A stretch of 39,127 bases of DNA from an uncultured Phycisphaerales bacterium. GTDB lineage: Bacteria > Planctomycetota > Phycisphaerae > Phycisphaerales > UBA1924. The translations under genes and the position numbers were made by a program. Positions 1-39,127 of this stretch are shown one piece after another. How positions within the stretch are numbered: the first letter of the stretch is position 1; each line of letters starts with the position of its first letter. Location of the stretch: positions 1-39,127 of the forward strand of contig CALLYM010000210.1 in assembly GCA_937858155.1 (NCBI GenBank), given 5' to 3'. The notes beneath the pieces are model-generated. The model saw only the letters and a program-made list of their open reading frames with translations. It made no database searches and was not told the origin of the DNA.

Positions 1-156
1 AGCGCGGGCGGAACCGGTCGGGGGATCGGCCGGCGCTTCGGGCTCCGGGCGGGGCTCCGGGTTGGTGGGGTCGCCGCCGGTGGGTTCCGCGTCCGGCTTG
101 AGCAGCAGGCCGCCGGCAGCAGCGGCGAGCAGGGCCGCCTTGTTCTTGATGAGCAT
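1..156 (-). CDS. Possible in-frame internal start for a scaffold protein (Nu3-like), partial
   Basis: Inside the protease frame an ATG at 156 opens MLIKNKAALLAAAAGG. It is preceded by GGAG at 163-166 with a 6-base spacer, a good ribosome site for an internal codon. In lambda the scaffold Nu3 is made from an in-frame start inside gene C. The position, after the catalytic domain and at the start of an Ala/Pro-rich tail, is the same here. The product would share the protease C-terminus. Only 52 codons are visible, so the length cannot be judged. This is inference from context and the ribosome site. Confidence 0.35.
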   Translation of the reverse strand, partial: MLIKNKAALLAAAAGGLLLKPDAEPTGGDPTNPEPRPEPEAPADPPTGSARA

Positions 157-1179
157 ACCTGACTCCGTAACTGTGCGCGGGGGTGTCCCGGCACTTGCCG
201 CCGCCGGCTTGCCCGCGACCATCGCGGGACCACCTGCGGGTTTGTCCTTGTGTGCGGGCTCGACCGCGACGCGCTGCCGCGGGCCCTTCTGCAGTTGTGC
301 GAGCAGCTTCTCGGCGCTCTGCACGACGCCGTCCGCAAGCCCGAGGCGCACCGCCTCAGAGCCCACGTGGGCGCGTCCGTCCGCCAGCTTGTCGAGCGAC
401 GACGCCAGGCCGCGGCGGCCGCGGATGACCGCCGCCTTGAACTTCGCGCCCAGCGCGTCGACCTCCGCCTGGATGCCAGCGATCTCTTCGGCGCTGATCG
501 GCACGCCGTCCATGCCGACGCCCTTGTGGGGGCCCGACCGGACCAGGTGCACCTTGAAGCCCTTGTCTTCAGCCCAGCGCGACGAATCGACGACGGCTGT
601 AAACACGCCGATGGCCCCGACCATCGCGAGCGGGGTGGCGTAGAACTCGCCGCACTGGCTGCCGATCCAGTACGCGCAGCTGGCCGCGGTATCGTCGGCG
701 AGGGCCACCGTCCGCAGCCCGGACTCGCGCAGGTCGGTGATGTCGGTCGCGAGCTGCTCGACGCCGGAGACTTCGCCGCCGGGCGAGTCGATGTGGAAGA
801 GTGCGGTGTGGATCTTGCCGTCGTTCCACAATCCCTTGACGCCGGCGACGGCCTTCCGGAGCCGCTCGTAGCTCATGCCGCGGCCCCCAGACGCCGTATC
901 CACGCTGCGGGAGTACTTGTTCAGGATGCCGCCGACGCCGATGACGGCGACGCCGTTACGGACGTTGTAGAGCGGGCCCATGACGGCCTCGCTGTACGGC
1001 GCGGGCGGCGCGTCCTCGTTCCCGTCCGCCACTCCGCCGCGGTACTCGCGCAGGTCTTCCTTCGCGATGATGGTCTCCCGACCCTCCAGGTGCCGCTGCA
1101 CGATCACGTGCGCGACCTTGCGGAGATACTCGGGCTCCATGCCCCAGGCGGCGCGCTGTAGTGCTTCGATCAGCTTCAC
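1..1179 (-). CDS. Phage head maturation protease, S49 (SppA/ClpP-like) family, 3' end cut by window
   Basis: Open for 393 codons from a GTG at 1179 to the window edge, with no stop. It contains the S49 hallmarks: a DSPGGEV segment, the nucleophile region AASCAYWIGS with the expected catalytic Ser, a VGAIGV segment, and RSGPHKGVG holding the likely catalytic Lys. Phage members of this family (lambda gpC type) cleave scaffold and portal during capsid maturation. The GTG overlaps the portal stop as GTGA, and GGAG lies 9 bases upstream, so the start is well supported. After about residue 300 the protein becomes Ala/Pro/Gly/Glu-rich and low in complexity, as in gpC-Nu3 style protease-scaffold polypeptides. 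The capsid gene would be expected beyond the left edge. Confidence 0.88.
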   Translation of the reverse strand, partial: MKLIEALQRAAWGMEPEYLRKVAHVIVQRHLEGRETIIAKEDLREYRGGVADGNEDAPPAPYSEAVMGPLYNVRNGVAVIGVGGILNKYSRSVDTASGGRGMSYERLRKAVAGVKGLWNDGKIHTALFHIDSPGGEVSGVEQLATDITDLRESGLRTVALADDTAASCAYWIGSQCGEFYATPLAMVGAIGVFTAVVDSSRWAEDKGFKVHLVRSGPHKGVGMDGVPISAEEIAGIQAEVDALGAKFKAAVIRGRRGLASSLDKLADGRAHVGSEAVRLGLADGVVQSAEKLLAQLQKGPRQRVAVEPAHKDKPAGGPAMVAGKPAAASAGTPPRTVTESGMLIKNKAALLAAAAGGLLLKPDAEPTGGDPTNPEPRPEPEAPADPPTGSARA

Positions 1180-2777
1180 GCTGGCTGCTCCTTCTGCCGG
1201 CGGCGACGGTCCTGCTGCTCGCCCGTCTGCTCGTCTTCCGGCTCCTGGTCGGTGAGCTTGAGGGAGGGCGAAGCCGGCTGCGCTGCGGGCTTCTCGGGAA
1301 GACCCTCCTTCGCCCGCATGTCGCGCTCGAGCTTCTCGGCCTCGATGCGCTGGCGGAGGACCTCGCGGAAGTCGCGGCCCTTCGCGGCGCACGCCATCTG
1401 CAGGGACAGGATGCCCATCGCGAGCTCGGTCTGCGTCGCGTTGGCTTCCTTCTGCGGGTCGATCCAATCCCAACCAGGCGGGAGCGCGAGGAGGCGGCTG
1501 AAGCGCCGGTAGTCCTTCGCGTACGCGGCCTCCTGGTCGGCCGTCATGCTGATGCGCCCGGCCAGTACTTCGAGGGCAAGCCAGCGCCGGTAGAGCGGCA
1601 CGCTCGTCGCGTTCACCACGAACAGCTGCTGCCAGCGGTACCCGCGACGGTCCTCCAGCTGGCCCGAACGCGTCGCGCTGAAATTCTCCTGGCTGTAATC
1701 GCGGGCGAGGGGCGCGTACGAGATGTTCATGCCCGCCGCGCACTTGCGGAGCAGCATGCGCTGCGTGTCGATCGCGGTGGGAGGAGGCAGGTTCGGGGCG
1801 AGCACGTGCGCCTTCGCGCCCTTGGGCAGGTAGCCGACCATGCCGGGCTGCAGCGCGTCCTGCTTGCGGCCGTCGCCATCGACAAAGCCGCTGTCCGCCT
1901 CGCCCTGCGGCACGAGTTCGTCGGTATCAGCGCCCTCGATCGCGATGCCCAGGCACGCCGCCGCGCGAGCGAGCATGAGGTACGCCTCGGAGTAAAGGTC
2001 CTCGTCGCGCACCGTATTGACCACGGCGCACGGCCAGGGCACGCCGCGCAGCTGGCGGAGCCGGCGGGGCACGAAGCACAGGTCCATGTCCTCCGACGAA
2101 ATTCGGCGGGCCTTGCCGAAGCTGCCCAGCCCGAACATGCCGCTGTCGAAGGGGTCCTCGTCGAGGACGTGGTACGCGATCGGCACGTTGTCCTCGTCGA
2201 GCTCGACGGACTGCCGGACCACGGTACCGTCCGAAATGCGGCCCTGAGCGCCAAGCCCGAAAGGGGCCGACAGCGGCATGAGCTCGCGGGGGATGAGCTC
2301 TAACGCCACGTGCTGGGGAACGCCGTTACGCGGACGCACGACCGGCTTGTGCACGCCGACCTCGCCCGCGCTGAAAACTTCCTCAATGAACTGCCGCTGC
2401 ACTCGCCCGATGGATTCCTTGCGGGCGACGTCCACCGCCTCGCAGTACTCGCTCCATCGCTTCTCGATTTCGACGTCGAGCTCGGGGAAGCCGGTGTTCG
2501 GCCGCGTGACGATGCCCGTATCGACAACGTTGTTCGCGATCGTGTCGCGTGCGCCCTTGATGATCGGGTTGTTGTCCGTCAGGTCTCGGCACCGCCACGC
2601 GAGCATGTCGAGGCTCATGTCCGCGAGGGCGTTGGGGCCCAGGCGGCGCGGCGAAAAGTCCGCGTCCGCGCGGCGAGTGCGGCCGCCCGCGTAGCCGGCG
2701 ACGGTCCGCTTCGGCGCGGAAACAGCCCGCTTGGACTTGCGGGCCCTTAGCCTGCGTTGTGCTGGAACTGGAGGCAC
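1176..2777 (-). CDS. Phage portal protein, lambda family
   Basis: 533 residues, the usual size for lambda gpB-type portals (Phage_portal_2). Supporting segments are DNNPIIKGARDTIANNVV near residue 70, the C-terminal-half motif RDYSQENFSATRSGQLEDRR, and GWDWIDPQKEANA, which is characteristic of this family. The portal forms the dodecameric ring at one capsid vertex through which DNA is packaged and to which the tail attaches. The C-terminal 60 residues are charged and Gln/Glu/Arg-rich. It starts with GTG at 2777; no strong ribosome site is seen, so the exact start is uncertain, but the basic N-terminus is typical. It lies 37 bases downstream of the gpW-like gene and overlaps the protease start as GTGA, so the packaging genes form one transcription unit. 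Confidence 0.93.
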   Translation of the reverse strand: MPPVPAQRRLRARKSKRAVSAPKRTVAGYAGGRTRRADADFSPRRLGPNALADMSLDMLAWRCRDLTDNNPIIKGARDTIANNVVDTGIVTRPNTGFPELDVEIEKRWSEYCEAVDVARKESIGRVQRQFIEEVFSAGEVGVHKPVVRPRNGVPQHVALELIPRELMPLSAPFGLGAQGRISDGTVVRQSVELDEDNVPIAYHVLDEDPFDSGMFGLGSFGKARRISSEDMDLCFVPRRLRQLRGVPWPCAVVNTVRDEDLYSEAYLMLARAAACLGIAIEGADTDELVPQGEADSGFVDGDGRKQDALQPGMVGYLPKGAKAHVLAPNLPPPTAIDTQRMLLRKCAAGMNISYAPLARDYSQENFSATRSGQLEDRRGYRWQQLFVVNATSVPLYRRWLALEVLAGRISMTADQEAAYAKDYRRFSRLLALPPGWDWIDPQKEANATQTELAMGILSLQMACAAKGRDFREVLRQRIEAEKLERDMRAKEGLPEKPAAQPASPSLKLTDQEPEDEQTGEQQDRRRRQKEQPA

Positions 2778-2814
2778 GGCCGGGGTCCAGAGCCCTCGCC
2801 GGCGTGGTCAGGCG

Positions 2815-3024
2815 CTACGTGCCGCCTTTGAGGACCACGGGTCGGAAGAGCGGACGCGATTGGGCACGGCGGATTGCGTCCACCTGCTGCATCGCCTGAA
2901 CCACTTCCGCCGGAGACGCTCGCTCGACTTCCGTGCCATCCGGCTGCTTGTACCGCTTTGCAACGGCGGCGTTCACGACGCCGTCCTGCAGAGCCTCCAG
3001 CATTTCTTCCGGTGTCTTTGCCAC
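2815..3024 (-). CDS. Head-tail joining protein, gpW-like
   Basis: A 69-residue protein between the large terminase and the portal, exactly where lambda gpW (68 residues) sits. The residues resemble the gpW pattern: a helical N-terminus (KTPEEMLEALQDGVVN), a short KRYKQPDGTEVERASP segment corresponding to the gpW beta hairpin, then a helix (AEVVQAMQQVDAIRRA). In lambda, gpW stabilises the filled head before tail joining. I choose the GTG at 3024 because AAGGA lies 8 bases upstream and the length then matches the family. The frame is open upstream to an ATG at 3117 overlapping the terminase stop, which would add 31 unlikely residues. Identification rests mainly on size, order and weak similarity. 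Confidence 0.72.
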   Translation of the reverse strand: MAKTPEEMLEALQDGVVNAAVAKRYKQPDGTEVERASPAEVVQAMQQVDAIRRAQSRPLFRPVVLKGGT

Positions 3025-3107
3025 GGTGCGAGTCCTTCGCGCTTCAGACGGCCTTGAGTGAGATGTGCGAAACCAGTCTTCGTCAGCATAGCCGATCGCG
3101 CTGCAAT

Positions 3108-5123
3108 TTACCACCACCCTCCGCGCGATCTGTTACGAACTTTCCAATAGTCGTCGCCCTTTTCCCGCTTGCCGACCGGTTTCCCGCTTGGCGTCCGCTG
3201 GTCCTCCGCCTGGCCGGGACCGAACCGGTGGTAGCGGGCCAGCTGATCGAGCCCGCACTCCAGCGACGCCACGGCCTCGCCATATACGCCCGCCATAGCC
3301 CAATCGTCCCTCCGAATCGCTTCCCACTGCTCTTTCCCCCGGTCCCAGCCGCCCTTTTCCTTCACGGGGACCAGGACGTTCGCCGTCAAGTGGTCCCTGA
3401 AGTCCTCGGGGACCCGCTCAACCAGGAACGTCACGCGGTCTTCGAGCAGCCGGCGCATCTGCCGGTCGACCCACACGTGCCGGTTCATGTCCCAAAGGTT
3501 GACCAGGCCCAGCCTCGGCCGCCCAGGGTCTCGGCGCTTGCGCTCGCTCGCGAGCACCGCGGCCTCTTCCTCCTTGACGTAGTCCTGAAATCGCATCGGG
3601 ATCAGCGGAATCCTCTTCCCGCTGTGCGCATTCACGATTGTCTGCCGGCAGAAGTCGAGCACCTGCTTTGTGAGGAAGGCGCAGTCGATGCCCACGCCCT
3701 TGGGCGTGAGCTCGCCAGCGCGGCGCTCGTCGCTGCCCTCCAGCGGCACCACCAAGTCCCGCAGATACACCGCGAGCGAATCCCACCCGGCCAGCGGGAC
3801 CAAGCCCACGGTGAACTCGTGGCCGTCCGTCGTCCACGCCTGTACCCGCGTCACGAGCGTCGGGTTGTGCTTGGGGTGCTGCACGTCGATACCCACGGTC
3901 AGCAGCCGGCACGAGCTCGGCGCGACCAGGCGGCTCACGACCTTCACCGCATCGTCGACCATCGTGACGGACACGGGCTCTGTTGAGCTTTGGTACGTCT
4001 CTCCCAGGACAATCGTGAAGAACCCGAAGCGGTCCTCCTCGGACTTGCACGACGAGAGCTGTCGCGCGAGGCCAACAATGCTGACGCGCGGGTCGATCGC
4101 GAGCCGGTGGAGCTTGCAGCCGATGAACTCGCGCTGCGCGGCCACTGACGGCGGGAGCGGCGACAGGAATCTGCCGGAGCCGCCGTTGTGCCCAGGCTCG
4201 CTCGGCGACCACATCGCCACCTGCCGTTCGCCGTCCGTAATCTCGCGGCCGCAGTCGGGGTGCGGGCACATGAACTTCGCCGTCTCGGGATCGGGGCGGC
4301 CGTCGCCGAGCGTGCCGGAGTAGTGCACGTGCTTCCACCGCGGCGCAACGGGGTGCTTGCAATGGGGGCAATCAAAGACCCACTCGGACTGGTCCGACAG
4401 GTCCATGAACAGCGCGTTCATGCCGAGCCCCGGACGGCGCGGGTGGCTCCATGCGAAGATGCGGCCGCGGCTCGGCGAGCTCGCGATACGGCCCTGAGCA
4501 ACCTGCCACGCGTTGCCGGTCAGGCCCGCGGGGAAGTTGTCCATGATCCGCTCGTACTCGTCGAGGAATACGAACGTGTAGGGGTAGCTGGTAAGGGGCC
4601 CGAGGCTGCCGGCACCGGCGAAGTCGATGCGGCCGCCCGGGAACACCAGGCGGCGCACGCGGCTCCGGCGCTCCATCTCGGCGACACGGAACAGCTGCAT
4701 GAGGCGCTCGTTGTGCCTGATGCCGCGCTGGAAGTCTTCGGCGAAGTCGCCGGCCTTGTCGCGGTCATCGATCAGGTAGAGGATGGGCGCGGGGTCCGTG
4801 TCCACCATGCTGCGCATCACGTTCGTGAACGCCGTCGTGATGCCGACCTGGCTGGACTTCTCGCAGAGGATGCCCCTCGCGCCGGGGCGGCTGAAGAGCA
4901 GGTCGTGGAAGTCGCGGAGGAAGGGGAGCCGGCTGCAGCGGTAGGGGCCCGGCCACTCGACGCTCATGTCGCTTGGAAGGTGCACGTTCTCTTCGACCCA
5001 CTCGCTGACGCGGACGCGGCGCCTGGGCTCATATACCTTCGCCACGGCCTCCCACACGCGCGCAGACGCAGGGGCCGCGCGGGGCCTGACTCGGCGCTGG
5101 TATGGGAGCGCGGCGGTTGTCAT
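3108..5123 (-). CDS. Phage terminase large subunit, GpA family
   Basis: 671 residues, typical of lambda GpA-type terminases, the ATP-driven motor and nuclease that cuts and packages phage DNA. Visible motifs: the deviant Walker A KSSQVGITT at residues 89-97, Walker B FVFLDEY at 184-190, a zinc-ribbon-like pair (CPHCKHP and CPHPDCGRE) near residues 245-290, and the nuclease-domain segments TVGIDVQHP near 405 and GVGIDCAF near 460. The ATG at 5123 overlaps the upstream methylase stop as ATGA. The protein ends SRGGWW just before the gpW-like gene. Presence with portal, gpW and S49 protease gives a lambda-like packaging module. Confidence 0.95.
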   Translation of the reverse strand: MTTAALPYQRRVRPRAAPASARVWEAVAKVYEPRRRVRVSEWVEENVHLPSDMSVEWPGPYRCSRLPFLRDFHDLLFSRPGARGILCEKSSQVGITTAFTNVMRSMVDTDPAPILYLIDDRDKAGDFAEDFQRGIRHNERLMQLFRVAEMERRSRVRRLVFPGGRIDFAGAGSLGPLTSYPYTFVFLDEYERIMDNFPAGLTGNAWQVAQGRIASSPSRGRIFAWSHPRRPGLGMNALFMDLSDQSEWVFDCPHCKHPVAPRWKHVHYSGTLGDGRPDPETAKFMCPHPDCGREITDGERQVAMWSPSEPGHNGGSGRFLSPLPPSVAAQREFIGCKLHRLAIDPRVSIVGLARQLSSCKSEEDRFGFFTIVLGETYQSSTEPVSVTMVDDAVKVVSRLVAPSSCRLLTVGIDVQHPKHNPTLVTRVQAWTTDGHEFTVGLVPLAGWDSLAVYLRDLVVPLEGSDERRAGELTPKGVGIDCAFLTKQVLDFCRQTIVNAHSGKRIPLIPMRFQDYVKEEEAAVLASERKRRDPGRPRLGLVNLWDMNRHVWVDRQMRRLLEDRVTFLVERVPEDFRDHLTANVLVPVKEKGGWDRGKEQWEAIRRDDWAMAGVYGEAVASLECGLDQLARYHRFGPGQAEDQRTPSGKPVGKREKGDDYWKVRNRSRGGWW

Positions 5124-6124
5124 GCGTCAAACAGCGACCTCGCCTCGTCGGGCACAACGCAGTGGGGGCTGAACCACAGCCGCTCGCGCCGCCGGTTTTC
5201 GTTCGACTCGCCCTGGTTGCCAAAGCCCCCCTGAGCGACCCACGACACGCACTGCCAGTTGTCCGGCATGGCGTGCTCGCCGTCGTAGCCGGCGAGACAG
5301 ATTCGCAGACGTGGGTTGGTGCCATTCTCAATCGCCCACGTCCGTGCGCGGAACGACACGCTTCCCGAGTCGTCGCGGTACATGCCCATCGTTCTGCCGG
5401 TGCTCTGCGCGTACGGCGGGTCGAGGAACACGGCCGCCACGTCGCCGCGCTCGAACGTGTAGCTCGGTGTACAGATTCGCGCGAAGTCACCGCAGCACAC
5501 GCGGACGTCGCGGAGCCTGGCCGCCAGGGCGTTGAACCACAACCGCATGCCCTCCCGCCTCTGGTCCATCTCGGCGCTGATTGCGGCGGCCGCGGCGACG
5601 TCGAGAGCGACGGGCCACGCGTTGGGCCGGAGCGCCCCCTGGTGCTGCGCGACGGGCTTCTTCACGAACCCCTTCTCGCCGCTGCCCGGACCATGCCACA
5701 CGCCGTGGCACCAACCGCTGCCGAACCAGCAGCAGATACCCCAGCACCACCACGCAGCCGTGCGGACGTCGTAAAAGTCCGGATCGTCGAGCATCCGCTG
5801 GCAGAACGCGGCCTTACGCGAGACCTCGACCAGCCACTTGTGCCGCGCAATAAGGTCGACCTCGTTCGCCGGCCAGTCGCACGCCGCGGCGACGGCGTCC
5901 GGGGCCGCCTGGACGGCGCGCCAGAAGTTGGCAACGAACGCGTCGATGTCGTTCACGGCCTCGAACCGCCGGCACCCCGGCGACCACGGCGCGGCGAGCA
6001 GCACCGCGCCCGTGCCGTAGAACGGCTCCGAGAACGCGTCGACCTCGCCAAACCGGGACCACACAGTCTCCGCGCACCGGCTCTTGCCCCCGAACCACAG
6101 ATACGGCGCCTCCAGGGGTGTCAC
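5120..6124 (-). CDS. DNA adenine methylase, D12 class, within the terminase module
   Basis: 334 residues. The D12/Dam-type N6-adenine methyltransferase motifs are clear: FGGKS at residues 11-15 (motif X), EPFYGTG at 33-39 (SAM-binding motif I), NDID at 58-61, and the catalytic DPPY at 235-238. The start is GTG at 6124, overlapping the stop of the small terminase as GTGA, with a near-perfect AGGAGGTG ribosome site. The stop overlaps the large terminase start as ATGA. The gene is therefore translationally coupled into the packaging operon. Phage adenine methylases usually protect DNA against host restriction; position between the terminase subunits suggests expression late, together with packaging. 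The target sequence cannot be told from the protein. Confidence 0.9.
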   Translation of the reverse strand: MTPLEAPYLWFGGKSRCAETVWSRFGEVDAFSEPFYGTGAVLLAAPWSPGCRRFEAVNDIDAFVANFWRAVQAAPDAVAAACDWPANEVDLIARHKWLVEVSRKAAFCQRMLDDPDFYDVRTAAWWCWGICCWFGSGWCHGVWHGPGSGEKGFVKKPVAQHQGALRPNAWPVALDVAAAAAISAEMDQRREGMRLWFNALAARLRDVRVCCGDFARICTPSYTFERGDVAAVFLDPPYAQSTGRTMGMYRDDSGSVSFRARTWAIENGTNPRLRICLAGYDGEHAMPDNWQCVSWVAQGGFGNQGESNENRRRERLWFSPHCVVPDEARSLFDA

Positions 6125-7065
6125 GCCACACCTCCTGCAGCCGCCGTTGCCCGCGCCGCCGCGTCCCGGAGCTCCTTCGTTCTCGTCTCGCGGGCCTCGA
6201 CAACAACGACCTGCACCGCGGAAACGAGCACGCGACGCGCACGCTCGATGTCCACCGATACGCCGCCCTCGGCGAACGCCGCGAGGATGCGGTCGGGGAT
6301 CGTCGTCTGCAGGCGGTCAAAGTCGCTCACCACCATCTCGGCGTGGCGCTCGAGCAGTCCCCGCACGTCGCTGGTCTGCATCCACTCGCCCCGCCGGCGG
6401 GCCTCCTCGTCGCGGCGGTCCTGGATCTTGGCGACTTCGCTGGAGGCGGCCTGGAATGCCTTCGACCACTTCTCGACGCCGCCGATGGCGTCGAGCCCCT
6501 GGGGCTTCTGACCGAGGATGCTCTGGAGCTCGACCACGGCGCGCTCGAGGAGGGCGTCATAGTCCACGCGGCCGTCATCGCCCAGGATCGAGTCGGGCGC
6601 AAGCGTGGAGCCGTTCTCTGCCCTCGCAGCCGCCGGGACCGCACTGGAAGGACCAGGCGAGTCGGACGCGTCCTGCGGGCTCCCCGGGGGCGCGGGCGGC
6701 CGACCTACGGACTTGCCGGCGCGGCCCATCCACTGCGTGAACGCGACGGGGTCGAATACAAACGTCTTGCCGCCGCGGCACGTCGTCCATCCCAGCACCG
6801 GCGCGCCCTCGTGCACGCAGTCCTGCACCCACCTGCGGGTGCGGAACTTCGCGTCGGCCAGCTGAGAACTCGTGCATGCGCCGTCCGGCACGCCGTCGAG
6901 CTTCGCCGTGTCGTCCCACGCGAGTACCTTCGATCGCCAGGCCGGGTCGGCGGATGATGGCAGCGCCTCGTGCGCTGCCACCGGGACAGCGGCGGGGGCT
7001 CCGTCCGTGTTGCCTCCGCCGCCACTTGGGTCCGAACCGACTTGTCCCGCGTCCTGCAGGTCCAC
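6121..7065 (-). CDS. Putative terminase small subunit / DNA-packaging protein
   Basis: 314 residues from a GTG at 7065. The frame is open further upstream to 7527, but that part lies inside the hydrolase gene and is not coding. The start follows the hydrolase stop (7078-7076) by ten bases and has GAGGA just upstream. The N-terminal ~30 residues are Gly/Pro/Ala-rich; residues ~45-115 hold a compact domain with KFRTRRWVQDCV and FDPVAFTQWM that could be a winged-helix DNA-binding fold as in Nu1; the C-terminal half is helical and charged. The role is inferred from order (one methylase gene before the large terminase) and overall layout, not from a confident family match. It ends AGGVA, encoding the ribosome site of the next gene. 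Confidence 0.5.
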   Translation of the reverse strand: MDLQDAGQVGSDPSGGGGNTDGAPAAVPVAAHEALPSSADPAWRSKVLAWDDTAKLDGVPDGACTSSQLADAKFRTRRWVQDCVHEGAPVLGWTTCRGGKTFVFDPVAFTQWMGRAGKSVGRPPAPPGSPQDASDSPGPSSAVPAAARAENGSTLAPDSILGDDGRVDYDALLERAVVELQSILGQKPQGLDAIGGVEKWSKAFQAASSEVAKIQDRRDEEARRRGEWMQTSDVRGLLERHAEMVVSDFDRLQTTIPDRILAAFAEGGVSVDIERARRVLVSAVQVVVVEARETRTKELRDAAARATAAAGGVA

Positions 7066-7075
7066 GGTTCCTCGC

Positions 7076-8416
7076 TTACCCGGCCGGGTACCGCCACTTG
7101 GGCCCGCCCGCCTGTTGCATGCCCAGCGTCGCGCCGAGCATCCCGTTCCACACGTTGCCCTCGATGTACTCAGCGCCGCCGCCGATCGGCGAGTTGAGCG
7201 ATCCGCTCGCGTGAGCGCCGTCGAAGAGGAACCACTTCTGCTGGTTTGCCGGGCCGTTCGCGCACAGCTGATCCTCGTCGACGAATGTCGCGCCGAATTC
7301 CTGCGCCACCTCGTAGTACGCCCACGCGCGAGCAGCGCGGTGCGTGGCGGTGTAGCCGGCCGCGCCGCTGTTGCCACCCTGGAATGGATTACGGAGCAGC
7401 ACCGGCGGCGTGAGACTCGTGTACGAACGCACGTGGTCAATGCCCAGCTGCACCAGGTCGCGGAGCCCTGCCTTGAACAATTGGTATCCGCCGGCGTCGA
7501 GCTCGGTAGAGTGCGCCCCCACGCCATTCTGGCCCGCGCGTACCGACAGCATGTTGATCGCCATGCCCTCGAACCACTTCCTCGCGTACGCAGACGAAAC
7601 GGTCGGCGAGCCGGTGCCGCCGAGGCGGGCCCGCATGTTGTCGATGTTGTCGCTGCCCTGGGCGCAATCGCACCACGCGGTGCCCGGGAGCGGATTCATC
7701 GAGCCGTCGTGAGTGCGGAAGAGCACGCCGAGGATGATGATCTCTTTTCCCGTCTCGTCGTAGTCCGACGGGCTGTTCGCCGGGTCCACCATGAACTGCA
7801 CGCCCGGCACGCCGGTGCCGTTGCCGCACGGCACGTCGACCCAGCGGATCGTGTTGGGGCTCGTCGTCATGTTGACGACGGTCGCCGAGCCCTGCGTCGA
7901 CGCGTCACGCAGGCCCCAAAAGCGAGCGTTCGGCAAGCTCGCGGCGGTCGCGAGGAAGATGACGCGCGCCATAACGTGGACGCCGCTGAATGGATGCGTA
8001 CCGCCCGCGTCGTTCTTCGCGTAGTTTGTGATGTCCGCAAGAACGCACTTCCAATCCGCTGGCGCAAACCACGGACGGTTGCTGGAGTACGCCTTCTTAA
8101 AGGCAATGATGGGGTTGACGCCAGCGCCCCCCGCGCCAGTGACCGCGCCCGGGTTCGGAGCCGTCGCCGCGCCGCTCCCGGTATCAATGGTGATCGTCCC
8201 CGCCCACGCCGGCGGACCGCTGTGCACGTGAACACCGCGGCCGTGCACCGCGACCGGCTTCCAGGTGCGGTGCATCCCGTACGGCCCATTGCCGTTGCTG
8301 CCCGCGTCCGTGCTCTGGCTATCGCCGATCTGACAGAGCACGTTCGTCCGCTGCGCATCAAGCATGGGCAGCATGAATGCGGGCGCGTTCCAGATCGGGG
8401 GAGGAAGGGCCGGCAT
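7076..8416 (-). CDS. SGNH/GDSL-type hydrolase in the late gene cluster
   Basis: 446 residues from the ATG at 8416, which overlaps the preceding stop as TAATG and has GGGGAG 8 bases upstream (a GTG at 8422 is too close to that site). SGNH features: LCQIGDSQS at about residues 28-35, giving block I with Ser33; VRAGQNGVG near residue 300, compatible with the GxND block; and FDGAHAS near the C-terminus, with Asp399 and His402 fitting the DxxH dyad. No secretion signal is seen. SGNH enzymes remove acyl groups from carbohydrates and lipids; on a phage particle this could be a tail-associated esterase acting on surface polysaccharide. The substrate is unknown. Assignment rests on the spaced motifs, with low similarity elsewhere. 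Confidence 0.6.
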   Translation of the reverse strand: MPALPPPIWNAPAFMLPMLDAQRTNVLCQIGDSQSTDAGSNGNGPYGMHRTWKPVAVHGRGVHVHSGPPAWAGTITIDTGSGAATAPNPGAVTGAGGAGVNPIIAFKKAYSSNRPWFAPADWKCVLADITNYAKNDAGGTHPFSGVHVMARVIFLATAASLPNARFWGLRDASTQGSATVVNMTTSPNTIRWVDVPCGNGTGVPGVQFMVDPANSPSDYDETGKEIIILGVLFRTHDGSMNPLPGTAWCDCAQGSDNIDNMRARLGGTGSPTVSSAYARKWFEGMAINMLSVRAGQNGVGAHSTELDAGGYQLFKAGLRDLVQLGIDHVRSYTSLTPPVLLRNPFQGGNSGAAGYTATHRAARAWAYYEVAQEFGATFVDEDQLCANGPANQQKWFLFDGAHASGSLNSPIGGGAEYIEGNVWNGMLGATLGMQQAGGPKWRYPAG

Positions 8417-9009
8417 TAGCACGACTCCCCGTAGGACTGCTCACAAAGCGCCGCCTTCTGGATGGTGTCTTCCGGGCACTGCATGAGGAAGAGCCACCCG
8501 AGGTACGGCCCGGGCTCCCAAAGCGTGACGGTGGCGGGCGTGCCTCCGCGGGCCCGCAACGCCCAACCGGTCTGGTTGAGCAGCAGCCCGTTCTCTGTGA
8601 CCGAGACCGCCGTGGCGTACGCCGGCTCGCTGAGTCCGCCCGACGCGCCGTCGACAATGGGCGCTGCGGTCGTGAATTCGCTGAAGCTGATGTCCGCGGC
8701 CTTCACAGGCTCCAACATCGTGCTCTTCCCGAAGTTGATAGGGCGGAGCAGGTAGAACTCTGCCGGCAGCGGAGAGTCCGATGGGTTGTTCTGGTCTTCC
8801 TCAGTGAGAATGGAGAACACCCGCGACTTCGGCCCCAGCGAACCGGCGGCCCCGAAGGCACCGGCGACGCCGAAACGACTCCCCGAGGACACGAGGAGCC
8901 CGTTGAGCTCATCGACATCCTTGAAAGGACCTGTCGGCAGCGTCGGCAGCCCGGCGCCTCGCGCCGTGATGAGCAGGGGGTTGACGTTTGCCGGATTCAC
9001 GCTTTGCAT
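8416..9009 (-). CDS. Hypothetical phage protein, probably structural
   Basis: 197 residues, not recognised. It starts with ATG at 9009 preceded by AAGGA at 8 bases and inside the 3' end of the upstream membrane-protein gene (13-base overlap). The stop overlaps the hydrolase start as TAATG. Composition is balanced and mostly beta-like (VKAADISFSEFTTAAPIV, YATAVSVTENGLLLNQTGW), with no signal peptide or membrane segment; Cys residues cluster at the very C-terminus (CPEDTIQKAALCEQSYGESC). The close coupling to the SGNH hydrolase suggests the two work together, for example as parts of a tail or fibre. That is inference from gene order only. Confidence 0.6.
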   Translation of the reverse strand: MQSVNPANVNPLLITARGAGLPTLPTGPFKDVDELNGLLVSSGSRFGVAGAFGAAGSLGPKSRVFSILTEEDQNNPSDSPLPAEFYLLRPINFGKSTMLEPVKAADISFSEFTTAAPIVDGASGGLSEPAYATAVSVTENGLLLNQTGWALRARGGTPATVTLWEPGPYLGWLFLMQCPEDTIQKAALCEQSYGESC

Positions 9010-9320
9010 GTGCCGCTTCCTTCCTGCCGCTCGTCGATGCGAGCGACGAGCTCTTTTAGCTCTGTCATCCCTTCGTTCACTTTGCCGATCTCGCTACGCA
9101 GCGACTTGAACTCCTCGCGCGATTCGTTGCGGTCCTCGTCCCGATCCTTCTCTGCCCGCGCCATGCGCCACGCGAGCACGGCGTAGTTGACGCCGAGCGA
9201 GACCATCGCCACCACCCCGCTGACGAGCAGCGACGTCAGCACGCCAATGAATACAGGCAGCAGCCAGTCGGAAGACGGGGTGCTGCCTGCCTGCGCGAAT
9301 AGGAGGGAGGCGAGCGGCAC
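8997..9320 (-). CDS. Small one-helix membrane protein with coiled coil (holin or XhlA-like candidate)
   Basis: 107 residues from a GTG at 9320 directly after the TAA of the lipoprotein gene, with AAGGTGG upstream. Residues ~18-52 form a long hydrophobic stretch (LLPVFIGVLTSLLVSGVVAM onward). The rest is highly charged with heptad-like spacing (ARAEKDRDEDRNESREEF, EIGKVNEGMTELKELVARI), so a cytoplasmic coiled coil is likely. Small phage proteins of this build are often holin partners, XhlA-like haemolysins or Rz-like spanins. No endolysin gene is recognisable next to it, so a lysis role is only a guess. Coupled downstream by a 13-base overlap to the 197-residue protein. Confidence 0.65.
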   Translation of the reverse strand: MPLASLLFAQAGSTPSSDWLLPVFIGVLTSLLVSGVVAMVSLGVNYAVLAWRMARAEKDRDEDRNESREEFKSLRSEIGKVNEGMTELKELVARIDERQEGSGTCKA

Positions 9321-10061
9321 TTAGGCCGCCACCTTCTTGTTCTGAACCTCGTCGACCAGGTCGTGCGCGCCGTCGGTCATGTGCTTGGTCAAGACGAGGG
9401 CCGCTTCCTTGTCGTTGAACAGGGCCTTGCCGCTGGGCAGCTGCTTCACTTTCTCGAAAGCAACCGCAATGCTCTTCGCGTCGCTCGTCGTCTTCGCGAG
9501 CTTTGCCTTCACGACCTTCTTCCGGCGACTCTCAACCAGGCCCCACAGTCCCGTGACGATCGACGCGACGGTTGTTCCTGCCGCGATGTACGGCGCGAGG
9601 GGTGGTATCGCCACCGAAAGCGCGGCGCCCGTCGATTGAATCGCGGCGGTGCGCTGCTCGGTCGTCATATTGCCAACGCCACCGGCGTCGCGAACCTGCT
9701 GCACCGTCGTCGCAATCGCGTTCGCCGCATCCGCCGCCTGCGCGACGACGGGCTCCGCCTTCGCGAGCGCACCTTCGAGCTTGCGCACGCCACGGTCCAC
9801 AGTCTCCGGCACCCGCGGTCCGCCCGGCTGCGGAGCACGCGCGGCCTCCAACGTCTCGCGCGACGTCTTCAACTCTGCGGCAACTTCAGTGAGCACCGCG
9901 GCGAGATTCGCGACGTCCGGCGATGCCTGCGCTTCTTCCGGAGCGGGCTCACCGGCGAAGAAGTCGCCGAACCCGGCGCAGCCCACAACGGTCACGGCGA
10001 TCGCCGCGACCAACACCAGTGAAGCAAGACGTCCGTGCCTGCGAAGGGAAGAGAACTCCAT
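9321..10061 (-). CDS. Phage-encoded lipoprotein
   Basis: 246 residues. The frame is open to 10136, but ATG at 10061 with AGGAG 7 bases upstream is clearly the start: it gives a classic lipoprotein signal, MEFSSLRRHGR followed by a hydrophobic core and the lipobox VVGC. The mature part begins AGFGDFFAGEPAPEEAQASP. The middle is Ala-rich and helical with repeated heptads (LAAVLTEVAAELKTSRETLE), followed by a hydrophobic, Gly-containing segment (SVAIPPLAPYIAAGTTVASI) that may insert in membrane, and a Lys-rich tail ending NKKVAA. It is the first gene after the large non-coding gap and so the likely head of the late operon. Function unknown; superinfection exclusion or lysis are possible for a phage lipoprotein. 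Confidence 0.7.
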   Translation of the reverse strand: MEFSSLRRHGRLASLVLVAAIAVTVVGCAGFGDFFAGEPAPEEAQASPDVANLAAVLTEVAAELKTSRETLEAARAPQPGGPRVPETVDRGVRKLEGALAKAEPVVAQAADAANAIATTVQQVRDAGGVGNMTTEQRTAAIQSTGAALSVAIPPLAPYIAAGTTVASIVTGLWGLVESRRKKVVKAKLAKTTSDAKSIAVAFEKVKQLPSGKALFNDKEAALVLTKHMTDGAHDLVDEVQNKKVAA

Positions 10062-10187
10062 CGTGCGCTCCTGGGCAAGTCGCCCGAAGCGCTCCGGTTG
10101 AAGGTGGCAACAGTCTATATCGAACAGCGCCCGCACGCAACTGCACTACCGCCGAGCATTCGCGACCACCCCCCTATAGCGGTGAAA

Positions 10188-10205
10188 TGGTTCCGACCGG
10201 AACTA
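10188..10205. repeat. Inverted repeat (7-bp stem, GACC loop)
   Basis: TGGTTCC-GACC-GGAACTA, seven pairs including one G-T wobble, about 130 bases upstream of the lipoprotein start. It is close to a CCCCCCTATAGC motif at 10168-10181. Candidate operator or late-transcript leader structure. Confidence 0.4.
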
Positions 10206-10309
10206 ATTGGCGCAACGCGTGCGCCCTCTCGGCCCGCCGCCCCCTCCCCCCGCGAGAGCGGAGCGCACGCACGCGCTCCTAATCGAAGTGTAAAGCCTCA
10301 AGCCCGGGT

Positions 10310-10326
10310 CCCGGTGGCACACCGGG
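10310..10326. repeat. Perfect inverted repeat (7-bp stem, 3-base loop)
   Basis: CCCGGTG-GCA-CACCGGG. No T-run follows on either strand, so it is not an obvious intrinsic terminator. Its symmetry fits a protein-binding site or an RNA hairpin in the late leader. Confidence 0.45.
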
Positions 10327-10396
10327 TGGCCCGCGCGGCCGCCTGGCGGAGCTCCAGACCACCCGGGGGAGCAAGCGGGCAACGCCAAGCGGGAAG

Positions 10397-10414
10397 CGGT
10401 TTTGGGAAAAACCG
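10397..10414. repeat. Perfect inverted repeat (7-bp stem, GGGA loop)
   Basis: CGGTTTT-GGGA-AAAACCG. The A/T-rich stem stands out in a very GC-rich stretch. Read on the minus strand it lies about 360 bases past the primase stop and could contribute to ending the early transcript, although the base run after the stem is not U-rich. Confidence 0.4.
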
Positions 10415-10490
10415 GCCACCCGCGCGCCCGTCGCCTCGTGCCCACTTCAACCCGGCACCCCCCGCCGGAGTACCTACCCCTAACGTCCGT

Positions 10491-10531
10491 ACCCCCCTAT
10501 CCAAGTGCGCACCCCCCCTATTCAAGTGCGC
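10491..10531. repeat. Imperfect direct repeat, ~20 bp, two adjacent copies
   Basis: ACCCCCCTATCCAAGTGCGC at 10491-10510 is followed at once by ACCCCCCCTATTCAAGTGCG at 10511-10530. They differ by one extra C and one C/T change. Adjacent near-identical units of about two helical turns look like binding sites (operator or iteron). The core CCCCCCTAT also occurs at 10168 and, reversed, over the primase stop codon. Confidence 0.55.
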
Positions 10532-10769
10532 GCGGACCGCGCCCCGCACGCATGAGCACGCGTTGTTCTCCCTTTGGCATTGAACGAAAGTCAAAGGTGA
10601 CATTTCAGACAGATTGGAAAGGCAAGGGGAAGAGAAGAACGCCGCGTGGATGCTCACGCGTTCTTCTCGAACTTTCATTGGTGGGAAGGGGAGGGAGGGG
10701 CCGGCCGGCCGCGGTGCGTGTGTGATGCGATATAGCGGCCCGTGTTGGCTCGGTCGCTCGCTCATGCGG

Positions 10770-13700
10770 TCAATAGGGGGGCAGGTCCTGCGGGGGTTGG
10801 GAGGGCTTTGTGCCGCTCAGGGCGGGCTTCAGCCCATCCACCAGGCGGACGTTGAGGAACACCCTCGTCCGCACCTTCTTGCTCTCGTCAGCGGGCATGC
10901 CGGGATCGGGCTCGGCAACACTGACCCTCTGCGCCGTCTCGATCATGGGCTCGATGGAGTGCAGGCGCTTGCTCAGAAGCTGCGATGAGCCTGGATGGTG
11001 GCCGTTGGCCTTGGAGTAATCACCCCACGCGCCGAATACATCCTTGACCGCGGTCTCCGCCCCCTGCTCAAACACCAGGCAGTCCTGGTAGAAGCAGAAC
11101 ACCGGCGAGCTCGCCCGGCTGAACTCCTCGTGCGCCTCCTTGGAAGAGTCGGGGAGCGTAAAGCCCTCGCCCGCCTCGAGTGATTGCCACAGCCGGCGGA
11201 GCCCGAAGAGCGCCCACAGCATGACGCCCTGCGCCTCCTTGACCAGGCGGCGCTTGAGCGTGCGGTCCGGCTTTGCGGCGTGGCTGTGCTTCATCTCCAG
11301 GATGACGAAGCGGTCGGCGAGCGCGGTGCTCGCGTCCTGCATGTTCGGGATCTCGTTGCAGTAGATGACGAAGCGCCACGTGCCCTCGACGTCCGGCGTG
11401 TCCTTCACGTGCTTCCACTCGCAGTGGGTTGGATCTCCGGAAATCTGCGCCTTGAGCCCCTCGACGGCCTGGCTCATGTCCGTGAACTTGCCCATGCTGG
11501 CGTCGTTCATCACGGCCAGGTGCTTGCCGATGAGCTTTGCGGGATGGAACTTCTCAGTGAGTAGCGCGAAGGACGTCGTCCCCACGTTGCGCTTGCCGAG
11601 CACGGCCTGCCACACGCTGCGAATCGTGCCCTTGCCCGTTCGCTTGGGCCCGCAAATGAGCAGGGCCTTCTCCAGGACGGTGCTGTGCACCAGGCTGTAG
11701 CCGAACCATTCCTGCAGGCACTCGCCCCACGCGTCCTCGCCGGACACACCGCGCAGGAACTTCAGCCACTGCGGACACCATCGCTCGAACAGCGCGAGGA
11801 TCGCTTCCTCGCCACCATTGACGGCCGCCTCCAGGTCGTCGATCGGGAGCTCGAAGGGCATGCTCGACAGGCAGAAGTAGCAGGGGGTGTGCGGGTAGAT
11901 GACGAACGCGCCGCGGGCCCACTCGTCCGCGTCCATCAGCGCGTTGCGGAGCGCGATGATGTTCCCCGCCTCCGGCAGGTTGCGAGCGTGCTGCGGCGGG
12001 ATTGCCGCGACACCCCACACCGGAGCGCCGTCGCTCCCGAACGTCGCCGGCAGCCAGCAAGGCACGCGATCGTCGCGGCCGGGCGCGGGAGGGGGTACGG
12101 CGCAATCGGTCTTCAGGCTCTCGATCACCTGGGCGACGGCGCGCGGGGTCGGGACGAAGGGCACGATCTTCAGCTTGCTATTCCATGTCCAGCAGCCGTT
12201 CAGATACTGCTGGACGCGCGCGGCCAGGTGCACTTCCTTCAGCCGCTCCCAATGCGTGCCGACGTACTCGAACCATGACTCATTCCAATACGTGAGGTAG
12301 AAGCGGCTCCCGGATCTCGACGACACGCCATCGGGGCCGACGTCGTCGGGCGGGCTCATCATCGCGATCAGGAAGTGCCTGGCCTGGGCGAGCGGGTTCT
12401 TCGTGAGAACCGTGCGGTCGTCTTCCGGCTGCTCGGGGACTAATTCCTCGTCTCCGCCCCCCCCGTCGTCGCTGTTTTCTTCCTCGGGCTTGCCCTTCTT
12501 CGCCTTCGGCTTCTTCGTGCCCACCGCCACGCCCTTCTGCGACGGCCGCCACCTGGCCTTGCGCTCGAGGAGCTCGTTCAGGCGGAGCCCGTCCATCATC
12601 GCGAGCCCCACGAGCTCAACCCCGGCGCCTTTGTCGATCGCCAGCTGCAGGCAGTCGTTCCAGTCCACTCCCTTGCCGTTCTTCGCGTGCGCTACGCCGT
12701 CGCGCACCTCGATGAGCTCCGGCCAGAACACCGCGCACGGCGGCCGCACAATCACGGTCACCCACGGGGCCGCTGCGCGCACACGCTCCGCGAGAACGGT
12801 CGCGGCCGTGACACCGACGTCGTTCTCGTCCAGGTCCGCGGCGATGATCAGCGTGTGGATCTTCCCGCGGGCCTCCGGCGCGACGTGCTCGCCGGCGAAG
12901 GTCGTTCCGAACACGGCCTGGTCGAGCTCCATCGCCTCCATGCTGGGCGCGTCGAGCGCGGCCCACGCGGCGGGTGTAATGCCGACCTTCTTCATGCCGA
13001 TCGCGGCGGACAACGTCGTCTCGATGCCCTCGCCCACCACCAGCACGCCTGCGCCGTAGTCCTCGCGGAGCCGCACAGCGCCTCCGCTCGTGCGGCCGTG
13101 CTTGCGGCGTCCCAGGTCGCCGGCACGCTTGGTCGGGAGGATCTCGCCCGTCTCGGTGCTGACGGTCATGTAGGTGCAATGGACGCCGCGGAGCGTCGTC
13201 GCGCCGGGAGTGTCGACCTTGGGCCCAACCACCTTGGCGACCATCGCCGGCGCACCGTCCCACTCGCGACGATCCGGCGCGTAGACGTCCGGCGCTGCGC
13301 CGTGCCAGCGGAGGCACGTGAGCAGGCCGCCGTAGTGGGCAAGCAGGTCGACGCCGCGGGACGCGAGGTATCGGAGAGCGATGCCAGCGCCTTCGGTGAG
13401 CTCGCCCGTCTCGATCGCGGCCGGCGGCTCTTCGCCCGCCTTCTTCATCGCCGCGCGGGATTGCTTCAGCAGCTTGTGGTCGCGGTACGTCTCAGCCTCG
13501 CACGATCCCCACGTCGCGCCCACGAACTTCGCCCTGCGTTCGTCGTTCCGCCGGCGCTGCTCTTCTCGGCGCTGCTTCTCCGCGGCCCACTGCACCCGCT
13601 GCTTCTCGCGCTCCTCGGGGCTCAGCTTGCGGCCGCCGTACCTCTCGATGTCCTCGGCCTTCACCCACTTGAACGCTGTTCCGTTGTGGCCCTCGTGGCT

Positions 13701-13901
13701 CTTGATAGACCCGGTGCACCGGTACGCCGTGTCTTCGGGAGCGTCGCCGACCCCGCGGCGCATGCACTTCACAAACGGCGGGCGCGCTTCGCCCGTCTGT
13801 GTGTTCGTGCTCTCCGGGTGCGTCGCGCACCACGAGTCCGAGCCGCAGATAGGACACCGCGCCCGTGCGCTCACACGCTGCCATGCGGAAGTTGTAGCCA
13901 T
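10770..13901 (-). CDS. Phage primase-helicase (zinc finger, TOPRIM, D5-like ATPase)
   Basis: 1043 residues from the ATG at 13901 (AAGGA 7 bases upstream; the frame extends to 13940 without a ribosome site). Order of domains: an N-terminal zinc-binding part with CPICGSDSWC at 16-25 and further Cys residues; a charged linker; a TOPRIM domain with VVGEGIETTLSA near 290 and IIAADLDEND near 355; an acidic, low-complexity linker (PEEENSDDGGGGDEE) near 470; then a D5/P4-type helicase with Walker A GPKRTGKGT at 751-759, a VMNDASMGKF segment and NEIPNMQD as sensor-like motif. Such proteins prime and unwind DNA at the phage origin. It is the largest phage gene here and marks the replication module. Confidence 0.92.
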   Translation of the reverse strand: MATTSAWQRVSARARCPICGSDSWCATHPESTNTQTGEARPPFVKCMRRGVGDAPEDTAYRCTGSIKSHEGHNGTAFKWVKAEDIERYGGRKLSPEEREKQRVQWAAEKQRREEQRRRNDERRAKFVGATWGSCEAETYRDHKLLKQSRAAMKKAGEEPPAAIETGELTEGAGIALRYLASRGVDLLAHYGGLLTCLRWHGAAPDVYAPDRREWDGAPAMVAKVVGPKVDTPGATTLRGVHCTYMTVSTETGEILPTKRAGDLGRRKHGRTSGGAVRLREDYGAGVLVVGEGIETTLSAAIGMKKVGITPAAWAALDAPSMEAMELDQAVFGTTFAGEHVAPEARGKIHTLIIAADLDENDVGVTAATVLAERVRAAAPWVTVIVRPPCAVFWPELIEVRDGVAHAKNGKGVDWNDCLQLAIDKGAGVELVGLAMMDGLRLNELLERKARWRPSQKGVAVGTKKPKAKKGKPEEENSDDGGGGDEELVPEQPEDDRTVLTKNPLAQARHFLIAMMSPPDDVGPDGVSSRSGSRFYLTYWNESWFEYVGTHWERLKEVHLAARVQQYLNGCWTWNSKLKIVPFVPTPRAVAQVIESLKTDCAVPPPAPGRDDRVPCWLPATFGSDGAPVWGVAAIPPQHARNLPEAGNIIALRNALMDADEWARGAFVIYPHTPCYFCLSSMPFELPIDDLEAAVNGGEEAILALFERWCPQWLKFLRGVSGEDAWGECLQEWFGYSLVHSTVLEKALLICGPKRTGKGTIRSVWQAVLGKRNVGTTSFALLTEKFHPAKLIGKHLAVMNDASMGKFTDMSQAVEGLKAQISGDPTHCEWKHVKDTPDVEGTWRFVIYCNEIPNMQDASTALADRFVILEMKHSHAAKPDRTLKRRLVKEAQGVMLWALFGLRRLWQSLEAGEGFTLPDSSKEAHEEFSRASSPVFCFYQDCLVFEQGAETAVKDVFGAWGDYSKANGHHPGSSQLLSKRLHSIEPMIETAQRVSVAEPDPGMPADESKKVRTRVFLNVRLVDGLKPALSGTKPSQPPQDLPPY

Positions 13902-14029
13902 CGGCCATCCTTTTCCCGAGTCCCCGACTCGGCCATCCATCCAAAGCGGCGTACGGCCTGTTTCGTCCGCTTCGCCGCTCGCTCATGCACCGCGGCAACG
14001 TCGCCGCGGCGGTCCTTCAACTCGGAGCG
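13902..14029 (-). promoter_or_regulatory. 128-base gap upstream of the primase-helicase
   Basis: Apart from the AAGGA ribosome site of the primase at its left end, nothing distinct is seen. It is GC-rich, with no T-run hairpin and no convincing promoter. Confidence 0.3.
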
Positions 14030-14389
14030 TCAGACCTTGTCGGGCCATCGCCACTGGCCCTCGCCGGCACCGTGCATCACCGACGTCGGGTTCAGTAGGC
14101 CGGCGGGCAGCGGGAACGAGCCGTCGTTCTTGACGTCGAGGTTGACGCAGTTGTCGCCCCACACGTGCGTGATCGTGGCGGAGTAGGGCTGGCCCTTTCG
14201 AGCAGTCAGGCCGGTCCCGCTAGGCGGGTTGTACCAGACTTTGCGCCCCACCGCGGGGTTGTTCTTCGCAGCGGGCTTGGCGGGATCGGTCGTCGACGGC
14301 GCTGCAGCCGGCGGAGCGGGATCGCCCGCGGTTGCGGCCGTGGCCGCGGCGGCGAGCAGGATGGGAACGAGGCACGTGCGACTCTTCAT
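14030..14389 (-). CDS. Small secreted protein, phage-common domain
   Basis: 119 residues from the ATG at 14389 with a perfect AAGGAG 5 bases upstream. The N-terminus is a signal peptide (MKSRTCLVPILLAAAATAATA-GDP), then a Pro/Ala-rich linker. The C-terminal ~70 residues (GRKVWYNPPSG...YSATITHVWGDNCVNLDV...GQWRWP) resemble a small beta-barrel domain that recurs in many phage hypothetical proteins, with the VWGDxxVNLxV and terminal WxWP features. In those relatives it is usually cytoplasmic; attachment to an export signal is unusual. Function unknown; the domain might modify or coat the cell envelope or particle. Confidence 0.7.
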   Translation of the reverse strand: MKSRTCLVPILLAAAATAATAGDPAPPAAAPSTTDPAKPAAKNNPAVGRKVWYNPPSGTGLTARKGQPYSATITHVWGDNCVNLDVKNDGSFPLPAGLLNPTSVMHGAGEGQWRWPDKV

Positions 14390-14422
14390 GGGAACTCCTT
14401 GCCCTGTGGGCAACGGGGTGAA

Positions 14423-15196
14423 CTACACGACGCCCTGGAACGCCGCGAGCACGCGCTCGAGGCGGGAGAAGGCATCGGGATCTCCGGACTTCGCTTTGGT
14501 CACCAGGTCGGTGATCGCGGCCGCGGCCTTCTCGGCGGCGTGGTACAGCCCGTCGAGTCGCAGCTGGCCGGCGACGTCGCGCGACTGCGAACGCTGCTGG
14601 TTTGCGAAGGTGGGGGCGTCGGCCGCGCCGCGGGCAACCACACGGGGCGCAAGCGTCGGGACCCGCACAGACGCGCCACGATGCCCCACGTTGGGCGAAG
14701 GCGAGAAGGCGACGGCGGGACGGTTGAGGGCGATTGCGGGCCCAGCCTGGCCCCAGCCGGGGGCGGGGCCGATTCCCCGCCCCAGCGGCTTACCGCTTGG
14801 GGAGCCGCCATCCCCGCTCACGTGGGGTATACGTGTAGACGATGAGCTCGGCGCGCGAAGCACCCGCACGCCCGCTTGCACTTCGGCTTCATGGAGCGAC
14901 TTCGGCTCGGGCGCGCCGGGCGGGAGCGGGCTCGCGCTGAGCTTCGTCGCGAGAGCGATAGCTTTCTTCGCCACCGACATGTGCACGCCGGCCGCCTGCA
15001 GGCGCTCCTCCCATTCGCCGTGACGCACGTGGGGCCGTAGCGCAATGAGGAAGGTGCCCAGGGCCCTGCGTTCAGCCAGCAGCGCCCGCTTTGCTCCGCG
15101 GACGCGGTCGCTCAGCAGGCGCGCACGGTCCATCGCGTCGCTGAGCGTCGCGAATCCCTCCCCGGCAACGATGATGCGTGTATCGGTAGCGATCAT
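14423..15196 (-). CDS. DUF3102-like phage protein
   Basis: 257 residues from ATG 15196, overlapping the methylase stop as ATGA, with GAGGG upstream. Residues ~20-75 (RARLLSDRVRGAKRALLAER, GEWEERLQAAGVHMSVAKKA) look like the DUF3102 pattern, in which a helix pair is followed by a 'GxWxxxL' helix and an HTH-like segment. The centre, ~80-185, is Pro/Gly/Ser-rich and probably disordered. The C-terminal 60 residues are again helical (LYHAAEKAAAAITDLVTKAK). DUF3102 proteins are frequent in phages and integrative elements and are thought to bind DNA, but no function is established. Coupled translation with the methylase suggests related timing. Confidence 0.6.
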   Translation of the reverse strand: MIATDTRIIVAGEGFATLSDAMDRARLLSDRVRGAKRALLAERRALGTFLIALRPHVRHGEWEERLQAAGVHMSVAKKAIALATKLSASPLPPGAPEPKSLHEAEVQAGVRVLRAPSSSSTRIPHVSGDGGSPSGKPLGRGIGPAPGWGQAGPAIALNRPAVAFSPSPNVGHRGASVRVPTLAPRVVARGAADAPTFANQQRSQSRDVAGQLRLDGLYHAAEKAAAAITDLVTKAKSGDPDAFSRLERVLAAFQGVV

Positions 15197-16200
15197 GTGT
15201 CCCTCTTGTTGACCAGCAGGACCTCGGGCGCCTTGGCCGCCTCGCCGTCGCCGGCGTTGCGGCTGTTCTTCTGCACATCCAGGTCGACGACGTCCCACCA
15301 GGCGGACGGGTAGAGCTCGGCAAGCCGCTCGTGGCGGTAGTAGCTGATGCCGACCACAGCGCCCTCGCGCGCAATGCGGTGCGCCTGCTCAGCGAGCCAT
15401 GCGTGGAAGTCGTCCGCGGAGAAGAGCGAGCCGGTGCCGTCCTTGACCTTCTCCGCGTACCGCGCGCCCGGCGCGCCCAGGTACGGCGGGTCGAGGTACA
15501 CGATCTCGCCGGCAAACCCCTGAACGCTCGGCAGCCACTTCTCGCACCGCTCGCTGATCAGCGTCGTCTTGCCCAGCGCGAGCGACGCGTACCAGGCGGG
15601 AATGCTCGCCTTGACGTTCTCCCAGCGAAGACCGGGATCTCCGCCGCCAAGCGTGAAGCGACGCCCGATCGAGCCGACCAGGTCGTCCCACGCCGCGTCC
15701 GTGCCGGCAACCTCGCCGTTGCGTCCCATCCACCAGGCGATGAGGCAGTAGCCAGCGATGAGCACCTGCTGCTCATTCGTCATGGCCCCGAACAACGGCG
15801 CGCCCAGCCCTTCGCGCTCGACGTCGTCGCGGCGGTTGTGCTCCCATAGCCCGAGCTCGCGGCACGCCTGCGCGTGCGTCGCCTCCCCGAAGGGGAAGAG
15901 TGCCAGCTGCTTCACGAGCGATTCGGCCGTACGCGGGCTGGTGAGAACGACGGCCAGGTTGTGGATGTACCCGTACGCGTCGTTCGCGATCACCGTCCCG
16001 GCGAAGCCGCGGCCGCGGAGCTCCAGGACGTCGGGGAGCGAGCCGTGGAAGGGCGTGACGTACTGCTGCAGCACGCCGAGTCCGTCGCGGGCGCTCTTGC
16101 CAGACAGGCGCTCGAGCAGGATGTCGAGCAGCCGCGGAGCGAGCGTGCGTTTTCCTCCGTAGTACGGTGCGATAGATGACAGCGCTGCTTGCTCAGCCAT
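15193..16200 (-). CDS. Second DNA adenine methylase, D12 class, altered SAM motif
   Basis: 335 residues. Motif X is YYGGKRT at 13-19, an ANDAYG segment near 73-78 matches the post-motif I acidic region, and the catalytic motif is YLDPPYLG near residue 234. Motif I, normally FxGxG, reads TPFHGSLPDVL here, so the last Gly is replaced. It is not obviously a paralogue of the methylase at 5120-6124: motif spacing and the C-terminal regions differ. The ATG at 16200 overlaps the nucleotidyltransferase-like gene by 8 bases. It belongs to the early/middle transcription unit, whereas the other methylase is in the late unit. It probably protects phage DNA from restriction. Confidence 0.85.
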   Translation of the reverse strand: MAEQAALSSIAPYYGGKRTLAPRLLDILLERLSGKSARDGLGVLQQYVTPFHGSLPDVLELRGRGFAGTVIANDAYGYIHNLAVVLTSPRTAESLVKQLALFPFGEATHAQACRELGLWEHNRRDDVEREGLGAPLFGAMTNEQQVLIAGYCLIAWWMGRNGEVAGTDAAWDDLVGSIGRRFTLGGGDPGLRWENVKASIPAWYASLALGKTTLISERCEKWLPSVQGFAGEIVYLDPPYLGAPGARYAEKVKDGTGSLFSADDFHAWLAEQAHRIAREGAVVGISYYRHERLAELYPSAWWDVVDLDVQKNSRNAGDGEAAKAPEVLLVNKRDT

Positions 16201-16588
16201 GTGCCTTGTCCCTTCTTGGCATGACGCTCAGGTCCACGTGCATCAGGTCGTCGCCGCCAAATCGCAGCGTGTACGCAACGCGGCCGTGCGGCTTGCCCTT
16301 CTTCGCTACCTCCGCCCACTGCAGAACCTCGTGGCCTTCGCGGGGTACCCATCCACCGAGGACGTCTTGCAGCGCCTTCGCCAGGACGTCGGCCTCGACC
16401 GCTTCGTCAACCCACGGCGCAGCGATCAGGTCCAGGTCTCGCACCATCGAGCCGTGAAGCCCAAGGGCGTAGCCGAGCTCGCGAGCTTTGGACCGCAGGG
16501 CAGGGAGCAGTGCTGCGAAGATGCAGGCACGGCCGTTAACCGCGCCGCGGTCGCGATCCTCCGTTTTCCAGTCCGTAGTAGCGGTCAC
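16193..16588 (-). CDS. Phage nucleotidyltransferase-like protein
   Basis: 131 residues from GTG 16588, which overlaps the previous stop as GTGA, with GGAGG 7 bases upstream. The segment LHGSMVRDLDLIAAPW matches the GS...DxD core of the DNA polymerase beta/nucleotidyltransferase fold. The rest includes VDEAVEADVLAKALQDVLGG and a C-terminal RFGGDDLMHVDLSV, whose Asp could be the third acidic residue. Small proteins with this 'SMVRDLDL' block recur in phages. Whether it transfers nucleotides is unknown. It sits between the dockerin/beta-helix gene and a DNA methylase. Confidence 0.65.
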   Translation of the reverse strand: MTATTDWKTEDRDRGAVNGRACIFAALLPALRSKARELGYALGLHGSMVRDLDLIAAPWVDEAVEADVLAKALQDVLGGWVPREGHEVLQWAEVAKKGKPHGRVAYTLRFGGDDLMHVDLSVMPRRDKAHG

Positions 16589-18420
16589 CGATCGGCCTCC
16601 GCCAAACGTGCCTTCACGTACGAATACGCCTCGTGCGACTGGAGCTCGGGCCGCCACGCCGCCTTTGACCAGGACGCGCGACACGCGGCGATGTACTCAG
16701 CGCGGTTGGCGATGCCGAGCGTTCCCAGCCACGCTTCGAACGTCGCCGTCGCCGGCGGCTGCAGGCCCTCGTGGATCTCGTTGCCGGGCCCCAGCGGCTT
16801 GCGGTTCGCGAGCGGCGTGAGCGACAGGTCGTCCTCGAACGGAATCCCGACCGGCCCGTACACGATGTTGCCGCGGAACTCGTAGTCGCTCGCCTGGCGG
16901 CCACCCCGCTGCAGCGGGCGCGGTTGTCCGCCGCTTACCTGCACGACGATGTTCTCGACGTACCGCGCGCCGGGGCCCGGGTAGCCGATGCCCAGCTGGA
17001 AGCCGCGAGGCAAGCGGTCGGGTTGGTTGGGCGCGATGTCGCCGCCGCCCACGATCAGGCAATACGCGACGATGCCCTGCCAGGACCACTCCGGCCACAT
17101 GGGGCCCCAATAGATGACGTCGTCTGCCGTGCCCATCACGCCGTCAGCGCCCGCCGTGCGGTTGCCGTCAATCTGCGCGTGACCCGTGGTAATTCCCAGC
17201 GGGTTGTCGAGCGCGAGGCACCACCAGGCGGACTGGAGTCGGCCGCGAAGCTGAAGCCCGGTCGCGGAGCCGCGGGCAACCACGCAGTACCAGAACTCCC
17301 ACTCGGGCACCTTCAGCGTGAGGTACGCGTCGTGGTTGAAGATTGTCCCGTCGCCCGCGATCGACTTCCCGTTGTTATCGAGCAGGCACCACTCCGCGCG
17401 GCCCGTCGTGTTGTCGATGAACAGGCCCTGCGAGTGCGAGCCGGCGGGCGTTGCGTCGAGCAGGGCACAGCCGATCAGCCTGGCGTTTGAGAGTCCAGAG
17501 CCGATGCCCTCAAGCGAGATGTTGCCGGCGAAGCCATCGACGAGGCAGTCCTGGACGATGATGTCCTCGCCTTCGGACCAGTAGCTGATGCCCTTCCCCG
17601 GCCCGCCGGCGACGAACTCGAACACGATGCCGTCGACCACGACGTGGCGGACACCGCCGCCGCTCTGGAATCGCAGAGCAGCGCCGCTCGGGTTCGAGCT
17701 CGCCGAACCGCCACGCACCACGGGGCGCGGCAGCGACGGGTCGCCGTAGGCACCAATCCACTGACGCCGACCCTCGCCCGCCCCGCTCTTGTTCGCGGAG
17801 CCCTGGGGCATCCCGATGTAGTCGGGGAACACATCGCCTCGCTTGAGCAGGAGCCCATCGCCGGTGCCGTGGCGGAGCATGGCGTAGCCCACCGCGAGCG
17901 ACTTCACCGGGTACGCGGCGCTGCCGTCATTGCGGTCGTCGCCGGCGCTCGAGCTCACGTGGATGTCGATGTCGGCCGGGTCCTTCACCCGCTCGACGTA
18001 GTCCGGACCCAAGACCGGGAGCGGCGGCCAGCACGGGCCGCCGGAGAACACACGCAGGAACGCCTGCAGGTCTTCGGGGTCGGGGAACACGCCGTCGTTG
18101 TTGAAGTCGATGTCGCCGCAGCCGCCCGTGGCGCACGGCGCGCCGCCGAGGACGTCGCGGAACGCGTCGATGTCGGCCGTGTCCGGGAAGAGCCCGTCGC
18201 GGTTGAAGTCGATCGAGTCGCAGGGCGGGGGCGCGGCAAGCTGCGCGGACGCACGCTCGCACGCACCGACGAGGATCAGCCAGGCAGCCACGACCGAGGC
18301 GGCAAGCCAGAGAATGAGCACGGGCCAGGCGATGCGGGGCTTGCGATCCACCCACGCGTCGAAACGTCCGACGATCTCGTCGCCGCGCAGCAGGCACCGT
18401 TGAATTGTGTTCGCGTCCAT
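16585..18420 (-). CDS. Membrane-anchored phage protein with two dockerin-like repeats and a beta-helix
   Basis: 611 residues from ATG 18420 (AAGGAG 8 bases upstream). Residues 31-53 are a single membrane helix (WPVLILWLAASVVAAWLILV). Residues 67-96 and 101-130 are two dockerin-like units, each a Cys-bounded EF-hand-type loop: DFNRDGLFPDTADIDAF and DFNNDGVFPDPEDLQAF, both ending GG-x-PC. Such units are common on secreted proteins of Phycisphaerae and bind calcium. From ~150 a domain with HVSSSAGDDRNDGSAAYPVK and recurring short strands (VVVDGIVFEF, IIVQDCLVDGF, ARLIGCALLD, WCLLDNNGKS) is typical of a right-handed parallel beta-helix, seen in tail spikes and polysaccharide lyases. The membrane anchor suggests display on the host surface rather than on the virion. 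Confidence 0.7.
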   Translation of the reverse strand: MDANTIQRCLLRGDEIVGRFDAWVDRKPRIAWPVLILWLAASVVAAWLILVGACERASAQLAAPPPCDSIDFNRDGLFPDTADIDAFRDVLGGAPCATGGCGDIDFNNDGVFPDPEDLQAFLRVFSGGPCWPPLPVLGPDYVERVKDPADIDIHVSSSAGDDRNDGSAAYPVKSLAVGYAMLRHGTGDGLLLKRGDVFPDYIGMPQGSANKSGAGEGRRQWIGAYGDPSLPRPVVRGGSASSNPSGAALRFQSGGGVRHVVVDGIVFEFVAGGPGKGISYWSEGEDIIVQDCLVDGFAGNISLEGIGSGLSNARLIGCALLDATPAGSHSQGLFIDNTTGRAEWCLLDNNGKSIAGDGTIFNHDAYLTLKVPEWEFWYCVVARGSATGLQLRGRLQSAWWCLALDNPLGITTGHAQIDGNRTAGADGVMGTADDVIYWGPMWPEWSWQGIVAYCLIVGGGDIAPNQPDRLPRGFQLGIGYPGPGARYVENIVVQVSGGQPRPLQRGGRQASDYEFRGNIVYGPVGIPFEDDLSLTPLANRKPLGPGNEIHEGLQPPATATFEAWLGTLGIANRAEYIAACRASWSKAAWRPELQSHEAYSYVKARLAEADR

Positions 18421-18584
18421 GCGGGGGTCTCCTTGTGAATGCCGCGCCGAGCCCTCGAAGCTCGGGTCGCCCTTTCCTCCGCAGGGCCGCGATGATCCGG
18501 ACACCTGCAGTTATCGCGACGGGCGCGGCGGGAGAGCCGGGGGGCCGCCTTGCGGCTAAGCCCCCCGGCCCGGTTGGGGGCTCG
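18421..18584 (-). promoter_or_regulatory. 164-base gap between the Ig-like gene and the beta-helix gene
   Basis: It contains the strong hairpin at 18536-18569, a second small stem CCGAGC/GCTCGG (18447-18452 with 18460-18465), and the AAGGAG ribosome site of the beta-helix gene. It is the only real break in the otherwise overlapping early gene chain, so the beta-helix gene may be separately controlled. Confidence 0.4.
18536..18569 (-). terminator. Strong hairpin after the Ig-like gene (terminator or attenuator)
   Basis: Ten perfect pairs, GCCGGGGGGC (18536-18545) with GCCCCCCGGC (18560-18569). On the minus strand the loop itself folds as GCC-GCAA-GGC, a GNRA-type tetraloop. It begins 15 bases past the Ig-like gene stop. 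It lacks a following U-run, so it may act as a Rho-type or partial terminator, an RNA-stabilising structure, or an attenuator between the small early genes and the beta-helix gene. Confidence 0.55.
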
Positions 18585-18932
18585 TTACACGATCGGGCGC
18601 GGCGCGTCGAGCGTGACCTTCAGGGCGAAGGTCGGCCCGGTCTGCACGGCCGTCACGGTGCCGGTGAACGTCGTGGTGAGCGGCTGCGGGCCTGTGTTGG
18701 TGTCCACCGTGGCGGTCACCGTGACGGTGAACGAGCCCTCGGCGACGCCGACCAGGTCGCAGTCGCGGCCGTCGTTCTGCGGCTCAAGGGCGACCGCACC
18801 GCCGTTGTCCACACGCCACTCGGGCGTGCCCTGGATCACCGCCGGCGACGTGGTGCCGTTGAATGTCTGTTCCGCCGTCAGGTGCGCCAATTGACGCTCC
18901 TGGCCGGCCCGTAGTTGAGCAACCGGGTTCAC
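18585..18932 (-). CDS. Ig-like phage protein, short form from internal start
   Basis: 115 residues, same frame as the long form. GTG 18932 is preceded by AAAGGAG (18941-18947) with an 8-base spacer, a better ribosome site than that of the long form. The product begins VNPVAQLRAGQERQ, which resembles the natural start of small phage Ig-like proteins. The short form would lack the membrane helix and be soluble. This may be the main or only real product. Confidence 0.55.
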   Translation of the reverse strand: MNPVAQLRAGQERQLAHLTAEQTFNGTTSPAVIQGTPEWRVDNGGAVALEPQNDGRDCDLVGVAEGSFTVTVTATVDTNTGPQPLTTTFTGTVTAVQTGPTFALKVTLDAPRPIV

Positions 18933-19148
18933 TGCTTGGACTCCTTTCCGGGCGGAGAACCTCCACCCGCCGCCCGTCGTGCAGCTGCACGGAACGAGCG
19001 AACGACCAACCACGTCGCGCACGAACGCCGGGCGCGGCGGGTCAAGACTGACAACCAGCGCATACGCGCGAGGTTCTTTGAAACGGAGAGCGACCACGAG
19101 GGACGCCAGAACGATGATCGCGAAGACGATGACGGAGTAGGTGATCAC
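18585..19148 (-). CDS. Membrane-anchored Ig-like phage protein, long form
   Basis: 187 residues from GTG 19148, overlapping the previous stop as GTGA, with GGAGG just upstream. Residues 1-23 form a membrane helix (VITYSVIVFAIIVLASLVVAL). The C-terminal ~115 residues look like an Ig-like beta-sandwich (IQGTPEWRVDNGGAVALEPQ, EGSFTVTVTATVDTNTGPQP), as in many phage surface proteins. The segment ALVVSLDPPRP near residue 35 resembles ALKVTLDAPRP at the C-terminus. A strong second ribosome site lies inside the gene, so it may encode two products. Because no stop separates the two parts, a read-through from the upstream start is unavoidable unless the sequence has an indel. Confidence 0.55.
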   Translation of the reverse strand: MITYSVIVFAIIVLASLVVALRFKEPRAYALVVSLDPPRPAFVRDVVGRSLVPCSCTTGGGWRFSARKGVQAVNPVAQLRAGQERQLAHLTAEQTFNGTTSPAVIQGTPEWRVDNGGAVALEPQNDGRDCDLVGVAEGSFTVTVTATVDTNTGPQPLTTTFTGTVTAVQTGPTFALKVTLDAPRPIV

Positions 19149-19441
19149 TCGTCCTCCCTTCCGGTGAGGCGGACGCCGTCGCGAGCGCAGACGAGGTACG
19201 TGCCGACGCCGTGCCATCCACCCTGCTGATCAGCGACGCCGAGCTCGACAAGCCGCTCGACCGCGCGGAGCAGGTCGTCGGCGTTGGGCCTCGCCTTGCA
19301 CACCGCGACGAAGTCCGGGAGCTCGCTCATCTTGACGCGGAGCTCGTGGAGCGAGCACCACGGCTGGCCGCCGGTCTTCGCCGCCACGAGGAGCGCGAAG
19401 GCATGGTGAACGATTGCGTGGACCGCTTCTTCCTGAGTCAC
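19145..19441 (-). CDS. Hypothetical phage protein
   Basis: 98 residues from GTG 19441, overlapping the previous stop as GTGA, with GGAGG 6 bases upstream. Not recognised. Helical first half (EEAVHAIVHHAFALLVAAKT), then SLHELRVKMSELPDFVAVCK and DDLLRAVERLVELGVADQQG, which could be a small winged-helix arrangement ending in a beta pair (WHGVGTYLVCARDGVRL). A DNA-binding role is possible but not shown. Confidence 0.6.
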   Translation of the reverse strand: MTQEEAVHAIVHHAFALLVAAKTGGQPWCSLHELRVKMSELPDFVAVCKARPNADDLLRAVERLVELGVADQQGGWHGVGTYLVCARDGVRLTGREDE

Positions 19442-19890
19442 GGAGCACCTCCGACACCGGGCGGCCGCCGCCACTGTGCCTTCACGGGTTTCTCTGCGGG
19501 CGCGGCCTTCGTGCGCGACGGAACGGGCGAGGGCGTGGAAGCCGGAGGCGGCAACGGCTCCACGTCGCGCCCCGCAACGCGCGCGTTGTGCTCGCGAATC
19601 AGCCGCGTCGTTTCTGCGATGATGTCGAGCGGCTTTCCATCGGGACCGCGGCGACGTCCGCCGGCGAGCACCACCACGGCCCCGAGCTCGTTAGCGGCGT
19701 GCGCAGCCAGGTCCTGCGCGGCCGGATCGGTGATCGGGGCGAGGAACGCGTCGCGCATCGCGACCTCGTGCGCCGCGGATTCGCTCATGCCCTGGTCGAT
19801 CGCCACGCCCATCCGCTCGTCGTACACAAACCGCTGGACGGCGTCCAGGTCCTCGACCGTCGGCGCGGGATGAATTGCAACACGGCTCAT
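19438..19890 (-). CDS. Hypothetical phage protein
   Basis: 150 residues from ATG 19890, overlapping the previous stop as ATGA. The frame is open much further upstream, but that part lies inside the neighbouring gene. Not recognised. The first ~95 residues are mostly helical (TVEDLDAVQRFVYDERMGVA, LDIIAETTRLIREHNARVAG); the tail is Pro/Ala/Lys-rich and likely disordered. It ends GVGGAP, where the codons for GG form the ribosome site GGAGG of the next gene. Confidence 0.6.
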   Translation of the reverse strand: MSRVAIHPAPTVEDLDAVQRFVYDERMGVAIDQGMSESAAHEVAMRDAFLAPITDPAAQDLAAHAANELGAVVVLAGGRRRGPDGKPLDIIAETTRLIREHNARVAGRDVEPLPPPASTPSPVPSRTKAAPAEKPVKAQWRRPPGVGGAP

Positions 19891-20516
19891 GCGTCCACCC
19901 CCGCTTCGCGAAGGGCTTCGGCGGCACCGCGGTTCTCGAACAAGGCCATGTTGCGGAGCGTGGCCTCGTAGTGCGCCGTCAAGTCCTGCAGAGCACCGAC
20001 CAGCTGAGCGCGGTGATACTCCGCTTCTGCAGGGCTGTATTGGTCCGCATTCTCGATCGAACGCAGGCAGTCCTGGTGGAAGCGGACACGCTCGCCGAGC
20101 CGCGCACCCTCCGGCGCCTTGGCCGGACAGGCGGCCGACATCGACCGCTGACAGCGGGATGAGCCCGCGGGACGGGCCACCATTCCGAGCGCGGGCCGCA
20201 TCGACGCCGGCACGGCCCACTGCTCTCGGCGCTGCATGCAGAGAGCGATGGCATGCCGAGTGACCGAGTAGCACCCGCCCGACAGGTCCGCCGCCGGCAT
20301 CGCCGCCTGACGCCACGGACCGGTGCGGTTGACGTAGATACCGGTGTGGCACACGGCCGCCTGGACCCGCTGGCCGTCGCTCCCAACGACGATGCGTCCA
20401 AGGCGCTGCGCCTTCATCGCGTCGCCGGCGGGCCACTCCTCGATCGTGGCGACCAGCACAGCCCCGGAACCGAAGTCGGGGAGGGATGATCCGGCAGGGC
20501 GGTTCTGCTCGTTCAT
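19887..20516 (-). CDS. Hypothetical phage protein
   Basis: 209 residues, ATG at 20516 overlapping the previous stop as ATGA, in a run of identically coupled genes. Not recognised. The N-terminal half is beta-rich (GSGAVLVATIEEW, GRIVVGSDGQRVQAAVCHTG); the C-terminal half is helical and charged (AEAEYHRAQLVGALQDLTAH). Several Cys and Met residues lie in the middle (CQRSMSAACPAKAP). No signal peptide. Confidence 0.6.
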   Translation of the reverse strand: MNEQNRPAGSSLPDFGSGAVLVATIEEWPAGDAMKAQRLGRIVVGSDGQRVQAAVCHTGIYVNRTGPWRQAAMPAADLSGGCYSVTRHAIALCMQRREQWAVPASMRPALGMVARPAGSSRCQRSMSAACPAKAPEGARLGERVRFHQDCLRSIENADQYSPAEAEYHRAQLVGALQDLTAHYEATLRNMALFENRGAAEALREAGVDA

Positions 20517-20821
20517 GGCAGCGCCCCCCCGTCTCGCTCCGCGTCCGTCAGCTTGCGGATGCTCCGGTAGTACGGCGCGCTCCCGCCGTCGACGCTCCGG
20601 CCCATGCCGAAAAACGCGTGGTACCAGTGGCCGCTGCGTGTCTTCACGAGCTCGATGCCGCGGTTCGGGCCGGAACGCACAATGCGCTCCTCAACCACCA
20701 CCGTGCGGGCCTTCGTCGCGGTCTCGTTGTCACCGATCCGCTCGATGACGACGTCGCCGTAGCCGTATCCCATTCCGTCCCGGTGGCTTCCTGCCCCGAA
20801 CAGCGCGTCCTTGCTACCCAT
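20513..20821 (-). CDS. Hypothetical phage protein
   Basis: 102 residues from ATG 20821, which follows the previous TGA after no gap (TGA-ATG), with AAAGGCGGTGG upstream. Not recognised. Beta-rich (VVIERIGDNETATKARTVVV, VKTRSGHWYHAFFGMGR), then a short charged helix. It ends ERDGGALP over the next ribosome site. Confidence 0.6.
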   Translation of the reverse strand: MGSKDALFGAGSHRDGMGYGYGDVVIERIGDNETATKARTVVVEERIVRSGPNRGIELVKTRSGHWYHAFFGMGRSVDGGSAPYYRSIRKLTDAERDGGALP

Positions 20822-21214
20822 TCAGCCACCGCCTTTCGGCTGCGGCCGCGTCGCGCCATTCGTGCGGTCGTAGTAGTCCGCGAACGCCTGCATGCCCCGC
20901 TGGAAGCCGTCGAGCATCGTGAGATTGCCGAGCTCGATGAACGCCTTCGCGATGGGATCGCTGCCGACCATGAACGCGCCGCACACGCCGTCACGGTCGA
21001 GGCGGTCGGCGACGTTGCAGCAGGTGGCGAGCACCATCGCCTTCGCGACGGCCTCCGCCCAGGTCTCACCATCGCATTGGGCGTAGACCTCCGGGCGGCC
21101 GGTGACCATCGAGACAACGTGGCAGTACTTTGGGCCGGCGTTCCGGACGTCGGCGAAGAACGTGAGCTCCGGCGGGGGCTGCAGGTAGTTGGTGGTGGGC
21201 GCGACCTGCGTCAA
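20822..21214 (-). CDS. Hypothetical phage protein, TTG start
   Basis: 130 residues. The start is TTG at 21214, overlapping the previous stop as TTGA with GGAAGGTGGTG upstream. The rare start is supported by the identical arrangement at neighbouring junctions. Not recognised. It contains several Cys (KYCHVVS, YAQCDGETW, LATCCNVADR, GVCGAFMV) and a helical C-terminus. It ends PKGGG. Confidence 0.6.
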   Translation of the reverse strand: MTQVAPTTNYLQPPPELTFFADVRNAGPKYCHVVSMVTGRPEVYAQCDGETWAEAVAKAMVLATCCNVADRLDRDGVCGAFMVGSDPIAKAFIELGNLTMLDGFQRGMQAFADYYDRTNGATRPQPKGGG

Positions 21215-21459
21215 TCGACACCACCTTCCTGCCCGTGATTGGCGAGCTCGGGGTTGGGTGCGATCGACTTCTCGTTTGCGTACACGATCAGGAAGTGGTT
21301 GTCGTTCTTGTCGCGAGACAACTCGACGGTGCGGTCGTGAGGAACGTGGGTCAGCCGCTCAGGCCGGCCCTGTTCATCGAACGACTCGACGCGGAACACC
21401 GCGGGCACGAACTTCTCGTTGCCGATCCAGAGATGGGAAGGCTTCTTTCCACTACCCAC
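21211..21459 (-). CDS. Hypothetical phage protein
   Basis: 82 residues from GTG 21459, which overlaps the previous TAG by 8 bases, with GGAAGG upstream. The frame is open further upstream inside the Cys-rich gene, but the spacing and the shared junction pattern favour this start. Beta-rich, basic and acidic alternating (FVPAVFRVESFDEQGRPERL, DRTVELSRDKNDNHFLIVYA). Possibly a small SH3-like fold. It ends QEGGVD. Confidence 0.55.
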   Translation of the reverse strand: MGSGKKPSHLWIGNEKFVPAVFRVESFDEQGRPERLTHVPHDRTVELSRDKNDNHFLIVYANEKSIAPNPELANHGQEGGVD

Positions 21460-21820
21460 GCCGCACCGCCTTCCGCACGCCCATCGACCGGGCCGCCTTG
21501 ACCAGGCGGGCGAACGGGCTCGACTTGCGCTTCGGGCAGCAGTTGTTGAGATGGACCCACAGCCCGGCCCAATATCCGAACATCGTGAACTTGTACCGAC
21601 CGAGGGCGTCGATCGCCTTCCGCTCCGCGGCGTCGCGTTCGCGCTCAAGGGCGGTCACCGAAGCGACCTCGCCACGGAGCGGCCGGCCGTTCTCGTCAAA
21701 GCAGCTGGAGCACTTGGTGTGGGCCTTGTCAACCCACCAGCAGCCCCACGAGCAGCCGCAACTATCGGTGCATCCGCAACCGCCGCAGACGCCGCGGCGA
21801 GGCTTCTTGGTGCTCCTCAT
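21452..21820 (-). CDS. Cys-rich phage protein with putative metal-binding N-terminus
   Basis: 122 residues from ATG 21820 (ATGA overlap with the previous stop, GGTGG upstream). The first 50 residues hold ten Cys in the pattern CGGCGCTDSCGCSWGC...CSSC, suggesting bound zinc or another metal. A helical, charged stretch follows (TALERERDAAERKAIDALGR), then a hydrophobic segment (FTMFGYWAGLWVHL) that might be a short membrane helix, then NNCCPK and a basic tail. Not a family I recognise. Confidence 0.6.
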   Translation of the reverse strand: MRSTKKPRRGVCGGCGCTDSCGCSWGCWWVDKAHTKCSSCFDENGRPLRGEVASVTALERERDAAERKAIDALGRYKFTMFGYWAGLWVHLNNCCPKRKSSPFARLVKAARSMGVRKAVRRG

Positions 21821-22086
21821 GAGCCACCACCCTTCACTCGCGTCCAACGAGGGATGAACACGGCGATGCTCGTGACTTCGCCGGGCCCAATCCAGCGGTG
21901 CGGGTTGGCCCGCTCGATGCGACCGCTGAGGATGCGAATCGGCACCGTTTCAGCGCCACACGGCGTGGTCGCTGTCGGCTGGTCGGCAGCCACGATCTCG
22001 ACGCGGACGACGCCATAGTCGGGTCGCACCGGGAAAGTCAGGTCGTAAACCTCGCCCACCTGCGGGTGGAAGTCGCGGCCCATCAT
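21817..22086 (-). CDS. Hypothetical phage protein
   Basis: 89 residues from ATG 22086 (a second ATG follows at 22083), overlapping the previous stop as ATGA with GGAAGGCGGTG upstream. Beta-rich (GEVYDLTFPVRPDYGVVRVE, ETVPIRILSGRIERA, VTSIAVFIPRW). Not recognised. It ends VKGGGS, encoding the next ribosome site. Confidence 0.6.
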   Translation of the reverse strand: MMGRDFHPQVGEVYDLTFPVRPDYGVVRVEIVAADQPTATTPCGAETVPIRILSGRIERANPHRWIGPGEVTSIAVFIPRWTRVKGGGS

Positions 22087-22820
22087 GCGGCACCGCCTTC
22101 CGCGACCTTGGCGCACTCGCGCTCATACCGAGCCTGCGCCTCGTGCTCGACCTGGGCGATGACGTGGTTTGTCACGTACCCGGTGTTGCGCTTCACCTCT
22201 TCGTGGTCTTCGTCCTGCGCCGCGTTGTCCCACCGCTCGCCGGCGTCGGCTGCGCACGCGAGCTCCATGTCGGCGAAGTGCTCGTGCAGCGATGCCCGCT
22301 CGGCGTGCGTCGCGTCGTGCAGCAGCTTCATGTAACGGGCGCGGCGTTCGATCCTCAGCCCATCGGGCCCGCCGAACACACGCATCTTGAGCCAAGCGAC
22401 GCAGTCGTCGACGGACGACGCCAGCACATCCGCTAGCTTCACCATCAGGTCGGGCTCAGTAGGTTCGAGCGCGAGCACGCAGGTTGGCTTGTTCTGCCCC
22501 GTGAACCACCCAAGCTCAAGATGGGCGCTGCGGCCGCAAGGGAGTAGCAGGACGCAGACGTCGGCCCACTTCATCGCGTCGAAGTCAGAAGCAAAGCCGT
22601 CGACGGCCGGGGGCATCGCGAGCATCGCCTGCCATTGGTGCGGCGTGACATGCTCGCCCATCTTCCAATCCGGGTCGCAGTCCGACCAGGAGAACCCACC
22701 GCGGCCGTGCGGCGGGTTGCGGAAGTCATAGACGTCGAAGCCCTCGGCACGGAGCCGCTCGACGACGCCGGGCTGGTGGGGATTGCGCCACGAGGACGCG
22801 AGGTAGATGCGCAGGCTCAT
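22083..22820 (-). CDS. Nucleoside 2-deoxyribosyltransferase-like phage protein
   Basis: 245 residues from ATG 22820 (ATGA overlap, GAAAGGCGGTG upstream). Residues ~1-135 match the nucleoside 2-deoxyribosyltransferase-like fold: RIYLASSWRN at the start, EGFDVYDFRNP, a long FSWSDCDPDW loop, then DFDAMKWADVCVLLLPCGRS and AHLELGWFTGQNKP, the last containing the Glu expected as nucleophile. The C-terminal ~110 residues are helical, charged and not part of that fold (RRARYMKLLHDATHAERASL). The family moves deoxyribose between bases or cleaves nucleotides; phage members may recycle or modify nucleotides. Substrate not predictable. Confidence 0.75.
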   Translation of the reverse strand: MSLRIYLASSWRNPHQPGVVERLRAEGFDVYDFRNPPHGRGGFSWSDCDPDWKMGEHVTPHQWQAMLAMPPAVDGFASDFDAMKWADVCVLLLPCGRSAHLELGWFTGQNKPTCVLALEPTEPDLMVKLADVLASSVDDCVAWLKMRVFGGPDGLRIERRARYMKLLHDATHAERASLHEHFADMELACAADAGERWDNAAQDEDHEEVKRNTGYVTNHVIAQVEHEAQARYERECAKVAEGGAA

Positions 22821-23047
22821 GCCGCACCGCCTTTCCCATCCAGGTGCAAGCTGAGCACGCGGCTGAGAGACATCCAGCACTTGCGGCCGGAATGGTCGTT
22901 CTCGATCGCTGCCTTCCAACACGGGCCGCTTCGTTTGGTAACCTGCTTCCGCGCAACAAGCCTTCCCGTGCTGTAACCCGTGAAGCCGTCGCGTTTGTAT
23001 TGAACGATGGAGCCGATCGGGATTGCGATGCGCTCTTCGTGCGTCAT
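22817..23047 (-). CDS. Hypothetical phage protein
   Basis: 76 residues from ATG 23047 (ATGA overlap, AAGGGCGGTG upstream). Beta-rich and basic (AIPIGSIVQYKRDGFTGYST, GRLVARKQVTKRSGPCW), possibly a small barrel. It ends DGKGGAA, the clearest case of the C-terminus-encoded ribosome site. Confidence 0.6.
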   Translation of the reverse strand: MTHEERIAIPIGSIVQYKRDGFTGYSTGRLVARKQVTKRSGPCWKAAIENDHSGRKCWMSLSRVLSLHLDGKGGAA

Positions 23048-23730
23048 GCCGCACCGCCCTTCGTTCCCTCACCGGGGACGTGAACGAAGGTCGAGTCACG
23101 GTTCTTGACGACAACCTCGCCCGGCGCGATTAAGTGCCCCAAGCCGCACCGCGCAGCGAGGGTCGGGTTGTGCTTCAGGTTCTCCAGGTCTTGGGCGTCG
23201 AGGATGTCGTGGATCTCGCCCCAGACCTTCAGCAGCCGTGCGCTGTCGGCAGCAATGTGCTCCGCGTGATACCGGCGGACCAGCAGGAGGCTCGGGTGCG
23301 GCCGGCGCTTTTCCGCCCGGTCGATGATGTCGTGCAGGTGGTGCCGGACCTCGTCGAGGTACCCGTCCGCCCGCTTGAGCGAATCGCTGCAGGCGCGGCG
23401 GTTCCCCAACGCCCCCATCTCGATCGCCCATATGACGTACAGCTGAGCGAAGTGCAGGGCGACGATCGCTCCCACCCGGTGCTCGTACCCGGGCGTCCCG
23501 GGGAACACGGCCTGGAAGTAGGCCGCCTTGTCGGCGTCGGGCACGTTCGAGAAGCCCGACGTCAGGTCGAGCAGCTTGTCCCCCGTGACGCGGCCGGACA
23601 GCCGGTAGACCTGACCGGCCCAGCCGGCGAGCGCCTCCGCCCCCTCAACAAGTGCCCTCGTGAAGTCATCCTGCGGCCTGGTCGCCGCCCGATCCGGAAC
23701 CGCCCCCGCGGCCCCCTGCTGAATCCCCAT
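23044..23730 (-). CDS. Hypothetical protein, first phage gene at the phage/host boundary
   Basis: 228 residues from ATG 23730, with GGGAGG 6 bases upstream. Not recognised. Largely helical: TRALVEGAEALAGWAGQVYR, EHRVGAIVALHFAQLYVIWA, DEVRHHLHDIIDRAEKRRPH. The first ~20 residues are low complexity. The first 65 bases overlap, in another frame, the end of the methyltransferase reading frame. It ends TKGGAA and couples to the next gene like the other phage genes, which places it in the phage operon. No promoter is visible upstream, so either the operon is truncated here or it is read through from the methyltransferase. Confidence 0.6.
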   Translation of the reverse strand: MGIQQGAAGAVPDRAATRPQDDFTRALVEGAEALAGWAGQVYRLSGRVTGDKLLDLTSGFSNVPDADKAAYFQAVFPGTPGYEHRVGAIVALHFAQLYVIWAIEMGALGNRRACSDSLKRADGYLDEVRHHLHDIIDRAEKRRPHPSLLLVRRYHAEHIAADSARLLKVWGEIHDILDAQDLENLKHNPTLAARCGLGHLIAPGEVVVKNRDSTFVHVPGEGTKGGAA

Positions 23731-24724
23731 AACCGGCCTCCCGGAGTAACCGGGAAAGGCTGTCCAGCAGGTCCGCAGCGGCTATCATCAGGCCATTCGG
23801 GTTTCCGGGACTTTCAGTCCGGGTGTGCCCATTCTTTTCTGCAACCAGGTACACCACCTGCGACGCGCAGTGCTCTGCTTTTCCACGCGTCGGCGAAAAG
23901 ACCCCGTTCCCCCCGCCGCGCTTGTCGTCGCCCTCCTGGTAGAGCGTGGTCTTCTTGAACCCCGCGAGCTTCAGCAACTCGAACAACTCCGCCAGCGACC
24001 ACAGCCGCCAGTGGTACACAAACGCGTTCCGGAGCGCCGGCCCCTTCTGGAATTCAAAGTGAATCTTGCACACGATGCGGTTCGTGAACGGGTCAAACTC
24101 GGCCTGGTCCCACACATAGGTGAAGTGGGAGCCCTTGGCGTACACGCGGCGTCGTTCGGTCAGTAGCTTGTCCGCGTCCCACCCCGCATACGCGTCCATG
24201 AACAGCACGCCGTCCCGCTTCATGGTTCGGTGCACAATCTTGAAGTAGTTGAGCAGCGACTCGCGGGTGTCGAAGACCCAGTACGAGAAGTTCATCGCCG
24301 CGACCGCGTCCACCCCGCTGGCCTCCCTGCCCGGCGTCATCACGTTGCGCAGCAGCAGGCTGATCCGCCCCTGCTGATCTTCGTTCATCGCTCCCACGTT
24401 GTGCCTTCGCCCCCACTCCAGCACCGGCTTGTCGATGTCCAGGGCGACCGCCCGGTTCCCGCGGTGTCGCTTTACAAACTCGCACGCCGCCGCCGCCGAC
24501 GCCGCGAAGTCTTCCCTCAAGAACCGCAGGTCGCGCCCCGTCAGTTTCTTGAACTCGCGGGTCACGAAGTCGATCTCGTGCTCCACCCCCTGCACCGCCA
24601 GCTCGTACATCTTGCGCTTGTCGATATCGCCGCGCCGGACCACTTTCGCGGGCCGGGCCCGCTTTGCCGGTCCTTTGCGGGCTTTGCCCCTCGGTCGAGT
24701 CGTCCGGACGCGTCGTTTCGCCAT
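23666..24724 (-). CDS. SAM-dependent methyltransferase with C-terminus fused into phage DNA
   Basis: 352 residues. The N-terminal 30 are very basic (MAKRRVRTTRPRGKARKGPA). The core is a class I methyltransferase: EFVKRHRGNRAVALDIDKPV, DAVAAMNFSYWVFDTRESLL, KRDGVLFMDAYAGWDA, then HWRLWSLAELFELLKLAGFK and an ending QVVYLVAEK like that of related planctomycete proteins. After that (from 23833) come 55 extra residues, ending in Gly/Ser-rich GGRGGGSGSGGDQAAG, that do not look like the family and lie in or next to phage sequence. The likely native stop has thus been lost through insertion, deletion or misassembly. Substrate unknown. It is divergent from ugd. Confidence 0.75.
   Translation of the reverse strand: MAKRRVRTTRPRGKARKGPAKRARPAKVVRRGDIDKRKMYELAVQGVEHEIDFVTREFKKLTGRDLRFLREDFAASAAAACEFVKRHRGNRAVALDIDKPVLEWGRRHNVGAMNEDQQGRISLLLRNVMTPGREASGVDAVAAMNFSYWVFDTRESLLNYFKIVHRTMKRDGVLFMDAYAGWDADKLLTERRRVYAKGSHFTYVWDQAEFDPFTNRIVCKIHFEFQKGPALRNAFVYHWRLWSLAELFELLKLAGFKKTTLYQEGDDKRGGGNGVFSPTRGKAEHCASQVVYLVAEKNGHTRTESPGNPNGLMIAAADLLDSLSRLLREAGYGDSAGGRGGGSGSGGDQAAG
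23805..23823. repeat. Imperfect inverted repeat at the phage/host boundary
   Basis: CCGGGACT-TTC-AGTCCGGG, five central pairs plus outer pairs with one mismatch. It lies just beyond the conserved end of the methyltransferase, inside the fused tail. It could be a terminator remnant or part of an attachment site. No second copy is found at the left end because that end is outside the window. Confidence 0.35.
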
Positions 24725-24933
24725 AAGGGGGCGAGGTTATCGCCCGGGACCGGCGTAGGAAAGTCCGCGCCCGACCCCGCATGAACACCCCGCGAACATT
24801 TGCCGATACTGCCCCGTAGTCGGTGCACGTGTTTATACTCGGACCCTGCGCGATCCGCGGTCATCCGGCCGTCGACAGCGTGGGCAATGAACCAACGGCC
24901 CCTCGGGGCCTCTCGACAGAGTGGGAGCAAGAC
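24725..24933. promoter_or_regulatory. Divergent intergenic region, methyltransferase / ugd
   Basis: 209 bases that should hold promoters for both genes. The best -10 candidate for ugd is TATACT near 24834 within GTTTATACTCGG; no clear -35 is seen. A GGCCCC-TC-GGGGCC palindrome (24897-24910) lies in the ugd leader, and GGGAG precedes the ATG. Confidence 0.35.
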
Positions 24934-26301
24934 ATGCGTCTGACCATGGTGGGCACGGGGTATGTGGGGCTAGTGACCGGCGTGTGCTTCAGCAACACCG
25001 GCAACGACGTGACCTGCCTCGACGTGGACCCTCGCAAGATCGAGAAGCTCAAGAAGGGCGTCTGCCCCATCTACGAGCCCGGCCTCGAAGAAATGATGGA
25101 GCACAACTTCAAGGCCGGCCGGCTCCATTACACCCTCGACAAAGCCGAGTCGTACAAGAACGCCGAGATGATCTTCATCTGCGTCGGCACGCCCACCGGT
25201 GAGCATGGCCAGACTGACCTCAAGTACGTTTTCAGCGCGGCGGATGACATTGCCGACGCCATCAAGGCCCTGGGCCCGAACCAGAAGCCCAAGGTCATCG
25301 TTATGAAGAGCACCGTGCCGGTCGGCACGACGCTCAGTGTCCGCGACCACATCCGTGCCAAGGTCGGCCCGTCCATCCCCTTCAAGGTTGCCGACAACCC
25401 CGAGTTTCTGAAGGAAGGCGCCGCGATCGAGGACTTCATGAAGCCCGACCGCGTGGTCGTGGGCGTCGAGGACGCCGAAACCGGCAAGGTCTTCAAGGAG
25501 CTGTACGACCCCTTCGTCCGCAACGGCCACCCCATCTTCCTGATGGACGTGCCCAGCGCGGAGATGGTCAAGTACTGCGCCAACAACTTCCTCGCCACCA
25601 AGATCTCGTTCATCAACGAGATGGCCAACCTCTGCGAGGCCTACGGCGCGGACATCAACCGCGTGCGAGAGGGCATGTGCAGCGACAAACGCATCGGCAG
25701 CGCCTTCCTCTACCCGGGCCTGGGCTACGGCGGCTCCTGCTTCCCCAAGGACACCCTTGCCTGCATCATGATGGGCGACAAGTGCGGCATCGAGGCCACA
25801 CTCTCCAAGTCTGTCCACGCCGTCAACCAGAAGCAACGCGACCGCTTCTTTGACAAGATCACCGCCCACTTCGGCGGCAAGACCGGCATCGGCGGCGGCG
25901 TCGCGGGGCTCCAAGGCAAGAAAATCGCCTTCTGGGGCATCGCCTTCAAGCCCAAGACCGACGACATCCGCGAAGCACCGGCCCTCACGCTCATCCGCAA
26001 GGCCAACGGCTACGGTGCGACCTGCGTCGCCTTTGACCCCGTCGCCAACGACAACGGCCGTGAGGAACTCGGTCCTACGGCGACCATCACCAACGACATG
26101 TACGAGTGCATCAAGGGCGCCGACGCCCTGGTGGTGTCCACCGACTGGGACGAGTTTAAGAGCCCCGATTTCGCCAAGATCAAGAGCCTCATGAAGTCCC
26201 CGGTCATCTTCGATGGCCGCAACCTCTACCGTCTGGAAACGATGGAATCTCAGGGCTTTACGTACTACAGCGTCGGGCGCCGTGTGGTGAAGGCGAAGTA
26301 G
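24934..26301 (+). CDS. ugd: UDP-glucose 6-dehydrogenase
   Basis: 455 residues from ATG 24934 (GGGAG 6 bases upstream; the frame is open to 24823 but the conserved N-terminus MRLTMVGTGYVGLVTGVCFS begins here). It oxidises UDP-glucose to UDP-glucuronate with two NAD+, feeding polysaccharide and envelope sugar synthesis. Features: NAD-binding GTGYVG at 8-13, KSTVPVGTT near 125-133, the NPEFLKEG segment near 155-162, the catalytic Cys269 in GYGGSCFPKD, and KPKTDDIREAPA in the C-terminal domain. Length and motifs are complete. It stands alone, 37 bases before arsM, with no polysaccharide genes nearby. Confidence 0.97.
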   Translation: MRLTMVGTGYVGLVTGVCFSNTGNDVTCLDVDPRKIEKLKKGVCPIYEPGLEEMMEHNFKAGRLHYTLDKAESYKNAEMIFICVGTPTGEHGQTDLKYVFSAADDIADAIKALGPNQKPKVIVMKSTVPVGTTLSVRDHIRAKVGPSIPFKVADNPEFLKEGAAIEDFMKPDRVVVGVEDAETGKVFKELYDPFVRNGHPIFLMDVPSAEMVKYCANNFLATKISFINEMANLCEAYGADINRVREGMCSDKRIGSAFLYPGLGYGGSCFPKDTLACIMMGDKCGIEATLSKSVHAVNQKQRDRFFDKITAHFGGKTGIGGGVAGLQGKKIAFWGIAFKPKTDDIREAPALTLIRKANGYGATCVAFDPVANDNGREELGPTATITNDMYECIKGADALVVSTDWDEFKSPDFAKIKSLMKSPVIFDGRNLYRLETMESQGFTYYSVGRRVVKAK

Positions 26302-26338
26302 GTCACTCGTGGTTGCGGCAAGCATCCAAGAGGGCATC

Positions 26339-27238
26339 ATGACCCATGATGCCACGCAACACCACGACGCGACGCTCCGTCAGGTCCGTGAGGGGTATGC
26401 AAACATCGCCCGCCATGGCACGTGGAACGCTGCCAGAGATGCCGCTGGTAATGGCTCCTGCTGCTCGCCCGGAGGTGGGTGCTGCGGCCCCAGCGCAGGC
26501 TGGACGCCCGAAGGCCTCGCTCGCGCAATCGGGTACGCCAACGATGAACTCGACCTCATCCCGCAGGACGCGAACCTGGGTCTCTCCTGCGGCAACCCGA
26601 TGGCCATTGCATCGCTGAAACCTGGGAACATCGTGCTCGACCTTGGCAGCGGAGCGGGCTTTGACTGCTTCCTGGCGGGGCCCAAGGTGGGCGCATTGGG
26701 GCGCGTGATCGGCGTTGATATGACGCCGGAGATGGTCTCCAAGGCCCGCGCGGGCATTGCTGAGTATTCGCGCCGTGTCGGCCTGAAAAACGTCGAGTTC
26801 CGCCTCGGAGAAATCGAGAACCTGCCCGTCGCCGACGCGAGTGTCGACGTCGTCATCTCCAACTGCGTCCTGAACCTCTCGCCCGACAAGGCGCGTGTGT
26901 GGAAGGAAGTCTCACGAGTCCTGAGGCCCGGCGGGCGTGTCGCGGTGAGTGACATTGCGCTCCTCCGCCCACTCCCGGAAGCTGCCCGGGCCGATGTGGA
27001 GGCTCTGGTGGGCTGCATCGCGGGCGCGAGCCTGATTACCGAGATGAGAGATCACATGCAGTCCGCGGGGCTTGACGGGATACGCCTCTCACCCAAGTCT
27101 GAGTATGTCGAAGTAATGGTGCAGGCCGGCGACCCGCTCTACCAGCGCATCCTCGCGTCGCTGCCGGCGGGGAGCAGGGTGAGCGACTACGTGACGAGCG
27201 TGGACATCAGCGCAACCAAGCCTGCATCGCGCATGTAG
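26339..27238 (+). CDS. arsM: Arsenite S-adenosylmethionine methyltransferase
   Basis: 299 residues from ATG 26339 (GAGGG upstream). ArsM adds methyl groups from SAM to As(III), giving volatile or less toxic species. SAM-binding motif LDLGSGAGFDCFLAG at about 100-114. The three conserved arsenic-binding Cys are in the expected places: Cys84 (LSCGNP), Cys176 (SNCVLNL) and Cys226 (VGCIAGA). The N-terminus has an additional Cys cluster CCSPGGGCCG at 41-50, also seen in some bacterial ArsM and possibly a metal pocket. No ArsR, ArsB or ArsC gene is adjacent, and no operator is recognisable. It may be co-transcribed with ugd. Confidence 0.93.
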   Translation: MTHDATQHHDATLRQVREGYANIARHGTWNAARDAAGNGSCCSPGGGCCGPSAGWTPEGLARAIGYANDELDLIPQDANLGLSCGNPMAIASLKPGNIVLDLGSGAGFDCFLAGPKVGALGRVIGVDMTPEMVSKARAGIAEYSRRVGLKNVEFRLGEIENLPVADASVDVVISNCVLNLSPDKARVWKEVSRVLRPGGRVAVSDIALLRPLPEAARADVEALVGCIAGASLITEMRDHMQSAGLDGIRLSPKSEYVEVMVQAGDPLYQRILASLPAGSRVSDYVTSVDISATKPASRM

Positions 27239-27341
27239 CGACGGGCCGCTGCGTCCGTGCGAATCGTGCGCGTCACGTCCGCCCACTCAATCGTCTCCCA
27301 GGGTGGTATCATGCCCGTTGAACCTCAACGGAGCACCACCC

Positions 27342-28493
27342 ATGAAAACACTCAGACACACCCGCCTCGCCCCCACCCTTCTGCTGACACTGGGCATATT
27401 CACGGGCCTCACCGCGTGCGAAGAGAAAGCACCGCCGCCGGTTGCCAAGCCGACAACCCCCGCACCTGCCCCGGCCCCCGCCGCGGCCCCCGCGGAAGCG
27501 CCCAAGCCCGCACTCCCGGCAGGGCACCCTGACATCACAAAGCCGTCGACGCCTTCCGCCCCCGCCACCAAGCCGTCGGGTTCCAAGAAGTACACCTTCG
27601 GCGTCATCGCCAAGAGCCAGGGCAACCCGGTCTTCCAGGCCGCCCGCGTGGGCGCGATGGACGCCGCGAAGGAACTCACGAAGGACGGCATCGAAGTCAC
27701 CGTGGATTGGCGCACGCCCAACAACGAGGATGCCCAGCAGCAGGCCCAGTACATCGAGCAACTGGTCACCAGCGGCGTGGACGGCATCGCCATCAGCGTC
27801 ACCGACGCCAAGGTGCTGACCAGCGCCATCAACTCGGCGGTCGACAAGGGCGTCCCCGTGGTCTGCTTCGATAGCGACGCCCCCGACAGCAAGCGATTTG
27901 CCATGTACGGGATGGACGACTTTGAGTCCGGCCAGAAGCTCGGCGAGCAGATGGCAAAGGCCATGGGCGATAAGGGTGACAAGAGCGTCAAGGGAGTGGT
28001 CGCGATCCTCGCGGGCAACCAGAACGCGACCAACCTTCAGTCCCGCGTCCGCGGCGTGAAGGACGCTCTCTCGCACTACAAGAACATCACCGTCAAGGAT
28101 ACCTACTACCACGTCGAGACCGCGGCGGAGGCCGTTGCCAAGGTGCAGCAGGTTCAGAACGCCAACCCCGATATCACCGGCTGGGCCATGGTCGGTGGCT
28201 GGCCCCTGTTCAGCAAGCAGGCGCTGGACGGCGTCGCCGACAAGGGCGTCAAGGTGGTTGCCATCGATATCGTGGACACCGAGCTCGCGTACGTAAAGAG
28301 CGGCCAGGTCCAGATGCTCGTAGGACAGAACTGCTGGGGCTGGGGCAACGAGAGCGTCAAGATCCTTTACGACTTTGTTCACAACGGCAAGAAGCCCGCG
28401 ACCCCGGTCATCAAGGCCCCCGTGGACATCGTGACCGCCGAAAATGTCGCTGAGTTTGAGGGCATGTGGAAGAAGTGGACCAGCGGCAAGTAA
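27342..28493 (+). CDS. Lipoprotein sugar-binding protein of an ABC transporter (RbsB-type)
   Basis: 383 residues from ATG 27342 (GGAG 8 bases upstream). Signal and lipobox: MKTLRHTRLAP, hydrophobic core, LTAC-EEK, so it is anchored to a membrane. Residues ~25-75 are a Pro/Ala-rich tether. From ~80 a type I periplasmic binding protein fold: KYTFGVIAKSQGNPVFQAAR, QYIEQLVTSGVDGIAISVTD, VPVVCFDSDAPDSKRFAMYG, VAILAGNQNATNLQSRVRG, and VGQNCWGWGNESVKILYDF near the end. This class delivers ribose, xylose or related sugars. The partner ATPase lies downstream after a terminator, and no permease gene is present here. Confidence 0.92.
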   Translation: MKTLRHTRLAPTLLLTLGIFTGLTACEEKAPPPVAKPTTPAPAPAPAAAPAEAPKPALPAGHPDITKPSTPSAPATKPSGSKKYTFGVIAKSQGNPVFQAARVGAMDAAKELTKDGIEVTVDWRTPNNEDAQQQAQYIEQLVTSGVDGIAISVTDAKVLTSAINSAVDKGVPVVCFDSDAPDSKRFAMYGMDDFESGQKLGEQMAKAMGDKGDKSVKGVVAILAGNQNATNLQSRVRGVKDALSHYKNITVKDTYYHVETAAEAVAKVQQVQNANPDITGWAMVGGWPLFSKQALDGVADKGVKVVAIDIVDTELAYVKSGQVQMLVGQNCWGWGNESVKILYDFVHNGKKPATPVIKAPVDIVTAENVAEFEGMWKKWTSGK

Positions 28494-28522
28494 CGCCCCA
28501 TTCCAGCAATCGATCAGTGAAG

Positions 28523-28547
28523 CCCACGCACGACCGTGGGTTTTTTT
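28523..28547 (+). terminator. Rho-independent terminator
   Basis: CCCACG (28523-28528), loop CACGAC, CGTGGG (28535-28540), then seven T (28541-28547), 30 bases after the sugar-binding protein stop. It separates the binding protein from the ATPase gene. Confidence 0.92.
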
Positions 28548-28601
28548 ACCCGCGGGCGCAGCACCCGTACCCTCCGCCATGATCCCCCGCCAGAACTTCT
28601 C

Positions 28602-28781
28602 TTCCGGCGTATCTACGTCACCGACATCTCCCAGCGGGAGGCCATCGGCCGTGTTCACGGTGATGTCTTTGCGCACATCCGTCCGGCCACCGCCATGCTG
28701 GAAGTTTCGCGCCTCATCGATCCCGCCATGCTCGTCGAGATCGAAGCCGACGCCATCGTCGCCCACGACTTCAATGGCTAA
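28602..28781 (+). pseudogene. RidA (YjgF/UK114) family fragment, C-terminal half only
   Basis: The frame 28602-28781 reads RRIYVTDISQREAIGRVHGD, then VFAHIRPATAMLEVSRLIDP and AMLVEIEADAIV, the second half of a RidA-type enamine/imine deaminase, ending in a stop at 28779-28781. The first half (about 60 residues with the active-site start) is absent: upstream in this frame lie only the terminator and unrelated codons. The conserved active-site Arg (HIRPATAM) and the Glu near the C-terminus (LVEIEAD) remain. Without a start or ribosome site it is probably a decayed gene. The rest of 28548-28827 holds nothing else I can support. Confidence 0.75.
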
Positions 28782-28827
28782 GACTCTGTTGCCGAGTTGA
28801 CCGCATCCAACCGCTGTGCTTCTGTCC

Positions 28828-30417
28828 ATGCCCCTCCTCACCGCATCCCACATCTCCAAGCGATTCGGCCATACGCAGGCCCTGGACGACGTCTCAGTGA
28901 CGTTCGAACGTGGTGAAGTCCACGCCCTCATGGGCGAGAACGGCGCCGGGAAAAGCACGCTGGGCAAGTGCATCGCCGGCCTGCACAGGCAGGACGCGGG
29001 CACCATCACGCTCGACGGCCGCGCGCTCATTCCAGGCGACTTGGACGACGCATTCGACGCGGGGATGAGGCTGGTGCACCAAGAGCTCGCACAGTGCCCG
29101 AACCTGAGCGTCGCTGAAAACCTCTGCCTCCACGACATCCCCGTCCGCGGCGGTGCGCGACGCTCTGGCGTGTCCCTCGTGGACTTCCGCGCCATGCGAG
29201 AGCGCGCCGCGCGCCTCGTGCACGCCTTGGACCCTTCTATTGATGTCGAAGCCCCGCTGGGCCTCCTCAGCCCCGGGCGACGCCAGATCTGCCAGATCGC
29301 TGCTGCCCTCGACGACGGTTCTTCTCCCGGGAGCAAGGCGAAGGGCCGCCCCAAGGTCATTGTGTTCGACGAGCCCACCAGCTCCCTGTCCGTGTCCGAG
29401 GCCGACCGGCTCATCGAAATCACGCGGGCACTCGCGAAGAGCGGCATCACAGTCATCTACGTGAGCCACCGCATGGGTGAGATTTTCCAGGTCTGCGATC
29501 GTGTCACCGTTCTGCGAGATGGAAAGTTTGTCGCCACGAACGTCGTCAAAGAGATCGATGAGCCCACCCTTGTCGAGCAGATGATCGGCCGCCGCATCGA
29601 GACCGCCCGGCGTGGCGAGTTCGGAAAGGCCCGCACTGCCCGCGCGGAGGAAGCGGCGCACCGCGAAGTGGTCCTCGATGTCCGAAACGTCGCCGCACCC
29701 GGACGGCTGAAGGGCGTTTCCCTCCAGGTCCATGCCGGCGAAGTTGTCGGAGTGGGGGGCCTGGTCGGGGCCGGCCGCAGCGAACTGCTCGATGCGATCT
29801 TTGGCCTCGACCCCCTCGCGGACGGCGAGGTGCGCGTCTCGGGTCAATTGGTCGACCGTGCCTCACCCCGCGGCACCATCGCGGCACGGATGGGCTACGT
29901 GCCCGAGGACCGCCGCAACCAGGGGCTCTTTTTTCTGCTCGGCGTGGGAGAGAACACCGTGCTGCCGTTCATGCCCTCGCTGGCCGGCGCCTTGGGGTTC
30001 CGTCGGCGAGGTGCTGAACAGAGTGTAGTGGCGGAAAAGTTCGCGGACTTCCGCGTCAAGGCCGCGAGCCCATCCAGCCTCCCGGGCGAGCTCTCCGGCG
30101 GGAATCAGCAAAAACTCCTGATCGCCCGGTGGATGGGACGTGGCACACGCGTGTTGCTCTTGGACGAACCAACGCGAGGCATCGACGTAGGCACCAAAAA
30201 CGAGGTGTACCGCCTCATCCGTCAGGCGGCGGACGCCGGGTGCGCGATCCTGCTGGTCTCCAGCGAAATGCCCGAACTGCTCGCGCTCTCCGACCGGGTA
30301 CTCGTCATGTGCGAGGGCGCTATCACCGGTGAACTGACCGGCGAAGGCCTGACGCAGGCAAACATCCTCCGGCTCGCGACCGCCAGCGACGCGCGGAAAG
30401 CCGCCGCAGGGGTGTGA
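28828..30417 (+). CDS. Sugar ABC transporter ATP-binding protein, two fused ATPase domains (RbsA/MglA type)
   Basis: 529 residues from ATG 28828 (a GTG 12 bases upstream is also possible; neither has a strong ribosome site). First domain: Walker A GENGAGKST at 36-44, degenerate signature LSPGRRQICQIAAAL near 148, Walker B VIVFDEPTSSLS, and the switch His in YVSHRM. Second domain: the usual degenerate Walker A GLVGAGRSE near 310, YVPEDRRNQGLF, signature LSGGNQQKLLIARWM near 420, and VLLLDEPTRGIDVG. This is the carbohydrate-uptake class 2 arrangement. It fits the RbsB-type binding protein upstream, but no RbsC-type permease follows; the next gene is convergent. Confidence 0.93.
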   Translation: MPLLTASHISKRFGHTQALDDVSVTFERGEVHALMGENGAGKSTLGKCIAGLHRQDAGTITLDGRALIPGDLDDAFDAGMRLVHQELAQCPNLSVAENLCLHDIPVRGGARRSGVSLVDFRAMRERAARLVHALDPSIDVEAPLGLLSPGRRQICQIAAALDDGSSPGSKAKGRPKVIVFDEPTSSLSVSEADRLIEITRALAKSGITVIYVSHRMGEIFQVCDRVTVLRDGKFVATNVVKEIDEPTLVEQMIGRRIETARRGEFGKARTARAEEAAHREVVLDVRNVAAPGRLKGVSLQVHAGEVVGVGGLVGAGRSELLDAIFGLDPLADGEVRVSGQLVDRASPRGTIAARMGYVPEDRRNQGLFFLLGVGENTVLPFMPSLAGALGFRRRGAEQSVVAEKFADFRVKAASPSSLPGELSGGNQQKLLIARWMGRGTRVLLLDEPTRGIDVGTKNEVYRLIRQAADAGCAILLVSSEMPELLALSDRVLVMCEGAITGELTGEGLTQANILRLATASDARKAAAGV

Positions 30418-30420
30418 TCC

Positions 30421-30939
30421 TTACTGCCAAGATACACCGCTCGTGCGCAGCAGCGTTTTGAACCCCTCGCCGAACACAAAGTTGTGCGCCGGGAACGACA
30501 AGCCCTGCATGTTGTTGTCGATATGGCTGAACATAAGGTCGATCTGGCCGATGACCCGCGCAGGGTTCGCCGCGCCGGCGGACGGCTCGATCAGCTCCAC
30601 GACACCGCTCGTGCTCGCACCGCTCTTGTCCATCTGCACGATGGTCGCTGTGTACCGCAACGTAGCGCCCGGCCCGGCATCCTCTGCGAGTTCCGCCTTC
30701 CCCACCTTGGCCAGAATGACCTTCTCCCGGAAGCCCTCGCTGTGCCCCACGAGGATGCCCGCGGTCTGCGCCATCCCCTCCACAATCAGGCTCGCCGGCA
30801 TTACGGGCAGCGCCGGGCCCAGATCATCCGCCGCGAAGTGATCGTGCAGGTGTTCTTCCGCGAGCGAGACGTGCTTCACCGCGACCAGGCGTTTGCCGGG
30901 CTCCAGCGAGACGACGCGATCAATCCACATCCAACGCAT
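30421..30939 (-). CDS. FabZ-like (3R)-hydroxyacyl-ACP dehydratase
   Basis: 172 residues from ATG 30939, 19 bases after the ACP stop; no clear ribosome site. Hotdog fold with the FabA/FabZ active-site pattern: DHFAADDLGPALPVMPASLI, His34 and Glu54 (VEGMAQTAG). The ALPVMPA segment replaces the usual FPGxPVMPG, and a longer loop follows the His. It would dehydrate 3-hydroxyacyl-ACP in fatty acid or related synthesis. It works with the adjacent ACP and second dehydratase. It converges with the ABC ATPase gene with only 3 bases between stops and no terminator visible. Confidence 0.8.
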   Translation of the reverse strand: MRWMWIDRVVSLEPGKRLVAVKHVSLAEEHLHDHFAADDLGPALPVMPASLIVEGMAQTAGILVGHSEGFREKVILAKVGKAELAEDAGPGATLRYTATIVQMDKSGASTSGVVELIEPSAGAANPARVIGQIDLMFSHIDNNMQGLSFPAHNFVFGEGFKTLLRTSGVSWQ

Positions 30940-30958
30940 GGGGGAGGTTCTGGGGTGC

Positions 30959-31345
30959 CTACTTCTTCGAGAGCTTCCACTCCACAAACTTCACCAGCGT
31001 CTCGACCGTGAACAACTCACCCACGCGCGCAATCTGCGGGTCCTTCTCGAAACTCGAGAAGTCCACGTGCGGCATGCGCGCCTTCAGGCTCGCCAAACCC
31101 TCTGGCGTCACCCTGCCGTCCTTCACAAACTTTGGGTCCTGCGCGCCGCCTTCAGGGAACAGCTCGCCCTGAGCGATCTTGATGCCAAACGCCTGCTCCA
31201 GCTTGAAGACGATGTCGAGGAAGTCGATGGACTCCGCTCCCAGGTCCTTTGTCAGCACTGCCTGCATCGTCACCTCGTCCTCGTCCACGGCCAAGGCGTC
31301 CACCAGCAGCGTCTGCACCTTCTTGAATATCTCGTCACGTGTCAT
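30959..31345 (-). CDS. Acyl carrier protein, extended form
   Basis: 128 residues from ATG 31345 (AGGGA upstream). The first ~60 residues are a typical carrier helix bundle with the phosphopantetheine Ser39 in LGAESIDFLDIVFKLE (ESI instead of the usual DSL). The family is normally ~78 residues; here ~50 more residues sit inside helix III and beyond: IAQGELFPEGGAQDPKF, VTPEGLASLKARMPHVDF, then VGELFTVETLVKFVEWKL closing the fold. Such long ACPs flanked by FabZ-like genes occur in Planctomycetota. It probably serves a dedicated lipid pathway rather than housekeeping fatty acid synthesis. Confidence 0.9.
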   Translation of the reverse strand: MTRDEIFKKVQTLLVDALAVDEDEVTMQAVLTKDLGAESIDFLDIVFKLEQAFGIKIAQGELFPEGGAQDPKFVKDGRVTPEGLASLKARMPHVDFSSFEKDPQIARVGELFTVETLVKFVEWKLSKK

Positions 31346-31441
31346 GCGTCATCCCTGATATAAGCCGAATCCTTGCCAAGCCGCCATAGTAGACGCAGAT
31401 CGGGCGCCCCGGCGCTCCCAGCCTGGCGCTTCCCTGACCGC

Positions 31442-31870
31442 TCAGCCACCCTGTATGGCGTGCGTACCCACCTTCACAGGTCGCAGCACAAACCGTCCAG
31501 AGACCGCCGTAGGCGTGTCGCCCACCGGGCGTGCAGGATCAATCAGCAACCCCTGCCCCTTGAATTCCCAACTGCCGTCATGCAGCTGCTTGTGCAGATC
31601 GATCTCCACACGCAAGGACGAGCCCGGCGCGACAAACGCCCCGTACTTGAGCGCCCGCACCTGCCCCAGCACCACACGTTCCCGCGAGCCGCTATGCCGC
31701 ACCAACCTCCGCGCCGCCTGCACCATCGCTTCCAGCATCATCACGCCCGGCAGTACTGGAAATGTCGGGAAGTGGTCTTGCAGATATTCCTCTGCGCTGC
31801 TCACGTGCTTCAGCGTGACGATGCGGGTCGCAGATACCTCCACCACGTGATCCACGAGGTCAAAGTGCAT
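31442..31870 (-). CDS. (3R)-hydroxyacyl-ACP dehydratase, FabZ family
   Basis: 142 residues, standard FabZ length. Active site: DHFPTFPVLPGVMMLEAMVQ with His33 and Glu47. It begins MHFDLVDHVVEV, matching the IDRVxEx start of FabZ proteins. It is the first gene of the minus-strand FabZ-ACP-FabZ group and is divergent from a small membrane protein, 40 bases away. The 96 bases between it and the ACP gene hold an imperfect GC hairpin at 31402-31419 but no clear promoter. Confidence 0.88.
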   Translation of the reverse strand: MHFDLVDHVVEVSATRIVTLKHVSSAEEYLQDHFPTFPVLPGVMMLEAMVQAARRLVRHSGSRERVVLGQVRALKYGAFVAPGSSLRVEIDLHKQLHDGSWEFKGQGLLIDPARPVGDTPTAVSGRFVLRPVKVGTHAIQGG

Positions 31871-31910
31871 CCAAGAGGGTACGCTTCAGCAGCCAAACAG
31901 GAGCCCCGCC

Positions 31911-32219
31911 ATGGACGGCACGCCCGGAACGCTTCGCATCGAAACTGGTGAGAACACCGCCACCACGCAGGCCACACCCAAGCCCCTCCAGGCATGGGTC
32001 GCCCCGACACTCGCGGGCGGCGTCGTCTTCGCGGGGCTGATGGTCGCCGCCCTGGGCGTCCTTTGGCTCCGTCGCCGCCCGCTCCACGAGCCCACGCAGG
32101 ACGAACTCTTCGAGCAGGTCGCCAAGGCCCTGGGATTGACGCCCGCGCAGCGTGCCGAAGCCCTCTCAAAGGCTGGCGACGGCATCACAGCGACGGGCCG
32201 TGCCATGTGGGGATCGTGA
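31911..32219 (+). CDS. Small membrane protein
   Basis: 102 residues, ATG 31911 with AGGAG 7 bases upstream. One membrane helix (VAPTLAGGVVFAGLMVAALGVLWL) after a polar N-terminus, followed by a basic stop-transfer RRRP and a helical cytoplasmic tail (DELFEQVAKALGLTPAQRAE). Not a family I can name. It is 55 bases upstream of the GcvT-type gene and probably co-transcribed with it. Confidence 0.7.
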   Translation: MDGTPGTLRIETGENTATTQATPKPLQAWVAPTLAGGVVFAGLMVAALGVLWLRRRPLHEPTQDELFEQVAKALGLTPAQRAEALSKAGDGITATGRAMWGS

Positions 32220-32274
32220 CCGTTTTGGTCAAAGAAACCGCCCAAGCTCCACGCCTGCCCGCATACCGTGCCGC

Positions 32275-33417
32275 ATGCACAAAACCCCGTTGCACCAGTT
32301 CCACCTTGACCACAAAGCGCACATGGTCGACTTCGTGGGCTGGGACATGCCCCTCTACTACGCGGGATTGACGCAGGAGCACCACCAGGTCCGCAAGAGC
32401 GGCGGCATCTTTGACGTCTCCCACATGGGCCGCGTGCGTTTCAAGGGCCGCCACTCGCGCAAGCTCCTCGAGCGACTCTGCACCCGGCGTATCCACGACA
32501 TGGTCGCCGGCCAGTGCCGGTACTCCCTGGTGTGCAACGAGCATGGCGGCGTCAAGGACGACGTCATCGTGTACCGGCTGGACGACGACGAGTTTCTCAT
32601 GGTGGTCAACGCCAGCAACCGAGAAAAACTCCTGCCGCACTTCGACCAGGCCCGCCGCGCCGCCGACCTCACCTGCGACATCAAGGACGAGACGTTTCAG
32701 ACCTCCATGGTGGCGCTCCAGGGGCCGGCAGTCATGCCCCTGATCTCCAAGTTCAGTAAGGAGATCCCGACCCTCAAGAAGTACCGATTTGTGACCAAGA
32801 ACCTCATGATCATCAAGCTGATCGTGAGCCGAACCGGCTACACCGGCGAGGACGGCGTCGAGGTCATCCTCCCCGCGGGCACCACCAACATGGCCCTCAA
32901 GCTCCTGCTCAACGACGTGGATATGACAAAGCCCGACGCCATCCTCAAGCCCGCCGGGCTCGGCTGCCGCGACACCCTGCGCACCGAGGCCGGCATGCCG
33001 CTGTACGGCCACGAGCTCGGTGAAGACATCAACGCCCTCCAATGCGGTGTGGACTTTGCCATCGCCGTGGACAAAGCGGACGACGACAAGGCAGGCCCGT
33101 TCATCGGCAGCGACGCACTCAAAGCGACCGTCGCGGCGGGTGGTCCACCCCGCAAACTCGCCGGGCTCGTCCTTCCCGGCAAGCGAGCCGCACGCCAAGG
33201 CGCGAAGGTCTTGAAGGGCGGCAAGGAAGTCGGTGTTGTCACCAGCGGCTGCCCCAGCCCCACATTGGGAGACCAACTCCAGGGCACCATCGCCATGTGC
33301 TTCCTCGAGCAGGGCCTCTGCAGCATTGGCGAAGACCTTGAGGTGGATACTGGCAAGGGTGTGCTCTCCGCGAGAGTTACTCCCATGCCGTTCTACAAGG
33401 CGCCCAAGACTGCATAG
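32275..33417 (+). CDS. gcvT: Aminomethyltransferase, glycine cleavage T-protein family
   Basis: 380 residues from ATG 32275. GcvT passes the methylene group of glycine from the H-protein lipoyl arm to tetrahydrofolate. Conserved segments: HKAHMVDFVGWDMPLYY, GGIFDVSHMGRVRF, NASNREKLLPHF, ALQGPAVM, SRTGYTGEDGVEV, LKPAGLGCRDTLRTEAGMPL and a C-terminal barrel with GVVTSGCPSPTL. These include the folate-pocket Asp (YTGEDG) and the Arg of the CRDTLRTEAG block. gcvH and gcvP are not adjacent. There is an extra Lys-rich segment (KEIPTLKKYRFVTKNLMIIK). The frame is open 123 bases upstream but conservation starts here. Confidence 0.92.
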   Translation: MHKTPLHQFHLDHKAHMVDFVGWDMPLYYAGLTQEHHQVRKSGGIFDVSHMGRVRFKGRHSRKLLERLCTRRIHDMVAGQCRYSLVCNEHGGVKDDVIVYRLDDDEFLMVVNASNREKLLPHFDQARRAADLTCDIKDETFQTSMVALQGPAVMPLISKFSKEIPTLKKYRFVTKNLMIIKLIVSRTGYTGEDGVEVILPAGTTNMALKLLLNDVDMTKPDAILKPAGLGCRDTLRTEAGMPLYGHELGEDINALQCGVDFAIAVDKADDDKAGPFIGSDALKATVAAGGPPRKLAGLVLPGKRAARQGAKVLKGGKEVGVVTSGCPSPTLGDQLQGTIAMCFLEQGLCSIGEDLEVDTGKGVLSARVTPMPFYKAPKTA

Positions 33418-33427
33418 TGGAGGGGTC

Positions 33428-33733
33428 ATGGCGCAGCGCCCACCCACACTTCTTATTGCCGCTATGGCCACGTTGTTCCTCACGACCGCCGGCGGGGTCG
33501 TTGCAAACCACTGGTTCCCCGGCGCTGTGGTTGCCGCAGTCGGCACGGGGGTGCTGTTCATCGGTCTGGCCGTCTGGGTCGTGTTCCGCAAGCCCCGCTC
33601 CCGCGCCAACGGCTGGCAGGCCGAGCACCACCGCCGCGACTTCGCATGCCCCTCATGCGGCTACTCCCGCGACGGCCTGGGATCGAATGTGTGCCCCGAG
33701 TGCGGCTACACCCTCGCGCCCGATGCCCGATGA
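33428..33733 (+). CDS. Two-helix membrane protein with zinc ribbon
   Basis: 101 residues from ATG 33428, 10 bases after gcvT, with GGAGGGG 2 bases upstream. Two membrane helices (TLLIAAMATLFLTTAGGVVA and AVVAAVGTGVLFIGLAVWVV), a basic linker, then a C-terminal zinc ribbon: CPSCGYSRDGLG...VCPECGY. Small membrane proteins with this 'CPxCxYxxxGL...CPECG' tail are widespread in Phycisphaerae; function unknown. Confidence 0.75.
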   Translation: MAQRPPTLLIAAMATLFLTTAGGVVANHWFPGAVVAAVGTGVLFIGLAVWVVFRKPRSRANGWQAEHHRRDFACPSCGYSRDGLGSNVCPECGYTLAPDAR

Positions 33734-33738
33734 ACGTC

Positions 33739-35103
33739 TCACTTCCCTACGCAGAACATCGCAAATACCCGGCCGATGACATCGTCCGGTGACACCGCGC
33801 CCACAAGCTCCGCCAGGTCGTCCAACGCACCCCGCAGGCTTGTCGCCGCCAATTCCGGCGTGTTCGCCCCTGCCGCGGCGGCCATCAAGTGTCCGTGCGC
33901 GCTCGCCAGGCACCGCCGATGGCGTGGAAGGAGTGCTGCCACCCCCGCGCCCCGCGCCGAGCACGTCTGGTCCGCGATCGCCCGCCGCAACGCCCCAAGG
34001 TTCCAATGGTCCAGAGCGCAGACCGCAATGCCGGATGAAAGAGCTTTCTGCCCACCGGGCTGATCTCCGAACGTCCGCACGCGTATGACCGTGGGCAGAT
34101 GTCTAAGGGTCGACCCATGTCGATGGAGCGGCGAATCGGACTCTCGAAACTCACCCGAAGGATCGCACCAAAGCACAACGTCCGCCCCAAGGATCGCCTC
34201 CAGTGCACGCCGCTGTGCCTCCGCGTCCGTGCCGCGGCCGGCGTCCTCGGAGAGCCCCGCAACATCGAGCAGGTGCACAACACCCGCCCCCGGCGCTTCC
34301 CGCGAGAGGTCCAGTTCCTCGCGCAGCACGTCGCGCGTCGTGCCCGCCACTGGGCTTGCAACCGCCCGGTCGCGTGAAAGGAGCGCATTAAAGAGCGTGC
34401 TCTTGCCCGCGTTCGGCCTGCCCGCGAGCGCCACGGTGGGAACCGCGCCGCCGACCTCCGCCCCAGCCCGAGTGCCCGTGTGTGCCTGGACCTCAACGGC
34501 AACCGCGACCGCTCTCGCCGCCAGGTCCATCGGGCTGATCGCGACCACATCCTCCTGATCCGTAAAGTCGATCCCGGCCTCAACCAGCGCAAGCAACGTG
34601 GTGCACTCATCCGCCCAGCGCCGGTACCGCTCTCCCGTCGTTCCGGACAGCAGGTGCCGCGCGGCCGAGAGCTCCTCGTCCGTCCGTGCCGCTATGGTGG
34701 CCGCGATGCCCTCCGCCTCGTCCAGTGAATACCGCAGGTTCAGAAAAGCGCGGGCGCTGAACTCCCCGGGCTGCGCCTGCCGCACACCCGGTCTCGCGAC
34801 AAGTTCCGCAAGCACTCGCTCCGCCAGGTGTGGATTGCCCGCGAACGAGAGCTCCGCGGCGTCCTCGCCCGTGAACGAACGTGGGCCCGGGAAACAGACC
34901 AGGAGCGCCGGGACCTGAACGACGGAGGATGCGACCGCACCCGGGAGCGAGAGAACCGCCCGCAGCGCGCAGCGAGTGGTGGGCCGCGCCCCAGGCAGCA
35001 CGCCAAACGCGCCCGGGCCGGAGAGCCGGACGACGCACCGGTGCGCCGGTGCAGGCACGGTCGCAAGGGCGCAGATGGTGTCGGTGAGCGAAAGTGCGGG
35101 CAC
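33739..35103 (-). CDS. mnmE: tRNA modification GTPase MnmE, with degenerate G4 motif
   Basis: 454 residues from GTG 35103 (GGGGG upstream). With MnmG it makes cmnm5U/nm5U at wobble position 34 of tRNAs. N-terminal folate-binding domain: TDTICALATVPA, RLSGPGAF, PRSFTGEDAAELS, QPGEFSARAFLN. G domain: G1 GRPNAGKS at 228-235, G2 TTRD at 255-258, G3 DVAG at 280-283. The C-terminus FCVGK carries the conserved Cys451. The G4 motif, normally NKxD or TKxD, appears to be VRTFGD, lacking the Lys, and the segment after it is short. It ends convergent with the zinc-ribbon gene, five bases between stops. Confidence 0.92.
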   Translation of the reverse strand: MPALSLTDTICALATVPAPAHRCVVRLSGPGAFGVLPGARPTTRCALRAVLSLPGAVASSVVQVPALLVCFPGPRSFTGEDAAELSFAGNPHLAERVLAELVARPGVRQAQPGEFSARAFLNLRYSLDEAEGIAATIAARTDEELSAARHLLSGTTGERYRRWADECTTLLALVEAGIDFTDQEDVVAISPMDLAARAVAVAVEVQAHTGTRAGAEVGGAVPTVALAGRPNAGKSTLFNALLSRDRAVASPVAGTTRDVLREELDLSREAPGAGVVHLLDVAGLSEDAGRGTDAEAQRRALEAILGADVVLWCDPSGEFRESDSPLHRHGSTLRHLPTVIRVRTFGDQPGGQKALSSGIAVCALDHWNLGALRRAIADQTCSARGAGVAALLPRHRRCLASAHGHLMAAAAGANTPELAATSLRGALDDLAELVGAVSPDDVIGRVFAMFCVGK

Positions 35104-35131
35104 GCGGGAAGGCCCCCTTTGGAACGCGCGA

Positions 35132-35785
35132 CTAAACGCGGATCACGATCTCCGCAGGGTCTGTGCGCACCTTGGCCAGCGGAGCGAGCCAGTCATCAGT
35201 GGCCCTGTAACCGACCGCCGCCGCCACTGTCGCTTTGTATCCCCTTGTCGGGAGATCGAGGATGCCGTCATACTTGTCGTGCACGATCCCTTCCATCGGG
35301 CACGCGTCCACGCCGAACGCGGCGCACGCGGAGAGCAGGAAACCAAGAGCGATGTAGCACTGGCGTGCACACCACGCGTCCGCCGCTTCCCGGGAAAGCG
35401 ATTGGATCGTGCCCATCATCTGGCCTCCGAAGGTGGCAAGGTCTGGATCGGTCATGGCAACGTTCCGAGCCCGTGCGATGCGCGCCAGGTACGCGTCGAC
35501 GTCGGACTTGTTGATCCCCGTCCTCGCCGCAAACACCACCATGTGCGAGCAATCGCGCGGCTGCGTCTGGTCCCAGGACGCAGCGGAGAGCCTGGTCTTG
35601 ACGCCCGGATCCGTCACGACCACCATCCGCCAGGGCTGCAGGCCGTACGACGAAGGGGCCAGGATCGTCGCCTGCTGAAGCGCGTTCCAAGTCGCTTCAG
35701 GCACCGTACGCGTCGGGTCAAACTTCTTGACGGCGTAGCGCCACCTGAGCTGGGTCAGCAGAGCATCTGGTGCAATGGTCGGCAT
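35132..35785 (-). CDS. NAD(P)H-dependent nitroreductase, NfsB-like
   Basis: 217 residues from ATG 35785 (GGGAG 5 bases upstream). FMN-dependent reductase of the NfsB/oxygen-insensitive group. Features: RWRYAVKKFDPTRTVPEATW (FMN phosphate-binding Arg near the N-terminus), ATILAPSSYGLQPWRMVVVT, the active-site region ARQCYIALGFLLSACAAFGV with DACPMEGI, and VAAAVGYRATDDW near the end. Reduces nitroaromatics or quinones. Lies 28 bases upstream of mnmE in the same direction and is divergent from pntA. The frame is open far upstream but the family start fits ATG 35785. Confidence 0.92.
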   Translation of the reverse strand: MPTIAPDALLTQLRWRYAVKKFDPTRTVPEATWNALQQATILAPSSYGLQPWRMVVVTDPGVKTRLSAASWDQTQPRDCSHMVVFAARTGINKSDVDAYLARIARARNVAMTDPDLATFGGQMMGTIQSLSREAADAWCARQCYIALGFLLSACAAFGVDACPMEGIVHDKYDGILDLPTRGYKATVAAAVGYRATDDWLAPLAKVRTDPAEIVIRV

Positions 35786-36045
35786 GGTGACTCCCGGGGT
35801 TGATTCAAACCTGGTCTCTACAGATGGGTTTCCCTCGCAACCGCGACGTTTCTGCGCCCCCCCCCAACAAACCACCCCGATGGACAGCACCGCGTGCAGG
35901 GCGAATTCCGGAAACCGGTGCACTCGGACGCCGCGCGTGCATCCCACCGCGCAGTATACTGCGCACCCGCCCGCCACAGTCGCGCGGGCCGCTCTTGGCC
36001 GTACCGGCTTCGGCCGGTGCCCGGCCCTGGTGAATCGAGGTTGCG
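35786..36045. promoter_or_regulatory. Divergent intergenic region, nitroreductase / pntA
   Basis: 260 bases with no gene I can support. It contains a C-run near 35857 and the 16-base palindrome at 35949-35964 described separately. GAGG precedes the pntA ATG. Promoters for both directions are expected here; only TATACT within the palindrome is a fair -10 candidate. Confidence 0.4.
35949..35964. promoter_or_regulatory. 16-base perfect palindrome, candidate operator/promoter for pntA
   Basis: GCGCAGTATACTGCGC, 82 bases upstream of the pntA start. It contains TATACT (35955-35960), close to a -10 consensus, on both strands by symmetry. A repressor or redox-type regulator bound here would block the promoter. 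No good -35 is visible. Confidence 0.45.
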
Positions 36046-37200
36046 ATGAAGATCGCGGTGCTGAAGGAGCAGGCAACGGGCGAACAGCGGGTAGCGCTTG
36101 TCCCGGAGTCCGCAAAAAAACTGACCGCCGCTGGCTTCGCCGTCGCGGTGGAAAAAGGCGCGGGCGTCGCGGCGCACTTCGAGGACGCGGTATACACCGC
36201 GGCCGGCGCCGTGATTGGGGACGATGTTGCAGGACTGGTGCAGGGAGCAGAGATCATCCTCAGGGTGGGCCCACCCGCCATGCCCCCCTCCCGGGACGAA
36301 GTGGGCATGATGCACGAGGGTCAGGTAGTCATCGGATCCTTCATGCCCACCCGCAACACCGCCGTCATGCGGGCGCTGGCGGCCAAGGGTGTGACAGCCA
36401 TCTCAACCGACGCCATCCCCCGCACGACGCGCGCCCAGGCAATGGACACGCTCAGTTCCATGGCCAATATCGCGGGCTACCGCGGCGTGCTCATGGGCGC
36501 GGTCGAACTGAACAAGTACTTCCCCATGCTCATGACCGCCGCGGGCACCATCCTCCCGGCAAAGGTCTTTGTCATCGGCGCGGGCGTCGCCGGGCTCCAG
36601 GCCATCGCGACCGCCAAGCGCTTAGGCGCGCAGGTGTTCGCCACCGACGTCCGCCCCGAGGTCAAGGAACAGATCGAAAGCGTGGGCGGCAAGTACGTGG
36701 GGATCGAGCTTGCGCAATCCGCCGCGGCCGGAGGCGGCTATGCCAGGGAACTCAGCGAGGAGGACAAGGCACGCCAGCGTCAGATGCTCGCCGAGCAGTG
36801 CGCCGTCAGCGACGTGGTCGTGACAACCGCCCTCATCGGAGGAGTCTTTGCTCCAAAGTTGATCGGGGCGGACATTGTGCGGCGCATGAAGCCCGGCAGC
36901 GTCATCGTCGATCTCGCCGCCGAGGGCGGGGGCAACTGCGAACTCTCGAGGCCGGGCCAGACTGTGGTCGAGAACGGCGTGAAAGTCCTCGCCCCGCTCG
37001 GAATCGCGGCGGGAATGGCGACCGACGCCAGCGTGCTGTGGTCCCGCAACCTGTTCAACTTCGTGATGGCGTACACCAACACGAAGGAGAAGACATTTAC
37101 GCTCGACATGAACGACGAGATCGTCAAGGGTGCTCTGATCACGCACGGGGGGCAGGTGGTGCACGCAAAGACGAAGGAGGCAATCGCCCATGCCGGCTGA
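36046..37200 (+). CDS. pntA: NAD(P) transhydrogenase subunit alpha part 1 (NAD-binding)
   Basis: 384 residues from ATG 36046 (GAGG upstream). The soluble domain I of the proton-pumping transhydrogenase, which uses the proton gradient to reduce NADP+ with NADH. Features: KIAVLKEQATGEQRVALVPE at the start, RAQAMDTLSSMANIAGY at 129-145 (mobile loop/NAD region), the Rossmann GAGVAG at 178-183, ATDVRPEVKEQIESVGGKY, and VIVDLAAEGGGNCELSRPGQ. The membrane part is a separate gene downstream, the split three-gene form found in many bacteria. Confidence 0.95.
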   Translation: MKIAVLKEQATGEQRVALVPESAKKLTAAGFAVAVEKGAGVAAHFEDAVYTAAGAVIGDDVAGLVQGAEIILRVGPPAMPPSRDEVGMMHEGQVVIGSFMPTRNTAVMRALAAKGVTAISTDAIPRTTRAQAMDTLSSMANIAGYRGVLMGAVELNKYFPMLMTAAGTILPAKVFVIGAGVAGLQAIATAKRLGAQVFATDVRPEVKEQIESVGGKYVGIELAQSAAAGGGYARELSEEDKARQRQMLAEQCAVSDVVVTTALIGGVFAPKLIGADIVRRMKPGSVIVDLAAEGGGNCELSRPGQTVVENGVKVLAPLGIAAGMATDASVLWSRNLFNFVMAYTNTKEKTFTLDMNDEIVKGALITHGGQVVHAKTKEAIAHAG

Positions 37201-37549
37201 GCCGATCCCCGCCGCACACGAGACCCTCTCCAACGCCCAGCTGGACCTGGTCGCCCTGGTGTTCGTGTTCATGCTCTCGACCTTCATCGGCCTAGGCGTG
37301 ATCCGGCGCGTCTCGCGACTGCTCCACACGCCCCTCATGTCGCTCACCAACGCGATTTCCGCGATCGCCGTCGTGGGCGCGGTGCTCGTCGCGGGCGGGT
37401 CGCACGAGTACCCCACGTACATCCGCGTCATGGGCGCGGTGGCGCTGTTCGCGTCCATGACCAACATCGTCTCGGGCTTCATGATCACCGACCGCATGCT
37501 CAAGATGTTCAAGAGCGACGCGCCGGGCAAGCAAGGGGGGCACGGATGA
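37190..37549 (+). CDS. pntA2: NAD(P) transhydrogenase subunit alpha part 2 (membrane)
   Basis: 119 residues, overlapping pntA by 11 bases. Three or four membrane helices: LDLVALVFVFMLSTFIGLGV, SAIAVVGAVLVAG, ALFASMTNIVSGFMI. The segment VSRLLHTPLMSLTNAISAIA (HTPLMSxTNAIS) is diagnostic for this subunit. Together with PntB it forms the proton channel. The stop overlaps the pntB start as ATGA (37546-37549). Confidence 0.94.
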   Translation: MPAEPIPAAHETLSNAQLDLVALVFVFMLSTFIGLGVIRRVSRLLHTPLMSLTNAISAIAVVGAVLVAGGSHEYPTYIRVMGAVALFASMTNIVSGFMITDRMLKMFKSDAPGKQGGHG

Positions 37550-38373
37550 CCACCCTGTGCGCCCCGCTCCTCATGCTGGCGCAGGCGACGGAGAACGTCG
37601 CCGCGTCCCACCCTGCGCCCGTCCCCAACGGGCCGCTGCAGGTCGTCGTCGAACTCGCCTACCTCCTCGGCGCAGGCCTGTTCATCCTTTCACTGCACTG
37701 GATGGGCGACCCGAAGTCCGCCCGGCGCGGCGTCTACGCGGGCGTCTTCGGCATGGCGATCGCCGTCCTCGCGACATGGGCAAAGCCCGATGTCACGCGC
37801 CACTGGTGGGTGCTCGTGCCCATCGCGCTCGCCGTGGGGCCCGGTGTCTGGCTCAGCCACGTCCCCCTCACCGCCGTGCCGCAACGCACGGCGCTGTCGC
37901 ACGCCTTTGGTGGCCTGGCGGCTGGGTTGGTGGGCACGGCGAAGTTCTTGTACTGGTTCCACCATGACCCAGGGGAGCTGACGCGCTTCCGCATGGGCGC
38001 CATCGTCTTTGAAGTCCTGCTCGGATTCCTGACATTTACCGGTTCCCTCATCGCCGCAGCGAAACTCCAGGAAGTCAAGTGGCTGCCGCAGCGCCCATGG
38101 GTGTACAAGGGCCAGCACTTCGTGAACCTTGTCGCGTTCGGTGCCGCCGTCGTGCTGGGACTCGCGCTCATCATCAATCCCTCGTACCAGCACTCCCCCT
38201 GGGTGTTCGCGGCCTTAGTCTTCCTCGCGTTCAACTTCGGCTGGATGCTCGTCATGCCCATCGGCGGCGCCGACATGCCCACCGTCATCGCCATCCTCAA
38301 CGCCTACGCGGGCCTCGCCGCCGTCGCCATGGGCTTTGTCCTCGACAACAAACTGCTCATCACCGCCGGCGCG
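37546..38373 (+). CDS. pntB: NAD(P) transhydrogenase subunit beta, N-terminal 276 residues, truncated by a join
   Basis: Starts at ATG 37546, ATGA overlap with pntA2. The membrane domain is clear: LQVVVELAYLLGAGLFILSL, HWMGDPKSARRG, TALSHAFGGLAAGLVGTAKF, FTGSLIAAAKLQEVKWLPQR, FGWMLVMPIGGADMPTVIAI, LNAYAGLAAVAMGFVLDNKL, LITAGA. In full-length PntB the last segment is followed by about LDGASGFIL and then the NADP-binding domain. Here PntB similarity stops after GCG at 38373, and an unrelated hydrolase sequence follows in the same frame. So about 190 C-terminal residues are missing. Confidence 0.92.
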
Positions 38374-38748
38374 CGCGATCAGCGGCCGGTGCAGCAGACC
38401 GACGGGTACGGGCTCATCTACCTCGGGGCCGAGCTGCCCGCTGCGCTCACCCTGGCCGGGTCGGCCACCGCGACGGTGCAGCTGTCCTCGGACTGCCCCG
38501 ACACCGACGTCGTGGTGAAGCTCGTCGAACGCCGCGCCGACGGCGCCGCCATCCTGCTCATGGACGGCGTGCAGCGCGCCATGTTGCGCGACGGTGGCGC
38601 CACGCCGGTCCCGCTGCAGCCGGGCCGGCCCGTGACCGTGGTGGTGGCCTTGGGCGAGCTGCACCACACCTTCGCCGCCGGCAGCCGGATCGAGGTGGAC
38701 ATCACCAGCAGCAACTTCCCCCGCCGGGCGCGCAACACCAACAGCGGC
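38374..38748 (+). CDS. CocE/NonD-type hydrolase, C-terminal domain fragment, fused in frame
   Basis: 125 codons in the same frame as pntB: RDQRPVQQTDGYGLIYLGAE, TLAGSATATVQLSSDCPDTD, VVVKLVERRADGAAILLMDG, then a beta-rich stretch and SRIEVDITSSNFPRRARNTN. This is the C-terminal jelly-roll of X-Pro dipeptidyl-peptidase-like / CocE/NonD acyl hydrolases, where DQRP, SDxxDTDxxVKL, HxFxxGHRIRVxxxSSxFPRxxRNxN are usual. Neither the N-terminal alpha/beta-hydrolase part nor a natural start is present, and the end of the domain is cut. It does not belong to PntB; a chimeric join is the likely explanation. Confidence 0.85.
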
Positions 38749-39127
38749 CACCTGCTGCTGGCCGCTGACGATTTTGGCAACTTCAGCGGGAAGAACTTCA
38801 CCATCCGCGCGCGCTGTTTTCCTGGCGAAGCGATCCTTCCGGAGCGGATGGACAAGTGGTTGGGCGAGCTTGTCGATCAAGACCTGGTGCGGTTCTACGA
38901 AGTCGATGATGAGCGTTACGTTCACATCCCGCGCTTTCGTCAACGTCTTCGTTCAATGCGCCCGAAATTCCCACTTTCGCCCTGGACGTCAATTGAGGAA
39001 AAACAATATCTTAACGAGAAGGATGTCAGACATGAACCTGACATAGGTCAGACGCATGACAGGTCCATGCGTGAGAAGAGAAGAGAAGAGAAGAGAAGAG
39101 AAGAGGGGAAAACAGGCGCTATTCGCG
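38749..39127 (+). CDS. Phage/plasmid replication protein, N-terminal fragment, fused in frame, open at window end
   Basis: Continues in the same frame: HLLLAADDFGNFSGKN, FTIRARCFPGEAILPERMDK, WLGELVDQDLVRFYEVDDER, YVHIPRFRQRLRSMRPKFP, then a polar linker and REEKRREEKRREE. This is the winged-helix-like start of phage replisome-organiser/replication proteins, which usually read xxLLLxADDFGxF near residue 30-45, so the first ~30 residues are missing. The DNA is visibly more AT-rich from about 38,880 on than anything else in the window. The hydrolase-to-replication transition lies between 38,746 and 38,770. Confidence 0.8.
39073..39102 (+). repeat. (GAGAA)6 tandem pentamer
   Basis: Six perfect GAGAA copies, then GAGG. 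In the open frame they encode the alternating KRREE pattern. Similar Arg/Glu runs after the N-terminal domain are common in phage replication proteins, so the repeat is probably native to that gene rather than an artefact. It could also have ended an assembly. Confidence 0.7.

Follow-up and report, generated by a model that had tools for sequence, protein, structure and literature searches.

Near-identical ribosome sites at seven successive junctions of a prophage operon and their probable role in translational coupling

Why should successive small phage genes with no evident relationship be joined by almost the same short sequence, such that their proteins end alike? The question is raised by a stretch of DNA of 39,127 nucleotides, which we call the window; it is taken from contig C210 of a 3.8-Mb metagenome-assembled genome. 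Its first part (about 1–24.7 kb) is a minus-strand prophage operon of 67% GC that includes genes for a portal, a large terminase and a primase and two D12-type methylase-like genes, and from 24.8 kb onward there are ordinary chromosomal genes, among them those for UDP-glucose dehydrogenase, an ABC transporter, GcvT and MnmE. Judged by the primase, the closest phage relatives lie in Phycisphaerae metagenome-assembled genomes, two of them from the same family. The genes of interest are eight small and mostly unassignable ones that run on the minus strand from 23730 down to 20513; a family could be given for gene 3 only, and calling the set "early" is a guess from its position.

The genes and the ribosome (SD) elements between them are listed here in gene order, with protein tails read up to the stop codon and energies given for the duplex with the 16S tail.

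Gene 1, 23044..23730, minus strand: 228 aa, no family; tail ...EGTKGGAA, which holds the SD of gene 2
SD element 1, 23052..23061, minus strand: AAGGGCGGTG-CGGC-ATGA, 4 nt before ATG 23047; ATGA overlap; -14.7 kcal/mol
Gene 2, 22817..23047, minus strand: 76 aa, no family; tail KGGAA
SD element 2, 22825..22834, minus strand: AAAGGCGGTG-CGGC-ATGA, 4 nt before ATG 22820; ATGA overlap; -15.6 kcal/mol
Gene 3, 22083..22820, minus strand: nucleoside deoxyribosyltransferase-like over residues 4-142 (phrog_12607); tail EGGAA
SD element 3, 22091..22100, minus strand: GAAGGCGGTG-CCGC-ATGA, 4 nt before ATG 22086; ATGA overlap; -16.2 kcal/mol
Gene 4, 21817..22086, minus strand: 89 aa, no family; tail KGGGS
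SD element 4, 21825..21834, minus strand: AAGGGTGGTG-GCTC-ATGA, 4 nt before ATG 21820; ATGA overlap; -16.0 kcal/mol
Gene 5, 21452..21820, minus strand: 122 aa with a Cys-rich N-terminus, no family; tail KAVRRG, the site lying in another frame
SD element 5, 21464..21473, minus strand: GAAGGCGGTG-CGGC-GTGGGTAG, 4 nt before GTG 21459; 8-nt overlap; -14.5 kcal/mol
Gene 6, 21211..21459, minus strand: 82 aa, no family; tail EGGVD
SD element 6, 21219..21228, minus strand: GAAGGTGGTG-TCGA-TTGA, 4 nt before TTG 21214; TTGA overlap; -17.0 kcal/mol
Gene 7, 20822..21214, minus strand: 130 aa, no family; tail KGGG
SD element 7, 20827..20836, minus strand: AAAGGCGGTG-GCTGA-ATG, 5 nt before ATG 20821; TGA abuts ATG; -17.0 kcal/mol
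Gene 8, 20513..20821, minus strand: 102 aa, no family; the last gene with this type of start site

At the two ends of the run, gene 1, if begun at the listed ATG (23730), would share 65 nt with the preceding gene, and its true start may lie later; the tail of gene 8 itself (...GGALP) holds a different SD.

Form and distribution of the junction

All seven consecutive junctions, from 20822 to 23044, carry the pattern [AG]A[AG]GG[CT]GGTG 4-5 nt ahead of the next start, the distance from the end of the site to the start codon being 4 nt in six and 5 nt in one. A first-pass annotation of this DNA had described seven successive genes joined by near-identical sequence, and direct reading of every junction bears this out, with some trimming of the details. 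Specifically, it had allowed C, T or G as the middle base, which is C in five sites, T in two and G in none. The stop and start that it called fused do overlap as ATGA in four junctions and as TTGA in one, but another pair overlaps by 8 nt and the last pair directly abuts (in gene order, overlaps of 4, 4, 4, 4, 8 and 4 nt, then none). Likewise, the common C-termini that it pointed out have the form x-Gly-Gly in six tails and fail in the KAVRRG of gene 5.

What the junctions have in common is the 10-nt site and its distance to the start. Conserved columns span only -15 to +4 about the start codon, and outside this interval the columns of the seven junctions resemble random draws, with a few isolated ones beyond the 5% or 1% threshold, as the number of columns would lead one to expect. 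Three of the seven junctions have the same spacer, CGGC, one of these in another frame. When AAGGNGGTGNNGCATGA was searched with up to three mismatches, the window gave 13 matches against 3.6 expected, a count that none of 100 shuffles attained. Furthermore, all junctions of the run (7/7) have GGYGGTG at this spacing. It is found neither in the remaining overlap junctions of the prophage (0/11; Fisher p = 3e-5) nor in selected 4-nt overlaps of the host, drawn from about 745 kb of host contigs (0/29; p = 1e-7), both p-values being optimistic because the run was picked after being seen. Elsewhere in the operon the junctions are varied and ordinary; those at 19438 and 6121 have GGAGGTG. Paralogy among the small genes, considered as a source of the similar ends, was rejected, as blastp found no similarity between any of the eight.

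A ribosome site read as protein

The genome's own 16S gene is absent from the assembly, and the 16S 3′ end was read from three genomes of the same genus, where it is GGATCACCTCCTTTCT. The first-pass annotation had proposed a comparison with this end, and the pairing proves strong: duplex energies at the seven sites (-14.5 to -17.0 kcal/mol with the same-genus tail) fall within the top 1.3% of random 20-mers from the operon. The seven also pair more strongly than other junctions of the prophage (median -12.3 kcal/mol, p = 0.02) and than the selected host overlaps (median -10.5 kcal/mol, p = 0.004).

The glycine codons are informative as to which bases are held constant. In the six sites that lie in register, GGT serves as the second Gly codon without exception, although it makes up 10.6% of the 611 Gly codons of the prophage (GGC, 58.9%), and the calculated probability of this outcome is near 1e-6; the first Gly codon, with four GGC and two GGT, is in line with prophage usage. 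The bases that pair with 16S are therefore fixed, whereas the non-pairing base follows codon usage. Hence the middle base, which closes the first Gly codon and is subject to ordinary usage, is C or T and not A, and the element is one base off AAGGAGGTG because the odd base falls on the wobble position in this register. At one site this DNA is read in a different frame and encodes an unrelated peptide, which argues that the DNA and not the peptide is conserved. Together, the invariant GGT, the other-frame site and conservation confined to -15 to +4 uphold the earlier proposals that the C-termini are a translated ribosome site and that coding and translation signals have converged.

The best explanation, to which we assign a probability of roughly 0.87, is that the strong SD of each next gene is written into the end of the gene upstream and would give translational coupling. 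A ribosome that finishes the upstream gene would halt at the next start or a few nucleotides from it. There, AAGG and GGTG, flanking one unpaired base, would pair with the 16S tail (5′-GGAUCACCUCCUUUCU-3′), holding the ribosome at the stop so that it could restart at the overlapping or adjacent start (termination-reinitiation), and the small genes would thereby be made in step. Both sequence features of such a mechanism are present: all seven junctions have a stop that overlaps the next start or directly adjoins it, and an SD pairing with the same-genus 16S end precedes the downstream start. Because the ATGA overlap and the distance fix its reading frame, the site reads Lys/Glu-Gly-Gly-x-x, and the similar protein tails are therefore a by-product. 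From these arrangements in the DNA we infer that translation of the eight genes is actually coupled and that the sites are alike through selection, not copying.

Strict coupling has been measured in 13 of 14 overlapping gene pairs from E. coli and H. volcanii, the contribution of the SD differing from gene to gene, and planctomycetes are among the groups whose overlaps have SD motifs to an intermediate extent (PMC6728339); the 4-nt overlap is the commonest arrangement across prokaryotes (PMC10666635). The mechanism is thus a known one, of which this run is an unusually uniform instance. The uniformity (7/7 against 0/11) exceeds what a general preference for SD sites alone predicts, and may owe something to local history or to a particular requirement of these genes: either all eight need strong coupling of equal degree, or some of the junctions share an ancestry since pared down to the functional core.

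The junction in other phages

In IMG/VR, at least 120 viral stretches contain the exact 18-mer AARGGCGGTGCGGCATGA, which encodes the KGGAA end and ATGA, as opposed to one for the reversed pattern. Of the 122 matches read, 113 lie between two open frames of which the first ends in KGGAA, and many unrelated gene pairs are represented. Two protein families were then of use, both collected by protein similarity regardless of the junction. In one, KGGAA/ATGA is kept in 14/14 homologues and the next gene is of five kinds; when members whose neighbours differ are compared, identity averages 0.85 ahead of the site and 0.96 within it, then drops to 0.29 immediately past ATGA. The other is a small zinc-finger protein with 80 homologues. 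The tail is present in all of the 66 whose stop overlaps the next start (66/66) and in none of the 14 that lack such an overlap (0/14), which lie in three other gene contexts. The last residue of this tail varies (V 30, A 27, L 9), and its second Gly codon is GGT in 63/66. Homologues within each family are related, and the counts are not independent events, though the association is complete; the tail therefore accompanies a coupled downstream gene. In both families the neighbours change sharply at this same junction.

With the middle base left open, 104 junctions of unrelated phages have C in 67, A in 16, T in 12 and G in 9, which is close to Gly usage in the same contigs (GGC 0.47, GGA 0.17); a first tally, 22 C to 7 A, came from contigs selected with a C-containing pattern. 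Similar sites in 150 related genomes most often have A (37 of the 105 tallied, chance matches included). L055, a prophage fragment from the same host family, has a comparable series of four consecutive junctions, GGAGGTGCGGC, GGGGTGGGGC, GAGGTGGGGC and GGAGGTGGAAC, each ahead of ATGAGC, in which the middle bases differ from those here. None of the papers searched mentions a KGGAA tail in the sense of a ribosome site.

The small genes themselves have few relatives. A tblastn search of 50,697 phage records with genes 1, 2, 4, 5, 6, 7 and 8 gave no match, and the viral contigs hold no homologue of gene 1 or of the primase and only distant relatives of the portal. Phage homologues of gene 3 are distant (25.9-55.5% identity; Mycobacterium, Rhizobium, Paracoccus and others), and the junction before the homologue differs in the three records read, RR1-B, Amochick and Nilo. 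In relatives that have the primase, terminase and portal in common, none of the small genes is present.

Alternative origins and known systems

It is worth considering whether the run instead records a series of gains, in which small genes entered as cassettes by recombination at short identical borders and the linker was copied along with them. The unusual uniformity of the seven junctions would fit such a history, as would the repeated CGGC spacer with its one out-of-frame copy, the sharp boundary at the junction in other phages (five different next genes, identity falling from 0.96 to 0.29 after ATGA) and the relatives with a homologous primase, terminase or portal that do without these genes; short conserved boundary sequences have also been proposed for lambdoid phages (as cited in PMC3029335). 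Yet no sequence outside the functional site is held in common, and junctions of other phages show no linkage between middle base and spacer base (p = 1.0), which leaves the earlier suggestion of copying without support. Moreover, 10-15 nt of homology is little for homologous recombination, breakpoints would also fall at gene borders if broken genes were selected against, and among the searched prophage proteins, most of them without a family, none could be recognised as a recombinase. Because the shared DNA ends with the site, the bases are unlinked and selection also yields breakpoints at borders, exchange is not the main explanation here, and we regard a copied linker as unlikely. A related reading is somewhat less so but still doubtful: phage genes would have in AARGGCGGTGCNGC-ATGA and the accompanying KGGAA tail a common, portable start site that time and again arises in or passes between unrelated phages, its short identity would help small genes to be swapped as cassettes ready for translation, and the run would be a dense array of such joints.

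Selection on the tail peptide itself, for instance as a C-terminus recognised by a protease or as a binding motif, seems very improbable. KGGAA does recur at protein ends across many phages, and an Ala-Ala end is reminiscent of degradation tags, but only three of the seven tails end in AA, with KAVRRG and EGGVD among the others; the zinc-finger family ends in V, A or L and lacks the tail in all 14 members without an overlapping downstream gene, and a synonymous bias towards GGT is not expected of a selected peptide. Chance in a G-rich sequence, by which any GC-rich operon would have such sites, deserves almost no credence. It can draw on the GC content of the prophage and on single AGGNGGTGNNGCATGA sites in 74 of the 150 related genomes, but it is refuted by the shuffles, by the comparison with prophage and host junctions, and by the reversed pattern, which is more than 100 times rarer in viral contigs.

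The run shows how one signal for translation can shape the C-terminal ends of proteins that are otherwise unrelated, and common C-termini of small phage proteins are therefore not to be read as homology or as a peptide motif. The junction, widespread as an exact sequence in those 120 or more viral stretches, is a simple marker for coupled gene pairs, and it also marks places where phage genes switch neighbours.

The closest known counterpart is termination-reinitiation at 4-nt overlaps (PMC6728339, PMC10666635), with the same ATGA or adjacent stop and start and an SD inside the upstream end; compared with those coupled pairs, there are here seven junctions in a row with nearly one sequence and one distance, and the coupling is a prediction from sequence. 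Phage lambda (NC_001416) likewise joins successive small accessory genes by short overlaps, several with an SD in the upstream tail and 7 of the 10 junctions read having the 4-nt overlap, but its junctions are heterogeneous (for example AAAGGAGCAAGTGT-ATGA and GGGAGGGAAGCTGC-ATGA), and none of them has GGNGGTG at this spacing. With the boundary sequences of lambdoid phages (Clark et al. 2001; Susskind and Botstein 1978; both as cited in PMC3029335), the run shares a short conserved sequence at successive gene borders, the kind of place where neighbours change in the two families of other phages. Unlike those sequences, the conserved part here equals the ribosome site, ending at -15 and +4 with no similarity beyond the needs of translation. 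The boundary-sequence idea thereby becomes countable, in that one can tally, over whole collections, the tails that follow the downstream gene and those that remain with the upstream one.

Tail and neighbour in other phages

Two protein families from unrelated phages (L243-L256 and L257-L336) offer a natural experiment on tail versus neighbour. Specifically, the first family, of 14 homologues, retains the KGGAA-stop/ATGA junction, in which the upstream tail encodes the probable Shine-Dalgarno site of the next gene and the stop overlaps its start, and five different downstream genes are found after it. In the zinc-finger family (80 homologues), the tail is present in 66 of the 66 homologues that overlap the next gene and in 0 of the remaining 14.

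Individual genes of the window

If gene 1 (23044-23730, minus strand) begins at its first ATG, it overlaps the methyltransferase-like gene at 23666-24724 by 65 nt (23666-23730); its actual start may lie later. In gene 3 (22083-22820), the nucleoside deoxyribosyltransferase domain is followed by ~100 additional residues that are missing in phage homologues of that protein, and residues 68-223 of the product weakly match a frame in L237, another genome of the host family. The prophage also carries two D12 methylase-like genes (5120-6124 and 15193-16200), whose profile matches are partial: N-terminal only in one (residues 10-82), C-terminal only in the other (233-333). At the contig end, one open frame (37546-39126) combines a PNTB transhydrogenase beta part (36-276) with a PepX_C domain (285-418); such a fusion is unusual and could be an artefact of assembly or binning.

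A similar run in a related genome

In L055, a prophage fragment from a genome of the same host family, four consecutive junctions (1412-2338) read GNGGTG-NNNN-ATGAGC. Their architecture is the same as in the window's run, with different bases in the middle of the site.
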